Part shown: positions 1 to 64,000 of the stretch, one piece after another
Position numbering within the stretch: position 1 is the stretch's first letter
How the letters are laid out: each line of letters opens with the position of its first letter
From: Oceanicaulis sp. BBD 1991-10
GTDB taxonomy: Bacteria > Pseudomonadota > Alphaproteobacteria > Caulobacterales > Maricaulaceae
DNA: 64,000 bases
Assembly: GCA_001657295.1 (NCBI GenBank)
Contig: LYSW01000025.1
Span: 1-64,000 of the forward strand
Direction of reading: 5' to 3'
Translations under genes and position numbers: made by a program
The notes under the pieces: model-generated
What the model was told of the DNA's origin: nothing
Database searches by the model: none
What the model saw: only the letters and a program-made list of their open reading frames with translations

Positions 1-94
1 CTGGAGCGGCAAAGAGCGCGGGTCTTAGACGATTTTGCCGCGCCGCAAAAGCCGAAGCATTGTTCTTCGCCGCGCCTTCATTAGGCTCGCCGCC

Positions 95-1306
95 ATGACC
101 GATGCGCCCCGTCCCAACGATGTCCGCGCGCGCATTCCGCGCCGCAAGGATGACGACCACTCCCACGCCGCCGCAAAGGCGCGCCGCTTATTCCTTCAAG
201 AGCGCACGGGCGCAGTGCTGGACCATGTCGGACGCGCCACCCTCGAGCCAGCGCTGACTGCGGGCAATATCGAGAATTATATCGGCGCCGCCCAGGTCCC
301 CATCGGCGTCGCCGGCCCCCTGCGGGTGCGCGGCGAGCATATCGAAGACGAAGATGTCTATGTGCCGCTGGCGACCACCGAAGGCACGCTGGTGGCGAGC
401 TATAATCGCGGCATGCGCATCCTCAGCGAAGCGGGCGGGGTGAAGACCACGATCGTTGAGCGCCATATGCAGCGCGCGCCGGTTTTCCACTTCGACGATG
501 CGCGCGGCGCGCGGGCGTTCAAAGTCTGGCTGGACGCCAATATGGCGGGTGTGCGCAAGGCGGCGGAAGCGAGTTCGTCGGTCGTCAAGCTCTCCCACGC
601 GGACACCTACGCCGTCGGGCCGATGCTGCATGTGCGCTTCAACTTCGAAACCGGCGACGCAGCCGGTCAGAACATGGCCGGAAAGGCGGGGCTGGCGGCT
701 TGCGAATGGATCGCGGCCCAATATCCCGGCGGGGCGCGCTACACCCTGTCCGGGGCCATGGACACGGATAAAAAACACTCCCAGCTCAACATGCTGCAAT
801 CCCGCGGCGCCCGTGTGATCGCCGAGGCGCGCATTCCCGACGCCCTGCTGCAGGAACGGGTCGGCGCGTCCGCGGCCCAGCTCTTCCGGGCACGGCTGAA
901 TTCCTTCACCGGGTCCGTGCTGGCGGGTTCAGCCAATAACGGCTTTCACGCGGCCAACGCCCTCGCCGCGCTGTTCATCGCGACGGGACAGGACGCGGCC
1001 AACATCGCCGAAAGCCATGCGGCGGTGACCTATGTGCGGCTGGAGGAGGATCCGGAGACCGGCGCGCCGAGCTATTACTGGTCGATCACCCTTCCCGCCT
1101 TGATCGTGGCGACCTTCGGCGGCGGCACCGGGCTGCCGACCCAGAGCGAATGCCTGGAGTTGTTGGGCTGCCGCGGCGCCGGCAAGGTCGGCCGCTTCAT
1201 CGAGATCTGCGCCGCGACCGTGCTGGCCGGGGAGGTCTCGCTGGCCGGCGCGGTGGTCGCAGGCGACTGGGTGGAGAGCCACGAAAAGCTCGGGCGGAAC
1301 CGTTAG
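95..1306 (+). CDS. hydroxymethylglutaryl-CoA reductase (class I-like)
   Basis: The product would reduce HMG-CoA to mevalonate with NAD(P)H, the committed step of the mevalonate isoprenoid route. Seen: the substrate-loop sequence NYIGAAQVPIGVAGPL, then PLATTEGTLVAS with the catalytic Glu at about 96, the cofactor segment TGDAAGQNM, the catalytic Lys in DTDKKHSQLN (about 226), the Asp in ATGQDAAN (about 300) and a C-terminal His in ESHEKLGRN (about 396), so the full class I catalytic set is present. The 403-residue length fits a soluble bacterial form with no membrane anchor. I chose ATG 95; an in-frame TTG at 35 would add 20 basic residues unlike the family. No other mevalonate gene lies nearby. 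Most alphaproteobacteria use the MEP route instead, so the role here is uncertain although the family is clear. Confidence 0.85.
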   Translation: MTDAPRPNDVRARIPRRKDDDHSHAAAKARRLFLQERTGAVLDHVGRATLEPALTAGNIENYIGAAQVPIGVAGPLRVRGEHIEDEDVYVPLATTEGTLVASYNRGMRILSEAGGVKTTIVERHMQRAPVFHFDDARGARAFKVWLDANMAGVRKAAEASSSVVKLSHADTYAVGPMLHVRFNFETGDAAGQNMAGKAGLAACEWIAAQYPGGARYTLSGAMDTDKKHSQLNMLQSRGARVIAEARIPDALLQERVGASAAQLFRARLNSFTGSVLAGSANNGFHAANALAALFIATGQDAANIAESHAAVTYVRLEEDPETGAPSYYWSITLPALIVATFGGGTGLPTQSECLELLGCRGAGKVGRFIEICAATVLAGEVSLAGAVVAGDWVESHEKLGRNR

Positions 1307-1309
1307 CGG

Positions 1310-1858
1310 CTAGCCCCCCGGGGCTTCAAGCACATCGCCGGTTTCAGGATTGACCAGACGCGGCGGCGCGTCCCCTGCTCGGAGGCCGGCCCAGACCACA
1401 AGCCCCAGCATGGCGACCAGCATCGCCATCGCGCCAATCATCATACGGCGCATCAGCGTGCCGCCCACGACGGCAGGCGATGTCGCGTCAGGCGCGCTGT
1501 GCGAGGGCTCCGCGGACGAATCCGGCGCGGCGTGCTGATCACCAGCGACGCCGGCTGGTATGATCGTAACGTCCGCAGACAGGACGTAGCGCCGGTCGGG
1601 CAGGGTGCGCACCAGCTCCGAACCGACGGCTGCGCGCAGAAGCGATACCCGCTTTCGGATGGTCTCGTCGGTGACATGATCGCGCCGCCAGACCGTGCGG
1701 GCGAGCTGATCGGCATCCAGCGCATCCGGCGCAGCTTCAACGAGAGCGGTCATAAACGCCAGCGTGAGACCCTTGATGTCACGCGTCTCCCCATCGCGAC
1801 GCACGGTTCCAGACACGGTGTCAAGATCGAGCGCTCCGACGCGATACAACATGGCCAC
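1310..1858 (-). CDS. membrane-anchored winged-helix transcriptional regulator
   Basis: The 182-residue protein starts with an OmpR/ToxR-type winged helix domain (about 5-97), including the recognition-helix-like stretch TDETIRKRVSLLRAAVG and the wing ending LPDRRYVLSADV. A Pro/Ala/Ser-rich linker follows (about 100-130), then one transmembrane helix (about 139-160) and a short outer tail of about 20 residues. This is the layout of CadC/ToxR-like regulators with a minimal sensor. There is no phospho-acceptor receiver domain. The gene is divergent from the serine hydrolase at 1983, and the 124-bp gap holds four phased TTCAC repeats that are a natural candidate binding site. The signal it senses cannot be read from the sequence. 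It converges with the HMG-CoA reductase gene, leaving 3 bp between stop codons. Confidence 0.75.
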   Translation of the reverse strand: MAMLYRVGALDLDTVSGTVRRDGETRDIKGLTLAFMTALVEAAPDALDADQLARTVWRRDHVTDETIRKRVSLLRAAVGSELVRTLPDRRYVLSADVTIIPAGVAGDQHAAPDSSAEPSHSAPDATSPAVVGGTLMRRMMIGAMAMLVAMLGLVVWAGLRAGDAPPRLVNPETGDVLEAPGG

Positions 1859-1892
1859 CCCCTCTGCTCAGGCCGCGCGAGTTCAAGCATGC

Positions 1893-1927
1893 TTCACGTG
1901 ATTTCACCAGCCTTCACAAGGCTTCAC
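1893..1927. promoter_or_regulatory. four TTCAC direct repeats with a 10-bp period
   Basis: TTCAC occurs at 1893, 1903, 1913 and 1923, each separated by five bases, so all copies face the same side of the helix. A degenerate TTCAA sits at 1882-1886. The array lies between the divergent winged-helix regulator and serine hydrolase genes. OmpR/PhoB-type winged helices are known to bind direct repeats spaced about one helical turn. Assigning this array to the neighbouring regulator is inference. Confidence 0.6.
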
Positions 1928-1982
1928 ACGACATTGGCGGCGGCGGCGCAGTAAGGCGGGGGGCCTCAATCGGAGCCCGCCC

Positions 1983-3635
1983 ATGCTTGCCGCCTGTCTT
2001 ATCGCCCTCGCCATTGCACGACAGCCTTCGCCGGTGCCTGACATCGATCTCGACGCCCAGTTCGCCCCTCTTGTCGAGGGCGCCGCGCCCGGCTTCGCGG
2101 CCGGGATCGTGCGCGAGGGAGTCCTCCTGGCCGAAGGGTATTACGGGTACGCAGAGCTGGAGCATGGCGCCCCGGTGGACGCCGACACCCGCTTTTATGT
2201 CGGGTCGATCTCCAAGCAGTTCACCGCTGCGATCGTGATCCAGCTGGCGATGGACGGCCGGGTTGACCTCGATGCGCCCATCACCAGCTATGTCGATGGC
2301 CTTCATGAGATCTACGCGGATGTGACCGTCCGCCAACTTCTCCATCACACCGGCGGGGTGCGCGAATACACCTCGCTCTTGCTGATCCGCGGCGATGACC
2401 GCCGGCTTCAGGACCGCATGAGTCAGGCCGATGCGATGGCCTTGATCACGCGTCAGCGGGCGCTCGATTTCGAGCCGGGAACCCAGCAGCGCTATTCCTC
2501 CAGCGGCTATGTCCTGCTGGCGGCGATGATCGAAGTGCTGGAGGGCGAACCGTTCGCCGCCGTTGCCGCGCGCCGCCTGTTTGAGCCGCTGGGCATGACG
2601 CGCACGCTGTTTGACTCCGATCACGGCGCGGTGGTCGAAGGGCGCGCCCAAGCCTACCAGCGCGACGGCGAGGCCTGGCGGCGCTGGCTGAAGCATTTCG
2701 ATGTCGTCGGCGATGGGGGACTCCTTACAACTCTGCGCGACATGGCGAAATGGGACCATGAGCTGGCGGGCGGGGCTGTTTTTGGCGAGACCTGGCGCAC
2801 GGCCATGCACACGCGCGGCCGGCTTCGGGACGGCGCCCCGCTCAACACAGGACCCGGCCTGTTCTTCGGTCGCCAGGGAGGGCGGTCGGTGGTCACCCAT
2901 GGCGGGGGCCTCGGCGGCTATATCGCCGATCAGATTCGCTTTCCCGACGAAGGGCTGTCGGTCTACGTCTTCGCGAACCGCAATGACGGCGACGCCTTCC
3001 AGGCCTGGCGTCTAGCCGATCGGGTGGCGCCGCCCATCGACCCGGCAGCGCCGGAGCAACTCGATCTCGGCGCCACCGCCTTTGACGGCGCGCAGGCCTG
3101 GGTCGGAGCCTATTTCAGTGATGACATAAACAATCGCCGTTTCCTGCGATTGAATGCGGCTGGCGGGCTGGACCTCCATGATGGCGGCGATAGGTTCACA
3201 GCCCATTTGCTGCCGCGGGGGCAAGGGCGCTTCGTGACCCATCGGGGCGGCGTTGAGGTCGAGCTCTTTGACCGGGCCATGCGTGTTGACGGCGGACACT
3301 ATCGCTACACGGCCCTAGCCTTTGACAACGCGCCGCCGGCATCGCTGGACGCTCTGGAGCCGCTCACAGGCTGGTATTGCAGCGCCGAATTGGAAGCGCA
3401 GGTCAGCTACACGCTCGAGGACGGTCACTTCGTACAGCGCTATGCACAGGGCCTGCCTGAACGCCTATACCCGGCGCCGGATAATCCGAATGCCGGTTGG
3501 AACGGCGCCCGCCGGGTCTGGACCGGGCTCACCATGGTCCGCTTCGACGCCGAAGCCGGCGAACCCGCCCGTCAGGTGGTGATCGGCGACTTGCGGGTCA
3601 GCGGAGTGACGTTCGAAAGATGCGAAGGCCCTTAG
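1983..3635 (+). CDS. secreted serine hydrolase, beta-lactamase class C / esterase family
   Basis: The 550-residue protein begins with a hydrophobic export signal (about 1-13). The catalytic SxxK tetrad is SISK at 75-78 in VGSISKQFTA. The second motif is YSS at 171-173 in RYSSSGY, where classical enzymes have YxN. The third is HGG at 306-308 in VTHGGGLGGY, replacing KTG. These are features of penicillin-binding-like D-aminopeptidases and EstB-type esterases more than true beta-lactamases. The C-terminal 200 residues form a separate beta-rich domain of the sort appended to such hydrolases. The true substrate, whether an ester, a D-peptide or a peptidoglycan fragment, is not evident. It is probably controlled by the divergent regulator. 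Its stop overlaps the converging DUF2855 gene by 4 bp. Confidence 0.82.
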   Translation: MLAACLIALAIARQPSPVPDIDLDAQFAPLVEGAAPGFAAGIVREGVLLAEGYYGYAELEHGAPVDADTRFYVGSISKQFTAAIVIQLAMDGRVDLDAPITSYVDGLHEIYADVTVRQLLHHTGGVREYTSLLLIRGDDRRLQDRMSQADAMALITRQRALDFEPGTQQRYSSSGYVLLAAMIEVLEGEPFAAVAARRLFEPLGMTRTLFDSDHGAVVEGRAQAYQRDGEAWRRWLKHFDVVGDGGLLTTLRDMAKWDHELAGGAVFGETWRTAMHTRGRLRDGAPLNTGPGLFFGRQGGRSVVTHGGGLGGYIADQIRFPDEGLSVYVFANRNDGDAFQAWRLADRVAPPIDPAAPEQLDLGATAFDGAQAWVGAYFSDDINNRRFLRLNAAGGLDLHDGGDRFTAHLLPRGQGRFVTHRGGVEVELFDRAMRVDGGHYRYTALAFDNAPPASLDALEPLTGWYCSAELEAQVSYTLEDGHFVQRYAQGLPERLYPAPDNPNAGWNGARRVWTGLTMVRFDAEAGEPARQVVIGDLRVSGVTFERCEGP

Positions 3636-4705
3636 GCCTCGACAATCAGCGCGGCCGAGGCCGGCGTTTTGCCGCCCAGGGTGTCGCTATAGGCCTTTAG
3701 ACAGCCCTCCGCGCCCGCCAGGCTCTGCTCCTCGAACAGGCCGTCCACGGCGTCAGCGAAGGCGGTCCAGGCGGCGCCATAGCGCTTGCCGAACTCGGCC
3801 GCGCCCCAGTCCTTCATGCGCTTGGCCACATGGTCGGGTGCGAAGAAGAAGGCGGGCTTGGGTCCGGGCAGATCGCTGGCTGGGGCGCTATCGGTCCAGT
3901 GCGCCGCGCCGACGCGGATATTGGCGATCAAATCGTCTTTAAGCGCGCCGTGGATCGCTCGGTTGGCGTTGGCGTCGCCGGCGAAATCGACGACGAGACG
4001 TTTGGGCTCCGGCTTCAGGTCGTCAAGCTGATCGTAGAGCGTTATCTGATCATAAAAGCCGGTTTTCTCCACGAAGGGCCTGGAGCGATCGGACGTGATC
4101 GCTTCCACGATCACGCCGTCCGGCTTGTCGGCATGGAGCAGTTGGGCCAGCGCCAGCGCCGTCTTGCTCGACGCGCTGGTCAGGCTGATGCAGGCTGCGC
4201 CGCCATAATTCGTGTCGCGTAGATGCAGATCGATCAACCAGCTGGTGATGAAGAGCGGCTGCAACGCCATCTGGAGGCCTTCTCGCTCGGCCCGATAGCC
4301 CGGATCGCCGGCGGTGCGGACATAGCGGTTATAGGCCGCCGGCAGATCAGCGCGGTGCGCCGAGGCGTCGACAAATCCGCCCGGCTTCAGCGCGCTGACC
4401 TCGACGATCAGCTCCGACGCGGCCGGAAAATACCCGTAGATGCGTTCTCCGGCCTCAAGGCCTTCAGCCCGGCTTTCGGAAACGTCGGCGAAGCCCCAGA
4501 CCGGCAGGCGGCCCCCGTCGCGGGCGGGAAAGAAATCCCAATAGCGCATGATCTCGCCGAACACGGCGTAGGTGACGTTGTTTGCGGTCAGCGCAAAGCG
4601 CTTCACGGCGAGGCGCGCCTCGCCCCGGGCCAGCGGCCGGTCGGGCGTTTCGACGATCCTGGCTTTGGTGATGTCGGCCTTGTCGATATTCAGCGCCCAG
4701 CCCAT
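3632..4705 (-). CDS. DUF2855 family protein (MDR-like fold)
   Basis: This 357-residue protein matches the DUF2855 pattern: an N-terminal half like the catalytic domain of medium-chain dehydrogenases (ARGEARLAVKRFALTANNVTYA, then a tryptophan-rich MRYWDFFP segment and WGFADV), followed by a Rossmann-like half (ACISLTSASSKTALALAQLL and KRLVVDFAGD). I do not see the zinc ligands of alcohol dehydrogenases. The family has no established reaction; an NAD(P)H-dependent oxidoreductase is a reasonable guess. It lies on the same strand as PPK2 but 117 bp downstream, behind an inverted-repeat segment, so co-transcription is doubtful. Confidence 0.75.
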   Translation of the reverse strand: MGWALNIDKADITKARIVETPDRPLARGEARLAVKRFALTANNVTYAVFGEIMRYWDFFPARDGGRLPVWGFADVSESRAEGLEAGERIYGYFPAASELIVEVSALKPGGFVDASAHRADLPAAYNRYVRTAGDPGYRAEREGLQMALQPLFITSWLIDLHLRDTNYGGAACISLTSASSKTALALAQLLHADKPDGVIVEAITSDRSRPFVEKTGFYDQITLYDQLDDLKPEPKRLVVDFAGDANANRAIHGALKDDLIANIRVGAAHWTDSAPASDLPGPKPAFFFAPDHVAKRMKDWGAAEFGKRYGAAWTAFADAVDGLFEEQSLAGAEGCLKAYSDTLGGKTPASAALIVEA

Positions 4706-4718
4706 GACAGCCTCCCTT

Positions 4719-4817
4719 ATGTCCGCCCGGCAGGGTTGTTGGGTTTCGCAGGGATGGCAAGAGGCGAGCCTGGATCGTCGATGCCGGCGCCGCCTCCCCG
4801 CAAGCCGGGGCGGACAT
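4719..4817. repeat. intergenic segment with inverted-repeat ends
   Basis: Arms at 4719-4730 (ATGTCCGCCCGG) and 4805-4817 (CCGGGGCGGACAT) are inverted copies of each other apart from one extra base. They enclose about 75 bp that also carry a shorter GC-rich hairpin (CCCCG, five bases, CGGGG) at the right end. The unit fills almost the whole gap between PPK2 and the DUF2855 gene. It could be a terminator for PPK2 or a small REP/MITE-like dispersed element. No second full copy is evident in this window. Confidence 0.4.
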
Positions 4818-4822
4818 CTAAA

Positions 4823-5599
4823 TCACCGCTCCAGGAAATCGCTCGGCCGGTCGCCGTTACGCCAAAGGCGCAGAATGGTTTTGTCCGCCGGATCGATGGC
4901 TTCGGGCAGGCCCCTGGAGGGCACGCTGGCGAGGATGTCGCGAATGATCTCCAGGCGCGCGCGGCGCTTGTCGTCGGCGCGCACCACACGCCATGGGACG
5001 GGATCGCCGGTGCTGGCCAGCATCGCGTCTCTGGCCTCGGTATAGGCGTCGAACTTAGCCAGCGCGACATTATCGACCGGCGAGATCTTCCACTGTTTCA
5101 AAGGATTGGTTCGCCGGTCCTCCAGCCGCGCCGCCTGCTCGGCGCGGGAGATGTCGAGATAATATTTGAGAAGGATCAGACCCTCATCAATCAGCAGCCG
5201 CTCGAAAGCGCCCACATCCGTGAGAAATCGCGCGTATTCCGCCGGCGTGCAAAAGCCCATCACCTGCTCGACGCCGGCGCGATTATACCAGGATCGATTG
5301 AACAGCACGAATTCGCCGGCCGCCGGCAGGTGCGGGACCCAGCGCTGGAAATACCAGGTGGAACGGTCGCGCTCGGTCGGCTTGCCGAGCGCCACCACGC
5401 GAGTCTCCCGGGGCGATTGATGCTCGATGATGCGCTTGATCGCGCTGTCTTTGCCGGCGCTGTCGCGGCCTTCAAAAATCACCAGGAGCCGCCGGTCTTC
5501 CTCGATCAATTGCCGCTGCAAGGCGGCGAGCCCGATCTGAAGCCCGTAGAGCTGGTCTTTGTACGCATCTTTGTCCATGGCCCGCAGATTGGCGCGCAT
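4823..5599 (-). CDS. ppk2: polyphosphate kinase 2 (PPK2)
   Basis: The 258-residue protein transfers phosphate between polyphosphate and nucleoside phosphates. Seen: Walker A GRDSAGKDS at 44-52 inside FEGRDSAGKDSAIKRI, then the family lid/Walker B block NRSWYNRAGVEQVMGF (about 101-116), and the typical LKYYLDIS and NPLKQWKISPVD segments. One domain of this length fits single-domain class I or III PPK2; the nucleotide preference cannot be read by eye. The start could also be the internal ATG seven residues in (5578). It is divergent from the DUF1254 gene at 5662, with 62 bp between them. Confidence 0.88.
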   Translation of the reverse strand: MRANLRAMDKDAYKDQLYGLQIGLAALQRQLIEEDRRLLVIFEGRDSAGKDSAIKRIIEHQSPRETRVVALGKPTERDRSTWYFQRWVPHLPAAGEFVLFNRSWYNRAGVEQVMGFCTPAEYARFLTDVGAFERLLIDEGLILLKYYLDISRAEQAARLEDRRTNPLKQWKISPVDNVALAKFDAYTEARDAMLASTGDPVPWRVVRADDKRRARLEIIRDILASVPSRGLPEAIDPADKTILRLWRNGDRPSDFLER

Positions 5600-5661
5600 C
5601 GGGGCGCAAAGTCGAGCCTTGCGCTTGCGTTCACCGCCGCTTCTGCGCCACGGTCCCGATC

Positions 5662-7080
5662 ATGCAAAGATGGGTTTTTCCAGTTGTCGTCATCGTGACT
5701 TTCGCGGCGTTCGCGGCGGTGTCGTGGGGACATTGGACACGCAATCCGGACGATCTTTCCCTGCGGGAGCTCGGTGAAGCGGCCGGCGAAGCTTATATCT
5801 ACGCCTATCCGCTGCTGGTGATGGATCAGACGCGCGCGGCCATGCTCGCCGCGCCAGAAACGCAAGACCGTCCCAGTTTCACCATCAACAGGCTCAGCCA
5901 TATCCGCCGTCCGCCACGCTATGGTGAAGAGGCGGTGGTGCGGCCCAGCCTGGACACGCTCTACTCCATCGCCTGGCTGGACCTCAGCGAAGGCCCGGTC
6001 ATCCTGCGCTGGCCGGAAATGGGCGAGCGCTACTGGCTGTTTCAGGTGATGGACGCCTGGACCGACGTCGCCGGCGCCCCCGGAACGCGGACCCGAGGCT
6101 CAGGCCCCGGCGCCGCGATGATTTCCGGTCCGGGCTGGGACGGACCGGCTCTGCCGGGCATGGCCCATATCGGCGTGGACACCAATATGGCCTGGATCAT
6201 CGGCCGCATCGAAGTCAGCCCGGACCAGGCGGACCTCAGGGCGGCGGGCGCGCTGCAGGATCAGTTCTTATTGAGCGGGCCGGACATCAGCGCCGCGCCG
6301 GCGACGCCGCCGGCGCTGGGCGAGCGGCCGCCTGAGGTGGTTGCGGCGCTGGGCGCAGACGAAGTCGTTGAACGCCTCTTGCGCCTGATCGCCGAGAATC
6401 CGCCGCGCGCAACCGACGGCGCGATGGCGGCGCATCTAAGGGCGCTGGGCGTTGGACCGGGCGCAAGCTCGGCGGACCAGACCGGCTGGGTTGCGGAATG
6501 GGCGATCGGCCGCGGCGTCGAAGTCGCGCGCCAGCGGCTTGTCGACGGCGTCGCCGAACGGCCCTACGGGCCGACCGGCTGGCGGACTTTGCGCGCCGGC
6601 GTCGGTGACTACGGAGCCAATTACGGCTTGCGCGCCGGGGTGGCTCTGATGGGCTTGGGCGCCAATCTGCCGGAGGACGCGATCTACCCGACGACGGATC
6701 GCGACGCGGACGGGTCGCTCCTCTCCGGGAACAATACGTATCGGATACGGTTTGAGCCGCACGCCTTGCCGCCCACGGGCGCGTTCTGGTCGATCACGGC
6801 CTATGATGCGTCGGGATTCCTGCTTGAGTCGGACCGCCATGCGATCACTGACCGGGACCCGCTCGTCCGGGACGGCGACGGCGGTCTGACGCTGACGATC
6901 GGGCGAAGGCCGCTCAATAACGCGTCCGTCGAAAACCATCTGCCAACGCCCTCCGGGGAGCCGTTCCAGCTCACCGCCCGGCTGTACCTGCCCGATGAGT
7001 CGATGCTCAGCGGCGAATGGCGGATGCCGCCCGTGGAGCGGATTTCCTTGGCCGAAACAGACCCGGGGAGCGCGCGCTAG
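5662..7080 (+). CDS. DUF1254/DUF1214 domain envelope protein
   Basis: The 472-residue protein has an N-terminal hydrophobic segment (about 4-22) that could be a signal peptide or anchor. DUF1254 follows, with GEAYIYAYPLLVMDQTR and RPSLDTLYSIAWLDL, and then a C-terminal DUF1214 domain with NTYRIRFEPHALPPTGAFWSITAYD and YGANYGLRA. These paired domains are widespread in proteobacteria and their biochemical role is unsettled. The protein probably acts in the periplasm. It converges with the monooxygenase gene, whose stop codon begins 3 bp after this one ends. Confidence 0.8.
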   Translation: MQRWVFPVVVIVTFAAFAAVSWGHWTRNPDDLSLRELGEAAGEAYIYAYPLLVMDQTRAAMLAAPETQDRPSFTINRLSHIRRPPRYGEEAVVRPSLDTLYSIAWLDLSEGPVILRWPEMGERYWLFQVMDAWTDVAGAPGTRTRGSGPGAAMISGPGWDGPALPGMAHIGVDTNMAWIIGRIEVSPDQADLRAAGALQDQFLLSGPDISAAPATPPALGERPPEVVAALGADEVVERLLRLIAENPPRATDGAMAAHLRALGVGPGASSADQTGWVAEWAIGRGVEVARQRLVDGVAERPYGPTGWRTLRAGVGDYGANYGLRAGVALMGLGANLPEDAIYPTTDRDADGSLLSGNNTYRIRFEPHALPPTGAFWSITAYDASGFLLESDRHAITDRDPLVRDGDGGLTLTIGRRPLNNASVENHLPTPSGEPFQLTARLYLPDESMLSGEWRMPPVERISLAETDPGSAR

Positions 7081-7082
7081 CC

Positions 7083-8600
7083 CTATTCCGCGGCTGCGGC
7101 CACGGCCTCCGGCTCCGCCAATCGCGCCCGGTCGCCGGCGACACCAAAGCGGATATGACCATCTTCCAGCCTGCCGTAGCGGATGGTGATCATGTCCATC
7201 ACATAATTCTGATAGGTCTTCCACGGCGCGACGGTCCCCTGGCGCGGCAGGCTCGGCAGCGCGCGCTGGACATAGCCGGACGAGAAATCCAGCAGGTCCT
7301 GGGTCGCCAGATCGGCCGGCGCTTCCGGCACCGCGTAGTCCGTGCCGGTTGCAGCCATATGGTTGAGCATGCGGCAGACCCGCTCGCAGGTCAGGTCGAT
7401 CTTCAAGGTCCAGCTGGCGTTGGTGTAGCCGAATGCGATCACCGCGTTGGGAATGCCCGACAGCATCATGCCGCGATAAGTCACGTGGTCGGGCGGATTG
7501 ATCACGGCGCCGTCGACCGCGATCTCCATCCCGCCGCCGATCTGCATGGACAGGCCGGTGGCCGGGATGATCAGGTCGGCGTCCAGATGCTCGCCGGATT
7601 TGAGGACGATCCCCGTCTCGTCAAAGCGCTCGACATGGTCGGTGGCCATGCTGGCCTTGCCCGACCGCAAAGCGGCGAAGAAATCTCCGTCCGGCGCCAG
7701 GCAGAAGCGCTGGTCCCAGGGGTCGTAGGGCGGCGAGAAATGCGTCTCGACGTCGAAGTCGTCGCCGAGCTCCTTGCGGATCTCCTTGAGCACGCCCTTG
7801 CGCACCATGTCCGGCCGCCAGCGGGCCAGGTTGAAAAAGAACATGCCGGTCAACACGTTGCGCACCCGGGTCAGCGTGTAGGCGAGCCGTGTCGGCAGCA
7901 TTTTCTGAAGAAAATCCGCCAGCCCGTCGCGCGAGGGGCGCGCCGCGATATAGCTGGGCGAGCGCTGGAGCATGGTGACATGGGCGGCGGTCTCCGCCAT
8001 CGCCGGCACAAGGGTCACGGCGGTCGCGCCGGAACCGATAATCACCACCTTCTTGCCGGCATAATCATAGTCTTCCGACCAGAGCTGCGGGTGGATGATA
8101 TCGCCCCTGAAGGTCTCCATGCCGGGGAAGTCGGGCAGATAGCCGGCCTCGTAGCGATAATAGCCTGAGCACAGCATCAAAAAGCGCGCCCGCCAGATCT
8201 GGGTCTCGTCGCCGTGCTGAGCGGTGATGGTCCAGCGCGCGCTCTGCGTGTCCCAATTCACGGCCGTGACGCGCGTCCGGAACTGGATTCGTTCGGTGAT
8301 GCCGGATTCATCCGCGGTCGCGCGCACATAATTGCGGATCGCCGGGCCGTCGGCGAACACCTTGCCGTCCACCCAGGGCCGGAAATTATAGCCGAAGGTG
8401 TACATGTCGCTGTCCGAGCGGATGCCGGGATAGCGGAACAGGTCCCAAGTCCCGCCCAGGTCGGCCCGGGCCTCCAAAATCGCGAAGCTGCGGCCTGGGG
8501 ATTTGTCTTGAAGATGCCAGGCGGCCCCGACGCCGGACAGACCGGCGCCCACGATCAGCACGTCCAGATCCTCGCTCGGGCGAAGTCCCGATGCAGTCAT
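7083..8600 (-). CDS. flavin-containing Baeyer-Villiger-type monooxygenase
   Basis: The 505-residue enzyme has an FAD Rossmann motif GAGLSG (18-23), the flavin-site block LGGTWDLFRYPGIRSDSD, a second dinucleotide fold VVIIGSGATAV for NADPH, and between them FRGDIIHPQLW (164-174), which fits the Baeyer-Villiger fingerprint FxGxxxHxxxW exactly. Such enzymes insert oxygen next to a ketone carbonyl to give an ester or lactone. The upstream same-strand carboxylesterase gene could hydrolyse the product, suggesting a ketone-degradation pair. The 155-bp gap contains a perfect 27-bp interrupted palindrome, a likely operator. The natural ketone is unknown. Confidence 0.88.
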   Translation of the reverse strand: MTASGLRPSEDLDVLIVGAGLSGVGAAWHLQDKSPGRSFAILEARADLGGTWDLFRYPGIRSDSDMYTFGYNFRPWVDGKVFADGPAIRNYVRATADESGITERIQFRTRVTAVNWDTQSARWTITAQHGDETQIWRARFLMLCSGYYRYEAGYLPDFPGMETFRGDIIHPQLWSEDYDYAGKKVVIIGSGATAVTLVPAMAETAAHVTMLQRSPSYIAARPSRDGLADFLQKMLPTRLAYTLTRVRNVLTGMFFFNLARWRPDMVRKGVLKEIRKELGDDFDVETHFSPPYDPWDQRFCLAPDGDFFAALRSGKASMATDHVERFDETGIVLKSGEHLDADLIIPATGLSMQIGGGMEIAVDGAVINPPDHVTYRGMMLSGIPNAVIAFGYTNASWTLKIDLTCERVCRMLNHMAATGTDYAVPEAPADLATQDLLDFSSGYVQRALPSLPRQGTVAPWKTYQNYVMDMITIRYGRLEDGHIRFGVAGDRARLAEPEAVAAAAE

Positions 8601-8637
8601 GATCCCTACCCGTCCCGGTTATCTTCTATGTCATGGC

Positions 8638-8664
8638 GGTGAAGTGAACACCGTTCACTTCACC
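8638..8664. promoter_or_regulatory. perfect 12-bp inverted repeat, candidate repressor operator
   Basis: The arm GGTGAAGTGAAC (8638-8649) is followed by three bases and its exact complement GTTCACTTCACC (8653-8664). The site is 38 bp upstream of the monooxygenase ATG, where it could cover the promoter or 5' leader. The size and symmetry resemble TetR-family operators. No TetR gene is adjacent; the nearest is at 22.9 kb. Confidence 0.65.
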
Positions 8665-8755
8665 AAGGCAAGGCGGCGGACCGCGCCGATTCCGGCGCCG
8701 GCGATCTATCCGCAGGATACCCGGTCTCCAGCGCCGAGCCGCCAAGCTGAGTTAT

Positions 8756-10444
8756 TCAACACCTTATCCCCGCGCTCGGAACGCCCTCGTCGATCCAGTA
8801 TTCCAGCCGCGCATGCACCATGCAGCGTTCGGCGTCGTCGAGCTCGGTGTCTGCGGCGAGGTCGGCGAGGATGCGATCAACGCTGTCCGGCCCGGTGATC
8901 ACCTCCTGCCCGCCGTCCGCCGGGCTGTCGAAGCGCATCAGGACGCCCTCGCTTCGCCAGCGCGGCCAGGCCGGCCCGCCGGCCTCGCCCGGATCGCCGG
9001 TGCGCGCGAACTCGGCCCAATACGCGCCCATGGCGCCCGCCAGCGCATCGCGTCCGGCGGCGTTTTGGTCGTTGAACAGGGGGCCGTCCAGGCGGCCAAA
9101 AAATGTGAAATGATTGAAAACGAACGGAATCTCCATGGCGTGCGCCGCGCCGAGCAGGTGGGAGAAGTCCATGAACAGCATGGATCCGCCTTCATCCCAG
9201 TCGAAGCGATAGGCCCAGACGTCTTCATGCCCGCCTTGCGTCATGCGGTTGGCGGCCTCGTCCACCGCGAGGGCGCGCCAGACGCGCGACTGATACTGCG
9301 CCGTGCGGTCGTAAAACTCCGCATCGCGCGAACGCACGATGACGCCGAACAGCCGGGAGGACAGCTCGGGATCGAAGGCGTTAAACAGCTTCATTTCATC
9401 GCGCGTCGTCCCGGTGATGACCGGCACCGCGCTGAAGGTCTCGGTGCTGAGGAAGGCGTCCGCCAGCGGGCCGTCGGGCAGGGTGACGCCGTCCTGGATG
9501 ATGCGCGGCAGCTCCAGCGCGGGACCGTTGATCGTATAGGCGTCGAAAACGGCTTGGAGATCGGCGCTCCGGATCGCCGCGGCGCCCGCGCCAGGACCGG
9601 CGAATCTTTCCGCCGCCGGAATTGCGGCGAATTCGGAGCCGTTCCGCGCCGCCTCCAGCGGGTCGCTGTCGAAGCTGCCGGACTGGATGATGGCGCGGTG
9701 GAACAGGCCCTCTGCGAGCGGACTCGCCATCAGGGCGGCGACATTATGGCCGCCGGCGCTTTCGCCGAAAATCGTCACATTCGCCGGGTCGCCGCCAAAC
9801 TCGCCGATATTGTCGCGGATCCATCCCAGCGCGGCGATCTGGTCCAGCAAGGCGAAATTGGCGGGCGCGCCTTCGTCCGGCGCGCCGGAGAGCGCGGGAT
9901 GGGCGAAGAAGCCCAAAGGCCCGAGGCGGTACTGGACCGCCACCACGACGACGTCCTGATCGGCCGCCAGCTGGGCGCCGTCATATTGCGCGGCCGAGCC
10001 CCAGGTATTGCTGCCGCCATGGATCCACATCATCACCGGGCGGCCGGCGTCCGCCGGCGCCGCGCCGGGCGGGGCGTAGACGTCGAGGAATAGGCAATCC
10101 TCCGACCCGACCAGCGCGCCCGGTTCCGCGCCCGTGGCTTCGGCGTTCAGGGCATTGGTGATCTGGGGGCAGGGCGCGCCATGGAAGAGCGCTTCGCGCA
10201 CGCCCTCCCAGCCTGGGTGACTCTGCGGCCGCCGCCACCGCCGCTCGCCCAACGGCGGCACGGCGAAGGGAAGGCCGAGCCAGACCTGCGCGCCATTGGC
10301 GGGGTCGACATAGCCGACGATCTCGCCGCCAGACAAAGCGCGCTGGGTGCTCGGGGCGGCGATCGGCGGCGGCGCCGCGCGTTCCATGCACCCGGTCATG
10401 GCCGTCAGCGCGGCTGCGGCGACGGCGATGGCGTGAAGTCTCAT
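8756..10444 (-). CDS. type B carboxylesterase, putative lipoprotein
   Basis: The 562-residue alpha/beta hydrolase has an N-terminal export signal ending TAMTGC, a plausible lipobox with Cys19. Family marks include SEDCLFLDVYAP, the oxyanion-hole segment MMWIHGGSNTWGS and the nucleophile elbow FGESAGGHNV. EIPFVFNHF with a C-terminal His region completes the usual type B pattern. Type B carboxylesterases hydrolyse carboxylic esters. Its position upstream of a Baeyer-Villiger monooxygenase on the same strand suggests it acts on the ester product of that enzyme, though an envelope location for the esterase would then require export of the ester. The spacing and the intervening palindrome suggest partly separate control. 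Confidence 0.85.
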   Translation of the reverse strand: MRLHAIAVAAAALTAMTGCMERAAPPPIAAPSTQRALSGGEIVGYVDPANGAQVWLGLPFAVPPLGERRWRRPQSHPGWEGVREALFHGAPCPQITNALNAEATGAEPGALVGSEDCLFLDVYAPPGAAPADAGRPVMMWIHGGSNTWGSAAQYDGAQLAADQDVVVVAVQYRLGPLGFFAHPALSGAPDEGAPANFALLDQIAALGWIRDNIGEFGGDPANVTIFGESAGGHNVAALMASPLAEGLFHRAIIQSGSFDSDPLEAARNGSEFAAIPAAERFAGPGAGAAAIRSADLQAVFDAYTINGPALELPRIIQDGVTLPDGPLADAFLSTETFSAVPVITGTTRDEMKLFNAFDPELSSRLFGVIVRSRDAEFYDRTAQYQSRVWRALAVDEAANRMTQGGHEDVWAYRFDWDEGGSMLFMDFSHLLGAAHAMEIPFVFNHFTFFGRLDGPLFNDQNAAGRDALAGAMGAYWAEFARTGDPGEAGGPAWPRWRSEGVLMRFDSPADGGQEVITGPDSVDRILADLAADTELDDAERCMVHARLEYWIDEGVPSAGIRC

Positions 10445-10701
10445 GGCGCCCTCTCCCTGCGACTGGCGTGTGAGGGTAGAGGCCGATCAGCGTTTCGCAA
10501 GCGGACCCTGGGGATTTGCTGCGCTGGCGAAGAGCGCCGTTTCCAAAGCGAAACCCTTGCCGTCGGCATCCCGCGGCCTAGACCGCCCGGTGATTTTGGG
10601 TATGAAGGCGCGCAAGTCCCGGCCCGCAGCGCCTGTCGTCCAGCAAATGGCAGGCCCGGCGCGCCTCCCATTGTTTCTCACGCTGGATTGAGGAGCCACC
10701 C

Positions 10702-12156
10702 ATGTCCACTGAACGCACCCCCGTCCCGATCACGGTCGCCCATGGCGACGGCATCGGCCCTGAAATCATGGACGCGTCCCTGCGCGTTCTAAAGGCCGCC
10801 GGCGCGGCGATCGTCGAAGAAACCATCGAGATCGGTGAAGCCGTTTATCTCAAAGGCAACAGCGCCGGCATCGAGCCGGAAAGCTGGGACTCCCTGCGCC
10901 GCACCAAAGTCTTCTACAAGGCGCCGATCACCACGCCCCAGGGCGGCGGATACAAGTCGTTGAACGTCACCGTGCGCAAGTCGCTGGGCATGTTCGCCAA
11001 TGTGCGCCCCTGCGCCTCCATGCACCCCTATATCGCCACCAAGCATCCGGGCATGGACGTCGTCATCGTTCGCGAGAATGAAGAAGATCTCTATGCCGGC
11101 ATCGAGCACCGTCAGACCGACGAAGTCTTCCAGTGCCTGAAGCTGTTCTCCCGTCCGGGCACCGAGCGGATCATCCGCTACGCCTTTGAATATGCGAAGG
11201 CGAACGGCCGCAAAAAGGTCACCTGCTTCTCCAAAGACAACATCATGAAGCTGACCGACGGCCTCTATCACAAGATTTTCGACGAGGTCGCCAAAGAGTA
11301 TCCGGAGATCGAGAACGAGCACTGGATCATCGATATCGGCGCTGCGAAGCTGGCCGCCAATCCGAACCAGTTCGACGTCATCGTGATGGCCAATCTGTAC
11401 GGCGACATCCTCTCCGACGTCGCGGCCGAGATCACCGGTTCGGTGGGCCTGGGTTCGTCCGCCAATATCGGCGAGTTCTGCTCGATGTTTGAAGCCATTC
11501 ACGGCTCGGCGCCGCGCCGCGCCGGCCAGAATGTCGCCAACCCGACCGGGCTTTTGCTCGCCGGCGTCCAGATGATGGTCCATATCGGCCAGCCCGACGT
11601 GGCGGAGAAAGTCCATAACGCCTGGCTGAAGACCATCGAAGACGGCGTGCACACCTATGACATCTACACCGAAGGCGAGAGCGCCCGGAAAGTGTCGACC
11701 TCCGAGTTCGCCGACGCGATCATCGAGCGCCTGGGTCAGACTCCGACCCGCCTGAAGCCGGCCGTCTACGACAAGACCAAGGGCGCTCCGGCGATCCCGC
11801 AGGTCAATCGCCCGGCGCCGGCCCAGAAGGATCTGGTGGGCGTGGACGTCTTCGTGCACTGGCCGCACCAGGACCCGGATGCGCTGGCCGTCGAAATGAA
11901 GAAGGCGGAAAGCGAAGGCGCGCTGGAGCTGAAGATGATCTCTAATCGCGGTACGAAAGTCTGGCCGAACGGCATGCCGGAGACCTTCAAGACCGATCAC
12001 TGGCGCTGCCGCTATATGTTCGAAGGGCGCGGCAATCGCGGCGCCGTGGCGGAGCTGATGACCCGCCTGGTTCGCGAAGGCGTCGACTTCATCAAGACCG
12101 AACACCTCTATGAGTTCGACGGTCAGCCCGGCTATTCTCTCGGTCAGGGCCAGTAA
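10702..12156 (+). CDS. icd: isocitrate dehydrogenase, alphaproteobacterial type
   Basis: The enzyme oxidatively decarboxylates isocitrate to 2-oxoglutarate in the TCA cycle. Seen: ITVAHGDGIGPEIM at the N-terminus, the substrate-loop serine region YKSLNVTVRKSLGMFANVRPC, VIVRENEEDLYAGIE, the metal-binding NLYGDILSDVAAEITGS, and GSAPRRAGQNVANPTGLL. At 484 residues it carries about 140 residues beyond the isopropylmalate-dehydrogenase-like core, the C-terminal extension typical of an alphaproteobacterial family. Coenzyme choice is not obvious to me. A strong GAGGAG ribosome site precedes the ATG. A promoter-like TTGCCG and CTAGAC pair lies at 10557 and 10578 in the 257-bp upstream gap, which is otherwise unremarkable. 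Confidence 0.93.
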   Translation: MSTERTPVPITVAHGDGIGPEIMDASLRVLKAAGAAIVEETIEIGEAVYLKGNSAGIEPESWDSLRRTKVFYKAPITTPQGGGYKSLNVTVRKSLGMFANVRPCASMHPYIATKHPGMDVVIVRENEEDLYAGIEHRQTDEVFQCLKLFSRPGTERIIRYAFEYAKANGRKKVTCFSKDNIMKLTDGLYHKIFDEVAKEYPEIENEHWIIDIGAAKLAANPNQFDVIVMANLYGDILSDVAAEITGSVGLGSSANIGEFCSMFEAIHGSAPRRAGQNVANPTGLLLAGVQMMVHIGQPDVAEKVHNAWLKTIEDGVHTYDIYTEGESARKVSTSEFADAIIERLGQTPTRLKPAVYDKTKGAPAIPQVNRPAPAQKDLVGVDVFVHWPHQDPDALAVEMKKAESEGALELKMISNRGTKVWPNGMPETFKTDHWRCRYMFEGRGNRGAVAELMTRLVREGVDFIKTEHLYEFDGQPGYSLGQGQ

Positions 12157-12164
12157 CTAAGAGA

Positions 12165-13010
12165 TTGTCATTGAGCGGGGCCAAGACGGCGTTTTCCGGG
12201 CAGGTCGCATTGATCGCGACCATGCACGGCAAGGACACCGTCTTGGCTCCGCCGCTGCAACGCCTGGGCTTCACCGTTGAAACCGCTGACGGTTTTGACA
12301 CCGACCGGTTCGGAAGCTTCGCCGGAGAGGTGGAGCGACAGGGCGACATGCTTGACGCCGCACGTGCGAAAGCGCGGGCGGCGTTTTCGCATTCCGGCGA
12401 ACGCGCAGATTGGGTGATCGCGAGCGAGGGCGCGTTCGGGCCCAGCCGGATCGCGCCGATGCTGGCGGAAGCCAAAGAACTCGCGCTCGCCTGGCGGCCG
12501 GCGGACGATCTGGAGATTCTCACCAGACAGGTCAGCTTCACGACCAATTTCGGCCATCTCGACGTCGCGCCGGGCGCTGATATCGAGGGCTTTCTCACGC
12601 GGATCGGATTTCCAGATCACGCCTTGATCCTCCGGTCCGGCGCGGCCGTGCTCGCCAAAGCCGTGACGGACCGGGCCGCGCTGGACCGCCGCGTCTCGGG
12701 CGCCGAGGCGCCGGTGCGGCTTGAAACCGATATGCGGGCCCATCTCAATCCGACGCGGATGGGCGAGATCGCCAGGCTCGCCGAAAATCTTGCGGCCCGT
12801 CTGGCGGCGCCTTGTCCCGAATGCGGCGCGCCCGGATTTGGACGAACGGGCGTGGAGACCGGCTTGCCCTGCGGCGGCTGCGGCGCGCCGACCGATCTGG
12901 TCGCCAAGGAGATATGGAGCTGCGGGGCGTGCGGCTGCAGCGAGCGGCGCGCACGCGGCGACGGCCGCGCCGTCGCCGATCAGAGCGAATGCCCGCTGTG
13001 CAATCCTTGA
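12165..13010 (+). CDS. DUF6671-type protein with zinc-ribbon tail
   Basis: The 281-residue protein has an N-terminal domain with ALIATMHGKDTVLAPPL, a GFDTDRFGSFAGEVERQG block and IASEGAFGP, the signature I associate with DUF6671. The last 70 residues carry four CxxC pairs (CPEC, CGGC, CGAC and CPLC), strongly suggesting one or two zinc ribbons. It begins 9 bp after icd stops and is probably co-transcribed. The start codon is TTG, either 12165 or the in-frame TTG at 12171. Its function is unknown; metal ribbons suggest nucleic-acid or protein binding. Confidence 0.72.
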   Translation: MSLSGAKTAFSGQVALIATMHGKDTVLAPPLQRLGFTVETADGFDTDRFGSFAGEVERQGDMLDAARAKARAAFSHSGERADWVIASEGAFGPSRIAPMLAEAKELALAWRPADDLEILTRQVSFTTNFGHLDVAPGADIEGFLTRIGFPDHALILRSGAAVLAKAVTDRAALDRRVSGAEAPVRLETDMRAHLNPTRMGEIARLAENLAARLAAPCPECGAPGFGRTGVETGLPCGGCGAPTDLVAKEIWSCGACGCSERRARGDGRAVADQSECPLCNP

Positions 13011-13111
13011 GCCTGCTCGCGACAGCGTGATCGCCCGCACTGGTACCCAAGGCCGGCCTGTGGTCCTATCTATCGGCCCTTGGCGATATTCCACCATGTG
13101 AGGCCTTCGAG

Positions 13112-13786
13112 ATGCGCCTGCGCAGCGACACCGAATTCAAATCCACCCTCATTCCTGCCGATCAGGCGCTTCCGGGCCGGATTCAGGCGATCCCGACCGC
13201 GGCGACCCATTTCGTGAACGGCGCGGCGTTGAAGGCCGCTCCGCCCGCCGGGGCGGAGGAGATCGTCTTCGCCATGGGCTGTTTCTGGGGCGTGGAGCGG
13301 ATTTTCTGGCAGATTCCCGGCGTGCTCAACACGGCGGCGGGCTATGCCGGCGGCGTCACGCCGAACCCGACCTATGAAGAGGTCTGTTCGGGCCGCACCG
13401 GCCACACCGAGGTGGTCCGCATCGTCTTTGACCCCAAACAAGTGAGCGTCGAGGCGCTTCTGAAAGCCTTCTGGGAGGGCCATGACCCCACCCAGGGCAT
13501 GCGTCAGGGCAATGATGTCGGGACCCAGTATCGGTCCGCGATTTACTGGACCAGCGACGCCCAGCGCGACGCCGTGCTCGCTTCAAGAGACCGCTTCCAG
13601 ACCGCCTTGAGCCAATCCGGGCGCGGCGCCATCACCACGGAATTGCGCGAAGCCGGTCCCTTCTATTTCGCCGAGGATTATCACCAGCAATATCTGGCGA
13701 AGAATCCGGGCGGTTATTGCGGCCTCGGCGGCACCGGCGTGATCTGCCCCATCGGCGTGGGCGTGGAGACCGGCGACGCCCCCTAA
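13112..13786 (+). CDS. msrA: peptide methionine sulfoxide reductase MsrA
   Basis: MsrA reduces methionine-S-sulfoxide in proteins, repairing oxidative damage. Seen: catalytic GCFWG at 56-60 with Cys57, [42 protein letters not shown], and two C-terminal cysteines (203 and 212) in [13 protein letters not shown] that would act as resolving residues. An N-terminal extension of about 48 residues precedes the core and is predicted neither as a signal nor as a membrane segment. The cytosolic form is most likely. It converges with the DksA-like gene. Confidence 0.94.
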
Positions 13787-13800
13787 ACGCACGGCGGCCG

Positions 13801-14130
13801 TTACGCGCACGCCTGACAGCGCGGCGCCGCCGGGTCGATCTGCAGTCGCTTGGGATCAATCGCCTCGCCGCATTCCACGCAATAGCCGTATTCGCCGTCT
13901 TCGACGCGCCGCAAGGCCGCATCGATGCGGCGGATCTCGGCGGCCCGGCGGGCCTCGGCGGCTTTGGCCATGGCCTGGACCTGAAGACTGTCCTGGCGCG
14001 ACAGGCGTCCAACCGATTGTTGGTCGAGGCGAACCGGTTTGCGGTCGTCAGCGGCGGTTCGGGACAGCGCGATCAGCTCGGTCTTGAGGGCATTTAATCG
14101 CTCCCGCGCGGTATTTTGCTGTTTCGTCAT
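13801..14130 (-). CDS. DksA/TraR-type C4 zinc finger protein
   Basis: The 109-residue protein has an alpha-helical N-terminal part and a C-terminal zinc finger with Cys84, Cys87, Cys105 and Cys108 ([11 protein letters not shown] and CQAC). This is the DksA/TraR pattern in a shortened form, where the helical hairpin that enters the RNA polymerase secondary channel is only partly represented. It may modulate transcription, but the acidic tip residues of DksA are not clear, so regulation of rRNA promoters should not be assumed. It is divergent from the DinB gene at 14178. Confidence 0.82.
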
Positions 14131-14177
14131 GGGCGAATAGCTATCATCCTGAGGGAAAATAAAGGAAGCTCCCCTCC

Positions 14178-14675
14178 GTGCTCGACCATTTTTCCCGCTT
14201 CGCCGCCTATAACGCCTGGGCCAACGCCCGGCTCTACGACGCCGCCACGGCGCTCACCGATTTTGAGCGCAAGCGCGACATCAAGGGTTATTTCACCAGC
14301 CTGCACGGCACGCTCAATCATCTGCTCAGCGCAGACCGGATCTGGCTGCATCGCCTCACCGGCGCCGGGGAACCGCCGGCGAGCCTGGACGCCATTCTTT
14401 ATGAGACGTTCGAGGAGTTGCGTGAAGCGCGTGAAGCCGAAGACAAGCGCATAAGCGATTTCGTCTCGGCGCTGACGGACGCCGATCTGGAAGCCGAGCT
14501 GGCTTATGAAAACACGCGCGGAGAAGCCAAAACGCTGGCGCGGCAGATGATATTGACCCACCTGTTCAACCATCAGACCCACCATCGCGGGCAGGCGACC
14601 CAGATGCTGCGCCAGTTGGGCGTGGCCGAGCCGCCGGCGCTGGACCTGCTGTATTTCGCGCTGCCCTCCGCCTAG
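14178..14675 (+). CDS. DinB family protein
   Basis: The 165-residue four-helix-bundle protein shows the DinB family marks: an N-terminal FAAYNAWANARLYDAA helix, LHGTLNHLLSADRIWLHRL with a first His, and FNHQTHHRGQATQMLRQLG with the other metal-site histidines. DinB/YfiT-like proteins bind a metal and several act as thiol-dependent transferases; the substrate is unknown here. The gene starts with GTG 14178, preceded by an AGGAAG ribosome site. It converges with the DUF1499 gene, the ends overlapping by 4 bp. Confidence 0.85.
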   Translation: MLDHFSRFAAYNAWANARLYDAATALTDFERKRDIKGYFTSLHGTLNHLLSADRIWLHRLTGAGEPPASLDAILYETFEELREAREAEDKRISDFVSALTDADLEAELAYENTRGEAKTLARQMILTHLFNHQTHHRGQATQMLRQLGVAEPPALDLLYFALPSA

Positions 14676-15073
14676 AGCGGGTTGGGAACCGCCGCCAGCC
14701 AAGCCTGGACCCGCTTCGCGTTCACCCCCAAATCGGAATATCCCAGCGTGGAGCGTGAATAAACGCACAACGCCGCGCCGCCCTCCGCCGCGACCGCCTG
14801 GGCGGTGATGTAATCAGGAAAGCGGAACACCAGGCTGCGCTGCACCAGCTCGATCTGGCCTGCCTCCTCCCGCACCAGCTGGGTGCGGGCCGCCGAAAGC
14901 GCGGCCGCCTTGAACGCCTCAAGCAGAGCGTCCGGCTCAGCGCCGGCCCAGACCGGACTGGTCTGATCCGGCGTCGCCGCCGCGTCAAAGCCCTCGGGCA
15001 GGACCAGCCAGCGATTCGGCCGGCTTGACGGGATCAGCGTGGAGAAATCAATCGGAAAAGGGCGGTCGGCCAT
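14672..15073 (-). CDS. DUF1499 domain protein
   Basis: The 133-residue protein contains the family marks RPNRWLVLP, VQRSLVFRFPDYITAQAV and SRSTLGYSDLGVNAKRVQAWL. DUF1499 proteins are small, widespread and functionally undefined. I see no membrane segment. A longer reading frame extends upstream through the ABC transporter gene, but the family homology begins near ATG 15073, which leaves a 96-bp divergent promoter gap to the transporter. Confidence 0.8.
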   Translation of the reverse strand: MADRPFPIDFSTLIPSSRPNRWLVLPEGFDAAATPDQTSPVWAGAEPDALLEAFKAAALSAARTQLVREEAGQIELVQRSLVFRFPDYITAQAVAAEGGAALCVYSRSTLGYSDLGVNAKRVQAWLAAVPNPL

Positions 15074-15169
15074 GGCGGTCTCCGGCTTTGACGGGCACTC
15101 CATAGATAGCTGGATCGGCGAAGAGGAACAGCCTAAACAGGCCTTTCGTGTGAGAGGGATGCGGCTTTC

Positions 15170-16129
15170 ATGACTGACTACGCCCTTGAGGTGGACGGGC
15201 TCACCAAGCGCTTCGGCGGCAAGCTGGCCGTGCGCGATGTCTCGTTCAAGGCGGCCTCCGGCGAGATCACCGGCTTTTTGGGACCCAATGGCGCGGGCAA
15301 GACCACGACGCTGCGCATGTCCTTGGGCGTGATCACGCCCGACAGCGGGACCGCGCGCCTGTTCGGCGAAGCGCCGGACGCGGCGGGCATGGACCGGGTC
15401 GGCTTCTTGCCGGAAGAGCGCGGCGTCTACCGCAAGATGACGGCGGAGGCCGTCATCGTCTTCTTTGCGCGGCTGAAAGGCGTTCCGGCCGGCGAGGCGC
15501 GGCGGCGCGCGGCGATGCATCTGGAGCGTTTCGGCCTGGCGGACGCGGCGAAGAAGAAGATCAAGGAGCTGTCCAAGGGCATGGCCCAGAAGGTCCAGAT
15601 CATCTCCGCCATCGTCCATGAGCCGGACTTCATCATCCTCGACGAGCCGTTTTCCGGCCTCGACCCGGTCAATCAGGCGCTTTTGGAGCAAGTCATCCGC
15701 GAGCAGGCCGAGGCGGGCCGCACCGTGCTCTTCTCGACCCATGTGATGGAGCATGCCGAACGTTTGTGCGACCGCATCATCCTGATGGCGCGTGGCGAAA
15801 AAGTATTCGACGGCACGGTCGACGCGGCGCTCGCCGAAGTGCCCCGGCAGGTCGTGCTGGGCGCGCCGCCCGGCGAGCCGGTGGAGCAGGTCCTGTCCGG
15901 CTTTGGCGAGCTGGTCAATGAAGGGATTTCAGACGACGGCGCCGAACAAAACTGGCGCTTGACCCTGAAGCCGGGGGCGGATGCGCAGGCCGTGCTGCGC
16001 GCCTGTGTGGAGGCCGGGCTGAAGCTCACCCATTTCGAACCGCGCCGGCCGCACCTGCACGACGCCTTCGTCGCCCTGGTCGGCGAGGAGCGGGCCGCGG
16101 AAATGGAATCTGAAGAGGTCGAGGCCTGA
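15170..16129 (+). CDS. ABC transporter ATP-binding protein (NatA-like)
   Basis: The 319-residue ATPase drives the permease encoded immediately downstream. Seen: Walker A GPNGAGKTT, a Q-loop position taken by VGFLPEERGVY, the signature LSKGMAQK, Walker B FIILDEPFSGLD and the switch-His segment FSTHVMEHAE. A C-terminal domain of about 90 residues (ending FEPRRPHLHDAFVALVGE) is typical of the NatA/DrrA group. The transported compound is unknown; sodium extrusion and drug export are both known for relatives. Its stop precedes the permease ATG by 1 bp. Confidence 0.92.
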   Translation: MTDYALEVDGLTKRFGGKLAVRDVSFKAASGEITGFLGPNGAGKTTTLRMSLGVITPDSGTARLFGEAPDAAGMDRVGFLPEERGVYRKMTAEAVIVFFARLKGVPAGEARRRAAMHLERFGLADAAKKKIKELSKGMAQKVQIISAIVHEPDFIILDEPFSGLDPVNQALLEQVIREQAEAGRTVLFSTHVMEHAERLCDRIILMARGEKVFDGTVDAALAEVPRQVVLGAPPGEPVEQVLSGFGELVNEGISDDGAEQNWRLTLKPGADAQAVLRACVEAGLKLTHFEPRRPHLHDAFVALVGEERAAEMESEEVEA

Positions 16130-16130
16130 C

Positions 16131-17597
16131 ATGCGAGCCATCCTGCTGATCGCACGGCGCGAATACCTGTCCTATGTGGCCACCTGGGGCTTCTGGCTGT
16201 CGCTGCTGGCGGTGCCGATTTTCGCGGTCATCGGCGGCACCATCCCGGCGCTGATCGAAAACTCCCAGCCGACGCGCTATTTCGCGGTGATCGACGAAAC
16301 CGGTCAGGGGCTCGATGAATTGATCCGCGACCGGCGCGATATTCAGCGGCGCGAGGATATTCGTGACCAGCTGGAGCTGTTGGCGGAATTCACCGGCGGC
16401 GAAGCGGCGAAAGAAGCCGCGCTGGCGGCCTTCGACGCCGATCCGGACGGACTGGGCGGGCTGGACGACGCCATTGAGGCGGCGGGTCTTCCCGGCGCGG
16501 AAGCGGTGCTGAACGCCAATCGCCGCGGCGCCGTCCAGGTCGACGCCCCCGGCGCCCGGCTTGAGGATTTGCGGCCCTATCTGACCGGGGACCGCACGGT
16601 CGACACGCCGGACGGACCGCGCGCCCTGTTCGCCGTGTTCGCGCTTCGCGCGTCCGACACCCATCCCCTGGAAGTCGTCTATCTCTCCGAGAACGTCACC
16701 AACCGCGATCTGCGCAATTCCATCGTGCGCATCCTGCGCGATCATGTGCGCGATGAAGCGCTGATCGAGCGCGGCCTGTCGCCCGAAGAGGTCGATCAGC
16801 TGCTGAGCCTGTCGCCGGACGTCACCACGCTGAGCGCCCGGCCTGATGCTGAAGCGGACGCCGAGGTCACGGTGGCGGACCGCGCGCCATTCGTGGTGGC
16901 GGTCATCCTCGCCTTCATCTTGTGGGTGGCGGTGTTTTCGGTCGCCAACATGCTTTTGACCAGCCTGATCGAGGAAAAGGGCGGCAAGATCATCGAGGTC
17001 TTGCTGTCCACGGCGCGCTTTCATGAAATCCTGATCGGCAAGCTGGCGGGGGTGGCCGGCGTGTCGGCGACCCTGTTCCTGATCTGGGGGTTTGTCGGCA
17101 GCGTTCTGGCCGCCTTCGGCGGAGCGGCGCTGGCCAGCGTCGATCCGGACATCGCGGAGTTTCTCGGCGAGGTGTTCGATCCTGGCCTGCTGTTCGCCGC
17201 GCTGTTCTTCTTCGCGGTCGGCTATTTGATGTATGGCGCGGTCTTCCTGGCCATGGGCTCGCTCTGCGACACGCTGCAGGACGCCCAGACCTTGATGGGA
17301 CCTGTGATCTGGACGCTGATGCTGCCCTTGCTCTTCCTCTTCTTTTCTCTGGAGGCGAGCGATTCCACCGTCGTCAGGATCGCCAGCTGGGTGCCGCTCT
17401 GGACGCCCTTCGTGATGATGGCCCGGCTGCCCGCCGAGCCGCCCCTCTGGGAGGTGCTCGGCGCCAGCGCGCTGATGATCTTCACCATGGTGCTGGTGCT
17501 ATGGGCCGCAGCCGCAGTCTTCCGTCAGGGCGCGTTGCGCCAGGCGGACGCGGATTCGGTGCGCCGATTCTTCAAGCTGGGCCGCAAGAAAGCCTGA
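16131..17597 (+). CDS. ABC-2 type permease (NatB-like)
   Basis: The 488-residue membrane protein has one N-terminal helix (about 17-40), a large extracytoplasmic domain (about 42-245) and a C-terminal group of about five helices starting at FVVAVILAFILWVAVFSVANMLL. The motif SLIEEKGGKIIEVLLSTA follows, the ABC-2 coupling helix signature. This is the NatB/YhaP arrangement. With the upstream ATPase it forms a two-gene exporter. The substrate cannot be inferred from the sequence. Confidence 0.88.
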   Translation: MRAILLIARREYLSYVATWGFWLSLLAVPIFAVIGGTIPALIENSQPTRYFAVIDETGQGLDELIRDRRDIQRREDIRDQLELLAEFTGGEAAKEAALAAFDADPDGLGGLDDAIEAAGLPGAEAVLNANRRGAVQVDAPGARLEDLRPYLTGDRTVDTPDGPRALFAVFALRASDTHPLEVVYLSENVTNRDLRNSIVRILRDHVRDEALIERGLSPEEVDQLLSLSPDVTTLSARPDAEADAEVTVADRAPFVVAVILAFILWVAVFSVANMLLTSLIEEKGGKIIEVLLSTARFHEILIGKLAGVAGVSATLFLIWGFVGSVLAAFGGAALASVDPDIAEFLGEVFDPGLLFAALFFFAVGYLMYGAVFLAMGSLCDTLQDAQTLMGPVIWTLMLPLLFLFFSLEASDSTVVRIASWVPLWTPFVMMARLPAEPPLWEVLGASALMIFTMVLVLWAAAAVFRQGALRQADADSVRRFFKLGRKKA

Positions 17598-17605
17598 TCG
17601 CGACG

Positions 17606-17628
17606 GCGCGCCGCACCCTGCGGCGCGC
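17606..17628. terminator. GC-rich hairpin after the ABC exporter
   Basis: A perfect 10-bp stem (GCGCGCCGCA paired with TGCGGCGCGC) with a 3-base loop starts 9 bp after the permease stop. No T run follows, so intrinsic termination is possible but unproven. Confidence 0.5.
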
Positions 17629-17814
17629 ATGTCTCCGTCCGGCTGCACCCCGCATAAGGCGAACCGCGGCCATGACGGCCGCCGGTCGCTTGCTGCGCCT
17701 GTTTCGATCGGGCCATATCGTCGCATCGGGGTGATTGGGCGCGTATCGACGCCCGCCCCGGTCGAGCGGTCCGGCGTTTTCCGCTATTATTGTCTTTATC
17801 GCCTGTCCCGCCAT

Positions 17815-17832
17815 GACGGCCTCCGGGCCGTC
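17815..17832 (+). promoter_or_regulatory. stem-loop in the gerW leader
   Basis: GACGGCC, a TCCG loop and GGCCGTC form a perfect 7-bp stem 48 bp upstream of the GerW-family ATG. A TATTAT sequence at 17785 could be a -10 element, putting the stem in the 5' untranslated region. The rest of the 283-bp gap shows nothing else recognisable. Confidence 0.3.
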
Positions 17833-17880
17833 GGCGCGGAATCAAGGCCGCATCAATCGATGGCTGAAAGGAAAACCGGC

Positions 17881-18237
17881 ATGAGCGAACAGGATTCCTT
17901 CGATCTTAAAGCCGCGCTTGAGGAGCTTGAGCGCCTGATCACGACGCGCGTCGTGGCCGCCGAGCCGATTACCGTGGGCGATCATGTCATCACCCCGCTC
18001 TGCTCGGTGGGATTTGGATTTGGGTCCGGCCGCGGCAGCGGGCGCGGCGATGATAAAGGCGCCGAGCGCGGCTCCGGCGACGGCGCGGCGATCGGCTTCG
18101 GCGGCGGGGTGAAACCGGTCGCGGTGATCATCGCCGGACCGGACGGGGTGCGGGTGGAGTCGCTCGCCAAGGAGTCCAAAGGCCTTGATCTGGAAGGCGT
18201 GGCGCGCGCGCTTAAAGGCGACAAGGGCTCGGAGTGA
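17881..18237 (+). CDS. GerW/YtfJ family protein
   Basis: The 118-residue protein follows the GerW pattern: an N-terminal amphipathic helix, VAAEPITVGDHVITPLCSVGFGFGSG, a glycine-rich low-complexity insert, GGGVKPVAVIIAGPDGV and a C-terminal helix. GerW (YtfJ) is a spore germination protein in Bacillus, but the family is found in many non-sporulating bacteria with unknown function. I chose ATG 17881 because of its GAAAGGA ribosome site and family-typical length; upstream extension is unlikely. It overlaps the downstream DUF2953 gene by 4 bp. Confidence 0.82.
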   Translation: MSEQDSFDLKAALEELERLITTRVVAAEPITVGDHVITPLCSVGFGFGSGRGSGRGDDKGAERGSGDGAAIGFGGGVKPVAVIIAGPDGVRVESLAKESKGLDLEGVARALKGDKGSE

Positions 18238-18860
18238 CGCTCCTTCTTTCGATCCTCGCGATCCTGATCGCGGGGGTGCTGATCGTCTTGTTTACGCCGG
18301 TCCGGATCACGTTGGAGGCTGCGGGCGGGCCGAGGCCGGAGCGCGTCGAAATCTGGTTTTGGAGCTGGCGCATTCATCGCTGGCGGGCGGGTCAGGAGAA
18401 GGGCGACACGCCCAAACCCGCCCCGAAGCCCGCGCCGGCGAAACGCAAAACAGCGCGCGAAGCCCGGCCGCTTCAAGACCGCGCTGGACCGATCTTCAAG
18501 CTTTTGTCCGGTCCGGCCGGCCGCCGCCTTTTAAGGCGGATGATGCGGTCGATGTCTTTTCCCGAATGCCGGCTTCACATCGCTTTCGGATCAGACGATC
18601 CGGCATTGACCGGCCTCTTCGCCGGCCCGGCTTACGCGATCAACGCTCGCCTGGGCTACGACCATCTCCGGCTGGAGCCGGACTTCATGCAGGAGACTTT
18701 GGCGATTGACGGCCGGCTTGCGCTGCAGACCTCGCTCGCGCGGCTGAGCGGTCCGCCGCTGCGTTTTCTGTTCGAGCCGGGCGCGGCGAGGGCGCTCTGG
18801 GCCCTGGCCGACGGCCCGCTCCGGCGCAAGCCGCGTCCGCAAACACAAACGCCGCGCTGA
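18234..18860 (+). CDS. DUF2953 (YtfI-like) membrane-anchored protein
   Basis: The 208-residue protein has an N-terminal transmembrane helix (LLLSILAILIAGVLIVLF), a basic, proline-rich linker (about 60-80) and a soluble C-terminal domain with CRLHIAFGSDDPALTGLFAGPAYAI. In Bacillus the equivalent YtfI gene also adjoins ytfJ, so the pair is a conserved unit outside sporulation. The start is GTG 18234 inside a GTGA overlap with the GerW stop, implying coupled translation. Its function is unknown. Confidence 0.72.
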   Translation: MTLLLSILAILIAGVLIVLFTPVRITLEAAGGPRPERVEIWFWSWRIHRWRAGQEKGDTPKPAPKPAPAKRKTAREARPLQDRAGPIFKLLSGPAGRRLLRRMMRSMSFPECRLHIAFGSDDPALTGLFAGPAYAINARLGYDHLRLEPDFMQETLAIDGRLALQTSLARLSGPPLRFLFEPGAARALWALADGPLRRKPRPQTQTPR

Positions 18861-18876
18861 CCGGGGTCAGCGCGGC
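18851..18876. terminator. bidirectional terminator between DUF2953 and rpsU
   Basis: A 12-bp perfect inverted repeat (GCCGCGCTGACC and its complement, 2-base centre) spans the DUF2953 stop codon. On the minus strand it is followed by the T-rich GTTTGTGTTTG, which suits termination of rpsU. It lies between two convergent genes. Confidence 0.7.
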
Positions 18877-18916
18877 GCATGCGATCGCTTATTGGAAAGC
18901 GTTGAGGCGCTCGACC

Positions 18917-19135
18917 CTAGCGGCGTCCGCCGCCGCGCTTGGGCAGCAGGCCTTCGCGCTGGGCGCGCTTGCGGGCCAGCTTGCGGGCCCGGCGGATCGC
19001 CTCGGCCTTCTGGCGCGCTTTCTTCTCAGACGGCTTTTCGTAGTGGTTGCGACGCTTCATTTCGCGGAAGGTGCCCTCCCGCTGCATCTTCTTCTTCAAT
19101 GCCTTGAGCGCTTGCTCGACATTGTTATCGCGCAC
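18917..19135 (-). CDS. rpsU: 30S ribosomal protein S21
   Basis: The small basic protein reads [20 protein letters not shown], then [20 protein letters not shown], and a C-terminus ending [15 protein letters not shown], clearly bS21. S21 helps the 30S subunit engage initiation regions of mRNA. The coordinates use the first conventional start, GTG 19135. However, homologues normally begin MVQI or MQV before VRDNNV, and the upstream codons here are ATC GTT CAG ATC GTC, with an AGGGAG ribosome site placed correctly for the ATC at 19150. The real start is therefore probably the non-canonical ATC, giving 77 residues, or an ATG changed by mutation or sequencing. It is divergent from the COQ9 gene. 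Confidence 0.93.
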
Positions 19136-19158
19136 GACGATCTGAACGATGGCGTACT

Positions 19159-19164
19159 CTCCCT
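19159..19164 (-). promoter_or_regulatory. ribosome binding site that points to an ATC start of rpsU
   Basis: On the minus strand AGGGAG lies 8 bases before ATC (19150-19148) and 23 bases before the GTG at 19135. Only the ATC has normal spacing. An in-frame TAG further upstream rules out a longer protein. Confidence 0.55.
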
Positions 19165-19358
19165 AATTCCTCGACAGGGGCGGCGGCGCCGCCCGATCTT
19201 CAACACTGGCGAGGATCAATGGGTCATCCAATCGATCTCGCGCCGGTTCGCTTCCAATGTAAGGCGCGCGATCTACCAGAGCTGAGCGCGCCTGTCCAGC
19301 GTGCGTGCGCGGCGAAACGCCCCGTGACGGCAGGCTTCGTGCGCCCTATGTAGACCAC

Positions 19359-20030
19359 ATGACGAATGACAACGCCCTGCCCGCCAAGAGCCGCGCCGAC
19401 GCCGTGCGCGGCGCCCTTCTGGATGCGGCGCTGAACGAGGCCGCCTTTGACGGCTGGAACGCCCGCACCCTGGCGCGCGCCGCCGCGGCGGCCGGCTATT
19501 CGGACGGCGAGGTTCAGCTTTATTGTCCGGACGGCGTGCTTGATCTGATCGAGGTCTGGTCCCGTCAGGCCGACGAAGGCGCGCGGCAGGTTATTATAAC
19601 CAGCGGCGCCAACCGGATTCGCGACAAGGTCGCGGGCGGCGTGATGGCCCGCCTCGACCAGATCGCCGGCCTTGAAGACGCCGCCTCGCGCGCCCGCGGC
19701 CGATTGCTGCTGCCGGACGGGCTTGATCGGGGCCGCCGGCTGATCTGGGCGACGTCCGACATGATCTGGCGCGCGATCGGGGACAAGTCCACGGATTATA
19801 ACTTCTATTCCAAGCGCACCATATTGTCCGGCGTGTTCACGACGACCTTCATGATCTGGGTGGAGGACGCCGATCCGGAAAAGGCGAAGACCAAGGCTTT
19901 CCTCGACAATCGCATCGAGAATGTCATGCAGTTTGAGAAGGTGAAGGGTCAGGTCACCAAGCTGACCGGACGGCTGCCCAACCTGGCTGAGATCGCCAGC
20001 CGGGCGCGCTACGGCATGGGCCGGCGCTAA
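19359..20030 (+). CDS. COQ9 family protein
   Basis: The 223-residue protein has a TetR-like N-terminal helical region (ALLDAALNEAAFDGWNARTLARAAAAAGYS) and the family block MIWRAIGDKSTDYNFYSKRTILSGVFTTT followed by WVEDADPE. COQ9 proteins bind lipid and assist ubiquinone biosynthesis at the COQ7 hydroxylation step in mitochondria and alphaproteobacteria. The TetR-like beginning is structural and not evidence of DNA binding. ATG 19359 is preferred over the upstream reading start at 19305, which lacks homology. The 223-bp gap back to rpsU contains both divergent promoters, but I cannot place them confidently. Confidence 0.87.
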   Translation: MTNDNALPAKSRADAVRGALLDAALNEAAFDGWNARTLARAAAAAGYSDGEVQLYCPDGVLDLIEVWSRQADEGARQVIITSGANRIRDKVAGGVMARLDQIAGLEDAASRARGRLLLPDGLDRGRRLIWATSDMIWRAIGDKSTDYNFYSKRTILSGVFTTTFMIWVEDADPEKAKTKAFLDNRIENVMQFEKVKGQVTKLTGRLPNLAEIASRARYGMGRR

Positions 20031-20119
20031 AGAGCTGCATCCAAATTCGCGGCGGCCTGCATCTAACCCGTGACGCGCCCCTACGCGTCGCGGCGCCCTG
20101 CTGTATCGACGGCGCCTCT

Positions 20120-20154
20120 GGCCCCGCCTGCTTCCCCAAGCCTCAGGCGGGGCC
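20120..20154. terminator. 11-bp-stem hairpin at the end of the kinase-ATPase gene
   Basis: GGCCCCGCCTG at 20120-20130 pairs perfectly with CAGGCGGGGCC at 20144-20154 across a 13-base loop. It spans the minus-strand stop codon at 20143-20145 and faces the convergent COQ9 gene, so it could end transcription from both sides. There is no T tract. A repeat-element origin is also possible. Confidence 0.5.
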
Positions 20155-21654
20155 TAATGCGTTAAGGGCGCGCGTCAGGTTCGCCCCCGGTCCGCCGCTA
20201 GCGTCGATCTTCATCCATCCGATCTCGCCGCTGTCATAGCGCGCCTGTTTCGCGACCACGGACCGGTCAGCATCACTGGGATCTGCTGTTCGGGCGGCGA
20301 CCCGGGCTTCGATGACGGTGCGATCGGCGTCCAGCCAGAGGCCCGTGAAGGCGGCGCCGGCCTCACGCGCGACCCGTTCCAGAGCGACGCGCTCATCCGG
20401 CCGCGAATGCACCGCGTCGACGATCACGCTGGCGCCGCCATTGAGGGCCGCGGCCGACTTAATGCGCTGGCGCTCATAAACCCGCGCCGAAGCCTCGCGC
20501 GTATAGGCGGCCTCGGGCAGACGGTCTCGCCAAGGGATCTCCAGCATCGCCTTGCGCTCCAGATCCGCGCGCAGCACCAGCGCCCCGGGCGGCGGCGCAA
20601 GATGAGACGCCAACCCCTCCGCTAACGTGGACTTGCCCGTGCCGGACAACCCGCCGACGCCGATCAAACGGGGCGTATGCGGCGCCGCACAGCGTTCGGC
20701 CAGCGCCAGATAGCGCGCGGCTTCATCAGCATCGCCCTCGCCGCCCCGCTCATAGCCGGTCATGGCCTTGATCAGGGCCCGCACGCCGCAAAAGACCGGC
20801 AAGAGCCCGATGGCGTCCGCCTCCGCCGGCGCCAGGCGCGCTGCGTATTGAGACAAGAGCGCCGCCGCCTCCACCTGCAGTCCGCGATGGACAAGGTCCA
20901 TCACCAGGAAGGCGAGGTCGTAGAGCGTGTCGATCTCCGCCAGCTTTTCGTCGAATTCCAGCGCATCGAACAGCACCGGCGCGCCGTCCAGCATGACGAT
21001 ATTCTGCAAGTGCAGATCGCCATGACAGCGGCGCACCCATCCGGCCCGTCCGCGGGCGTCCAGTGTTTGCGCCTTTTCGGCCAGGACATTGTCCAGCGCC
21101 CGCTCCACGGCGTCCAAACGCGCCGCCGGCGCACCCGCTTCCTTGCGGCAGGCGGCGCCGACCCGGGCGAGCACCTGGCGCATGCGCGCCGCCTCGCCGG
21201 ATCGCGGCCGCTGCGGCGCGCGCGCATGGCTTTCAAAGATCGCATCGGCCAGATCACGCGCCACGGGACCGTCAACGCGCCCGGTCTTCGCCCATTGGTC
21301 CAGCAAGGCCGCCTGGTCAAAGCGGGCCATCTCAAGCACCGGCTCCACCTTATCGCCGGCGTCCAGCTGCAAGCGGCCCGCCGCGTCTCGGCCAATCCAG
21401 CCCAGGCGGCGATAAAGCATCGGCGCATTGGCGGCGTTGACCGCGAGCTCGGCCGCGAGCGCCGCTTTGCGGCCCTCGACATCGGAGAAATCGAGATAGC
21501 CGTAATCGACCGGCTTTTTCAGCTTGTAGGCGGTGTCGCCCGCCAGGAAGACGCAGGCCGCATGGGTCTCGATGATCTGAACGGGCTGGCCGCCATGGGT
21601 GGCCGGGTCGGCCATCAGGCGATGAATGTCCGGGTCGAGCGGCGGCGCCGTCAC
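20143..21654 (-). CDS. aminoglycoside-phosphotransferase-like kinase fused to AAA-type ATPase
   Basis: The 503-residue protein joins two domains. The first (about 20-320) is kinase-like: VFLAGDTAYKLKKPVDYGYLDFS near the start, the Brenner motif CHGDLHLQNI (210-219) and VLFDALEFDEKLAEIDTLYDLAFL. The second (about 325-503) is a P-loop domain with Walker A GLSGTGKST (335-343), resembling shikimate/gluconate-kinase-like ATPases. Such fusions are common and their substrate is unknown; antibiotic resistance should not be inferred. Its start overlaps the preceding lycopene-cyclase-like gene by 4 bp, so the two are translationally coupled. Confidence 0.82.
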   Translation of the reverse strand: MTAPPLDPDIHRLMADPATHGGQPVQIIETHAACVFLAGDTAYKLKKPVDYGYLDFSDVEGRKAALAAELAVNAANAPMLYRRLGWIGRDAAGRLQLDAGDKVEPVLEMARFDQAALLDQWAKTGRVDGPVARDLADAIFESHARAPQRPRSGEAARMRQVLARVGAACRKEAGAPAARLDAVERALDNVLAEKAQTLDARGRAGWVRRCHGDLHLQNIVMLDGAPVLFDALEFDEKLAEIDTLYDLAFLVMDLVHRGLQVEAAALLSQYAARLAPAEADAIGLLPVFCGVRALIKAMTGYERGGEGDADEAARYLALAERCAAPHTPRLIGVGGLSGTGKSTLAEGLASHLAPPPGALVLRADLERKAMLEIPWRDRLPEAAYTREASARVYERQRIKSAAALNGGASVIVDAVHSRPDERVALERVAREAGAAFTGLWLDADRTVIEARVAARTADPSDADRSVVAKQARYDSGEIGWMKIDASGGPGANLTRALNALGPA

Positions 21655-22751
21655 GCGTCAATGTCTCCACGCCGCCGGGAGAAGAGGCCGGCGGCGCGCG
21701 GCGGCGCGGCCGCGAGAAAGCGCAACACGCCGTCCGGATCGGGCTGGGCGAGCGCGGAATTGATCCAGCGGGCTGCGGCGTCCGGACCCTCCTCGAGCTT
21801 GGCGGTCAGCATGCGCGCGGCCTTGCGCTCGGTCCGCGAAGTGACAGGCGGTCTCGCCAGACGCCCGGTGCGTGCAAAGCGGCTCGCTTCACTGCGCGCC
21901 CAGCGCGCCAAACGCAGCGCGGCGCGGCCCGCGCCGAAGCGCAAGCCGCCGGCGCCGGCCGGCGCGTGCACGACGCCGTTCGGGCCGGCCGGGGCGGGCG
22001 GGGTCGGGGCCAGCGGGAAGACCGCACGCTTCAGGGCGACGGGGTCAGCCTGCGCCCCAAGCGCATCGACACGGTCCAGCAGCCGCGCTCTCACCGCTGC
22101 GCCGTCATCACCGGGTCGGCACAGCCCCGTGCTCTCGATCAGGGCCGCGCCGTCAGGCAGGACCAGCGACTGGTCCATGACCACCCCGCCGCCCTCGACC
22201 CTCGCGCGAGAGATGGAGAAACCCGGCGTGATGTCGACTGAGCGAACCCGCGCAAACCAACTGACTTGGGTCCAGCAGCCGTCCGGCACTGCAGCGAGCG
22301 GTCCGGGACGCGTATCCGTAAGAGCAGCGGCGTGGATCGGTCCCAGGCTGGTGTTCAGCCGGAAGCCTTTGTCCCGGGTTTCGATCTGATCGATACGCAC
22401 GCCCTCCTCCAGGGCGCCGGCGCTATCGGATGTCAGCCGGTCCAGGGCGGCGCTCTGGACATCGACAGCCTGCACAAGATCCAGCCGATCCGCCCTCAGC
22501 GTCTGCTCCAGCCCGTTCACGCATACCCGATCCAGGCGCTGGGAGACAAAGCGCTCCAGCGCGTGGCCGGGCCGGGCTGGAAACACCCACTGGCGGGGAT
22601 TGGGACCGATCCGGCGCGGCTCCAGGACGATGACGCGCAGGCGGCGCGCCTGCGCCAGCGCTTCGCTGGCCATGAACAGCCCGGCCGCCCCGGCGCCGAT
22701 TATCGCCAGGTCGACATGCAGATCCGAACGCAGGGCGAGGGCGCGATCCAT
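21651..22751 (-). CDS. FAD-dependent protein, distant lycopene cyclase family
   Basis: The 366-residue protein starts with an FAD-binding fold (DLAIIGAGAAGLFMASEAL, then VIVLEPRR). The overall order, including NPRQWVFP, a CWTQVSWFARV segment, GGVVMDQSLVLPDG and a late GGLRFGAGRAALRLARWA, follows lycopene beta-cyclase (CrtY) only loosely. No other carotenoid gene is adjacent. An alternative is a different flavoprotein of the same superfamily. ATG 22751 is preferred over an upstream start because the Rossmann strand begins soon after it. The 4-bp overlap with the kinase-ATPase gene shows an operon. Confidence 0.5.
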   Translation of the reverse strand: MDRALALRSDLHVDLAIIGAGAAGLFMASEALAQARRLRVIVLEPRRIGPNPRQWVFPARPGHALERFVSQRLDRVCVNGLEQTLRADRLDLVQAVDVQSAALDRLTSDSAGALEEGVRIDQIETRDKGFRLNTSLGPIHAAALTDTRPGPLAAVPDGCWTQVSWFARVRSVDITPGFSISRARVEGGGVVMDQSLVLPDGAALIESTGLCRPGDDGAAVRARLLDRVDALGAQADPVALKRAVFPLAPTPPAPAGPNGVVHAPAGAGGLRFGAGRAALRLARWARSEASRFARTGRLARPPVTSRTERKAARMLTAKLEEGPDAAARWINSALAQPDPDGVLRFLAAAPPRAAGLFSRRRGDIDA

Positions 22752-22829
22752 AACGCTAGCTAGCGGGTTCCGCCCCCCTGACGTCAAGCGATGAGGATGC
22801 GGCGTTTATGCCACTTGGATACCCCTACT

Positions 22830-22845
22830 GAATATCCGAGTATTC
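22830..22845. promoter_or_regulatory. GAATA-N6-TATTC palindrome before the TetR gene
   Basis: A 5-bp inverted repeat with a 6-base centre lies 41 bp before the TetR ATG. A second pair, GGATA and TATCC, overlaps it. The local sequence is AT-rich for this genome. It is a plausible autoregulatory operator. Confidence 0.35.
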
Positions 22846-22885
22846 CACTGGTCCTTTGGACGAGGACGCGTTGGAGACGACCTGC

Positions 22886-23500
22886 ATGATGGATATGACC
22901 ACCAATAAGCGCACCTTGCAGAAGGCCGCGACCAGAGCCGCGGTGATTTCAGCGGCGGGCCGGGTGTTTCGGAGCAAAGGCTATGCCGCCGCGACGATCG
23001 CCGTGATCGCGGAGGAGGCCAAAGTGTCCGCCGGCACGGTCCTGAACGCGGCGCCCACGAAAATCGCCCTGCTCAATCTGGTCATGGCGGAGGAATTCTC
23101 CGCGCTGGGTGCGGACAGCGACACCCTGCGCGCCGGTCTGTCCGGTGATTTCAGGACCGCAGTCGCGGCGCTTCTGGAATTGCACCTCAATCGTCATAAC
23201 GAGACCCTGGCGATGATGGGCCCGCTCCTGGCGGAGTGCTGGATGTCGGAGGGTGAAGAGTTTGAACGCTTTTACGCCAATATGGACCGGGCCTGGGGGC
23301 CTGTAAGGGCGGTATTGGACGAGGCGAAGGCTGATGGGAGGCTGGCGGCGAGCGTTGAAGTCGACGCCCTGGTGAAGTTTCTTCAGGACGCCTATCTGGG
23401 CGTGCTGCGCCGCTGCGCCTCCAACGAGCTCAGCCTGATGCAGGCCAGCGAATTGCTGCGCCGCCGGCTGGCCTTCGTGTTCGAGCCGGTCTGCGCCTAG
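22886..23500 (+). CDS. TetR-family transcriptional regulator
   Basis: The 204-residue protein has an N-terminal helix-turn-helix: TRAAVISAAGRVFRSKGYAAATIAVIAEEAKVSAGTVLNAAPTKIALL. The usual YYHF of the recognition helix is replaced by LNAAPT, an uncommon variant. The C-terminal ligand domain (about 75-200) is not assignable. ATG 22886 is chosen, with another ATG one codon later; a TTG start at 22856 is less likely. It is divergent from the flavoprotein/kinase operon, which is one possible target, and it converges with the sterol desaturase gene. Confidence 0.82.
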   Translation: MMDMTTNKRTLQKAATRAAVISAAGRVFRSKGYAAATIAVIAEEAKVSAGTVLNAAPTKIALLNLVMAEEFSALGADSDTLRAGLSGDFRTAVAALLELHLNRHNETLAMMGPLLAECWMSEGEEFERFYANMDRAWGPVRAVLDEAKADGRLAASVEVDALVKFLQDAYLGVLRRCASNELSLMQASELLRRRLAFVFEPVCA

Positions 23501-23532
23501 CCCGGTTTCAATCACTCGATCGGCGCGCCGGC

Positions 23533-24327
23533 CTATTTGCGCACCAGCGGCCACATCAGTTCGCGCTGAGCGCTGACCGGCTCCAGGCCTTCGATCCCGA
23601 AATCCTCCGGATAGCGGCGCGTGATCTTGGCCGTGCCGAACAGCACGTCCCAGAAAAAGAGCAGATTGCCGAAATTGCCTTTGTAATTGGTCACCCCGTC
23701 CGACTTGTACATGCCGTGATGGGCGCTGTGGGTCGCGGGCGTGGAGATCGTGCGCTCCACCAGCCACATCACCGGCTGCAACGGCTTGACGCGGTAGAGC
23801 GCGTCATCCCAGCGCCAGGAAGAATGGGCCGCGAAGATCACGGTCATCTTCACGACCAGATAAAAGGCGTAAACGGGATAAAAGCCCAGATGCACCAGGC
23901 TGGCTGAAATCCAGATCCCCGGCATCAGCAGATAGTAAAAAAGATTGTTCCGGTACGCGATGCGGACGCTGAGATAGCGTCCGGAATGATGGGCGCGGTG
24001 CAGGTTGTAGAGCAGCGGTACGCTGTGGCTGGCCCGGTGCCACCAGTACTGGGTCATATCATCGCCGACCAGAAGAATGGCGATCATCACATACCAGGGC
24101 AGGAAGGCGAGGGCGTCGGCGGAACCGGGGCGGATCTGCTCGATCATCATCGGAGCAAGGGAGAAAATCACCGGCACCGTCACCAGCACGATGGTGAGCG
24201 AGGAGACCAGTTCGATCAGCACGTCGCGCCGCGACGCCTTGCCCTTTTGAGTGAAACGCCCCACCAGAATCTCGAGCAGGATGAAGCTGGCGAAAATGGC
24301 CGGCACCGCGATCTTCTCATTGACCAT
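23533..24327 (-). CDS. sterol desaturase / fatty acid hydroxylase family membrane protein
   Basis: The 264-residue integral membrane protein carries the three histidine clusters of the di-iron hydroxylase superfamily: HRASH (97-101), HRAHH (110-114) and HSAHH (200-204), with four or so membrane helices around them. Such enzymes use oxygen to hydroxylate or desaturate lipids, sterols or carotenoids; the substrate is unknown. It is divergent from the LysR gene. A perfect TATAAT sits on its strand at 24368-24363, 35 bp upstream of the ATG, and a LysR-like palindrome lies just upstream of that. Confidence 0.86.
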   Translation of the reverse strand: MVNEKIAVPAIFASFILLEILVGRFTQKGKASRRDVLIELVSSLTIVLVTVPVIFSLAPMMIEQIRPGSADALAFLPWYVMIAILLVGDDMTQYWWHRASHSVPLLYNLHRAHHSGRYLSVRIAYRNNLFYYLLMPGIWISASLVHLGFYPVYAFYLVVKMTVIFAAHSSWRWDDALYRVKPLQPVMWLVERTISTPATHSAHHGMYKSDGVTNYKGNFGNLLFFWDVLFGTAKITRRYPEDFGIEGLEPVSAQRELMWPLVRK

Positions 24328-24375
24328 GCGTCATCCTCCCAAGCGCAGGATGTCGCCCAATCATTATAACATCAA

Positions 24376-24396
24376 ATCAAAACAATTCATTTTGAT
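24376..24396. promoter_or_regulatory. ATCAAAA-N7-TTTTGAT palindrome, LysR operator candidate
   Basis: A perfect 7-bp inverted repeat with a 7-base centre sits in the 92-bp gap between the sterol desaturase and LysR genes. LysR regulators typically bind T-N11-A palindromes in divergent promoters. It overlaps the -35 area of the desaturase promoter, whose -10 is TATAAT at 24368-24363 on the minus strand. Confidence 0.6.
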
Positions 24397-24419
24397 ATTC
24401 ATTTAAGTTATAGTCACGC

Positions 24420-25292
24420 ATGCTCACCCTGCGCGCCGCCAAGCTTTTTCTGACCGCCGCCGACGCCGGAACGCTGACCGCCGCCGCCGAGCGCCTGTGC
24501 ATCTCCCAGCCCGCGGCCACAAAAGCGCTGGCGCAGTTGGAGCTCGGGCTGGGCGGCGCGCTATTTCAGCGGCAGGGGCGGCGCCTGGCGCTGACCGCGC
24601 TGGGGGCGGCCTTGCTGCCGCGGGCGCGGACCCTTGTTCAGCAAGCCGATGACCTTGAGGCGGAAGCCCGGCGCTGGCGCACCGGAGAGGCCGGCGCATT
24701 GCGGGTAGGCGTCGGTCCCAGCGTCGAATACCGCCTCCTTCCCGACGCTGTCGCTGGGTTTTACCGCGAAGGCCGGCGCGTGCGCCTGACGGTGACCTCC
24801 GGACCCGCCGGCGAATTGGTCGACGCCCTGCGCAGCGGGCGTCTGGATCTGGTCGCAGCCGATATCGGCGCGGCGCAGAGTGATGACAGCCTTTCGACCC
24901 TGCCGATGCCAGAAGAGACCGTGGGCGCGGCGGCCCGTGCGGATCACCCGGTGTTTTCCGGCGCCGAATTGGGCGCGTTTCCGGTCGCGTCAGCCACGCC
25001 GCCGGAGCGGCTGCGCACAGAACCCCTGCCCTGGGGACCGCGGGCGCCGGACATCGTGTGCGACGATTATTCGGTTCTGGCGCGGGCCTGTGCGGCGTCC
25101 GACCATATCCTCGCGGCGCCCGACACGGTCATCGATCGTGTGTGCGAGGAACACGGTCTGGTGCGCCTGGACATTCCCGACAACGCGATCCGGGTCAAGC
25201 CGGCGCTGATCCGCCGGACCGGCGCCCCCGATAATCCCGCTCTGGATGTGCTGTGTAATTGCTTTCTGGCCGCAGCGGGCGAAGGCGGATAA
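24420..25292 (+). CDS. LysR-family transcriptional regulator
   Basis: The 290-residue protein has an N-terminal winged helix (FLTAADAGTLTAAAERLCISQPAATKALAQLELGLGGALFQR) and a two-lobed periplasmic-binding-like effector domain (about 90-285) with SGRLDLVAADIG. It most likely regulates the divergent sterol desaturase gene and itself. No ribosome site precedes the ATG, and a TTATAG lies within 12 bp of it, so a leaderless mRNA is possible. The effector is unknown. Confidence 0.92.
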   Translation: MLTLRAAKLFLTAADAGTLTAAAERLCISQPAATKALAQLELGLGGALFQRQGRRLALTALGAALLPRARTLVQQADDLEAEARRWRTGEAGALRVGVGPSVEYRLLPDAVAGFYREGRRVRLTVTSGPAGELVDALRSGRLDLVAADIGAAQSDDSLSTLPMPEETVGAAARADHPVFSGAELGAFPVASATPPERLRTEPLPWGPRAPDIVCDDYSVLARACAASDHILAAPDTVIDRVCEEHGLVRLDIPDNAIRVKPALIRRTGAPDNPALDVLCNCFLAAAGEGG

Positions 25293-25325
25293 ACCTCGAC
25301 GATTAAAGACTAGTGGGGGAGCTTC

Positions 25326-25619
25326 ATGCTGTTCGCCGTAACCTGCACCGACCGATTGGGCGCCAGGCGGATCCGGGTCGACAACCGTCAGGCGCATCTG
25401 GACTGGGCCGGCGCCGAGGACAGCCCTGTGAAAATGGCCGGGCCGCTGATCGGGCCTGACGGCGAACCGGTCGGCTCCTTGCTGATCGTGGAAGCGGCGG
25501 ACGAGAAAGCCTTGCGGGAGATATTGAAAGCCGATCCCTACGCCCTCGCGGAGCTGTTCGCCGAAGTGTTCTGGATCCCGTTCAAATGGACCGTGAAGCC
25601 GCCGCGCGATCTGAAGTGA
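25326..25619 (+). CDS. YciI family protein
   Basis: The 97-residue protein follows the YCII fold pattern: a first strand FAVTCTDRLGARRIRVDNRQAHLDW, AGPLIGPDGEPVGSLLIVEAADEKALREIL, ADPYALAELFAEV and a terminal WIPFKWTV. The conserved His of HLDW and Asp of ADPY fit the putative active site. The role is unknown; relatives include dehalogenase-like and chlorohydrolase-associated proteins. It overlaps the Rieske gene by 4 bp. Confidence 0.85.
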   Translation: MLFAVTCTDRLGARRIRVDNRQAHLDWAGAEDSPVKMAGPLIGPDGEPVGSLLIVEAADEKALREILKADPYALAELFAEVFWIPFKWTVKPPRDLK

Positions 25620-25948
25620 GCGCACCCGCCCCGGGCACGGTCTTAAAAGCGCTGGACCAGATTCCAGATCCGGGCGGCGCGCCGGCGGACCATGATGCGA
25701 CGCCTATTCTGATCGTGCGCAGAGGCGAAACCGTGCGGGCCTATATCAATATCTGCCCGCATCAGGGCCGGCCGCTCTGCCTGCCTTCGGGCAAGACATT
25801 GATCAGCGAAGACCGCTTCATCGTCTGCCCGTTTCACGGCGCAAGCTTCGAGCTGGACACCGGCGCCGGAGCGGGCGGGCCCGGGGGCGGGGTCGGCTTG
25901 AAATCGGTCGCCGTGACCGTCAGGGACGGTCAGGTGATCGCAGCCTGA
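25616..25948 (+). CDS. Rieske [2Fe-2S] domain protein
   Basis: The 110-residue soluble protein has the two cluster-binding motifs CPHQG (Cys47, His49) and CPFHGASF (Cys71, His74), the spacing of Rieske ferredoxin-like proteins. There is no membrane helix or catalytic oxygenase domain, so it is probably an electron carrier. GTG 25616 lies in a GTGA overlap with the YciI stop; an ATG at 25586 is the alternative. The partner oxygenase could be encoded elsewhere; the di-iron desaturase at 23.5-24.3 kb is a speculative partner. Confidence 0.85.
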   Translation: MSAPAPGTVLKALDQIPDPGGAPADHDATPILIVRRGETVRAYINICPHQGRPLCLPSGKTLISEDRFIVCPFHGASFELDTGAGAGGPGGGVGLKSVAVTVRDGQVIAA

Positions 25949-25952
25949 TCGC

Positions 25953-26489
25953 CTAGTCGCCTGAGGCCGTTTGCGCCTGTGCGGTCCGGACCGCCGCGCG
26001 CAGCGCCTCAATCACCGCAGGCTCGGTCTGAACGACGCAGAAGCGCCCGTCGCGGAAGCGAAACGCGCCGGTCAATCCCTCGCGATCGAAGCCGGCGACC
26101 AGGTTATGGCGCAGGAAGTCGGCCACGGCGCCGTCGAACGCCACACGATCGTCCAGGCTCAAATCCGGCGTGCGGATGATGGCTTCTCCGGTTTCGCCAT
26201 CGATATTCCACGCAGCGTGCACGCGCGCGTCCGCCCCGCGCGAGGCGAACGCGGTCCCGTCAGGCAGCGCCTGGGAGAAGCCCTCGTCGCCCGCCGCGCA
26301 GACATCGCGCGCCGCGATTGCGAGCGGGTCCAGCCTTTCCGCTTCACCGGTCTCCGGCTGCGGCGCCGGCTCGGTCGCCTCGGCGGCGGCCTCGACAGGC
26401 GGCGTTTCCGGCTCGGCCTCCGGCGCCTCGGCGCAGGCGGCCAGCAAAAGCACGAATGCGGAGGGTGCTAGCAAACGCAAAGCGGTCAT
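25953..26489 (-). CDS. hypothetical lipoprotein
   Basis: The 178-residue product has a lipoprotein signal (ALRLLAPSAFVLLLAAC), an acidic Glu/Pro/Ala-rich linker of about 40 residues, and a globular domain with two cysteines (DVCAAGDEG and GRFCVVQ) that may form a disulfide. I do not recognise the domain. It is probably anchored to the outer membrane, facing the periplasm. It converges with the Rieske gene. The 132 bp upstream show only GC-rich hairpins. Confidence 0.65.
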   Translation of the reverse strand: MTALRLLAPSAFVLLLAACAEAPEAEPETPPVEAAAEATEPAPQPETGEAERLDPLAIAARDVCAAGDEGFSQALPDGTAFASRGADARVHAAWNIDGETGEAIIRTPDLSLDDRVAFDGAVADFLRHNLVAGFDREGLTGAFRFRDGRFCVVQTEPAVIEALRAAVRTAQAQTASGD

Positions 26490-26621
26490 GACGAAATCCC
26501 CATTCATCCGGTCGCGGCGACGACGCGCCGGTCGGGCGCTCCTTTAGCGGCCCGGGGCAGCCGGGAAAAGGGTGCGGCGCTCTCTGTCACGGAAGGATCA
26601 TGAAAGCCGGCCGCATCCAGC

Positions 26622-27359
26622 CTAGCGCTTGAAGAAGGCCTGGGCCTCGCGGACCAGGGCGTCGCGTGCGCTGGCGACGATTTTCGCGCCTTTTTCCGCG
26701 GTGGCGCCGGAGGGATCGGATCCGATCCGGCCATCGGCGAAGCGCGCTCGATAATCCGCGGCGTCGGCGAAGCCGCCTTCGGGCGCGATCTTGGGGTTCA
26801 GGGTTACAGTCTTCACCGCGGCCGGGTAGGCGTAATAGGTCACCGAGATTTCCGAAGCGGTGGCGTGGCTGCCGTCCGCGACCGGGAAGATCGAGCGGCA
26901 AACCTCCATCACGCCGGGCAATTCCCACCAATTGGCCAGCTTGAGCCGGTAGGGACACGGATCGGCGTCGAGCGACCAGCCCGCATAGCTTTCAGCGAAC
27001 GCCGCCTGAATGGTCGCGATATTGCCGCCATGGCCGTTGAGGAAGTAGATCCGTTCAAAGCCGTGCCGGTGCAGGCTGTCGATCCAGTCGCAAATCGCCG
27101 CGATCATGGTGGAGGGACGAAGCGTCATCGAGCCGGGAAAGCCCAAATGATGCTGGGCGACGCCGACATTGAAGGTCGGCCCGATCAACAAGCCGCCGGC
27201 CTCGCCTGCTTCATGGGCGATGATTTCGGGGCAAATGGCGTCGGTGCCCACCAGCCCGTTGGGGCCATGCTGTTCGGTGGACCCGATCGGGATGATGATC
27301 CCCTTCGAGCCCTCCAGATACGCCTCGACTTCCGGCCAGGATGCGGTGTGCAAAAGCAT
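26622..27359 (-). CDS. creatininase family amidohydrolase
   Basis: The 245-residue protein matches the creatininase / MftE / FAPy-deformylase family: IIPIGSTEQHGPNGLVGTDAI (metal-binding Glu, His and Asp), GVAQHHLGFPGS, FLNGHGGN and DGSHATASEIS. These residues bind two divalent metals and hydrolyse a cyclic amide or formamide. The true substrate cannot be chosen among creatinine, formamidopyrimidine intermediates or peptides, and no mycofactocin genes are nearby. ATG 27359 is chosen because an upstream extension has no family match. Confidence 0.88.
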   Translation of the reverse strand: MLLHTASWPEVEAYLEGSKGIIIPIGSTEQHGPNGLVGTDAICPEIIAHEAGEAGGLLIGPTFNVGVAQHHLGFPGSMTLRPSTMIAAICDWIDSLHRHGFERIYFLNGHGGNIATIQAAFAESYAGWSLDADPCPYRLKLANWWELPGVMEVCRSIFPVADGSHATASEISVTYYAYPAAVKTVTLNPKIAPEGGFADAADYRARFADGRIGSDPSGATAEKGAKIVASARDALVREAQAFFKR

Positions 27360-27474
27360 GACGGGGCTCCTTAGCCGGATCGACCCGTGCACAGGACAGC
27401 ATGTCGCACCCCCTGGCAAGCTGATCGGTCAGGATCAAGGGTCGGGCTCTTTGAGTTCGAAGGCGATGGCTGTC

Positions 27475-28002
27475 CTAGACCAGACCCGACCGCCGCTTGA
27501 ACTTGTCGAGATAGAGCGTCTGATCCGGCGTCGGGTCGGGGCACCGTTCCACGGCCGCGGCGATCAATCCGCAAAGGTCGGCCAGCGCCGCCTTGTCGAC
27601 GCTTTGCGCCAGCTTGTCGGTGAGTTTGTTCACGGCGTTGATCGGATCTTTCAGGACGCTGAGATGCCAGATCGCGCGGGCGAGCAAGGCGTGGGCGAAC
27701 GCTTCATCGATCTCAAACAGGCGAACCATGTCCGCCTCGATCGCAGCCTTCTGCGCCGCGCTCACTTCGCCCGCGCACTTCGCTGCGCCATATAGGAGCG
27801 CAGCTGCAAGCTCGCGCGGATCGTCGATGACGTCGACGCCCTGCTTGCCCGCCTTTTGCTTGAAGCGCATTTTGCGCGGCAGGTTCGCCAGGCCTTCTGC
27901 GGCGTCGGCGATTTCGCGCGCGGCGCGGCCTGCCTGCTGAATGCGCCAGATCAGCATGCCGACGCCGCCCAGAACGCCCAAAATCGCTAGCAGCATGCCC
28001 AT
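27475..28002 (-). CDS. hypothetical membrane-anchored protein
   Basis: The 175-residue protein has an N-terminal transmembrane helix (MLLAILGVLGGVGMLIW) and an all-helical cytoplasmic-looking domain that includes IDDPRELAAALLYGAAKCAGEVSAAQK and AHALLARAIWHLS. The pattern is faintly like TerB-type helical domains but I do not assign it. It is divergent from acsA with 127 bp between. Confidence 0.6.
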   Translation of the reverse strand: MGMLLAILGVLGGVGMLIWRIQQAGRAAREIADAAEGLANLPRKMRFKQKAGKQGVDVIDDPRELAAALLYGAAKCAGEVSAAQKAAIEADMVRLFEIDEAFAHALLARAIWHLSVLKDPINAVNKLTDKLAQSVDKAALADLCGLIAAAVERCPDPTPDQTLYLDKFKRRSGLV

Positions 28003-28129
28003 GAGCCTCTCCCTTCAGGCGAGTATGGCGGCCGCCGGTCAGCCCCGCAATCATCGCTTCGCGGACCTTGCGCCGCACCGCCTCCGCGCGCCATCCTGAT
28101 CAAAGCCGACAGCATGGGAGGAGGACGCC

Positions 28130-30073
28130 ATGGCCGACGCGATCATCGAGACGCCGGACAATTTCGCGGACGCCCGGATCAACGCCGAGCGTTATCAGGC
28201 GATGTATCGCCGCTCCCTCCTGGAGCCGGACGCCTTCTGGCGCGACGAGATGCGGCGCGTCGACTGGATCACTGAGCCGACGAAGATTTCAGACGTCTCG
28301 TTCGCCAAGGATGATCTGCACATTCGCTGGTTTGAGGACGGGGTTCTTAATGTCAGCGCCAATTGCATCGACCGCCACCTGCCCGAGCGCGCCAACAAGG
28401 TCGCCATTTTGTGGGAAGGCGATAATCCGGCCTATCACCACGCCATCACCTACGCCCAGCTGTTCAACCATGTCTGCCGCTTCGCCAACGAGCTCAAAGC
28501 CATCGGCGTGACAAAGGGCGACCGGGTCACGCTCTACATGCCGATGATCCCGGAGGCGGCCTACGCCATGCTGGCCTGTGCGCGCATCGGCGCGGTGCAT
28601 TCAGTGGTCTTCGGCGGGTTTTCACCCGAGGCGCTGGCCGGCCGGCTCACCGATTGTCAAAGCGAATTCATCGTCACCGCCGATCAGGGCGTGCGCGGCG
28701 GCAAAGGCGTGCCTTTAAAAGCCAATGTGGACAAGGCGATCGAGATCGCCGGCGGGGTCAAGGCCGTGCTTTGCATCCGCCACACGGGCGCCGAGATCGG
28801 CTGGGTGGAGGGCCGGGACCATTGGCACCATGAATTGGCGTTGACCGTCGACGCCCACTGCGCGCCGGAGCCGATGAAGGCGGAAGATCCGCTCTTCATC
28901 CTGTATACGTCGGGCTCCACCGGAAAGCCCAAGGGCGTGCTGCACACCACGGGCGGCTATCTGGTCTGGGCCTCGATGACGTGTGACTACACCTTCGATC
29001 TTAAAGATAGCGACGTCTTCTGGTGCACGGCCGATGTCGGCTGGGTCACCGGCCACAGCTATATCGTCTACGGCCCGCTGGCCAACGGCGCGACGACGCT
29101 GATGTTTGAAGGCGTGCCCACCTATCCGGGCCCGGACCGCTTCTGGCGCATCGTCGCCAAGCATAAGGTGACGACGCTTTACACCGCGCCGACCGCGATC
29201 CGCGCTCTGATGCGCGAAGGCGAGGCGCCGGTGAAACGGCACGACCGCTCGTCGCTGCGCCTTCTGGGCACGGTGGGCGAACCGATCAATCCGGAGGCCT
29301 GGCGCTGGTATCATGAGGTGGTGGGGGAGACGCGCTGCCCCATCGTGGACACATGGTGGCAGACCGAGACCGGCGGCCATCTCATCACGCCCTTGCCCGG
29401 CGCCCATGGCCTCAAGCCCGGCTCGGCGAGCTTTCCGATGTTCGGCATCCGCCCGGCCTTGGTGGATGCTGAGGGCAAGCGCCTGCCCGATGAAGGCGAG
29501 GTGGAAGGCAATCTGGTGCTTCTGGGCAGCTGGCCCGGCCAGATGCGCACGGTGTACGGCGACCATCAGCGCTTCATCGACACCTATTTCTCCACTTATG
29601 AGGGCATGTATTTCACCGGCGACGGCGCCCGGCGCGACAGGGATGGCTATTGGTGGATCACCGGCCGGGTGGACGATGTGCTCAACGTCTCCGGTCACCG
29701 CCTCGGCACGGCGGAGATCGAAAGCGCCCTGGTCGCCCATGAGCTGGTCGCGGAAGCCGCGGTGGTGGGCTATCCGCACGATATCAAAGGCCAGGGCATC
29801 TATTGCTTCGTGACTCTGGTCGCCGGGCTGGAGCCGACGGACCAGACCGCCAAGAATCTTAAAGCCCATGTCCGCCAGGAGATCGGACCGGTCGCCACGC
29901 CGGACATCCTCCAATTCGCACCGGGCCTGCCCAAAACCCGTTCCGGCAAGATCATGCGCCGCATCCTGCGCAAGATTGCAGAGGGCGAGTTCGACAAGCT
30001 GGGCGATGTCTCAACCCTGGCCGACCCGGGTGTCGTCGACGAATTGATCGCAGGGCGCAAAGCCGCGGGGTGA
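28130..30073 (+). CDS. acsA: acetyl-coenzyme A synthetase
   Basis: The 647-residue enzyme activates acetate to acetyl-CoA via acetyl-AMP. Seen: the adenylate-forming P-loop [81 protein letters not shown] and the C-terminal [17 protein letters not shown], whose lysine is the known reversible acetylation site. Length is typical for Acs. A strong GGAGGA ribosome site precedes the ATG. It follows no operon partner; the three-gene cassette starts 66 bp downstream. Confidence 0.96.
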
Positions 30074-30139
30074 GCTGAGAATACGACCTGTGATTTAATA
30101 CTGGATTGACGTTTCACCCTGTGTTTGCATCATGGGGGC

Positions 30140-30538
30140 ATGCCTGGTTCCGGTCCTGATCCGAAAGACGTTCTGGTCAGTCCGCTGGCGGACCTGATCC
30201 GCGAGACCGGGGTCGCCGTGGCCGAAGCGCATGGCGCCCTAGGGGCGGCTAATCTGGAGCTGGTCCGGAACACGCCTGATGAGCTCAAGGTTCTGGGCTG
30301 GACGCCTGCCTGGTTCGAGCTGGCGGAGGTGGAGGCCGAGATCAGCCTCGCCTTCCATGTAGAGGAAAGCCAAGCCAGCGAGTCCGGAGGCAAGCGCCGC
30401 TGGCGGCTGCTTGCAGCCCCGCACAACGCCAAATACCAGAACGCCTTCAAGTATTCCGCAGAGGGCCGCAGCAAGGTCACGGTGAAATTCGCCGCGGCGC
30501 CGCCGCCGACCGCACTACAGCCGGACACGGAGGATTAA
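30140..30538 (+). CDS. cassette protein A, DUF2589-like core, unknown function
   Basis: The 132-residue protein has an N-terminal helix (VSPLADLIRETGVAVAEAHGAL), then LGWTPAWFELAEVEAEISLAF and a C-terminal KYSAEGRSKVTVKFAAAPPP. These three blocks align in order with protein C of the same cluster (NVPFAEMVQKLALAVAEG, LGFYPSFYQVTTAEVEVKMAIS, KYSYSQEGSSRLYFKMAPTPPP), so the two are paralogues. The pattern resembles DUF2589, from memory and without a search. A TTGACG at 30106 could be the -35 of a promoter starting close to ATG 30140; a TTG at 30125 is an alternative start. It heads a same-strand three-gene unit. Confidence 0.6.
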   Translation: MPGSGPDPKDVLVSPLADLIRETGVAVAEAHGALGAANLELVRNTPDELKVLGWTPAWFELAEVEAEISLAFHVEESQASESGGKRRWRLLAAPHNAKYQNAFKYSAEGRSKVTVKFAAAPPPTALQPDTED

Positions 30539-30541
30539 GCG

Positions 30542-31345
30542 ATGGCGCGCCGGCCCAGACCTCCGACTCTGACCAATTTGACGGCGGCGCGCGACCTCAT
30601 CTCCATCAATCCGGAGGCGATCCCGGACCCGCGCGAGCGGCAACGGTTCGAATTGCTGCAGGGCCAGTTGCGCGCCCAGGCCGTGGAGGCGGAGAAATCG
30701 CTCAGGGAGCTTGACCGCCAGAAGGCCCAGAGCGACCAACTGCGCAAGGATCTGACCGCCGCGCGGCGCGAAGCGCGAACCGCGGGCGACCGCGCCGCCG
30801 CCCTGTCCGCCCAGGTCGCGCAATCGCGGACCCTGAACCGGGAGCTGGATCAGGTTCGCCGGCAGAACACCCAGCTTCAGCGCACGATCGAGACGCGCGA
30901 CGCCTCCATCACGCAGCTGCAGTCCGAGCGTCGCGATCTCGATGTGCGGATCGCCGCCTTGCAGGCCGGCGCGGAGCGCGTGGCGGTTCTCGATCGCGAT
31001 CTCGCCGCGCTTCGCGCCGATCTGGCGGCCCGCGACGCTCTGATCGAAACCCTTCAGGAACAGGCGCACGCCCCAGGCGCGGCGCAGGCTGGAGCTACGA
31101 AAGAGCCCAAGGCGCTGATCGAGATGCTGCACCGGGACCTGACCGAGTTGAGCGCTGCGGAAGGCGGCGCCTTCGCTCTCGATGATGTGGAGATCGATCT
31201 TGTCGCCCCGCTCGATGTGGAGAGCGACCGGGCGGTGATGCGCTTCAATCCCGCCGCCCTGAGCGCGCCGGAAGGCGCGTCGCGCATACGATTTCGTCTC
31301 ACCCGCAATGCGCAGATCCGCGCCACGGATGAGGAGGCGGATTAA
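30542..31345 (+). CDS. cassette protein B, coiled coil plus shared core, unknown function
   Basis: The 267-residue protein is a long coiled coil from about 35 to 185, rich in Arg, Glu, Gln and Leu heptads (for example ELDQVRRQNTQLQRTIETRD). A short C-terminal domain follows with FALDDVEIDLVAPLDVESD and ASRIRFRLTRNAQI. That end mirrors the strand pairs of proteins A and C (FELAEVEAEISLAF and GRSKVTVKF). It starts 3 bp after gene A stops, with GGAGG inside the end of gene A. No signal peptide or membrane segment is seen, so it is likely a cytoplasmic scaffold; function is unknown. Confidence 0.62.
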   Translation: MARRPRPPTLTNLTAARDLISINPEAIPDPRERQRFELLQGQLRAQAVEAEKSLRELDRQKAQSDQLRKDLTAARREARTAGDRAAALSAQVAQSRTLNRELDQVRRQNTQLQRTIETRDASITQLQSERRDLDVRIAALQAGAERVAVLDRDLAALRADLAARDALIETLQEQAHAPGAAQAGATKEPKALIEMLHRDLTELSAAEGGAFALDDVEIDLVAPLDVESDRAVMRFNPAALSAPEGASRIRFRLTRNAQIRATDEEAD

Positions 31346-31347
31346 CC

Positions 31348-31363
31348 GGCCGCGTCCGCGGCC
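31348..31363 (+). promoter_or_regulatory. stem-loop between cassette genes B and C
   Basis: GGCCGCG and CGCGGCC face each other across 2 bases in the 40-bp gap. It has no T run. It could slow decay or limit read-through and so change the ratio of protein C to A and B. Confidence 0.3.
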
Positions 31364-31385
31364 ACGACGCTGAAAGGAGCCCCCC

Positions 31386-31910
31386 ATGAGCGTTGGACAG
31401 GAACTCTTAAACGTACCTTTCGCGGAGATGGTGCAGAAGCTTGCGCTCGCCGTGGCGGAAGGCCAGACCAAGCTGGACACCAACTCCACCGAGGTCGCCA
31501 AATTCATGGCGACGACAGACATCAAGCTGCCCGGCATCAAGACGTCGGATCCGGATGTCACCGTGCCGCTGATCGCCCTGGGATTTTATCCCAGCTTTTA
31601 TCAGGTCACGACCGCCGAGGTTGAAGTGAAGATGGCGATCTCCATGACCAAGACTCGGGAGACCAGCGCGTCGCTGAGCGTGAAAGGCGGATGGGGTCCC
31701 GTCTCCGCGCAGGTGAATGCGTCCTACGCGTCGAAATACAGCTATAGCCAGGAAGGCTCTTCGCGCCTGTATTTCAAAATGGCGCCCACGCCGCCGCCGG
31801 CCTTGCTGGAAGCCTATGTCCAGGCCCTGATCGAAGAGCGCAAAAAGCCATTGGAGCAGGCGATCCCGGAAGACAATCCAGCACCGGCCCCAAGCCCGGC
31901 GCCGAACTGA
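31386..31910 (+). CDS. cassette protein C, DUF2589-like, unknown function
   Basis: The 174-residue protein begins SVGQELLNVPFAEMVQKLAL, then VTVPLIALGFYPSFYQVTTA, EVEVKMAISMTKT, a Ser/Thr/Gly-rich beta region and SRLYFKMAPTPPPALLEAYVQAL, ending in a Pro/Ala-rich tail. The order VPL, hydrophobic-P, EVEVKM and the beginning GQEL...PF strongly recall DUF2589 proteins, a family with no known function. It is preceded by an AAAGGAG ribosome site and follows gene B by 40 bp. Paralogy with protein A is visible by eye. Confidence 0.65.
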   Translation: MSVGQELLNVPFAEMVQKLALAVAEGQTKLDTNSTEVAKFMATTDIKLPGIKTSDPDVTVPLIALGFYPSFYQVTTAEVEVKMAISMTKTRETSASLSVKGGWGPVSAQVNASYASKYSYSQEGSSRLYFKMAPTPPPALLEAYVQALIEERKKPLEQAIPEDNPAPAPSPAPN

Positions 31911-32038
31911 TCGTAACCCGGAAGGCCGCGTAAAACCCCAATTATTGCGGGCGCTATTGCGCCGCAGCAAATCATGTTGCATGCGCGAAGAAACAGACTA
32001 TCTACCGCGACGAAATCGATTCGCCGCGGAGCTTTGCT

Positions 32039-32704
32039 GTGCCATTCATTCCTTATGCTGTCGGCGCCTTCATGCTGCTGCCTTTCGCCATCTGGGCGGG
32101 GCTTTTCATGCTGTTTCCGGGGCCCAAGCCCGGCATTACGGACTCTCCGATGATTGCGGCGCTGGTGGCGGTGTCTCTGCCGTTGGCGCTGTTTCATTAC
32201 ATCGCGGCGCTGGGCTATATCGCCAATTCCATGGCGGGCCGCGCGGGTGAGGAATTGCCGGTCTGGCGTCCGGCGCGCCTTCTCCAGCGCGCCATGGCGC
32301 CGCTCAGCGCGATGCTGGCGCTCGCCGCGATGAGCGCGCTTCACGTGATCGGCGAGAGCCTGTTCGCGGTCGCCGCCGTGGGCGCGGCGGGCCTGTTCAT
32401 GTCGGCGGTTATGGCGGTGGCCCGCCGACCGCGCCGCAGCGCGGCCGTGATGGCCGCGCCGGGTCAATGGGTGCGACGGGGCGTTTATGCGCTCAGCACG
32501 GCGGTCACCCGGCTGCCGGTCATCGGCCGCTTCTGGCGCGAGCTGGCGGCCAATCCCGACCGCGCCGCGCCGCTGGTGCTGATCAACACCGCCCTGGGCC
32601 TGGCCTTGATCGCGGTCGTGTTCGGTTTCTCGGCCCTGGTCGTGCCCGCGATGATCGCGGCGCCGCTGATCTTCTTCCTGATGATGAGCCTGGCGGCGGA
32701 CTGA
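32039..32704 (+). CDS. hypothetical multi-pass membrane protein
   Basis: The 221-residue protein has about five hydrophobic segments: 5-27, 40-64, 88-110, 112-128 and 188-220, with a basic loop [11 protein letters not shown] between the fourth and fifth. No enzyme motif is seen. The start is GTG 32039; the first ATG is well inside the first helix. The 128 bp upstream hold an AT-rich stretch and a weak hairpin but no clear promoter. It does not seem part of the DUF2589-like cassette. Confidence 0.6.
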   Translation: MPFIPYAVGAFMLLPFAIWAGLFMLFPGPKPGITDSPMIAALVAVSLPLALFHYIAALGYIANSMAGRAGEELPVWRPARLLQRAMAPLSAMLALAAMSALHVIGESLFAVAAVGAAGLFMSAVMAVARRPRRSAAVMAAPGQWVRRGVYALSTAVTRLPVIGRFWRELAANPDRAAPLVLINTALGLALIAVVFGFSALVVPAMIAAPLIFFLMMSLAAD

Positions 32705-32824
32705 CCCCGGAAGTCCCGGCCGCCGCCACATCCCCCAATCTCGACAGGGTGAACAGCGTTCGCCTATCCTCTCCTGATCGGGCGAAGAGCGCACAGCGCC
32801 GCGCCATACGGGGAGGACGAGACG

Positions 32825-34060
32825 ATGGGCCATTTGCGCATCGCCGGATCAGCGCTGGTCGGCGCGGTCCTTTTGGCGGCCTGCGGCGGCGAGCCGGACG
32901 GCCGGGACGTGTCCGGCTTTGACCGAGCGTATCAAGACACGCTGATGGAAGCCTTGCTGGACGCCCGGCCGGGCGATGTCATCGAGATTCCCGCCGGCGA
33001 GTTTCTCATTGAGCGCGGCCTGTCCCTGGCCAATGTGGACGGGGTCACCATTCGCGGCGCCGGGATGGAGCAGACCATCCTGTCCTTCGCCGAGCAGCGT
33101 CAGGGCGCGGAAGGCCTGCTGGTCTCCGGCTCGGATGATTTCACGATCGAAAATCTCGCCATCGAGGACACGATCGGCGATGCGCTGAAGATCACCGACG
33201 GGACCAATATCATCATTCGCGGCGTGCGCATCGAGTGGACCAACGGGCCCTCGACCGACAACGGCGCCTATGCGCTCTATCCGGTTCAGAGCACCAATGT
33301 CCTGATCGAAGACAGCGTGGCGATCGGCGCCTCGGACGCCGGCATCTATGTGGGCCAGTCGGACAATATCATCGTCCGCAACAACCGCGCCGAATTCAAT
33401 GTCGCCGGCATCGAGATCGAAAACTCCCGCAATGCGGACGTCTACGGCAATGTGGCGGCCAACAATACCGGCGGCATTTTGGTCTTCGACATGCCGCACC
33501 TGCCCCGGCCGGGTTTCGGCACGCGGGTCTTCGACAATGACGTCTATGAGAACAACACCGCCAATTTCGCCCATGCCGGCACGGCCGTGGCCAGCGTTCC
33601 CGCCGGCACCGGCATGCTGGTCAATGCGGGCGATGGGATTGAAGTCTTCGACAATCGCTTCCGCGACAATCGCACCGCCCATGTCATCATCTCCTCCTTT
33701 TTCTCCTCCGGCTGGGACGGCGTGCAGCTGAGCGAGGATTACGATCCTTATCCGGAAGCCATTTTCATCGGCGCCAACAGTTTCGAAGGCGGCGGCGGCA
33801 ATCCGGACGGACTGGAATTGCAGGCGCTTCGGATCGCCAAATTCGGACCGACCGGGCGCTTCCCGCCGGTGGTCTGGGACGGGTTCGCGGACGCCAACAA
33901 GATGGTCGACGGCGTCTTGCCGGAGGCGATGCGCATCTGTGTCGACGCGGTCGAGGTCTTAAACGCCGACCTGCCCAATGACGCGGCGGACGCCCGGCTG
34001 GAAGGCGACGCCCATCGCTGCCGCCTGCCGCGCCTGACGCCGGTCGCGCTGGAGCTCTGA
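32825..34060 (+). CDS. parallel beta-helix repeat lipoprotein
   Basis: The 411-residue protein has a lipoprotein signal (LVGAVLLAACGG) and repeated about 22-residue right-handed beta-helix turns between 50 and 300: VDGVTIRGAG, SDDFTIENLAIEDT, GTNIIIRGVRIEWTNG, STNVLIEDSVAIGASDAGIYVG, SDNIIVRNNRAEFNVAGIEIE and SRNADVYGNVAANNTGGILVF. It matches the pattern of the TIGR03805-type proteins, which are known to sit next to the diheme cytochrome type encoded directly downstream. It probably binds or processes a polysaccharide or acts with the cytochrome; no reaction is established. The two genes abut with no intergenic space. Confidence 0.85.
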   Translation: MGHLRIAGSALVGAVLLAACGGEPDGRDVSGFDRAYQDTLMEALLDARPGDVIEIPAGEFLIERGLSLANVDGVTIRGAGMEQTILSFAEQRQGAEGLLVSGSDDFTIENLAIEDTIGDALKITDGTNIIIRGVRIEWTNGPSTDNGAYALYPVQSTNVLIEDSVAIGASDAGIYVGQSDNIIVRNNRAEFNVAGIEIENSRNADVYGNVAANNTGGILVFDMPHLPRPGFGTRVFDNDVYENNTANFAHAGTAVASVPAGTGMLVNAGDGIEVFDNRFRDNRTAHVIISSFFSSGWDGVQLSEDYDPYPEAIFIGANSFEGGGGNPDGLELQALRIAKFGPTGRFPPVVWDGFADANKMVDGVLPEAMRICVDAVEVLNADLPNDAADARLEGDAHRCRLPRLTPVALEL

Positions 34061-35221
34061 ATGCGGATCCTCCTCGCGGCGCTCGCCGGCCTGGCCCTGG
34101 CGGCCTGCACCGCAGGCGAGGTCGACCTGGGCCCCGCGCCCGAGCCGCCAACCCCGCAGAGCTTCGCCGACGGCTGGCCCCGCGCCCTGTCCGAGTGGGG
34201 TCAGCTGGCCGCCGGCGGCGGCGTGCTGGTGCTGGGCGAGGAGGTGACCGCCTATGATCTCAACACGGCTTTATTCACCGACGACGCGCTGAAGCTGCGC
34301 ACGGTCTGGCTGCCGGACGGTGCGGATCCGGCCGCCTATCACGCGCGCGAGGTCTTCGACTTTCCCAACGGCACGGTGATCACCAAGACCTTCTATTATC
34401 CGCGCGCCGGACGAAGCTTCGCCCGGGTGAGCGGGGATGGCGAGCCGATGGCTCATTTTACGGGAGACCGCCTGGATCTTACACAGGTCCGCCTGATAGA
34501 GACCCGTATCCTGGTGCGGCGCGGCCTCAGCTGGGACGCCGTGTCCTACCAGTGGAACGACGCGCAGACCGACGCCGTGCTGGCCCGGACCGGCGCCTTC
34601 GTCGACTTGACCCTGGTCAGCGCCGCAGGCGGCGACGAGCGCCTCGACTATCTCATCCCCAACACCAATCAATGCGCCAATTGCCATATCACCGACACGG
34701 CCGACGAGCGCGGCGTGCGTCCCATCGGCCCCAAAGCGCGCCATCTCAATCGCGATTTCGCCTATTCGGATGGCCCGGCCAATCAACTCGCGCGCTGGGT
34801 CGGCGCCGGCCTGCTCGCCGGCGCGCCGGAGGATGCGCCCGCCGCGCCGGCCTGGACCGGCGGCGTGCCGGCGTCCGAACTGGCGCTGGAGGCGGCGGCG
34901 CGCGCCTATCTGGACATTAATTGCGCCCATTGCCATTCGCGCACCGGGCAGGCGGACACGTCCGGCCTCTATCTGGAGCCCTGGGAGCCCGCCAGCGCCA
35001 ATCTGGGCCTGTGCAAGCCGCCGATCGCCGCCGGGAGGGGCGCCGGGAACCGCCTGTATTCCATTGTCCCAGGCGAGCCGGACGCCTCAATCTTCACCTA
35101 CCGCATGGAATCGACCGGCGCCGATATCATGATGCCGGAGCTCGGCCGGTCCTCAGTGCATGAACAGGGCGTGGCGCTGATCGCAGCCTGGATTGATCAG
35201 ATGGCGGGAGGGTGCGGTTAA
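34061..35221 (+). CDS. SO2930-like diheme c-type cytochrome lipoprotein
   Basis: The 386-residue protein has a lipoprotein signal (LALAACTAG) and two CxxCH haem c sites, CANCH at 205-209 and CAHCH at 288-292. The block ARHLNRDFAYSDGPANQLARW between them and the N-terminal NTALFTDDALKLRTVWLPDG are typical of the family first named from Shewanella SO2930 and Hyphomonas HNE_0200. An axial Met may lie in DIMMPELG near the end. It is expected in the periplasm, moving electrons for an unknown redox step. It forms a two- or three-gene unit with the beta-helix protein upstream and the small lipoprotein downstream. Confidence 0.85.
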   Translation: MRILLAALAGLALAACTAGEVDLGPAPEPPTPQSFADGWPRALSEWGQLAAGGGVLVLGEEVTAYDLNTALFTDDALKLRTVWLPDGADPAAYHAREVFDFPNGTVITKTFYYPRAGRSFARVSGDGEPMAHFTGDRLDLTQVRLIETRILVRRGLSWDAVSYQWNDAQTDAVLARTGAFVDLTLVSAAGGDERLDYLIPNTNQCANCHITDTADERGVRPIGPKARHLNRDFAYSDGPANQLARWVGAGLLAGAPEDAPAAPAWTGGVPASELALEAAARAYLDINCAHCHSRTGQADTSGLYLEPWEPASANLGLCKPPIAAGRGAGNRLYSIVPGEPDASIFTYRMESTGADIMMPELGRSSVHEQGVALIAAWIDQMAGGCG

Positions 35222-35303
35222 GCAAAACCGCCAAAAGCGCCTTGGCGCAGCTGTGTTGGACGGGCATGGTCGCGCCTGTCCGTCCCCCTCTGGAGCGCCT
35301 CGC

Positions 35304-35789
35304 ATGTCCCGACCCGTCCTGTTCGCCGCGCTGGCTGGCTTTGCGGCCGCCGCCTGCACAACGACCGAACCCGTTTGCCGCGAGGCCAGCGCCGCCGAGC
35401 GCGCCTTGTTCGGCGCCATCGTCGCGCATGATGAAGCCCGCGTCGCCGACCTGATGGCGCCGACGCCGCAAGCCCAGCGCCTGCGCGCGCTGGATCCGCA
35501 GATCGAGCAGCAGGTGTTCGGCGCGCGCATGGGCGATCGCTCTGTCCGCACTGTGCTGATGCAGCCGCCGCTCTGCCTTTATGATCAGGCGCTCTCGTCT
35601 GAAGAGCGGGTGACCTATGTCTTTCCCGCCGGCCGCTTTGAAGCGCTGCAGAACCCGGAGGCGCCGGGCGCGGAGTTGGGCCGTGCGGGCAGCGATCACC
35701 TGGCCTGCCGCTTCATCTCCGAGAATGGGCAATGGCGTCTAAGCGACGCCTGCCTGGGAACGTTCGGACCCCAAACACCGGCGAGCTAA
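35304..35789 (+). CDS. hypothetical lipoprotein
   Basis: The 161-residue product has a lipoprotein signal (VLFAALAGFAAAAC) and a globular domain containing AERALFGAIVAHDEARVADLMAP, GDRSVRTVLMQPPLCLYDQ, and SDHLACRFISENGQWRLSDACLG with paired cysteines. I do not recognise the family. I chose ATG 35304 at the signal peptide. It lies 82 bp after the diheme cytochrome gene on the same strand and may accompany it in the envelope. Confidence 0.65.
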   Translation: MSRPVLFAALAGFAAAACTTTEPVCREASAAERALFGAIVAHDEARVADLMAPTPQAQRLRALDPQIEQQVFGARMGDRSVRTVLMQPPLCLYDQALSSEERVTYVFPAGRFEALQNPEAPGAELGRAGSDHLACRFISENGQWRLSDACLGTFGPQTPAS

Positions 35790-35809
35790 AGCGCTCTCCG
35801 TCTGGCCGC

Positions 35810-36514
35810 TCACTCGGATGACGGGCGCGCCGACCCGGCATCGGCTCTGGCGGACTGCGTCGCGCACCCGACAATGGCCGGCGCCTTGTGAATGAGCGCG
35901 TCATTGGTGAGGGCGTGCACCATGAATAAGGCGAAATCGATGCGCTTGGTCATATTGCTCGCCAAAATGGGGTCGCCGACATGGTGTGACCAAACCGGCA
36001 ATCCGTCGCTCGGACCTTCCTCCAAGTCCGATCCGCGGACCACGGTCCAACGTGCTTTCGAGGAAAAAATCCGGCGGCACGCCTCAACCTGATCCTCGAT
36101 ATCGGCGAAACGCAGTCCTTTGGCGATCCATCCGAAAATCTTGAGGAAGGCTCTGGCGCGCCAGGAATAGACATCCTGACCGTCCAGGCTGATATGCCAG
36201 CCGCAGGAGAACACCAAGCGGGCGTCCGGCGCCGCCCCATCAAGCACCGCCTGCGCCGTGCCGGCCGCATAGCCCTTAACGCCCCACGGAACCAGAACGA
36301 CAAGGACGCCGTCGCACCCCTTCACCGCGCGCGCAACGATGTCTGCGTCATCGGTCGGTCCGGGGAATATCGTGATCTGATCCTTGAACCGGTCGAGCTT
36401 GTGGACGCTTTGAGCGCGGCAAACGCCGACCACGTCATAATCCCGGGCCAGCGCATGCTCGACCATGTATTGGCCGAGCTTGCCGGAAATCCCGATGATG
36501 CAGACCCGCTTCAT
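35810..36514 (-). CDS. NAD(P)-binding Rossmann-fold protein (atypical SDR)
   Basis: The 234-residue protein opens with VCIIGISGKLGQYMVEHALARDYDVVGVCR, a variant GxxGxxG dinucleotide motif, and continues with GCDGVLVVLVPWG, ARLVFSCGWHISLDGQD and WTVVRGSDLEEGP. It lacks the classical YxxxK pair, like the NmrA/atypical SDR proteins that act as redox sensors or epimerase-like enzymes. The cofactor seems likely to be NADPH or NADH; the substrate is unknown. Confidence 0.75.
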   Translation of the reverse strand: MKRVCIIGISGKLGQYMVEHALARDYDVVGVCRAQSVHKLDRFKDQITIFPGPTDDADIVARAVKGCDGVLVVLVPWGVKGYAAGTAQAVLDGAAPDARLVFSCGWHISLDGQDVYSWRARAFLKIFGWIAKGLRFADIEDQVEACRRIFSSKARWTVVRGSDLEEGPSDGLPVWSHHVGDPILASNMTKRIDFALFMVHALTNDALIHKAPAIVGCATQSARADAGSARPSSE

Positions 36515-36648
36515 CGCCCGCCCCGCTGATCACAAGGCCCGGACTCAAGCCCTATGGCGAAATCCGAACACCCTTGTCCGGACGTGGCATGTTACGACAG
36601 GCGGACCTTCGGCGACAGGCCGCAAGACGCCCGGCCGCGTCGGCGCGC

Positions 36649-38116
36649 TTACGCCGCCGCGTCGAGATCGGCGCGGAAGCGGGCCAGCTCCTCACCCAGC
36701 CGCCGCGCTGCGGCGGACAGCTGCTCGGCTGCGCCTTCAAAACGCTCGGACGCGTCATTGGTGCGGCCGGCGGCGTCGGACACGGCGGAGGCTTCTTCAC
36801 CGACACGCGCCGTGGATCCGGCGGCGTCCGCAGCCAGGCGCGCGATCTCATCGGTGGCGCTGGCCTGCTCGGAGAACGCCCCGCGCGCGCCAGTGGAGGC
36901 CGACCGCACTTCATCAATCGTGCCGGAAATCTGATTGAGGCCCGAACCGGCGGCATCGGCGGTCGGCGGCGCGGCGCATGGCGTCGATCTTCTCGCGAAT
37001 ATCGCCGGTCGCCTTGCCGGTCTGGTCGGCGAGATCCTTGACCTCGCTGGCGACGACCGCAAAGCCCTTGCCGGCTTCGCCGGCGCGCGCCGCTTCGATG
37101 GTCGCGTTGAGCGCGAGCAGATTGGTCTGTTCGGCGATCGAGGTGACCAGCACGACAATATCTTCAATCTCCCGGGCCGCGGTCTCCAGCTCAGCCATTG
37201 AGCCGCCCGCGCGCCGCGCCTCGTCACCGGCGCGCTCGGAAATGCTGTCCGCTTCGGTCAGGGTGCGGCTCACCTCGGCGATCGACGCGGCCAATTCCTG
37301 CGCCGCCGAGGCCACGGCCTCGACATGGCCGCTGGTTTCACGCGCCTGGTTGGACGCCGCTTCCGCGCTGGACCGCGTGGCGCCGGCGTCGCCGCGCAAT
37401 CCTTCGGCCAGCTCCGCCAGCTCGGACGCGGCGGATTGAAGCTGAGTCAGGATGCCCCCGACCGCGCCCTCGAAACCATTGGCGATCCGCGCAATCTCTT
37501 CGCGGGATTTCTCGGCGGCTTGCTGACGCTCCTGATCCGCCTTGGCCAGTTGGCTGGCCTGGGTGTTTGCGGCCGTCGCCTCGGCCAGGCTCATATCGGC
37601 GTCCGTGAGCGCATCCGTAATCGCCTTGGCGAGCCAGATCAGCAGCGCGGTCTGGCCGACCACAACCACGGCATGGAAGACGACCCGGCCGAAATCGCCG
37701 CCGCCGGGGAAGACCGCAGCCGGCAAAGCGAAGTTGAGCACCAGGTGATGGAGCGCCGCAGCGCCGGCCGCGGCGAGGAGCGCGCGCCAATCGCACAAGA
37801 TCGTCACCGCCGCGAGCGCCGCGAAGAAGGTCATGTGCATGTCGATCTGCCAGGACTGGCCGCTCATCATGAAGGTCAAGCAGGCGGGAAACGCCATCAT
37901 GGCGGCGCCGAAGACCGCGCGCGTCGTCCACTCCAGCGGCGCCGTGCGCCAGGCGGCGAAGGCCAGACCGACCGCCGCCGCGAGGATCAATCCGCCGGGC
38001 AGCGCCTTGGCTGGGTCAACGAGCAGACTCGCCAGAACATAGATCGGGACGGTCCCGGCCATACCAAAGAATAAGATGCGTTGCGCGCGCGCGCGCATGG
38101 AGTCGAGACGGGTCAT
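36649..38116 (-). pseudogene. methyl-accepting chemotaxis protein, frameshifted
   Basis: The intact first frame (start 38116) encodes about six membrane helices with [22 protein letters not shown] and ALHHLVLNF, a sensory membrane domain seen in chemoreceptors. A long helical signalling domain follows, with the hairpin tip [48 protein letters not shown]. At about 36958-36964 one extra base (in a run read CCGACCGCC on the minus strand) shifts the frame and stops translation at 36914. The second frame resumes directly with [21 protein letters not shown] and ends at 36649. A one-base deletion would restore one continuous protein. The tip survives intact but the returning half of the signalling bundle is lost. 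Sequencing error is possible. Confidence 0.8.
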
Positions 38117-38457
38117 CAGATCGGGTTCCCAATAGATGTGTCGGAGAAATCAAAATCGGATCGGCAGCCGCCGAGCAGGATCGGGTCGGCGAGAAGCCAG
38201 GCCCCGGCCGCGGACAAGCGCAACCGGCCGCCTTCATCGGTGTCGACGACGGCGCTGCCGGGCAGAGCGCCGAAGCGCACGAGAGTCGCGTCAGAGGCGG
38301 CGACGGCTTGCAGCACCTCGCGCCGGTCCAGCCGCGGATCAAACAGCACGGCCGTTTGACCGGACGGCGGCGCAGCGCTGATCGCCAGCGCCAGCGGCGC
38401 GAGGCCGATCAGGGCGAAAACGCCAATCAGGCAAAGAAAAGGAGCGGTCCGAGCCAC
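38116..38457 (-). CDS. hypothetical exported protein preceding the chemoreceptor
   Basis: The 113-residue protein has a signal peptide ([20 protein letters not shown]) and a short domain with [28 protein letters not shown], which has a faint resemblance to periplasmic partner domains. Its stop shares one base with the chemoreceptor start (TGATG), so the two are translationally coupled. It may modulate the receptor's input. I do not recognise the family. Confidence 0.65.
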
Positions 38458-38584
38458 ATGCGGTCCTTTGACGCAGTTGAGGACCTGTCTATGGCTCGGG
38501 CTTGGTTAACGCAGCGTTGTGGCGCTGCATGTCTAAACCTGTGCGGTTATCGTTCAATCACTTAGCGTGTTGCGTGAATACGCG

Positions 38585-40033
38585 TCACGACTCGATATCC
38601 GGTTCGACATCCTCCGGCGCCGTCTCCGCGCCGAATCGCGCCGGGGCGGGGTCGAGCACCCGGAAACCGCTGGAGCGGACCGTATAGACCGCCAATCCGC
38701 GCTCAATCGTCCCGTCTTCACGGAAGCGGAACAGGCCGTCCACCCCCAGGAAGCCCTCCTCATCGATCAAGCGTCCGCTGGAGAAGCCGTCGCCCTCCGC
38801 CGCCATCAGCGCCGCCAGGGACGCCGCGTCATATCCAAGGCCGGCGAGGCGCGACGGGGCGTCGCCGAAAACGCTGTCATAGGTCTGCTCGAACCGCGTG
38901 CGAGACGCCGGGTCCGGCCCGGCGAACCAGCCATGGGCCAGCGCCGGCTCCCGCGCCAACGCCGGATCGCGCCACAGGCCGGTGCCGATGAATTTCACCA
39001 GCAAGGGATCGATGTCTTCGTACAGCATCACCGGCGCCAGCATGCGCAGCCGGTCTCCGCCTTCCGGCAGGAGCAGGACCTGAAACGCGGAGGCTTGTGA
39101 CGGGGTCCAGTCCGCGCCGCTCATCAAGGCCGCCTCGGCCGGATCGAGCATCTCGATTCCAGTGGAGGCCAGGCGCGCCGCCGCCTCGGTCATCGCCGAG
39201 ATGCCGCCGTCATAGAAGGCTTCCGCCACCAGGCCGGTGGCGAATTCGCGCTCCTCGAGTTCCGGCTCGGCGTCTTCCGGCGCATCGTCCGGCAACGGCA
39301 GCTCGATCATCGCGAATTCGGACAAGGGCGCCTCGCCGAGGGCCTGCGTGATGACGTCGGCGTAGGCGCTGTAGGCGACCTGGCCGTAGGCGGTCGCCGG
39401 TCCGGCGAACGCAAACCGCGTAGCGCCCTGTTCCAGCGCGAACTCGGTGACCCGGCGCACTTCTTCATTGGGCGGGAAACTCAATAGGAATACGCCGTCG
39501 CCGGCGACCGTGGAGTCGGTGGAGAAGGCGATCACCGGCACGTCCGCGCCGTTCGCGACCGCGCCGGCGGCCGCGACGGCGCCGGAAAACAGCGGTCCCA
39601 GGATCAGATCGGCGCCGTCGGCCAGAGCGGCCTCGGCGGCCGTACGGGCCCCGTCCGGCGTTCCGCCGGTGTCTTTGGGCAGCAAGAGCACGTCATCGCC
39701 TGCACGTTCAAACAGGGCCAGCTCAGCGGCGTTGAGGATGTTCTCCGCCTCAGAGCGGGCGGCGGCGGCGCGGGCGCTGAAGGGCAAAAGCAGCGCCACC
39801 CGGGTGACCGGTTGGCCGCGCATATGCGCCGGCGTGAAGCCCAGCTCCGCGATCTCCACCGGCAGGACGGCCGGCGCGGGCGGAGCGCCGACGACGGGCG
39901 GCGGCGCGGCGACCTGGACCGGGGCCGGCGGCGGCGTCGCGCAGGCCGCCAGCGTCAGCAGCGCTAATCCGCCGATGGCGAAAAGGCGGCGGCTTGGCGA
40001 TCGTCCCGGCTTCGGCGATGCTTGAACGGTCAT
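38585..40033 (-). CDS. penicillin-binding protein activator (LpoA-like), periplasmic-binding fold
   Basis: The 482-residue lipoprotein (signal LALLTLAAC) has a proline-rich linker and a type 1 periplasmic-binding domain (about 75-460): TRVALLLPFSARAAAARSEAENILNAAELALFERAG, DLILGPLFSGAVAAAG, PVIAFSTDSTVAGDGVFLLSF and RLAGLGYDAASLAALMA. This is the LpoA/LivK-like family that sits near yraN in many proteobacteria, as here. LpoA activates PBP1A in Escherichia coli; that role is not shown in alphaproteobacteria. The N-terminal TPR part of true LpoA is missing. Confidence 0.78.
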   Translation of the reverse strand: MTVQASPKPGRSPSRRLFAIGGLALLTLAACATPPPAPVQVAAPPPVVGAPPAPAVLPVEIAELGFTPAHMRGQPVTRVALLLPFSARAAAARSEAENILNAAELALFERAGDDVLLLPKDTGGTPDGARTAAEAALADGADLILGPLFSGAVAAAGAVANGADVPVIAFSTDSTVAGDGVFLLSFPPNEEVRRVTEFALEQGATRFAFAGPATAYGQVAYSAYADVITQALGEAPLSEFAMIELPLPDDAPEDAEPELEEREFATGLVAEAFYDGGISAMTEAAARLASTGIEMLDPAEAALMSGADWTPSQASAFQVLLLPEGGDRLRMLAPVMLYEDIDPLLVKFIGTGLWRDPALAREPALAHGWFAGPDPASRTRFEQTYDSVFGDAPSRLAGLGYDAASLAALMAAEGDGFSSGRLIDEEGFLGVDGLFRFREDGTIERGLAVYTVRSSGFRVLDPAPARFGAETAPEDVEPDIES

Positions 40034-40141
40034 GGCCCGTCACCCTCTCTGCAACGCCGCAATCTCGCGCGGCTCGCCCCCATGGCGCGAAGCTAGCTTC
40101 GGCGCGCTTTGCGAGCAAGCGCGGACCCTGCGCGGCGCGAG

Positions 40142-40534
40142 ATGAGCCGAACGGTCCGCCGCCGCCGCGCAGAGCGCTGGGGACGGCGCGCCGAGACCCT
40201 GGCGGTCTGGCGGCTGAGGCTGGCCGGATGGACGATCCTGGAACGGCGCGCCCGGACCGGCGCCGGAGAGCTGGATATCGTGGCGCGCCGCGGGACTGTT
40301 CTGGCCTTTGTGGAAGTGAAGGCGCGCGGCGATCTCGCTGCGGCGATGGAGGCGGTCAGCGCCCATCAGCGCCGCCGGATCCTGCGCGCCGCCGCCATAT
40401 GGCGCGCCCGGCGCCCGGACGTGGACGGGTTGCAGACGCGTTTCGACGTCATCGTCTGCGCGCCCTGGCGCTGGCCGGCGAAGCGGGAAAGCGCCTTCAC
40501 TGCCGAGACCGGATCGAGTCTTGATCTGATCTAA
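40142..40534 (+). CDS. yraN: YraN family (UPF0102) protein
   Basis: The 130-residue protein has an endonuclease-like core with WTILERRARTGAGELDIVARRGTVLAFVEVKARGD, matching the PD-(D/E)xK pattern of UPF0102 (Glu, Asp, then ExK in EVKAR), and a C-terminal TRFDVIVCAP. It is predicted to be nuclease-like, but no activity is established. ATG 40142 is chosen; an upstream start at 40109 is not conserved. It is divergent from the LpoA-like gene. The rsmI gene that often sits between these two is absent. Confidence 0.85.
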   Translation: MSRTVRRRRAERWGRRAETLAVWRLRLAGWTILERRARTGAGELDIVARRGTVLAFVEVKARGDLAAAMEAVSAHQRRRILRAAAIWRARRPDVDGLQTRFDVIVCAPWRWPAKRESAFTAETGSSLDLI

Positions 40535-40625
40535 CTGGAATGACACGTGCCGGACGCTGCGGTCAGCCCTAGGGTGAACGCGCCGTTTACCCTTCCAGCC
40601 CAAGCTGTCCCGGCTGGGGATTGAT

Positions 40626-41342
40626 ATGAGGTCGCCCGTGTTCGCTCCGCTCCGCCTGTCCGTCATCGCCGCCGCCCTCCTGCTCGCAGGCTGCGCGGCA
40701 TTACAGTCTGAGCGCTCCACCGGGCGCCAGATTGATGATTTCAATGCGGCGGCGGCGATCAAGTCCGCCATGTTGCGCGCCGAAGGCTACCGGCTAGGCG
40801 GCGTCGATGTGGAGGTGACCGAAGGCGTCGCGCTTCTGACCGGAACCGTCCCGCGCGCGGAAGACCGCGTCTATGCCGAGTGCGTGACCTGGAGCGCGCC
40901 GTCCGTGCGCCAGGTCAGCAACCGCATCGATGTCGGCGGCAGCCGCGGCCGGACCCAGGCGGCCCGCGATGCGCTGATCACCCAACGGGTGCGCGCGCGC
41001 CTGGTGGCTGACAGCTCTGTGCGCTCGGTGAATTTCAATATCGAGACCCATAACGGCGCAGTTCATCTGTTGGGTTTCGCCCGAAATGAGGCCGAGCGGC
41101 GGCGCGCTGCGACGCACGCTTCGCTGGCCGAGGGCGTCAGAGAGGTCGTCGATCTGGTTCGGGTCTTCGGCGAGACGCCCGACACGCCGCCGCGCGGCGC
41201 GCTTCAGGCGGCGGCATGTGACGGGCCGGTCGCCCCGACTGTCGCCCCGGCCCTGTCCGATCCCGAGCCGGTGGACGAGGCGCCGCTGCAGCCTGTTGAT
41301 CCCGGCCCGTCGCTGAACGCCGCCGGGTCGGACTCCCGCTGA
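40626..41342 (+). CDS. BON-domain lipoprotein
   Basis: The 238-residue protein has a lipoprotein signal (AALLLAGCAA) and two BON domains at about 38-103 (AAAIKSAMLRAEG... VEVTEGVALLTGTVP) and 112-180 (ALITQRVRARLVADSSVRSVNFNIETHNGAVHLLGFA). A Pro/Asp-rich tail follows. This is the OsmY/DolP-like layout, proteins that bind phospholipids and help maintain the outer membrane. It lies between yraN and comM. Confidence 0.88.
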   Translation: MRSPVFAPLRLSVIAAALLLAGCAALQSERSTGRQIDDFNAAAAIKSAMLRAEGYRLGGVDVEVTEGVALLTGTVPRAEDRVYAECVTWSAPSVRQVSNRIDVGGSRGRTQAARDALITQRVRARLVADSSVRSVNFNIETHNGAVHLLGFARNEAERRRAATHASLAEGVREVVDLVRVFGETPDTPPRGALQAAACDGPVAPTVAPALSDPEPVDEAPLQPVDPGPSLNAAGSDSR

Positions 41343-41413
41343 TTCACCAGTTTCGCACGAATTATTGCGTAATTTTCGCGTATGGGTTGACTTGTCTCGT
41401 CATCTGTACCACT

Positions 41414-41459
41414 CTTGTTCCCGCTTTGATCCAGCTTGTTCACAGCCATGTGTGGAAAA
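41414..41459. promoter_or_regulatory. two CTTGTTC repeats 21 bp apart and a DnaA-box-like site before comM
   Basis: CTTGTTC occurs at 41414-41420 and 41435-41441, two helical turns apart. TGTGGAAAA at 41451-41459 reads TTTTCCACA on the minus strand, 8 of 9 bases of the DnaA box. A TTGACT at 41387 may be a -35 element. The palindrome AATTA-N5-TAATT lies further up at 41360-41374. Confidence 0.3.
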
Positions 41460-41506
41460 AGCACGACACCATGAGTTTAGTTGAATCTTTTCAATGAGCG
41501 AGCGTA

Positions 41507-43045
41507 ATGAGTATTCGAACTGAATCCGCCGCCTATGAGGGCGCTTGCGCCAAGCCGGTGGAGGTTCAGGTCCAATTGGCCGGCGGCACGCCGACTTTCG
41601 TCGTCGTCGGTCTCGCCGACAAAGCCGTCGCGGAAAGCCGCGAGCGGGTCCGCGCCGCTTTCGCCGCCATCGGTCTCTCCCTGCCGAGCAAGCGATTAAT
41701 CGTCAATCTGGCCCCGGCGGACCGGCCTAAAGAGGGCTCCCATTTCGACCTGCCCATCGCCATGGGCCTGTTGGGCGCTTTGGGCGTTTTACCGCCCGAC
41801 GTCCTGGACGAGCACCTCGCCATGGGCGAGTTGGGCCTGGACGGGTCCATCGCACCTGCGCCGGGCGCCCTGCCGGCGGCCATGCTGGCGGCGGAACGCG
41901 GTCGCGGCTTCATCTGTCCGGAGGCCTGCGGACCCGAGGCGGCGTGGGCGGGCGGCGATCTGCCCATCCTGGCGCCCGGTTCGCTGATTCAGCTGATCAA
42001 TCATTTCAAAGGCGGACAAGTGCTCGCGCGCCCAGCGCCGGGCGAACTCGACGACGGCGCATCGATCCCGGATCTGCGCGATGTGCGCGGGCAGGAGACG
42101 GCCAAGCGCGCGCTCGAGGTCGCAGCGGCGGGCGGCCACAATCTCCTCATGGTCGGGCCGCCGGGCTCCGGCAAATCCATGCTCGCGGCCCGCGCGCCGG
42201 GCCTGCTGCCGCCGCTGGACGCCGAGGAATTGCTTGAGGTCTCCATGATCCAGTCCGTGGCCGGCCTGCTGGAGCGGGGCCGCCTGTCGCGCACCCGGCC
42301 CTTCCGGGCGCCGCATCACTCCGCCTCCATGGCCGCCATGGTCGGCGGCGGCGTCCGCGTGCGGCCCGGCGAAGCCTCGCTGGCGCATCACGGCGTTTTG
42401 TTTCTCGATGAATTGCCGGAGTTTCACCCCCAAGTCATCGACAGTCTGCGCCAACCGCTCGAAACCGGCGAAATCGCGGTGGCGCGCGCCAATGCGCGGG
42501 TCACCTTTCCGGCGCGATTCCAGCTGATCGCTGCGATGAATCCCTGCCGCTGCGGCTGGGCGGGCGAGAACGGCCAGGCCTGCGCCCGGGGCCCGAAATG
42601 CGCCCAGAGCTACCAGGCGCGCGTCTCCGGCCCGCTGCTGGATCGGATCGATCTGCAGATCGACGTGCCGCCCGTCACCCCCGCCGACCTGGCTTTGCCC
42701 CCTGCGCCGGAGGGCACGGCGGACGCCGCCGCGCGCGTGACGGCCGCCCGTGAGGCCCAGCACGAACGCGGCGCTCTCAATGCGCGCCTGAGCGGAGACA
42801 GGCTGGACCGGGTCGCGAGCCCGGATGCGGAAGGCCGTGCGCTCATGACCAAGGCCAGCGAAGCCATGGGCCTGACCGCGCGCGCCTATCACCGCATTCT
42901 CAAAGTGGCGCGAACCATAGCCGATCTCGACGGCGCGACCGCCGTGCGGCGCATTCATGTCGCTGAAGCGCTTAGCGCGCGCAAATCCAGCCAGGCCGGC
43001 CGTCAGGCGGTCTCCGCACCGCCGCGGGTCTCGACCTTTCCTTAA
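41507..43045 (+). CDS. comM: ComM/YifB family Mg-chelatase-like AAA+ ATPase
   Basis: The 512-residue protein has an N-terminal Lon-protease-like domain (VVGLADKAVAESRERVRAAF and GSHFDLPIAMGLLGALG), then an AAA+ core with Walker A GPPGSGKS, PFRAPHHSASMAAMVGGG, Walker B VLFLDELPEF and a cysteine cluster MNPCRCGW...C that may bind zinc. ComM is a hexameric helicase that promotes branch migration during natural transformation in some bacteria; the family is widely conserved even where transformation is unknown. Length is typical. Confidence 0.93.
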   Translation: MSIRTESAAYEGACAKPVEVQVQLAGGTPTFVVVGLADKAVAESRERVRAAFAAIGLSLPSKRLIVNLAPADRPKEGSHFDLPIAMGLLGALGVLPPDVLDEHLAMGELGLDGSIAPAPGALPAAMLAAERGRGFICPEACGPEAAWAGGDLPILAPGSLIQLINHFKGGQVLARPAPGELDDGASIPDLRDVRGQETAKRALEVAAAGGHNLLMVGPPGSGKSMLAARAPGLLPPLDAEELLEVSMIQSVAGLLERGRLSRTRPFRAPHHSASMAAMVGGGVRVRPGEASLAHHGVLFLDELPEFHPQVIDSLRQPLETGEIAVARANARVTFPARFQLIAAMNPCRCGWAGENGQACARGPKCAQSYQARVSGPLLDRIDLQIDVPPVTPADLALPPAPEGTADAAARVTAAREAQHERGALNARLSGDRLDRVASPDAEGRALMTKASEAMGLTARAYHRILKVARTIADLDGATAVRRIHVAEALSARKSSQAGRQAVSAPPRVSTFP

Positions 43046-43069
43046 CGGAGCCGGCGTTACACCGGGGCC

Positions 43070-44932
43070 ATGAGTGGTCCCATGCGACAGGAAACGCCTG
43101 AAGGCTTCATCGCCGGCGCGCGCGGCGCCGCGCGCCAGGCGTTGGACGCCATGGCCGAGCTGGTCATCATGCGGGACCCTAAGGGCCGGATCACCGAGGT
43201 GAACACGGCCTTTCTCAGCGCCTTTGGCGGCACGCGGCTGGACTGGATCGGCTGCTGGTTCGCGGTCTCGCCGGCGCGGGCGAGCGAACAGCCGGCGCGG
43301 CGTTATGACGTCGCCATGCGCACCCTGTCCGGGCCCAGCTGGATCGAGTGGTCCGAGACGCTCAGCCAGGACGGATCAAGCGTCGCCGTCGGCCGCGATG
43401 TCAGCCGGGAGCGCGAAGCGCGCGCCGAGCAAAGCGAAGCCGCGCGCGGCAAATCCGTCTTTTTCGCCGCAGTGACCCATGAATTGCGCACGCCCCTGTC
43501 CGGCGCCCTGGGCGCCGCCGCGTTGCTGGCCGATACGCGGCTCGCGCCCGACCAGCGCGCCTATCTGGAGGCCGTGCGCCAGAGCGCCGGGCACGCCTTG
43601 GGGCTGATTGACGACATCTTGGACCTGACCCGCCTGGAGGCCGGGCGGCTCGAACTGCGCCCCGGCCCCGTCGATCTGCGCCAGCTCGTCACAGAGGTGG
43701 GCGAAGTGCTCGCGCCGCGCGCCGCCGAACGGGGTCTGACCCTGAGCTATGCCGTCGACGCCGACATCCCCGCCACGGTTCTGGCGGATGAAGGCCGGCT
43801 CAAGCAGATTCTGTTCAATCTGGCCGGCAATGCGGTGAAGTTCACGGAAACGGGCGGCGTGCTGATCTTGGCGGAGACCGCCGGGGAGCGCGTCCGGCTC
43901 TCTGTGCGGGACAGCGGGCCGGGCATCAGCACCGAAGACCAGAAGCGCCTGTTTGAACATTTCGAGCGGGGTGCGGCGGAGCGCAAAGCCGCGCCCGGCG
44001 CGGGCCTGGGTCTGGCGATGGTGAAACGTCTGGCCGAAGCCATGGACGGCGAGGTCGGCGTCCAGTCCGAACCGGGCGGCGGCGCGCTTTTCTGGGTCAG
44101 CGCGCCCATGCCGGCGCGCTCCCCCGCGCCGACCGAAAAACCCCTGGGGGGCCGCACGATCCTGATCGTCACGCCCGATGCGCTCCAGCGCGCCGGCCTG
44201 GCCCGCCTGAGCCGAGCCCTGGGCGCGGAACCGTTGACCGCCGCGACCGCGGACGCAGCGCTGGCCCAGGCCGGCGCGGCGGCCCCCCCGCTGACCGTGG
44301 TGCTGGACGCTTCTTGGATCGGCGAAGCCGGCGCCATGCGCGCCGCCGCCCCGCACGCGCGGATTCTGGCCCTGGCCGAACCGCGCACAAAGGACCAGTT
44401 CAGCGCTGAGGCGCGCCCGGACAGCGTGGATGGCTGGTTGGTCGCGCCGGTGCGGCCCGGCTCGCTGGCCGCCTGGGCCGTGGGCGAGGCGCGGGACGAC
44501 GGCGCCGAAGACCCGGCGCGGCCAACTCAGCACGAACCGCTGCGCGGATTGGCCGTCCTGCTCGCCGAAGATGATCCGGTGAACGCGATGATCGCGCGCA
44601 CGGTGCTCTCGAAGCTCGGCGCCGACGTGACCCATGTGGAAAGCGGGCGCGCAGCGGTGGAGCATGCGTCCAGGGGCATGTTCGACGCGGCGCTGCTGGA
44701 CCTGCGCATGCCGGAATTGTCCGGCCTCGACGCCGCCGCGGAGATCCGGACCACGCCCAGCGTCGCCGCCCTCCCCCTCATCGCCCTGACGGCGAACGCC
44801 ACGGAGGCCGATCGCACCGCCTGCCTGGCGGCCGGGATGGACGCTTTCATGACCAAACCTTTAGACCCCAATGACTTGGCGGAGCGCCTGACCGCCTTGT
44901 GTGCGCCACAAAACCGCGCGAACGTCGGCTGA
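43070..44932 (+). CDS. hybrid sensor histidine kinase with pseudo-receiver and receiver
   Basis: The 620-residue cytoplasmic protein has a PAS-like domain (about 22-115), HisKA with His137 in VTHELRTPLSG, an HATPase domain with an N box (FNLAGNAVKFTETGG), G1 (DSGPG) and G2 (GAGLGLAM). A degenerate receiver-like domain (about 360-475) keeps VVLDASW but has APVRP where the conserved Lys-Pro should be. A canonical receiver (about 492-612) follows with acidic residues 500-502, Asp544 in LLDLRMP and Lys596. There are no membrane helices. Signal and target are unknown; phosphotransfer to an Hpt protein is expected. Confidence 0.92.
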   Translation: MSGPMRQETPEGFIAGARGAARQALDAMAELVIMRDPKGRITEVNTAFLSAFGGTRLDWIGCWFAVSPARASEQPARRYDVAMRTLSGPSWIEWSETLSQDGSSVAVGRDVSREREARAEQSEAARGKSVFFAAVTHELRTPLSGALGAAALLADTRLAPDQRAYLEAVRQSAGHALGLIDDILDLTRLEAGRLELRPGPVDLRQLVTEVGEVLAPRAAERGLTLSYAVDADIPATVLADEGRLKQILFNLAGNAVKFTETGGVLILAETAGERVRLSVRDSGPGISTEDQKRLFEHFERGAAERKAAPGAGLGLAMVKRLAEAMDGEVGVQSEPGGGALFWVSAPMPARSPAPTEKPLGGRTILIVTPDALQRAGLARLSRALGAEPLTAATADAALAQAGAAAPPLTVVLDASWIGEAGAMRAAAPHARILALAEPRTKDQFSAEARPDSVDGWLVAPVRPGSLAAWAVGEARDDGAEDPARPTQHEPLRGLAVLLAEDDPVNAMIARTVLSKLGADVTHVESGRAAVEHASRGMFDAALLDLRMPELSGLDAAAEIRTTPSVAALPLIALTANATEADRTACLAAGMDAFMTKPLDPNDLAERLTALCAPQNRANVG

Positions 44933-44956
44933 TCAGATCGCCGCGCGAGCCGTCCC

Positions 44957-46336
44957 ATGACTGAAACAACTGCACAGCCGCCCGAAAAAACTGAACCGGG
45001 CTGGCGCGCGGTCCTGACGGGCCTGACCAATCCGCGCGTTGCGATCATGCTGGCGCTGGGCTTTTCCGCCGGCCTGCCCTTTCTATTGACCGGCAATACG
45101 CTGGGCGCCTGGTTGCGCGAGGAAGGCACGACGCTCACCGCGATCGGCTTTATCGGCTGGGTCGGCTTCGCCTACTCGTTCAAATTCTTGTGGGCGCCCC
45201 TGCTGGACCGCGTGACGCTGCCCGGCATCGGAGGTCTCGGCAAGCGGCGAAGCTGGATCTTGATCGCCCAGATTCTCGTCGCTCTGGGGCTTGTGGGCAT
45301 GGTCCTGGCAGGGCCCCAGGCGGGGCTTGTGGCGTTCGGCGCCCTGGCGCTGGTGGTCGCGTTCGCGTCGGCCACCCAGGACATCGCGATCGACGCCTGG
45401 CGCATCGAGGCGGCCGAAAGCGATGAAGAGCTGGCCCTGCTCTCCGCCGCCTATCAGCTCGGCTACCGCGTCTCCTTGCTGATCACAAACGCCCTGATCT
45501 TCATCGTCGCCGCCAATATCGGCTGGGAGCTCAGCTACACCGCCATGGCGGCGCTGATGCTGGTCGGCATGGCCGCCGCTTTGCTCGCCTCCGAGCCCAG
45601 CGCCCAGACCAGCGCCGTGGCCAAACCCGCCGGGGGTCTTGAAGCCGAAGCGCCGCTCTGGACGGGGCGCGGCTTGTATCAGGCGATCGTCGGCCCGTTT
45701 GAAGCCTTCCTGCGCGCCCACGGCGGCAAGGCGGTCTTGCTGCTCGCCGCGGTCAGCCTTTATCGAATGCCCGACTTCGTGATGGGCCCCATGGTCAATC
45801 CCTTCTATCTGGATCTGGGCATCACACGGGAAGAGATCGGCGGCGTGCGCGCCACGATCGGTTTGATCGCGACCTCGATCGGGGTGGCCGCGGGCGGACT
45901 CGCCGCCTTCCGGCTGGGCTTCACCAAGACGTTGATTTTAGGCGCATTTCTCGCGCCCGCCTCAAATCTCGGCTATACCTATATGGCGATCGCCGGCGGC
46001 GAATTGCACAATTTCGCTCTGGCGCTCTTCCTAGAGAATTTCTCCGAAGGCTTCGCAGGCACGGCGCTGATCGCCTGGATGTCCAGCCTGACCAGCTTCG
46101 GCTATGCGGCCACGCAATATGCGCTCTTGTCGTCCTTCTACACCATCCTCGGCAAATTCCTGAAAGGCTTCTCCGGCGCGGCGGTGGACGGCATGGAGCC
46201 GATGATCGGGCTGATCCCCGCCTATGGGACCTTCTTCGCGCTCACCGCGGCGATCGGCATTCCCTCGGTGATCATCTCGATCTGGGCCGCCCGCGCCCAC
46301 GGCGCCGCGCGTGAAGCTCAAGGGTTGTCCCGCTAG
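44957..46336 (+). CDS. AmpG-like MFS permease
   Basis: The 459-residue protein has about twelve membrane helices and AmpG-like landmarks: LGFSAGLPFLLTGNTLGAWL, GFAYSFKFLWAPLLDRV, ASATQDIAIDAWRIEAAE and ENFSEGFAGTALIAWMSSL. AmpG carries muropeptides (GlcNAc-anhydroMurNAc peptides) into the cytoplasm for cell-wall recycling. The start lies 24 bp after the kinase stop. It converges with maeB with a 4-bp overlap. Confidence 0.85.
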   Translation: MTETTAQPPEKTEPGWRAVLTGLTNPRVAIMLALGFSAGLPFLLTGNTLGAWLREEGTTLTAIGFIGWVGFAYSFKFLWAPLLDRVTLPGIGGLGKRRSWILIAQILVALGLVGMVLAGPQAGLVAFGALALVVAFASATQDIAIDAWRIEAAESDEELALLSAAYQLGYRVSLLITNALIFIVAANIGWELSYTAMAALMLVGMAAALLASEPSAQTSAVAKPAGGLEAEAPLWTGRGLYQAIVGPFEAFLRAHGGKAVLLLAAVSLYRMPDFVMGPMVNPFYLDLGITREEIGGVRATIGLIATSIGVAAGGLAAFRLGFTKTLILGAFLAPASNLGYTYMAIAGGELHNFALALFLENFSEGFAGTALIAWMSSLTSFGYAATQYALLSSFYTILGKFLKGFSGAAVDGMEPMIGLIPAYGTFFALTAAIGIPSVIISIWAARAHGAAREAQGLSR

Positions 46337-48618
46337 CCGGCCTGTTTGTGGGCGTCCACGGACAAATCGTGGGCGGCCAGCGCGGCGAGGGTGAGGATCT
46401 CGTTCACATTCGCGCCCAGGCGCGCGATCTGAACCGGCTTCTCCAATCCCAGCAGCATCGGCCCCAGCACGGTCGCTCCGCCCGCAGCCCCCATCAGCTT
46501 GGTGGCGATGGAGGCGGAATGGATCGCCGGCATGATCAGCACGTTGGCGGGCCCGGACAGCCGGGAGAAGGGATAAAGCCGGCGGTGATCGGGATCGAGC
46601 GCCACATCGGCGTTCATCTCGCCCTCATACTCAAAATCCACCCCGCGCTCATCCAGCGCCGCGACCGCGGACTGGATCGCGTCGGCGCGCTCGCCGGCCG
46701 GATTGCCGAAGGTGGAATAGGACAGAAACGCCACGCGCGGCTCGACCCCGAAACGCCGTGCCGCGGCCGCCGTCTCGCACGCCATGTCGGTGAGCGCCAG
46801 CGGGTCCGGGAATTCAGACACATTGGTGTCCGCGATGAAGAGCGTGCGCCCGCGCGACAGCACCAGGCTCATTCCCATCACGCGCTCGCCCTCGGCCGGA
46901 TCGAGCACCAGCTGCACATCGCCCAGGGCCTGGGCGTAGCTGCGGGTGACGCCGGTGACCATGCCGTCGGCCTGACCGTTGGCGACCATGCAGGCGGCGA
47001 AGACGTTTCGGTCATTATTGACCAGGCGCTGCACATCCCGGCGCAGATAGCCCCGGCGCTGCAGCCGTTCGTACAGAAAATCCGCGAAGTCGCCATTGTG
47101 GTCGGACAGGCGCGCATTGACGACTTCGATGGCGTCCAGCGGCACGCCTAAAAGCCGCATATTGGCGTGCGCCGTCTCTTCCCGTCCGATCAGAATGGCG
47201 CGGCCCAGATCCTGATTCTGAAACGCGAAGGCGGCGCGGATGACGCTGGGTTCCTCGCCCTCGGCGAAGACGATGGTTTTGCGCGGACCGGAACGGACAT
47301 CGTCCTGGATATTCTGAAGCAGGGCGGCCGTCGGATCGAGCCGGCGGGCGAGCGCCGCCTTGTAGCGCTCCATGTCCGCGATCGGCTTGCGGGCGACGCC
47401 GGTATCCATCGCCGCCTGCGCCACATAGGGCGGAACATGGCTGATCAGCCGCGGATCAAAGGGCGCCGGGATGATGTAGTCCTTGCCGAAGCTGAGCCGC
47501 GTGCCGTGATAGGCGGCGGCGACCTCGTCCGGCACGTCTTCGCGGGTCAATTCCGCCAAGGCGCGCGCGGCGGCGACCTTCATTTCTTCATTGATGGTGC
47601 GCGCGCGCACATCCAGCGCCCCGCGGAAGATATAGGGGAAGCCGAGCACATTATTGACCTGATTGGGATAATCGGACCGGCCCGTGGCCATGATCGCGTC
47701 GGAGCGCGCTTCGCGGACCTCCTCGGGCGTGATTTCCGGATCCGGGTTGGCCATGGCGAAGATGATCGGATCGGCGGCCATGGATTTGACCATGGCTTTG
47801 GTCACCGCGCCCTTCACCGACAGGCCGATAAAGCAATCCGAGCCGTCCAACGCCTCTTCAAGCGTGCGCGCCTCCGTGTGGGCGGCATGGGCCGACTTCC
47901 ACTGATTCATGCCGGCTTCGCGGCCTTTGTAGATCACCCCCCGGCTGTCGCAGAGGATCGCATTGTCATGGGCCACGCCCAGCGCCTTGATCAGCTCTAA
48001 CACCGCGATGCCGGCCGCGCCTGCGCCATTAACCACGACTTTCAGCTTCGAGATGTCCCGTTTGGTCAACTCGCAGGCGTTCAAAATGCCCGCCGCCGTG
48101 ATGATGGCGGTGCCATGCTGGTCGTCATGGAAGACGGGTATATCGAGCGCCTCGCGCAGGCGCTCTTCGATGATGAAGCAGTCCGGGCCCTTGATGTCTT
48201 CCAGATTGATGCCGCCAAAGCTGCCGCCGAAACGGCGCACGCATTCGATGAAGGCGTCCGGATCGGCCTCCTCCACCTCCACATCGATGGCGTCGACATC
48301 GGCGAAGCGTTTAAACAGCACCGCCTTGCCTTCCATCACCGGCTTGGAGGCCGCGGCGCCCAAATCTCCAAGTCCCAGGATGGCCGTGCCGTTGGAGATC
48401 ACCGCGACGAAATTGCCTTTGGACGTGAAGTCGTAGGCCGCATCGGGATCATCCGCGATCGCCTTGACCGGGGCTGCCACGCCCGGGGAGTAGGCGAGCG
48501 ACAAATCCCGCTGAGTCGCCATGGGCTTGGTGGCGCGCAGCGCAATCTTGCCCGGCGTCGGATAGCGGTGGAAATCAAGCGCTTCGTCGTCATCCACGCG
48601 GGGGCGGCGGTCGGTCAT
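46333..48618 (-). CDS. maeB: NADP-dependent malic enzyme with phosphotransacetylase-like domain
   Basis: The 761-residue protein has a malic enzyme half (about 1-430): SLAYSPGVAAP, KGNFVAVISNGTAILGLGDLG, GGINLEDIKGPDCFIIEERLR, HDDQHGTAIITAAG and VVNGAGAAGIAVLELI. The second half (about 440-760) is phosphotransacetylase-like, with VFAEGEEPSVIRAA, ADGMVTGVTRSY and PAIHSASIATKLM, a non-catalytic regulatory domain in MaeB. It decarboxylates malate to pyruvate, supplying NADPH. ATG 48618 is chosen over 48636 because the family begins near there. It is divergent from mutS, a common alphaproteobacterial arrangement. Confidence 0.94.
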   Translation of the reverse strand: MTDRRPRVDDDEALDFHRYPTPGKIALRATKPMATQRDLSLAYSPGVAAPVKAIADDPDAAYDFTSKGNFVAVISNGTAILGLGDLGAAASKPVMEGKAVLFKRFADVDAIDVEVEEADPDAFIECVRRFGGSFGGINLEDIKGPDCFIIEERLREALDIPVFHDDQHGTAIITAAGILNACELTKRDISKLKVVVNGAGAAGIAVLELIKALGVAHDNAILCDSRGVIYKGREAGMNQWKSAHAAHTEARTLEEALDGSDCFIGLSVKGAVTKAMVKSMAADPIIFAMANPDPEITPEEVREARSDAIMATGRSDYPNQVNNVLGFPYIFRGALDVRARTINEEMKVAAARALAELTREDVPDEVAAAYHGTRLSFGKDYIIPAPFDPRLISHVPPYVAQAAMDTGVARKPIADMERYKAALARRLDPTAALLQNIQDDVRSGPRKTIVFAEGEEPSVIRAAFAFQNQDLGRAILIGREETAHANMRLLGVPLDAIEVVNARLSDHNGDFADFLYERLQRRGYLRRDVQRLVNNDRNVFAACMVANGQADGMVTGVTRSYAQALGDVQLVLDPAEGERVMGMSLVLSRGRTLFIADTNVSEFPDPLALTDMACETAAAARRFGVEPRVAFLSYSTFGNPAGERADAIQSAVAALDERGVDFEYEGEMNADVALDPDHRRLYPFSRLSGPANVLIMPAIHSASIATKLMGAAGGATVLGPMLLGLEKPVQIARLGANVNEILTLAALAAHDLSVDAHKQAG

Positions 48619-48751
48619 GGCGGGCGTCCAGATCAAGGCGGGAAAGGTCTCGCGCTAACCTAAACGCTTCGTCCGGCGGGGCAAATTGCAAAGCTGTGAC
48701 GCACACGCGCGGCCTGCTTGCATGGCCGGGGCGGGCGTTTACCTTTCGGTC

Positions 48752-51436
48752 ATGACTCGCCCGGCCGACCCCGCCCAGATGACCCAGCGCGCCTTCCCCA
48801 CACCGGAAGGCGGCACGCCGATGATGGTGCAGTTTCTCGAATTGCGCGCCGAGGCGCCGCTGGACGCCCTCCTGTTTTATCGCATGGGCGATTTCTACGA
48901 GCTCTTCTTCGATGACGCGGTTCAGGCCGCCGCGGCCCTGGACATCGCGCTGACCAAGCGCGGCGAGCATCAGGGCGAGAAAGTGCCCATGTGCGGCGTG
49001 CCGGTGCACAACGCGCAAACCTATCTCTCCCGTCTGATCAAGGCCGGCTTCAAAGTCGCCGTCGGCGAGCAGATGGAGGATCCGGCCGAGGCCAAGAAAC
49101 GCGGCTCGAAAGCCGTTGTGCGCCGGGCGATCACGCGCATCGTCACGCCTGGCACGCTGACCGAAGACGACCTTCTGGACGCCCGGTCGGCCAACCGGAT
49201 CGCCGCCTGGGCGCAGCTCGCCACTGGCGAAATGGCGATCGCCTGGGCGGACGTGTCCGACGGGGAGTATTGCTCGACCGCGGTAAGCGCCGCGGACCTG
49301 GACGCGGAACTCGCCGCCCTCAACCCGTCCGAATTGCTGTGCCTCGACGACGCCGCGAAGCCGGCCGAATCTCTAGCGCCCAACGCCGTGGTCACGCCGC
49401 GGGCCCGGGCGAAATTTGACGCGGCGGCGGCCGAGCGCCGCCTGAAGGCGCGATTTGAGGTGCAGAGCCTGGACGCCTTCGGAGCCTTCACCAAGGCTGA
49501 GATCGCCGCGCTGGGATGCATTCTGGACTATCTCGAACTGTCCCAGGCCGGCGCGCCGGCGCGCCTGCGGCCGCCGGCCAGCCAGGCTCCGGGCATGGTG
49601 ATGGCGATCGATCCGGCCGCGCGCGCCAGCCTGGAGATCGAGCGCACGCTGCAAGGTCGGCGCAAAGGCTCGCTGGTGGACGCCGTCGACCGGACGCTCA
49701 CCGCGCCCGGCGCGCGTCTCCTCGCGGAGCGATTGGCTCGCCCGAGCCTGGACCTGACCGAAATCAGAGCCCGTCTGGATTCCGTCAGCTGGTTCGCCGA
49801 AGACCGGACGATCCGGGCCGGCGTACGCAAGCGCCTGAAAGCGGCGGGCGATCCGGCCCGGGCGCTGACCCGCCTTCTGCTGGGCCGGGGCGGACCACGA
49901 GACCTGGCCGCCCTGGCCAGAGCGCTGAAAGAGGGCGAGCGCTTGATCGCCGCGCTGTCGAAGGACCGGCTCAACCCGCCTCCGCCGCGCGTTTCAGACT
50001 GCCTCAACGCGCTTTCCCTGGCCGAGCGTCCCGAGCTCGCGGCTCTGGTCGACGATGTCAATCGCGGCCTGGTCGAGGAGCCGCCCCTGCTGGCGCGAGA
50101 CGGCGGATTCATTGCGGCTGGCTGGACGCCGCCGCTTGATGAGGCCCGCGCCCTGCGCGACGAATCCCGCAAAATCGTGGCGGGCCTTCAAGCGACCTAT
50201 GCCGACGCCTCTGGTGTCGCTGCACTTAAGATTAAACATAACAATGTCTTAGGCTATTTCATCGAAGTCAGCGCCAGGAATGCCGACGCCTTGATGGGCG
50301 ATGACACCTTCATCCACCGCCAGACCATGGCCAACGCGGTGCGTTTCTCGACGCCGGAGCTGGGCGAACTGGAAGCGAAGATCGCCAAAGCCGGAGAGCG
50401 TGCTCTGGCCCTGGAGCTGGAGCAGTTCGAAAGCTTCCGCACCCGCATCGAAAATCTCGCCGGCGCGATCCGTTCGGCCGCCGCCGCGCTGGCCGAACTC
50501 GACGTCGCCGCCGCCGCCGCCGATTGGGCGGAGGAGACCGCCGCCGCCCGCCCCGTGGTCGATGACAGCTGCGCGTTCGAAATCGAGCAGGGCCGCCATC
50601 CGGTCGTTGAATCCGCGCTTAAACGGTCGGGCGAGGGTCGCTTCACGCCGAACGCCTGCAGCCTGGACGGGGCGGGCGACGCCGCGCCGCGCCTGACCCT
50701 GGTCACCGGCCCCAACATGGCGGGCAAATCCACTTTCCTGCGCCAGAATGCGGTGATGGCGATCCTCGCCCAGGCCGGGCTGTACGTGCCGGCGAAATCG
50801 GCGCGCATCGGCCTGGTGGACCGGCTGTTCTCCCGCGTCGGCGCGGCGGACGATCTCGCCCGCGGCCGCTCCACCTTCATGGCGGAGATGATCGAAACCG
50901 CCGCCATTCTAAATCAGGCCGGGCCCCGCGCGCTCGTCATCCTGGATGAAATCGGCCGCGGCACGGCGACGTTCGACGGCCTGTCCATCGCCTGGGCGGC
51001 GGTCGAGCATCTCCACGAAGTCAATCGCTGCCGCGCCCTATTCGCCACTCATTATCACGAGCTCACCCGCCTGGTGGACGAGCTTGACGCCGCCGGCAAT
51101 GTTTCGCTGAAGGCGCGCGAATGGAAGGGCGAGCTGGTCTTCCTCCACGAAGTCCAACCCGGCCCCGCCGACCGCTCCTACGGCGTGGAGGTCGCCAAGC
51201 GGGCGGGATTGCCGAAGGCGGCGGTCGCGCGCGCCCGCGAAATCCTCGACCGCCTGGAGGCGGACGGCGCGCCCGCGGCGGCGCTGGCGGATTTGCCGCT
51301 GTTTTCCGCCATCGCGCCTGAAGCGGAAGCCAAGCCGAGCGCGGTGGAAGACCGGCTCAAGGCGGTCGATGTCGATGGCCTGTCGCCCAGAGAGGCGCTG
51401 GATCTGCTTTATGCGCTGAAAGGCATGATGGAGTAA
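48752..51436 (+). CDS. mutS: DNA mismatch repair protein MutS
   Basis: The 894-residue protein recognises mismatches and starts repair with MutL. Seen: the mismatch-wedge motif FYRMGDFYELFFDDA, PMCGVPVHNAQTYLSRLI, the connector and lever regions, LKIKHNNVLGYFIEV in the clamp, Walker A TGPNMAGKSTFLRQ, DDLARGRSTFMAEM, Walker B LVILDEIGRGTATFDG and FATHYHEL. Length is typical. ATG 48752 is chosen because homology begins at MTQRAFPTPEGGTPMMVQFL; an upstream reading frame to 48686 has no support. Confidence 0.96.
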   Translation: MTRPADPAQMTQRAFPTPEGGTPMMVQFLELRAEAPLDALLFYRMGDFYELFFDDAVQAAAALDIALTKRGEHQGEKVPMCGVPVHNAQTYLSRLIKAGFKVAVGEQMEDPAEAKKRGSKAVVRRAITRIVTPGTLTEDDLLDARSANRIAAWAQLATGEMAIAWADVSDGEYCSTAVSAADLDAELAALNPSELLCLDDAAKPAESLAPNAVVTPRARAKFDAAAAERRLKARFEVQSLDAFGAFTKAEIAALGCILDYLELSQAGAPARLRPPASQAPGMVMAIDPAARASLEIERTLQGRRKGSLVDAVDRTLTAPGARLLAERLARPSLDLTEIRARLDSVSWFAEDRTIRAGVRKRLKAAGDPARALTRLLLGRGGPRDLAALARALKEGERLIAALSKDRLNPPPPRVSDCLNALSLAERPELAALVDDVNRGLVEEPPLLARDGGFIAAGWTPPLDEARALRDESRKIVAGLQATYADASGVAALKIKHNNVLGYFIEVSARNADALMGDDTFIHRQTMANAVRFSTPELGELEAKIAKAGERALALELEQFESFRTRIENLAGAIRSAAAALAELDVAAAAADWAEETAAARPVVDDSCAFEIEQGRHPVVESALKRSGEGRFTPNACSLDGAGDAAPRLTLVTGPNMAGKSTFLRQNAVMAILAQAGLYVPAKSARIGLVDRLFSRVGAADDLARGRSTFMAEMIETAAILNQAGPRALVILDEIGRGTATFDGLSIAWAAVEHLHEVNRCRALFATHYHELTRLVDELDAAGNVSLKAREWKGELVFLHEVQPGPADRSYGVEVAKRAGLPKAAVARAREILDRLEADGAPAAALADLPLFSAIAPEAEAKPSAVEDRLKAVDVDGLSPREALDLLYALKGMME

Positions 51437-51455
51437 CGGCCGCAGCCACGGCCGT
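51436..51455. terminator. hairpin directly after mutS
   Basis: ACGGCCG and CGGCCGT pair across a six-base loop, starting on the last base of the mutS stop codon. No T run follows. It separates mutS from a convergent lipoprotein gene. Confidence 0.5.
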
Positions 51456-51503
51456 GCGACGCGAGGGGCGGCCTGTCGCCCACCCCTCCCTTCGGGATTT
51501 TGA

Positions 51504-51809
51504 TCAGCAGCGATCGTTGAAGAGGCAATCGCTCCTCGGCGCGGTTTCCCGCTGCATGGCGCGCGTGGCGTCCTGCGCGTCCTGCATCTCTTCGATCCAT
51601 TCCCCGCGAGTCTTGCACTCCGTCCTGTGGAAGCGCGTGCCGGTTTGCTGGACGCGCCGGCAAACCTCCACATTCAGCTCTTCTTCGCTCAGGGCGGCCA
51701 TTTCTGCATTCGCCTGCGGCGCTGCGGGTGTGGCCGCGACATTAGTCGCGGGAGTCGCACAAGCCGCCACGAACAGCAGGGCTGCAAACACAATCACTTT
51801 TTTTTCCAT
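51504..51809 (-). CDS. small hypothetical lipoprotein
   Basis: The 101-residue product has a lipoprotein signal (KKVIVFAALLFVAAC), an Ala/Pro/Thr-rich spacer and a short domain with four cysteines in two pairs (VEVCRRVQQTGTRFHRTECKT... SDCLFNDRC), likely disulfides in the periplasm. The block EVCRRVQQTGTRFHRTECKT is a pattern seen in small uncharacterised alphaproteobacterial proteins. The 216-bp stretch upstream, to the VOC gene, shows nothing distinctive. Confidence 0.7.
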   Translation of the reverse strand: MEKKVIVFAALLFVAACATPATNVAATPAAPQANAEMAALSEEELNVEVCRRVQQTGTRFHRTECKTRGEWIEEMQDAQDATRAMQRETAPRSDCLFNDRC

Positions 51810-52025
51810 GGTGGGCCACGCCTCATCTGACTCTGCGGCCAGAGTCGGGAAGTCTTGCGCAATGAGTCAACAAGATTCCGAAAACCCCCGCCCATAAACC
51901 GTTACAGATTGCCGATTAGAGCCGGCGCCCCGGCGGCGGTCGTTTCTCTTGCGGCGCGCACGCGCCGTTGACCGGCGCTGCGCGAACACTGCCCGGCGCG
52001 ACAGCGCGCCTGTGCGCTTGCGCGG

Positions 52026-52451
52026 CTAATCCGTGGCGAAGACCTGCCGGTCATCGGCGAACGCTTTGAACTCCAACGCGTTGCCGCTCGGGTCCCTGAC
52101 AAACATCGTCTTTTGCTCGCCGGCCTCTCCCGCAAAGCGCAGATAGGGCTCGATGACAAATTCCGAACTCGCCGCCTTCAGGCGTTCGGCGAGCGCGTCG
52201 AACGCTTCATAATCGACGATCAGGCCGAAATGGCGGACGGGCACCTGCTTGCCGTCCACAGCGTTGGTGGGACCGGTCTCGCACAGCTCCGGCGCCAGGT
52301 GAGCGACGATCTGGTGACCGTGCAGATCAAAATCGATCCAGTGATCGCTTTCCCGGCCCGTGCCGCAGCCCAGAACGCCGGCGTAGAAGCGGCGTGCCGC
52401 CTCCAGATCATGGACCGGAAAGGCGAGGTGAAAGCGGGGGCGCGGGCTCAT
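52026..52451 (-). CDS. VOC family (glyoxalase/dioxygenase fold) protein
   Basis: The 141-residue protein follows the VOC pattern: [22 protein letters not shown] with a metal-ligand His3-type position, [32 protein letters not shown] and [17 protein letters not shown], in which the last Glu is a usual metal ligand. The family includes glyoxalase I, extradiol dioxygenases and antibiotic-binding proteins; the substrate is unknown. It sits directly upstream of hslU, divergently, in the place where hslV is normally found. Confidence 0.86.
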
Positions 52452-52543
52452 GGCGGACTCATTTTTCAGCGGCGGCTTTGCGCATCTCGGCGTGAGGTCC
52501 TAGATGAGCGTTGACCCTCTCCTTCGGCAAGAGCCTTCATTCC

Positions 52544-53851
52544 ATGACCGAGTTTTCTCCGCGCGAAATCGTCCACGAGCTGGACCGGCACATCATCGGC
52601 CAGGCCGAAGCCAAGAAGGCGGTGGCGATCGCCCTGCGCAATCGCTGGCGGCGCAAACGTCTGGACGCCGGGCTCCGCGAGGAAGTCACGCCGAAAAACA
52701 TCCTGATGATCGGTCCGACCGGGGTCGGCAAGACGGAGATTTCCCGTCGCTTGGCCAAGCTGGCCGGCGCCCCGTTTTTGAAAGTGGAGGCGACCAAGTT
52801 CACGGAGGTCGGCTATGTCGGACGGGACGTGGATTCCATCGCCCGGGACTTGGTCGAGGTGGCGCTGGGCCTGGTGCGCGAGAAGAAGCGGGAAGAAGTC
52901 AAAGCCAAAGCCCATGCCGCCGCGGAGGAGCGGGTGCTCGACGCGCTGGTGGGGCCGGGCGCCGGCAATGCGACGCGGGAGAGCTTCCGGCGCAAGCTGG
53001 TCGCCGGCGATCTTGATGACAAGGAGATCGAGATTCAGATCGCGGACGATTCTTCGCCGCTCCAGGGCATCGATATCCCCGGCATGCCCGGCGGCGGCGC
53101 GGGAATGATCAATCTCTCCGATCTCCTGGGCAAAGGCTTTGGCGGGCGCACCAAGGCGCTGCGCACGACGGTGAAATCGGCCTATGAGCCGTTGATCAAT
53201 GAAGAGGCCGACAAGCTGCTCGACGAAAGCCAGCTGCAGGCCGATGCAGTGAAGCTGGCGGAAGAAGAAGGCATCGTCTTTCTTGATGAAATCGACAAGG
53301 TCGCCGCCCGCGCCGAGGCGCGCGGCGCCGATGTCAGCCGCGAAGGCGTTCAGCGCGACCTGCTGCCCCTGATCGAAGGCGCGACGGTGGCGACCAAGTA
53401 CGGCCCGATGAAGACCGACCATGTGCTTTTTATCGCGTCGGGCGCCTTTCACGTGAACAAGCCCAGCGACCTTCTGCCTGAATTGCAGGGACGTCTGCCG
53501 ATCCGGGTCGAGCTCAAAGCGCTCACGCGGGACGATTTCCGCGCCATCCTGACCGAGCCGGAAGCCAGCCTGGTCACCCAATATGTCGCCCTGATGGGCA
53601 CGGAAGGCGTGACTTTGAGCTTTGACGACAGCGCGATCGATGCGGTCGCCGACTTCGCCGCCGAGGTGAACGCCAATGTCGAGAATATCGGCGCGCGGCG
53701 GCTTCAGACCATCATGGAGAAGGTGGTTGAGGAAATCAGCTTCACCGCCTCGGACCGGGACGGAGAAACCATCGCGATCGACGCCGCTTATGTGAAAGAC
53801 CGGGTCGAAGCGCTGACCAAGAACGCCGACCTGTCCAAATTCATTCTCTAA
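52544..53851 (+). CDS. hslU: ATP-dependent protease ATPase subunit HslU
   Basis: The 435-residue AAA+ unfoldase feeds substrates to the HslV peptidase. Seen: [33 protein letters not shown], Walker [13 protein letters not shown], the pore loop region [12 protein letters not shown], the I domain (about 110-240), Walker [28 protein letters not shown] and the C-terminal ADLSKFIL that inserts into HslV. Length is typical. ATG 52544 is chosen; an earlier start at 52511 is not conserved. hslV, usually immediately upstream, is not found in this window. Confidence 0.96.
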
Positions 53852-54421
53852 GAAACAGCGCGACGGCTTCATCAGCGACCTCGATAGGGTTGCGCACGCC
53901 GTCTCGATTGGCCAGCAGCCAGGGCATCAGCACGCTCTGCCCGATCACGCCGGTGAGCTGGCTGGCGGCGAGGGTCCAGTCGTCCCGCGGCGCGATCCGA
54001 CCCGCTTGCGCTTCGGCCTCAAACGCCGCGCTGAAGGCGGCGTAGACCGCTTGCTTTCCATGCTCGAACAGGGCGTCGCCCAGCTCCGGAAAGCGCTCCG
54101 CCTCCGAGGCGACCAGGCGAATCAGCCCGCGCACCGCGGCGTCCGTCATCAGCTTGGCGTAGGCGCGTGCGACCGCCTGAAGCGAGTCGGATGCATCAAG
54201 AGTCATATGGCTGGTCGCCGCCGCAATGACGGCGGCGAACAAATCCCGCGCTTGGACCCGAAATGGCTGTAGACCGTTGCGGTCGAAACCTCAGCCTCCG
54301 CCGCGATCATTTCGATCGAGGCGCCGTCAAATCCGCGCTTGAGAAACAGGCGTTCCGCGGCCCGCCGGATCGCATCCTGTTTTTGCGCCGCGCGCTTTTT
54401 GCGGAATTCCTCAAGGCTCAT
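53841..54421 (-). pseudogene. TetR-family regulator, frameshifted
   Basis: The N-terminal frame encodes a full helix-turn-helix: QDAIRRAAERLFLKRGFDGASIEMIAAEAEVSTATVYSHFGSKR. At about 54246-54249 the frame breaks, and the next frame continues with the expected DLFAAVIAAATSH and a complete C-terminal domain ending [12 protein letters not shown]. Two extra G bases (or one lost base) in CGCGGGATTTG account for it. As it stands only a DNA-binding fragment with a wrong tail is made. It is divergent from the beta-propeller gene and probably repressed it. The 3' end overlaps the convergent hslU by 11 bp. Confidence 0.78.
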
Positions 54422-54485
54422 GTCCTGAAGTCTTAGTGCGTTCAGCCCGGCGCGCCAATTTTCGGCGCAGCCCTCTTGTCCGATC

Positions 54486-54531
54486 GGCATTCTCCATTAT
54501 CTAAACTGCATATTTCAGTTTGGAGAATGCC
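54486..54531. promoter_or_regulatory. nested inverted repeats between the TetR pseudogene and the propeller gene
   Basis: The outer arms GGCATTCTCC (54486-54495) and GGAGAATGCC (54522-54531) are perfect complements. Inside lies AAACTG-N7-CAGTTT (54503-54521), a TetR-like operator in an AT-rich promoter. The right outer arm contains the GGAG ribosome site of the propeller gene, so a transcript starting left of the outer arm could fold and hide it. Confidence 0.6.
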
Positions 54532-55848
54532 ATGCCCCTCCTCGCGCTTCTGCTCGCCGCCGGCCTGTCGGGCCAATCCACGGACCCGGCCCCCTGGTTT
54601 GACGGCTTTATTCTCGCCGCGGCGGACGCCGACATGGTCGCCTTCGCCTACGCCGACGGGCGTCTTGAGCCGCTGGCGCCCGAAGAGGGCGCGGATGCGT
54701 TGATCCTGATCGAGGAGCGCGGCGGCGCACTTGTCGCCCTGGACACGGCGCATGCACCCAACTCCGTCGTGTCCTGGCCGCAAATCATCGAAGGGGCGCC
54801 CGATCAGGGCGCTGTCTACGTGGTGGAGACGCGCGGGTCCCTGCCGCGCGAGATCGAAACGGTCGAAAGCGCCTATTCCAGCTTTCCCGAAGGCCGCAGC
54901 CTGCACGCATTCCAGATCGAAGACGGACGCCTGAGGCCCCGAGGCGTAAGCCCGGCGGGACTGAACCCGCAATCGGTCTCGCGGGGACCTGGAGGCGATT
55001 GGTTGATCCTGGCGAGTGAAGACGGCGGCGCCGAAGCGATCTTCGTCCGGATTGACCCGGCCGGCATGGCCCGGGACCAGCGGGCAATCGATCTTGATCC
55101 GGATTATCGGCAGGGCGGAGAAAATCGACTGCGCGGGCTGTTCTGGTCTCCAGACGGCGCATTCGTCGCCGCCAATGTCGAAAATCATCGCATTGAAATC
55201 TACCGGGTCGAGCGCGATGAGGCCGGCGATCCGTCCGCCCTTTCCAAGGCCGGCGCGGCTCTGGAGATCGGCGGGCGCTGGTCGGTGGCGAAATGGACGC
55301 CGGACAGTCGCCATCTATTGCTGACCGACACGGCCTGGCCGGACGGGACCATCGGCATGCTGACCCAGCCGCGCGGCCGGTTGATTTCGGTCGCGGTCGA
55401 CGAGAATGGCGGGGCGCGACTCGCCGATCAGATCCGCGTGGGCCTGAGCCCTGAAGGCTTTGACATTTCGCCGGACGGCCGTCTGGCGGTCACGGTGAAT
55501 ATGGGCCGCACTTATCTGCCGGATTCGCCCTTCCTGCGCTTTTGGCCCGGCCGCAATCAATCCTCCCTGAGCCTGATATCGATCGATCCGGAAACCGGCG
55601 CGCTGAGTCCTGAAGGCCCGGAGGTCTATTTTGACGGGGTCTTGCCCGAGGACGCGATATTCGACGCCGACGGCGACAGCCTGGCTGTGGCGACTTTTCA
55701 CCTGCGCCAGGGTCCGCTGCGCCGCCGCGGACTCATCGATCTGTGGCGGGTTGTTGAAACGCCGGCCGGTCCCCGGCTGGAAAACACCGGCGAACGGCTG
55801 GAGACCGTGCGCGGGCCCCATGATCTGGTGTGGATGCCCTCCGACTAG
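54532..55848 (+). CDS. exported beta-propeller (lactonase-like) protein
   Basis: The 438-residue protein has a signal peptide (LLALLLAAGLSG) and repeated WD/YVTN-like blade sequences such as LRGLFWSPDGAFVAANVENHRIEIYRV, WSVAKWTPDSRHLLLTD, GLSPEGFDISPDGRLAVTVN and DAIFDADGDSLAVATF. This suggests a seven-bladed propeller like 6-phosphogluconolactonase or periplasmic surface-layer-type propellers. I cannot name a reaction. ATG 54532 is favoured because GGAG lies 6 bases before it and the signal peptide begins there. It was probably controlled by the divergent TetR regulator. Confidence 0.72.
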   Translation: MPLLALLLAAGLSGQSTDPAPWFDGFILAAADADMVAFAYADGRLEPLAPEEGADALILIEERGGALVALDTAHAPNSVVSWPQIIEGAPDQGAVYVVETRGSLPREIETVESAYSSFPEGRSLHAFQIEDGRLRPRGVSPAGLNPQSVSRGPGGDWLILASEDGGAEAIFVRIDPAGMARDQRAIDLDPDYRQGGENRLRGLFWSPDGAFVAANVENHRIEIYRVERDEAGDPSALSKAGAALEIGGRWSVAKWTPDSRHLLLTDTAWPDGTIGMLTQPRGRLISVAVDENGGARLADQIRVGLSPEGFDISPDGRLAVTVNMGRTYLPDSPFLRFWPGRNQSSLSLISIDPETGALSPEGPEVYFDGVLPEDAIFDADGDSLAVATFHLRQGPLRRRGLIDLWRVVETPAGPRLENTGERLETVRGPHDLVWMPSD

Positions 55849-56420
55849 CGGCGCAGCATCACATAAAACGCCCCTGCGCCGCCATGGCGCCGATTGGCTT
55901 CGGCGTAACCGGACACCAGGCCGGCGAAGGCGGGATCGTCCATCCACTGCGTGAAGGAGCGGCGCAACACGCCGGGCAAGGGCGCGGATTCAGGGTCCCA
56001 GGGCTCGAATTTGCGCCGGTCCAGAGCCCGGGCGCCGGCGCCTTTGCCGGTGATCACCAGGACCCGGTGCAATCCATGGGCCTGCGCCCGATTGAGGAAT
56101 GCCAGCAAGTCCGCGCGCGCGCGCTTGCGGGTCAACCCGTGAAGATCGATCCGTGCTTCGATTTCGACCTGACCGCGGCGCAGCTTGCGATCCTGCCCCC
56201 GGTCGACCGGTTTGCGCGTTTTGGGCGCGATATTCCGGTCAACCGCCCCCGTCTTTACCGGAGCAGACTGCGGCGTCAGCGCGGTTTTCGCAGGCGGAGG
56301 CGCCGGATCATCGAGCCGCTTCAGCCTTTCGGCGTTCAAAGGCTTGAAAGCCTTCGCCGTCCGCCGCCAAAGCGCGCGCTCCTCCTCGGTGAGGGCGCGG
56401 GAGGGCCGGCGGCGCGTCAT
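55845..56420 (-). CDS. Smr domain protein
   Basis: The 191-residue protein ends in an Smr domain (about 88-190) with RIDLHGLTRKRARADLLAFLNRAQ, VLVITGKGAGA, LRRSFTQWM and HGGAGAFYVMLRR, the nicking-endonuclease-like fold of MutS2 C-termini. The first 85 residues are basic and disordered. Standalone Smr proteins of this kind cut RNA or branched DNA in some bacteria; the role here is unknown. It is transcribed 5 bp after mltA. Confidence 0.88.
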   Translation of the reverse strand: MTRRRPSRALTEEERALWRRTAKAFKPLNAERLKRLDDPAPPPAKTALTPQSAPVKTGAVDRNIAPKTRKPVDRGQDRKLRRGQVEIEARIDLHGLTRKRARADLLAFLNRAQAHGLHRVLVITGKGAGARALDRRKFEPWDPESAPLPGVLRRSFTQWMDDPAFAGLVSGYAEANRRHGGAGAFYVMLRR

Positions 56421-56425
56421 CGGCG

Positions 56426-57697
56426 CTAATTGATCCGCGCGGCGAGCGCATTGGGCAGCAAGACCACCCAGCGCGCGTCCGGATCATTTTGCCGGCCCGC
56501 TCTTTCGCCGGCGGCATCGCCCCAGCCGTAGAAGAGATCGCCCCGCGCCGACCCGGTGATGGCCCCGCCCGCGTCCTGGCTGACCACCAGGCCGGTCCAT
56601 CCCGGCTCTCCAGGAAGGTCCGCCGTTAAGAAGATCGGCACGCCCCAGGCATGGTGCCGGGGATCAACCGCGATCGAGGCCATCGGGGTCAATGGGGCGC
56701 CCTGGGCGCCGGAGGGACCGAGATTAGGGTCTTCAAGAACGTCGAGACTGAAAAAGACATAGCGCGGATTCTCGTCGAATAGCGGGCGCCAGGCGGCCGG
56801 TCCGCGCGCGCGCAGCCAATCCTGGATGTCCTGTTTGGAGGCGTTGTGCGGCGACAGCTCGCCGCGATCGATCAAGATCCGGCCGATGGAGACATAGGGC
56901 CGGCCGTTATGGGCGGCGAATCGGACCCGCGCCTGACCGCCATCAGGATAGATCAATCGGCCCGAGCCCTGAATCTGGAGAAAGAAGACGTCGATCGGCC
57001 GGCCCCAGGCCAGCGGGACGCCCAGATTCAGCGCTTCAATTTCGGCGCGGCTGCGATAGGGCTCGAAGCGCTGCTCCGCGGCCCGCCCCATCACCCGCTG
57101 ACCTTCCAGCCCGGCGATGAATTGACCCAGATCGCCGGTCAGCAAATCTCCGGGCCGAGCCCGGATCGCCATGGAGAATTCCGGATCCGGCCGATCGCGG
57201 ACTTCAAGATAGGGCTCATAATACCCGGTCAGCCGCCCTGTCGGGCCCCAGCGCACCGGCTGGAAATTGCGCTCGAAGAATGCGCGGGCGCTTGCAGCGT
57301 CCGGCCCGGCGGGAGCCAGGAAGGCCGCCTCCAGGCATGCATCGCGCCAATCGGCCACCCGGCCCGCATAGGCCGCGCTCGGACTCATGGGCGCCGCATC
57401 CGGACGCGCCTCGATTCGGCGACAGCTCTCATAAAAGGCGTTCAGAGCGCCGCGCGCGTCCACGTCCCGCCAGCCGGACAGGCGCTCAAAGCCGCCGCGT
57501 TCGATCCGCGCCGGCGCGGGCTGGGGCGCCGGCCCCCGAGGCGGCGCTGCGGCGGATGCAGGCCGGACCGTCGGCGTTGCGGCTGGATCGGGTGTGGAGC
57601 CGCAGGCGCTCAGCGCCAGCGATATCAGGCAGACAAGGGCGAGGCTAAGCCGTCTTGACCGCGGATAAGCGCCAATTGGGGTTTCCGCTGGTGACAT
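56426..57697 (-). CDS. mltA: membrane-bound lytic murein transglycosylase A
   Basis: The 423-residue lipoprotein (signal SLALVCLISLALSAC) cuts the glycan strands of peptidoglycan to give 1,6-anhydromuropeptides. Seen: FERNFQPVRWGPTGRLTGYYEPYLEV, PYRSRAEIEAL, VFFLQIQGSGRLIYPDGGQARV, FAAHNGRPYVSIGR and the 3D-domain end LTADLPG... VSQDAGGAITGSARGDLFYG, whose aspartates are catalytic. ATG 57697 overlaps the Tim44-like gene by 53 bp, and no later start fits the signal peptide. Its products are the substrates of AmpG-type permeases, such as the one at 45 kb. Confidence 0.93.
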   Translation of the reverse strand: MSPAETPIGAYPRSRRLSLALVCLISLALSACGSTPDPAATPTVRPASAAAPPRGPAPQPAPARIERGGFERLSGWRDVDARGALNAFYESCRRIEARPDAAPMSPSAAYAGRVADWRDACLEAAFLAPAGPDAASARAFFERNFQPVRWGPTGRLTGYYEPYLEVRDRPDPEFSMAIRARPGDLLTGDLGQFIAGLEGQRVMGRAAEQRFEPYRSRAEIEALNLGVPLAWGRPIDVFFLQIQGSGRLIYPDGGQARVRFAAHNGRPYVSIGRILIDRGELSPHNASKQDIQDWLRARGPAAWRPLFDENPRYVFFSLDVLEDPNLGPSGAQGAPLTPMASIAVDPRHHAWGVPIFLTADLPGEPGWTGLVVSQDAGGAITGSARGDLFYGWGDAAGERAGRQNDPDARWVVLLPNALAARIN

Positions 57698-58301
57698 CGC
57701 GCTCAAAGCTCCAGATTTCATCGACCGTTTTGAGGAGGGTCAAATCACCCTCCACGGCCTTGCCATCCGGACCGCGCACTTCGCTGGCGAGCTCGGCGCT
57801 GAAGGCCACCTTCACCTTGGCGCGATTATCGTTAAGAGAGGCTTCAACGATGTCCGACCGGCGCAGGCGCTCGATTTCGGTCACCATGGTCTGGCCGGCG
57901 CTCTCCCGCTGGCTGATGGACGCGTCATACGCCTTGTAGACACGCTCGCTCAACAGCGGTTCCAGGGCTTCGCGATCGCCTTTCGCATAAGCCTCGACAA
58001 TCATCGAATAGGCCTGCTTGGCGCCCTCGGCGAAGCTGTTCGGATCGAAGCTGCGATCGGCCTGGGCGATCGCGGCCAGCCCCTCGCCGGCGGGGCCCGA
58101 AAAGGCCGAAGAGGCCGGACGCGCAGCGTCGATCTCGGTCGCGGACGCCTCGCCGGCCGCAGCAGCGGCCGCGGCGCGTTCACGTTCCTCGCGCACATGC
58201 TCTTCATGGGTGCGGCCGGTGGGCCGTCCGAGCACGCGGTAGAGCTGGACCGCCAGAAAAACGGCCAGCCCGGCGAAGAACAGGATTTGAAGGATATCCA
58301 T
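57645..58301 (-). CDS. Tim44/TimA domain membrane protein
   Basis: The 218-residue protein has one N-terminal transmembrane helix (ILQILFFAGLAVFLAVQLYRVLG), a Glu/Ala-rich linker and a Tim44-like domain (about 90-218) with FAEGAKQAYSMIVEAYAKGDREALEPLLSERVY and VDEIWSFERDVTSGNPNWRLSAV. In alphaproteobacteria this family (TimA) is an inner-membrane relative of mitochondrial Tim44, tied to membrane protein handling. Its place next to secB is conserved. ATG 58301 is chosen because the longer frame adds nothing conserved. Confidence 0.88.
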   Translation of the reverse strand: MDILQILFFAGLAVFLAVQLYRVLGRPTGRTHEEHVREERERAAAAAAAGEASATEIDAARPASSAFSGPAGEGLAAIAQADRSFDPNSFAEGAKQAYSMIVEAYAKGDREALEPLLSERVYKAYDASISQRESAGQTMVTEIERLRRSDIVEASLNDNRAKVKVAFSAELASEVRGPDGKAVEGDLTLLKTVDEIWSFERDVTSGNPNWRLSAVKTA

Positions 58302-58432
58302 GGCGACCAGGGTTTCGAATTCGGGTTCCAACACGCGAGACCTTGATATAGGCGGTCCATGGCGCGGCGTCACGGGCCGAGTGTGCGCTCGAGCCCTGCT
58401 TGCCGCCGGTGACGCGCCATGCTACCCGCGCG

Positions 58433-58446
58433 CCTGAACGTTCAGG
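58433..58446. promoter_or_regulatory. 14-bp perfect palindrome in the tim44-secB divergent gap
   Basis: CCTGAACGTTCAGG is self-complementary. It lies in the 206-bp divergent gap, 62 bp before secB. A GGCGGC/GCCGCC hairpin and an AT-rich TTGTAATTAATGAG stretch lie between it and the secB ATG; the latter may contain the promoter. No Shine-Dalgarno sequence is evident for secB. Confidence 0.4.
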
Positions 58447-58507
58447 ACCTGAAGCTGAGCAGGCGGCCGCAGCCGCCCGCAGCGCTTGTAATTAATGAGA
58501 TGATAGC

Positions 58508-59011
58508 ATGACCGACGCCCCCGCCGCCCCGCAGCCTGGCGACCAGCCGCCCGCTCCGTCCATCCGCGTGATGGGCCAGTATGTGAAGGACTTGTCCTTC
58601 GAGAATCCGAATGCGCCGGGCAGCCTGCGGCAGGGCGGACAGCCGCAGATCGACATCGCCGTCGACGTGCGCGCGACCCCGCAAGACGGCGATGCGTTCG
58701 AAGTCGAACTGGTCATGAACGCCAAGGCGGACCGGGACGGCGCCGCGCTGTTCATCGCTGAGCTGACCTATGCCGGTCTGTTCCAGATCCAAAATCTCGA
58801 CGAACGCGCCCGGGAGGCCTTCCTGCTGATCGAGTGCCCGCGCATTCTTTTCCCGTTCGCGCGCCGCATCCTTGCCGACGCCACGCGCGACGGCGGATTC
58901 CCGCCGCTCATGCTCGAGCCGATCGACTTCGCCGCGCTCTATCGCCAGAAGCTGGCGGGCGCCCAGGGCGCCGCCGCGCCGGCGGGCGACGGACCTGTCG
59001 GCAACGCCTAA
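58508..59011 (+). CDS. secB: protein-export chaperone SecB
   Basis: The 167-residue chaperone holds preproteins unfolded for SecA. Seen: QYVKDLSFENPNAPGSL, QPQIDIAVDVRA, LFIAELTYAGLFQIQNL, LLIECPRILFPFARRILADATRDGGFPPLMLEPIDFAALYRQ, all highly typical, with the SecA-contact acidic C-terminal region reduced to an Ala/Gly tail. Length is normal for alphaproteobacteria. It overlaps the convergent dnaQ by 4 bp. Confidence 0.96.
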   Translation: MTDAPAAPQPGDQPPAPSIRVMGQYVKDLSFENPNAPGSLRQGGQPQIDIAVDVRATPQDGDAFEVELVMNAKADRDGAALFIAELTYAGLFQIQNLDERAREAFLLIECPRILFPFARRILADATRDGGFPPLMLEPIDFAALYRQKLAGAQGAAAPAGDGPVGNA

Positions 59012-59724
59012 TCGGCAGGCTCGGCTTTGGGCTTCACCAGGCCCAATTGCGTCCAAAGCGGGTCGTCCATTTCGCTGATGAAGGCGAGGTGGGCGGCCCG
59101 TTCCGCATCTGTGGACAGCGGCGCCAAAGGCTGGGGCCTGGGTGAGCGGCGCGGATAGGTGACGGCCTGTGCGTCGCCGGATCGGGCGATGAAGCTCAGC
59201 CCCTGCTCGCGCCCGCCGTTAAGCTCCAGATAGACCTCGGCCAGCAAGTAGGCGTCGATCAGGGCGCCGTGCTTGGTCCGGCTTGTGAGCGAGATGTCAA
59301 AGCGCTTGCAGAGCGCGTCCAGGCTGGCGGGCGCGCCGGGATATTTTTTTCGCGCCATGGCTGCGGTGTCGATGAATCGAGCCGGGTCGATCACAGGCTT
59401 TCCGCACCGTTTCAGCTCCATATTGATGAAGCCCATGTCGAAGCCGGCATTGTGCGCGACCAGTTCGCTGTCCTGAACGAAGTCGAGGAATTGGTCGACG
59501 ATCTTGGCGAAGACCGGCTCGTCCTTGAGCATCTCCCAGGTATGCCCGGTCACCTCAGTCACTTCAGCGGGAATGTCGCGCTCGGGATTGATCAGAATGC
59601 GTAAATCCTTGCCGGTCGGGATAAGGTCGATGACCTCGACGCAGCCCAGCTCGGTCACGCGGTCTCCACCCTGGGGGGAGAGGCCTGTGGTTTCGGTATC
59701 GAAAATAATCTGGCGGCCCGTCAC
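59008..59724 (-). CDS. dnaQ: DNA polymerase III epsilon subunit (proofreading exonuclease)
   Basis: The 238-residue 3'-5' exonuclease proofreads replication. Seen: Exo I FDTETTGL (Asp9, Glu11), Exo II LVAHNAGFDMGFINMEL with the catalytic Asp, and Exo III TKHGALIDAYLLAEVYLEL with His and Asp, completing the DEDDh set. The C-terminus has a segment that binds the alpha subunit in relatives. It ends a five-gene minus-strand operon, overlapping coaE by 4 bp. Confidence 0.95.
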   Translation of the reverse strand: MTGRQIIFDTETTGLSPQGGDRVTELGCVEVIDLIPTGKDLRILINPERDIPAEVTEVTGHTWEMLKDEPVFAKIVDQFLDFVQDSELVAHNAGFDMGFINMELKRCGKPVIDPARFIDTAAMARKKYPGAPASLDALCKRFDISLTSRTKHGALIDAYLLAEVYLELNGGREQGLSFIARSGDAQAVTYPRRSPRPQPLAPLSTDAERAAHLAFISEMDDPLWTQLGLVKPKAEPAD

Positions 59725-60320
59725 CGGTCGCGCTCCTTCAAAGCTGTCATAACGGCGTCGACCTGGCGGCGCGCGTGCTCCACGCCCCGACTGGTGTCGA
59801 TGATGTAATCCGCCTGTTCGCGTTTGACCGAATCAGGCGTTTGCCGGGCGATTATGGCGTCAAACTTCGCTTCGCTCATCCCTTCACGCGCCAGAACTCG
59901 GTCGCGTTGCACGTCGACCGGCGCGCTGACCACGACGACCACATCGACTTTTTCATGCTGGCCGGTTTCAAACAGCAGCGGAACATCGAGAATTGCAACG
60001 GTTTTGCCCTGCATCTCGGCCGCCTTGAAGAAGTTGGCGCGCGCTTGGCCGACCAGCGGATGAACAATGCTTTCAAGCGCCTCAAACCGCCCGGGATCAG
60101 CCTGCAATGCTTCGGACAGGCGGTCGCGGTCCACACCGGTCCGGAGGTCCGCGCAACCTGGAAAGGCCTGGGCGATTGGTTCAACCGCCGCGCCGCCGGG
60201 AGCATAGAGCTCGGCCACCGCCTGATCGGCGTCGAACACCGCAGCCCCCGCTTCAGCGAACAAGGCCGCCGTGGTCGACTTGCCCATTCCGATTGAACCG
60301 GTAAGGCCGACGGTGATCAT
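59721..60320 (-). CDS. coaE: dephospho-CoA kinase
   Basis: The 199-residue enzyme phosphorylates dephospho-CoA in the last step of coenzyme A synthesis. Seen: P-loop GLTGSIGMGKSTTAALFAEAG, VFDADQAVAELY, LDVPLLFETGQHEKVDVVVVVSAP, and RQTPDSVKREQADYIIDTS. It overlaps dnaQ and aroE by 4 bp each, so it is made from the same message as both. This order is conserved next to the Caulobacter origin. Confidence 0.95.
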   Translation of the reverse strand: MITVGLTGSIGMGKSTTAALFAEAGAAVFDADQAVAELYAPGGAAVEPIAQAFPGCADLRTGVDRDRLSEALQADPGRFEALESIVHPLVGQARANFFKAAEMQGKTVAILDVPLLFETGQHEKVDVVVVVSAPVDVQRDRVLAREGMSEAKFDAIIARQTPDSVKREQADYIIDTSRGVEHARRQVDAVMTALKERDR

Positions 60321-61135
60321 GCGGTTTCACCCAGATGCGTTGCGAGATGCGCGTGCATATCGGTGCCAAACAGGGGCCGCACGCTGTAAAAGGCCTCAAA
60401 GCTGGGACGGGCCTGGCCGATCAACATGGCCAAGCCGTCAACGGACCGGCGTCCGGACCGGCGCGCGGCCTTAAGCAGGCGCGTCTCCAGCGGCGTATAA
60501 ACCATGTCAAAGACCAGCGCGGCGGGCGTCATAGGTGACAGGTCGGGCTCCAAGGCCGGCTTGCCGGCCATCCCCAGGGTCGTGGCGTTGATCAATAACG
60601 CCGCCCCATCCAGGGCGGATTCAATATCGGTTCCCACGCCGACTGGGCGGTCATAACGCGCGGCCAAGGCCTCCGCCTTCGCCCGCGTGCGATTGACCAA
60701 TCGGATCTCGCGGTCCTGCGATGCGAGATGAAACAGCGCCGCTGCGGCTGCGCCTCCAGCGCCGACCAGCACAGCCGGACCTGAGCCGGCGTCCGGTTTA
60801 AGCGCTTCCGCGACCCCGGCGATGTCTGTGTTGTCCGCCTTCAGGCGGCCATCGGACCCGACCGTGAGAAGATTGGCCGCGCCGACCGCCTGGGCCGCCT
60901 CGGTCGCGGTGTGCGCGGCTGTAAGCGCCGCAGACTTGTGAGGCGACGTCACATTCACGCCGGTCCAGCCCAGCGCCGGCAAGGATCGGCAAAAGGCATC
61001 AAAATGGTCGGACGGGATTTCAAGACGCCCGTATTCGCCGTCCATGCCGGCGTCATCCAGCCATCGGCGCATCATCACTGGGGACAGGGAGTGGTTAGCG
61101 GGCCAGCCGACCACGGCGGCGAACGGCCGGATCAT
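60317..61135 (-). CDS. aroE: shikimate dehydrogenase
   Basis: The 272-residue NADPH enzyme reduces 3-dehydroshikimate to shikimate in aromatic amino acid synthesis. Seen: GWPANHSLSPVMMRRWLDDAG, GVNVTSPHKSAAL with the catalytic Lys, LTVGSDGRLKADNTDIAGV with its Asp, VLVGAGGAAAAALFHLAS, VNRTRAKAEALAARY and DMVYTPLETRLLKAA. It overlaps maf and coaE by 4 bp. Confidence 0.95.
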   Translation of the reverse strand: MIRPFAAVVGWPANHSLSPVMMRRWLDDAGMDGEYGRLEIPSDHFDAFCRSLPALGWTGVNVTSPHKSAALTAAHTATEAAQAVGAANLLTVGSDGRLKADNTDIAGVAEALKPDAGSGPAVLVGAGGAAAAALFHLASQDREIRLVNRTRAKAEALAARYDRPVGVGTDIESALDGAALLINATTLGMAGKPALEPDLSPMTPAALVFDMVYTPLETRLLKAARRSGRRSVDGLAMLIGQARPSFEAFYSVRPLFGTDMHAHLATHLGETA

Positions 61136-61713
61136 GCTTCAATCGCGCCTTCGGCTCGCAAGGCTTCCAGGACCGGCAGCAGGGGAAGACCGAGCACCGC
61201 GTAATAATCTCCCTCCACGCGGTCGAAGAGTTGAGCGCCCAGGCCCTCGAAGGCGTAAGCGCCCACGCCCTTGGTCAAAATCTCTCCCGCTGCGGCGAGA
61301 TACCGGGCGTGAAAAGCGTCGGACCAGTCCCGCATCACCATGCGGCAGCTGGATTGATGGCGCCAGACCACGGTCCCGGCGCGCGCCAGAACAACGCCGC
61401 CTCGAAGCCAATGCGTTTTGCCGCGCAGCATGAGAAGCCGGTCGCCGGCCTCCTCGATGGAGCGTGCTTTGTCATAGGCCTCGCCCTCAAACTCCAGCAC
61501 CTGGTCGGCGCCGAGCACGAGCCCGTCGCGCCGCGCGCAGACAGCAAGCGCCTTTGCCTCAGCCAGATGCAGCGCCAGCTCAGAGGAATCTCCCGCAAAT
61601 GCGGTCTTTATGGCGGCCTCGTCGACATCCGCCGGATCGACCTCGAACTCGACTTTGGCGCCGGAAAGGATGGCGCGTCGTGAGGCTGAACCGGACGCCA
61701 GAATGAAGCTCAT
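61132..61713 (-). CDS. maf: Maf-like nucleotide pyrophosphatase
   Basis: The 193-residue Maf/HAM1-fold protein shows FILASGSASRRAILSGAKVEFEV, GLVLGADQVLEFEGEAYDKA, MLRGKTHWLRGGVVLA and VEGDYYAVLGLPLLPVLEALR. Maf enzymes hydrolyse modified or canonical nucleoside triphosphates to limit misincorporation and can influence septation. The ADQVL motif replaces the DTxV of many relatives, the form seen in the YceF-like group. It overlaps ppsR and aroE by 4 bp. Confidence 0.9.
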   Translation of the reverse strand: MSFILASGSASRRAILSGAKVEFEVDPADVDEAAIKTAFAGDSSELALHLAEAKALAVCARRDGLVLGADQVLEFEGEAYDKARSIEEAGDRLLMLRGKTHWLRGGVVLARAGTVVWRHQSSCRMVMRDWSDAFHARYLAAAGEILTKGVGAYAFEGLGAQLFDRVEGDYYAVLGLPLLPVLEALRAEGAIEA

Positions 61714-62543
61714 GGCAGGCTCCGCCGGTGTTCATTGAGCAAGTTGATGACCTTCGCCGCCGTCTCCTCGATGGAGCGCCGGGTGACGTCGATGGACGCC
61801 CATTCATGGCGATTGAACAGCCGCTTTGCGAAGATGACCTCCTCCTTGACCGCTGATTCATCAACATATTCGGTGGGCCGGTCTTCCTTCAGATTGAGGA
61901 GGCGGTTCCGCCGAATTTGTATGATGCGGTCCGGTGAGGCCGTGAGTCCGACGATGAGCGGTTTCTTGAGTGCGAACAACTCGTCAGGGAGCGGCGCGCC
62001 GGGCACGAGCGGGATGTTGGCGGTGCGGATTCCGCGATGGCCCAGATAAATGCTGGTGGGCGTTTTCGAGGTGCGGCTGATGCCTAAGAGGATGATGTCG
62101 GCGCTGCCCAGATCATCGCCCTGGCCGTCATCATGGGCCATGGAATAATTCATCGCTTCAATGCGATGATAATAGTCCGCATCCAGCACGCGTTGGGCGC
62201 CGGCCTTGCCGCGGATCGGCGCGCCGAGATAGCTGCTCAGCGTCGCCTGTATCGGGTCAAGCACTGCGATCGCAGGAATGCTGAGGCGCGCGCAAAAATC
62301 CTCAAGCTGCCGGCGAAGATCATAATTCACCAGCGTGTACATGACGATTCCGGGATAATCGGCGACGTGATCAAGCGCGCGTTCCAGCTGTTTGGGACTG
62401 CGGACCAAAGCGAACAAATGCTCGATCGGCTCGACATTTTCGAACTGAGCCACGGAGGCGTGCATGACCTCGATCAAGGTCTCCCCCGTTGAATCCGAGA
62501 TCATGTGAACATGAAAATGAATCGACGAATCACTGCGCGACAT
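61710..62543 (-). CDS. ppsR: pyruvate, phosphate dikinase / PEP synthase regulatory protein (DUF299)
   Basis: The 277-residue bifunctional kinase/pyrophosphorylase controls pyruvate phosphate dikinase or PEP synthase by reversible threonine phosphorylation. Seen: FHVHMISDSTGETLIEVMHA, YTLVNYDLRRQLEDFC, the P-loop GISRTSKTPTSIYLGHRG, ANIPLVP and IDVTRRSIEETAAKVINLL. It is the first gene of the ppsR-maf-aroE-coaE-dnaQ operon. I chose ATG 62543, ahead of the conserved start; a longer frame runs into the origin region without support. In Caulobacter this family member is also beside the origin. Confidence 0.94.
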   Translation of the reverse strand: MSRSDSSIHFHVHMISDSTGETLIEVMHASVAQFENVEPIEHLFALVRSPKQLERALDHVADYPGIVMYTLVNYDLRRQLEDFCARLSIPAIAVLDPIQATLSSYLGAPIRGKAGAQRVLDADYYHRIEAMNYSMAHDDGQGDDLGSADIILLGISRTSKTPTSIYLGHRGIRTANIPLVPGAPLPDELFALKKPLIVGLTASPDRIIQIRRNRLLNLKEDRPTEYVDESAVKEEVIFAKRLFNRHEWASIDVTRRSIEETAAKVINLLNEHRRSLP

Positions 62544-62794
62544 CGCAATTCCCAAACTCTTGCGCCCAAGGGTTAGCCGCCGCGGCGCCTGTGAACAAGC
62601 TGGCGCGCTATTCCACAGTCCAGAACTCAGCTCTGAACAATTGCAGCGCCCGCGACAAATGGCGCCAGCCCGGCGCCCGCGGAGCCACAGCTTCGAACCG
62701 GTCCGGTTGTGGAAGGCCGATCCGTCGTTGAAGGCGCTGGAAAACTTCGTTTCGCAACTCCTCCCACCCAAAACTGGATTCAGGTAACACTTTG

Positions 62795-62819
62795 TTAAGA
62801 AAGGCTAATGAAGAGTTAA
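62795..62819. promoter_or_regulatory. overlapping CtrA-box-like half sites in the origin
   Basis: TTAA-N7-TAAT (62795-62809) and CTAA-N7-TTAA (62805-62819) each match the CtrA box TTAA-N7-TTAA closely. The outer TTAA pair is exactly 21 bp apart. In Caulobacter CtrA binds the origin and blocks firing. Confidence 0.45.
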
Positions 62820-62986
62820 TCCGCGTCTTCTCCACACGGTGGCGAGGCGCGTCGAGAACCGGTTTGAACAGGCTGTGAAAAATGGGCGCCGGTCAGACCT
62901 CGCTTCAGTTTTCCACGCTGTCCGCCGCCCTACTCTTCAACCCCGTCTTTCCTAATAAGGAAAAAGATCGGTATGACGCTAACCGG

Positions 62987-63006
62987 TGATCGGGGAAAAC
63001 CGATCA
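62987..63006. promoter_or_regulatory. stem-loop upstream of hemE
   Basis: TGATCGG and CCGATCA form a 7-bp stem around a six-base loop, ending 25 bp before the hemE ATG. It may belong to the hemE leader or to the origin. Confidence 0.35.
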
Positions 63007-63031
63007 GAAGCGACCATAAGGACACTGCGTG

Positions 63032-64000
63032 ATGGCTGGGGATGAGCAGAAAGCCTTACTGAAGGTTCTGGCCGGCGAGACTGTCAGCCCGCCGCCGATC
63101 TGGCTGATGCGGCAAGCAGGCCGCTATCTGGAAGAATACCGCGCCGTGCGCGCTCAACAGCCGGATTTCATCGCCTTTTGCCTGAATCCGGAAGCCGCGG
63201 CGGAGGTCACTTTCCAGCCCATTCGGCGTTATGACTTTGACGCCTCAATTGTTTTCGCCGACATCCTCCTAATCCCTTATGGCCTGGGCCAGAAGGTCTG
63301 GTTTGAAAAAGGCGAGGGCCCCAAGCTGGATCCGATCGCCCTGTCGGAGCTGGGCCGATTGAGCCGGCGGCGCGCCCGGGAGGTCTTGCAGCCGGTCAGC
63401 GAAACCATTCGGATACTGCGCGCCGGGCTGCCCGCGAAGACCAGCCTGATCGGGTTTTGCGGCGCCCCCTGGACGGTCGCGACTTACATGCTGGAGGGCG
63501 GCGGGTCCAAGGACCGGTTCAAGACGCGCAGCCTGGCCTGGTCCGATCCTGCCGGCTTCGACGCCTTGATGGACCTGCTCGCCGACGCCAGCGCGGATTA
63601 TCTGGCCGACCAGATCGAGGCCGGCGCCGATACGGTGAAGATTTTTGACAGTTGGGCGGACGGGTTGCCGGACCCGTTGTTCGACCGGGTTGTGATCCGG
63701 CCGACCAAGCGCATTGTCGACAGCCTGCGCAGCCAGGGAATCACCGCGCCGGTGATTGGGTTTCCGCGAGGCGCGGGACCTCAAGCCGTTCGCTATGCTG
63801 AGGAAACCGGCGTGACGGCGTTGGCCCTGGATCACGGAATGGACACGCGGTGGGCCGCCGGCGCGCTGCCAAAATCTTTACCGGTGCAGGGTCAGCTGGA
63901 CCCGGCCGTGTTAAGAGCGGGCGGACGCCAGCTGGATGACGAGATCGACCGGCTGCTTTCCGCATGGGCCGGTCGGCCCTATGTGTTCAATCTGGGACAC
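63032..64000 (+). CDS. hemE: uroporphyrinogen decarboxylase (3' end beyond window)
   Basis: The enzyme removes four acetate carboxyl groups from uroporphyrinogen III to give coproporphyrinogen III in haem synthesis. Seen in the 323 residues present: PPIWLMRQAGRYLEEYRAVR with the substrate-binding Arg residues, the catalytic-Asp segment ASIVFADILLIPYGLGQKV, GFCGAPWTVATYMLEGG, KIFDSWADGLPD, PVIGFPRGAGP and the end FNLGH. Roughly 20 residues are missing beyond 64000. An AAGGA ribosome site lies at 63018. The start ATG 63032 follows the origin region directly, the same order as in Caulobacter. Confidence 0.95.
   Translation, partial: MAGDEQKALLKVLAGETVSPPPIWLMRQAGRYLEEYRAVRAQQPDFIAFCLNPEAAAEVTFQPIRRYDFDASIVFADILLIPYGLGQKVWFEKGEGPKLDPIALSELGRLSRRRAREVLQPVSETIRILRAGLPAKTSLIGFCGAPWTVATYMLEGGGSKDRFKTRSLAWSDPAGFDALMDLLADASADYLADQIEAGADTVKIFDSWADGLPDPLFDRVVIRPTKRIVDSLRSQGITAPVIGFPRGAGPQAVRYAEETGVTALALDHGMDTRWAAGALPKSLPVQGQLDPAVLRAGGRQLDDEIDRLLSAWAGRPYVFNLGH

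What the first reader, a model, noticed from the sequence alone, without database searches (positions are those of the whole stretch)
30106..31910. Three-gene cassette of unknown function with one shared core in all three products
Proteins A, B and C are encoded in one direction with 3- and 40-bp gaps. Seen: A and C align in order over three blocks (a helix with P-[LF]-A-x-x-[IV]; LG[WF]xP...EVE; KYS.EG.S...PPP). The C-terminal part of B repeats the EVE/strand pattern (FELAEVEAEISL against FALDDVEIDL) after a long coiled coil. This implies gene duplication and a complex in which the coiled coil links related subunits. Family knowledge: C resembles DUF2589, which has no assigned function. The unit sits alone between acsA and an unrelated membrane protein, has its own promoter-like TTGACG, and no signal peptides, so it is probably a cytoplasmic assembly.
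Basis: partly seen in the sequence, partly recalled or inferred. Interest (0 to 1): 0.7.

Follow-up and report, generated by a model that had tools for sequence, protein, structure and literature searches.

The report
Undescribed three-gene, shared-core protein assembly
Three small neighbouring bacterial genes of unknown function turn out to be parts of one travelling unit, found together in scattered bacteria and archaea, whose proteins share (two surely, the third probably) one ancestral building block and may assemble into a structure inside the cell.

Summary
A (best start ATG 30140), B and C lie in one direction with 3- and 40-bp gaps. A and C are homologues: profile comparison 99.4%, E 3e-21. 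B's C-terminal domain resembles A's core (70%; score 29.9 against at most 13.7 in 60 shuffles); B against C directly is not significant. C falls below the DUF2589 cut-off (14 against 23 bits) but is a distant relative by profile.

The genes recur together: A+B+C are adjacent in 23 of the 25 fetched loci with a window-type C, bacterial and archaeal. In 248 genomes of a Ruegeria species' family, C and a separate A gene occur in the same 5; 3 of these 5 also have a detectable B. Three congeners have the empty site between acsA and the membrane gene.

Models give all three a helix followed by hairpin-like strands, 27-28 residues long in C; B adds a ~147-residue coiled coil. Best reading: a mobile, cytoplasmic hetero-oligomeric assembly built on a shared helix-hairpin core. 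Assembly and function are inferred, not shown.

The parts
30106..30133 (+). promoter-like site (TTGACG, 16 nt, CATCAT)
   Evidence: 9 of 12 consensus matches, the only one in 29900-32150; 0.3 expected. Weak
30140..30538 (+). gene A, 132 aa, short form of the A family
   Evidence: one search gives 30125 (TTG) as longest start; ATG 30140 preferred. A-family alignment A2, homologous to C
30185..30271 (+). A: predicted helix (residues 16-44)
   Evidence: AF2 of A-B read-through
30326..30493 (+). A: predicted strands (residues 63-77, 87-94, 111-118), a broken hairpin
   Evidence: AF2, (block pLDDT about 65-82); first and last strand align with C's hairpin
30542..31345 (+). gene B, 267 aa: long coiled coil plus C-terminal A-like core
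   Evidence: B-family alignment A3; profile map
30629..31069 (+). B: predicted coiled coil, about 147 residues
   Evidence: AF2 helix 164-310 of the read-through chain = B 30-176, block pLDDT 78-95
31106..31306 (+). B: C-terminal core, helix 189-206, then strands, first 211-219 and last 248-255
   Evidence: AF2, block pLDDT about 50-70; matched to the A core by profile
31386..31910 (+). gene C, 174 aa, distant relative of DUF2589
   Evidence: (below cut-off)
31419..31514 (+). C: long N-terminal helix (residues 12-43), same length in all 39 aligned rows
   Evidence: AF2; length count
31596..31790 (+). C: long beta hairpin, strands 71-98 and 109-135, GGWGP at the tip
   Evidence: AF2 (residues 91-120 under pLDDT 50); tip length 16-52 residues in the 39 rows
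31800..31862 (+). C: C-terminal helix (residues 139-159)
   Evidence: AF2
31903..31930 (+). possible degenerate copy of the acsA 3' end (30040-30067) at the right junction of the cassette
   Evidence: 21 of 28 bases identical, ungapped; 6 of 2963 random window segments score as high. Against congeners' acsA ends: G945 0 of 2963, but G168 204, G034 and G950 1500 of 2963

Best explanation
A, B and C are subunits of one cytoplasmic hetero-oligomeric assembly that moves between genomes as a three-gene unit. SHOWN: A and C are homologues, B's C-terminal domain resembles A's core, and the three genes are kept side by side in bacterial and archaeal loci. PREDICTED: each has a core of one helix followed by hairpin-like strands, very long in C, and B carries about 147 residues of coiled coil. 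INFERRED: the related cores pack side by side, hairpin against hairpin, as pseudo-equivalent subunits of a ring, collar or tube; C, the best conserved, is the main subunit, A a related cap or minor subunit, and B anchors by its own small core and projects the coiled coil as stalk, spacer or bundling arm. Hairpin tips and protein ends act as docking places where larger relatives carry other domains (OmpA-like, PASTA, DUF4332/HhH). What the assembly does for the cell is not known; an envelope-facing or stress-related scaffold is a guess.
For: A-C homology. B core to A core. A, B, C adjacent on one strand in 23 of 25 loci with window-type C: order A-B-C in 20, C-A-B in 3 archaeal loci; two more A-B-C units (L092, L094). 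C and a separate A gene in the same 5 of 248 genomes. One A/C split in the tree, 98/78. Helix then strands in all three models. Helix and base of strand 1 have one length in all 39 C rows while the hairpin tip varies from 16 to 52 residues. In L063 a 596-aa relative has helix and first strand at 20-91 and an OmpA domain (E 1e-15) further on, and its end reads like the last strand (by eye). Long A forms carry DUF4332 (9 of 16 rows) and PASTA (8 of 16). No transmembrane-like stretch.
Against: No interface, stoichiometry or expression was measured or predicted. B-C direct comparison is not significant. The outer part of C's hairpin has pLDDT under 50, pTM 0.57; the A-B model has pTM 0.30 and its B core block pLDDT about 50-70. 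No PDB chain matches C at Foldseek E 0.001 or better, and no VIA-align row reaches Z 5. Four large clusters (L063, L064, L091, L093) have several cores but no B that my profile detects. The 13 loci L029-L041, of canonical DUF2589 kind, have no A or B. The B rows of my profile were picked by position next to C in 14 of the 23 loci, so only the other 9 are an independent test of B; all 9 matched (E 6e-7 or better), several being near relatives of the picked ones.
Confidence: 0.45

Rival explanations
1. C (with A) is a pore- or channel-forming protein: the long hairpins of several subunits form a transmembrane beta barrel, and B regulates or tethers it.
For: Among the first weak Foldseek rows of C are stem hairpins of beta-barrel pores (anthrax protective antigen, CDTb; E 0.025 and worse); best VIA row lysenin, Z 3.6. 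Strand alternation is above shuffles in the base of strand 1 and the tip half of strand 2 (mean z 1.2 and 1.8 in 17 C1 rows). A second protein of the own genome (L003) shares the motif GWGPVSA of C's hairpin tip.
Against: None of these matches is significant; over the full strands alternation is no better than shuffles (mean z 0.6 and -0.3); no export signal seen by eye; B and the C2 paralogues are not explained.
Confidence: 0.2
2. An assembly in the cell-envelope or lysis context: built in the cytoplasm, it acts on or docks to the wall, with peptidoglycan-related domains as anchors.
For: PASTA in long A forms (8 of 16 rows), OmpA domain in L063, Amidase_2 proteins near the unit in L018 and L019, and in L010 a protein weakly like PG_binding_3 and Peptidase_M15_4, below both cut-offs.
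Against: Only chosen neighbours were scanned with Pfam, and with these three as queries no further relative was found among all ORFs of the 77 loci then held. PASTA also occurs in an archaeal B (L024), whose owner should have no murein (general knowledge). The minimal alphaproteobacterial units, this one included, have no such gene that I noticed.
Confidence: 0.15
3. A soluble cytosolic scaffold or filament with a housekeeping or metabolic role, not a closed ring or tube.
For: Long coiled coil of B; a TPR-type family beside the long clusters in 9 loci and a second in 7 (the two L018 members scanned with Pfam are TPR); DUF2589-related genes AF0414-AF0417 of Archaeoglobus fulgidus were reported up-regulated on lactate (PMC3949148, one passage read).
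Against: The expression report concerns DUF2589-type genes whose relation to A-B-C I could not check; no partner is constant beyond A, B and C.
Confidence: 0.15
4. A phage-derived or anti-phage unit.
For: Sporadic spread (about 1.5-5% of the genomes in six samples); insertion at a site where a congener has other DNA; one BFVD model of a viral-library protein matches C's model (A0A516MP19, E 1.5e-6, TM 0.58).
Against: No phage record at E 0.01; no relative in four scans of viral contigs (these find mainly close relatives); PADLOC hits lie essentially in B's coiled coil; PHROGs gives nothing convincing for A and C.
Confidence: 0.05

Closest known systems
DUF2589 (Pfam PF11655) and its own cassettes (L029-L036, L040, L041)
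   Same: C residues 1-150 align by profile (96.7%, E 4e-10); GGWGP in the same alignment place; canonical members also sit in a three-gene cassette
   Different: window C is below the Pfam cut-off; the partners are other proteins, one of about 225 aa and one of about 190-210 aa, with no A or B
FliF RBM3 / beta collar of the flagellar MS ring
   Same: weak, nearly full-length Foldseek rows (E 0.03-0.1): helices plus an upright hairpin; that FliF forms a large collar is general knowledge (papers seen as listing only)
   Different: not significant (VIA Z 2.4-3.4, rmsd about 9-13); FliF is a membrane protein, A, B and C show no transmembrane stretch
stem hairpins of beta-barrel pore formers (aerolysin, lysenin, protective-antigen type)
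   Same: long beta hairpin that forms a barrel by oligomerisation (general knowledge)
   Different: match confined to the hairpin, E 0.025 or worse; no sign of secretion; alternation incomplete

Membership tests
DUF2589 (PF11655) | score at or above Pfam's gathering cut-off (23 bits) | tested here: not met
   14.0 bits, E 0.065 for window C; 9 of 39 aligned C rows match at E 0.01, the window's not
DUF2589 superfamily (wider, profile level) | profile-profile similarity over most of the domain | tested here: met
   96.7%, E 4.4e-10, 154 columns; window C scores 42 bits with a model built from nine canonical rows
FliF RBM3-type ring-building motif | significant structural match | tested here: inconclusive
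   Foldseek E 0.03-0.1; VIA Z 2.4-3.4
FliF RBM3-type ring-building motif | forms closed rings | not testable with these tools
   no multimer prediction, no experiment
beta-barrel pore-forming proteins | significant structural match | tested here: inconclusive
   best Foldseek row E 0.025, best VIA row Z 3.6
beta-barrel pore-forming proteins | amphipathic alternation along both hairpin strands | tested here: inconclusive
   above shuffles in part of each strand, not over the full strands
known anti-phage systems (PADLOC) | match of a non-coiled-coil part to a defence model | tested here: not met
   A and C none at E 0.01; B eight rows within residues 30-201, best E 2e-4
phage structural proteins (PHROGs) | convincing family match | tested here: not met
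   best E 0.035 for C, 0.19 for A; B best 0.0055, rows within residues 21-185

The most novel reading that the evidence does not exclude
A class of cytoplasmic machine not described before, shared by bacteria and archaea: a ring, collar or tube built from several paralogous helix-plus-long-hairpin subunits, in which one subunit type sends out a coiled coil and the hairpin tips and ends carry exchangeable domains. The window holds its minimal three-gene form.
Probability: 0.35. Interest if true: 0.8.

Novelty: categorically new. Interest (0 to 1): 0.6.

Why it matters
If the proteins assemble, this is a small, self-contained structure shared across domains, with no described counterpart that I found, in a form (three short soluble proteins) that can be expressed and imaged at once. 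Novelty rests on: no Pfam or NCBIfam family for A or for B's core; DUF2589 itself named in one paper of the open library and PF11655 in none; a search of six further identifiers (one InterPro number recalled) held 24 papers, of which the 10 listed are on other subjects and the rest were not seen; no significant fold match for C. It is a statement about these libraries, not about all literature.

Tried and rejected
Phage origin: four viral-contig scans and a tblastn of phages found no relative; plasmids gave one record, Sphaerotilus, with C and a second C-like gene followed by a short core-like and a coiled-coil protein, the last two seen by eye. Defence: PADLOC gave only coiled-coil matches of B. 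Solved structures by sequence: none for C; A and B were not searched there. Recurrent neighbours (27 loci): besides A, B, C and C2, two TPR-type families (9 and 7 loci), a low-complexity protein (L019-L021) and an 80-aa archaeal protein (L024, L027, L028) recur; the rest of the listed families are shared flanks of close relatives; the TPR-type families were not found in L004-L009 and L015. Amphipathic hairpin as proof of a membrane barrel: tested, mixed, not used. The first A-B profile comparison (94%) was inflated by PASTA repeats of archaeal B proteins and was redone on cores. A core against canonical DUF2589: not significant. Counts are conditional on C, because C found the loci; the A search is the independent check, in one family only. 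The A profile also matches C genes, so I counted a genome only for a hit at the place of a separate A gene. L023 (two C-like genes, B only at E 3e-3) and L025 (contig ends just after C) are the two misses of 25. Some of the 23 loci are close relatives (for example L005, L006, L015; L020, L021), and many come from metagenome bins, whose organism names may be wrong.

Full report
WHAT IS THERE. Three genes run on the + strand: A (30125 or, better, ATG 30140 to 30538), B (30542-31345) and C (31386-31910), with gaps of 3 and 40 bp. A promoter-like TTGACG/CATCAT pair lies at 30106-30133; its -10 ends 6 nt before ATG 30140, so a leaderless message is possible (inference). None of the three has a hydrophobic stretch of transmembrane strength.

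SHARED CORE. In the own genome, C finds A by tblastn at E 7e-9. Alignments were made of 39 C rows (A1), 16 A rows (A2) and 15 B rows (A3). Profile comparison A1-A2 gives 99.1%, E 1e-18; trimmed to cores 99.4%, E 3e-21, while 40 controls (one reversed, 39 shuffled) reach at most 22%, E 9e-4. For B, the first comparison with A (94%) was partly due to PASTA repeats, so it was redone on cores: 47%, score 27.4 against at most 16.1 in 40 controls, and 70%, score 29.9 with 34 A and 26 B rows against at most 13.7 in 60 column shuffles. B against C directly is not significant (1.4% and 1.2%; scores 16.4 and 15.5 against shuffle maxima of 15.7 and 13.4). So B is tied to the others through A only, at moderate strength.

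DUF2589. Window C scores 14.0 bits with PF11655, cut-off 23. Of the 39 C rows 9 match PF11655 at E 0.01, the window's not among them (the call does not name the nine). Splitting the rows by my own reading into 30 window-type and 9 canonical ones (L029-L031, L033-L035, L039-L041), profile comparison gives 96.7%, E 4e-10. C is therefore a distant relative, not a member by Pfam's rule. A's core against the canonical nine is not significant (1.3%). A matches nothing in Pfam or NCBIfam at E 1; B's matches are coiled-coil-type rows.

RECURRENCE. A scan of genome contigs with C gave 38 loci, L004-L041. Profiles of the A, B and C cores were run on the ORFs of all loci then held. Of the 25 loci with a window-type C (L004-L028), 23 have A, B and C side by side on one strand: A-B-C in 20, C-A-B in three archaeal loci. 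The misses are L023 (two C-like genes, weak B) and L025 (contig ends after C). The other 13 loci, L029-L041, are of the canonical DUF2589 kind and have neither A nor B. In 12 of the 23 a second C-like gene (C2) follows C. The rows of the B profile had been chosen by position in 14 of the 23 loci, so B is an independent finding only in the other 9; all 9 matched at E 6e-7 or better, several being close relatives of chosen ones. The loci include Alphaproteobacteria, Bacillota, Fibrobacterota, Hydrogenedentota, Pelotalea (Geobacteraceae) and archaea (record titles, lineages); many are metagenome bins.

REVERSE TEST. In 248 genomes of the family of a Ruegeria species, itself included, C is in 5 at E 1e-15. 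The A profile at E 1e-6 hits the same 5, each also at the place of a separate A gene, and a sixth (G1146) only in the DUF4332 part of the long profile. Because A and C are homologous, the A profile also hits C genes, so the figure 1.3e-10 computed for a chance coincidence is not a fair probability; what counts is that a separate A gene is present in 5 of 5 and that no genome has an A core alone. B is detected in 3 of these 5 (G955, G1011, G1042) and not in the two large clusters (G1010, G1040). Overall the C family is sporadic: 8 of 200 genomes of the own order at E 1e-5, 6 of 385 of the class and 8 of 398 of the phylum at E 1e-8, 7 of 146 in the class of Pelotalea and 3 of 150 in the family of L014 (Lachnospiraceae) at E 1e-15. 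These counts include distant DUF2589-type matches and the centre's own genome.

HISTORY. In an unrooted tree of 34 A and 39 C cores, A and C are the two sides of one branch (98/78; 98% of bootstrap trees), so the A/C split looks older than the spread. The tool warns of several long branches, the window's A among them. Window C falls with the Roseobacter group (93/96); window A does too, with poor support (83/45). Methanimicrococcus rows lie among Bacillota rows in the A half and with Fibrobacter, Lachnospiraceae and Methanomassiliicoccaceae rows in the C half, which points to transfer between domains unless bins are wrong. In three congeners, G034, G945 and G168, acsA and the membrane-protein gene are neighbours, with 108-126 bp between the aligned codons, and no A, B or C hit in the stretch. 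In G950 another 1.6-kb insert sits there. At the right junction of the cassette, 31903-31930 resembles the acsA 3' end 30040-30067 at 21 of 28 bases; 6 of 2963 random segments score as high. Against the acsA ends of congeners the same stretch does best with G945 (0 of 2963), but no better than chance with G034 and G950 (1500 of 2963 each) and weakly with G168 (204 of 2963). This suggests, without proving, insertion at the acsA 3' end with a short duplication; no integrase or transposase was sought.

STRUCTURE. AF2 of C with 39 rows: mean pLDDT 75, pTM 0.57; helix 12-43, short strands, a long hairpin 71-98/109-135, helix 139-159; residues 91-120 are below pLDDT 50. AF2 of A and B as one read-through chain: A has helix 16-44 and strands 63-77, 87-94, 111-118 with a short helix 97-103; B has a helix of 147 residues (block pLDDT 78-95), then helix 189-206 and strands of which the first is 211-219 and the last 248-255 in B numbering, at block pLDDT about 50-70; pTM 0.30, so relative placement means nothing. 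The order helix-then-strands is common to the three, but only C has the long unbroken hairpin. In the 39 C rows the helix and the base of strand 1 never change length, whereas the tip varies from 16 to 52 residues, the loop before strand 1 from 18 to 49 and strand 2 from 25 to 31. In L063 (own order) a 596-aa protein has helix and first strand at 20-91 and an OmpA domain at 277-360, and ends in what reads like the last strand (by eye): an insert of over 400 residues at the tip. Long A forms bear DUF4332 (9 of 16 rows) and PASTA (8 of 16); an archaeal B (L024) bears four PASTA stretches and DUF4332/HhH.

FOLD SEARCH. No PDB chain reaches E 0.001 with C; among the first weak rows are stem hairpins of pore formers and FliF RBM3; VIA-align gives no Z of 5 or more. 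In BFVD one model, A0A516MP19 (no name at hand), matches at E 1.5e-6, TM 0.58, but no related gene was found in phages or viral contigs. The A-B model was not put to a fold search.

MECHANISM. Shown: A-C homology, A-B core resemblance, kept neighbourhood, presence or absence at one site among congeners. Predicted: helix-plus-strands core in all three and a long coiled coil in B. Inferred: the cores pack as pseudo-equivalent subunits of a ring, collar or tube, with B's coiled coil projecting, and with tips and ends as docking places for other domains. Long hairpins that oligomerise into collars or barrels are known in FliF and in pore formers (general knowledge); the weak structural rows agree but are not evidence of kinship. 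A membrane pore is a live rival, weakened by incomplete alternation and by the lack of any export signal seen.

FUNCTION CLUES. Amidase_2 proteins near the unit in L018 and L019 and a weaker M15/PG-binding-like protein in L010 (ten chosen proteins scanned), TPR-type proteins in nine loci, and one report that DUF2589-related genes AF0414-AF0417 of Archaeoglobus fulgidus are up-regulated on lactate (PMC3949148; one passage read). None is decisive. The cellular role is open.

VERDICT. No described system matches in the libraries searched.

Noticed in passing
window 31903-31930 and 30040-30067: Possible degenerate 28-bp copy of the acsA 3' end at the right edge of the cassette (21 of 28 bases); congeners have an empty or otherwise filled site there.
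   Followed up: partly
L089 (G950), between acsA and the membrane gene: Another 1.6-kb insert at the same place, with ORFs of other kinds (one looks LytTR-like by eye), so the acsA 3' end may be an insertion spot.
   Followed up: no
L003:868-1839 (own genome, contig C19): 323-aa protein without a Pfam match at E 0.1 that shares the GWGPVSA motif of C's hairpin tip (phmmer E 1e-4), beside a protein weakly like Exo_endo_phos (22.6 bits, cut-off 24.5).
   Followed up: partly
L063, L064, L091, L093: Large clusters with five proteins that match the A or C core each, one of them with an OmpA insert in L063, plus core + Ig-like proteins (by eye) and no detectable B.
   Followed up: partly
L029-L036, L040, L041, L096: Canonical DUF2589 genes have their own conserved cassette: DUF2589, a protein of about 225 aa and one of about 190-210 aa, in distant phyla. 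The 225-aa protein resembles DUF2589 and the A core weakly (35%, 36%; scores 32.3 and 30.5 against maxima of 18.1 and 19.4 in 25 shuffles each), but not the window-type C rows (0.3%).
   Followed up: partly
L097: A Lachnospiraceae DUF2589 cassette is followed by genes that look, by eye, like a ricin-type lectin and cysteine peptidases; not tested with a library.
   Followed up: no
L024:3102-3344, L027, L028: An 80-aa protein (no Pfam match at E 0.001 for the L024 copy) follows B in the three archaeal loci.
   Followed up: no
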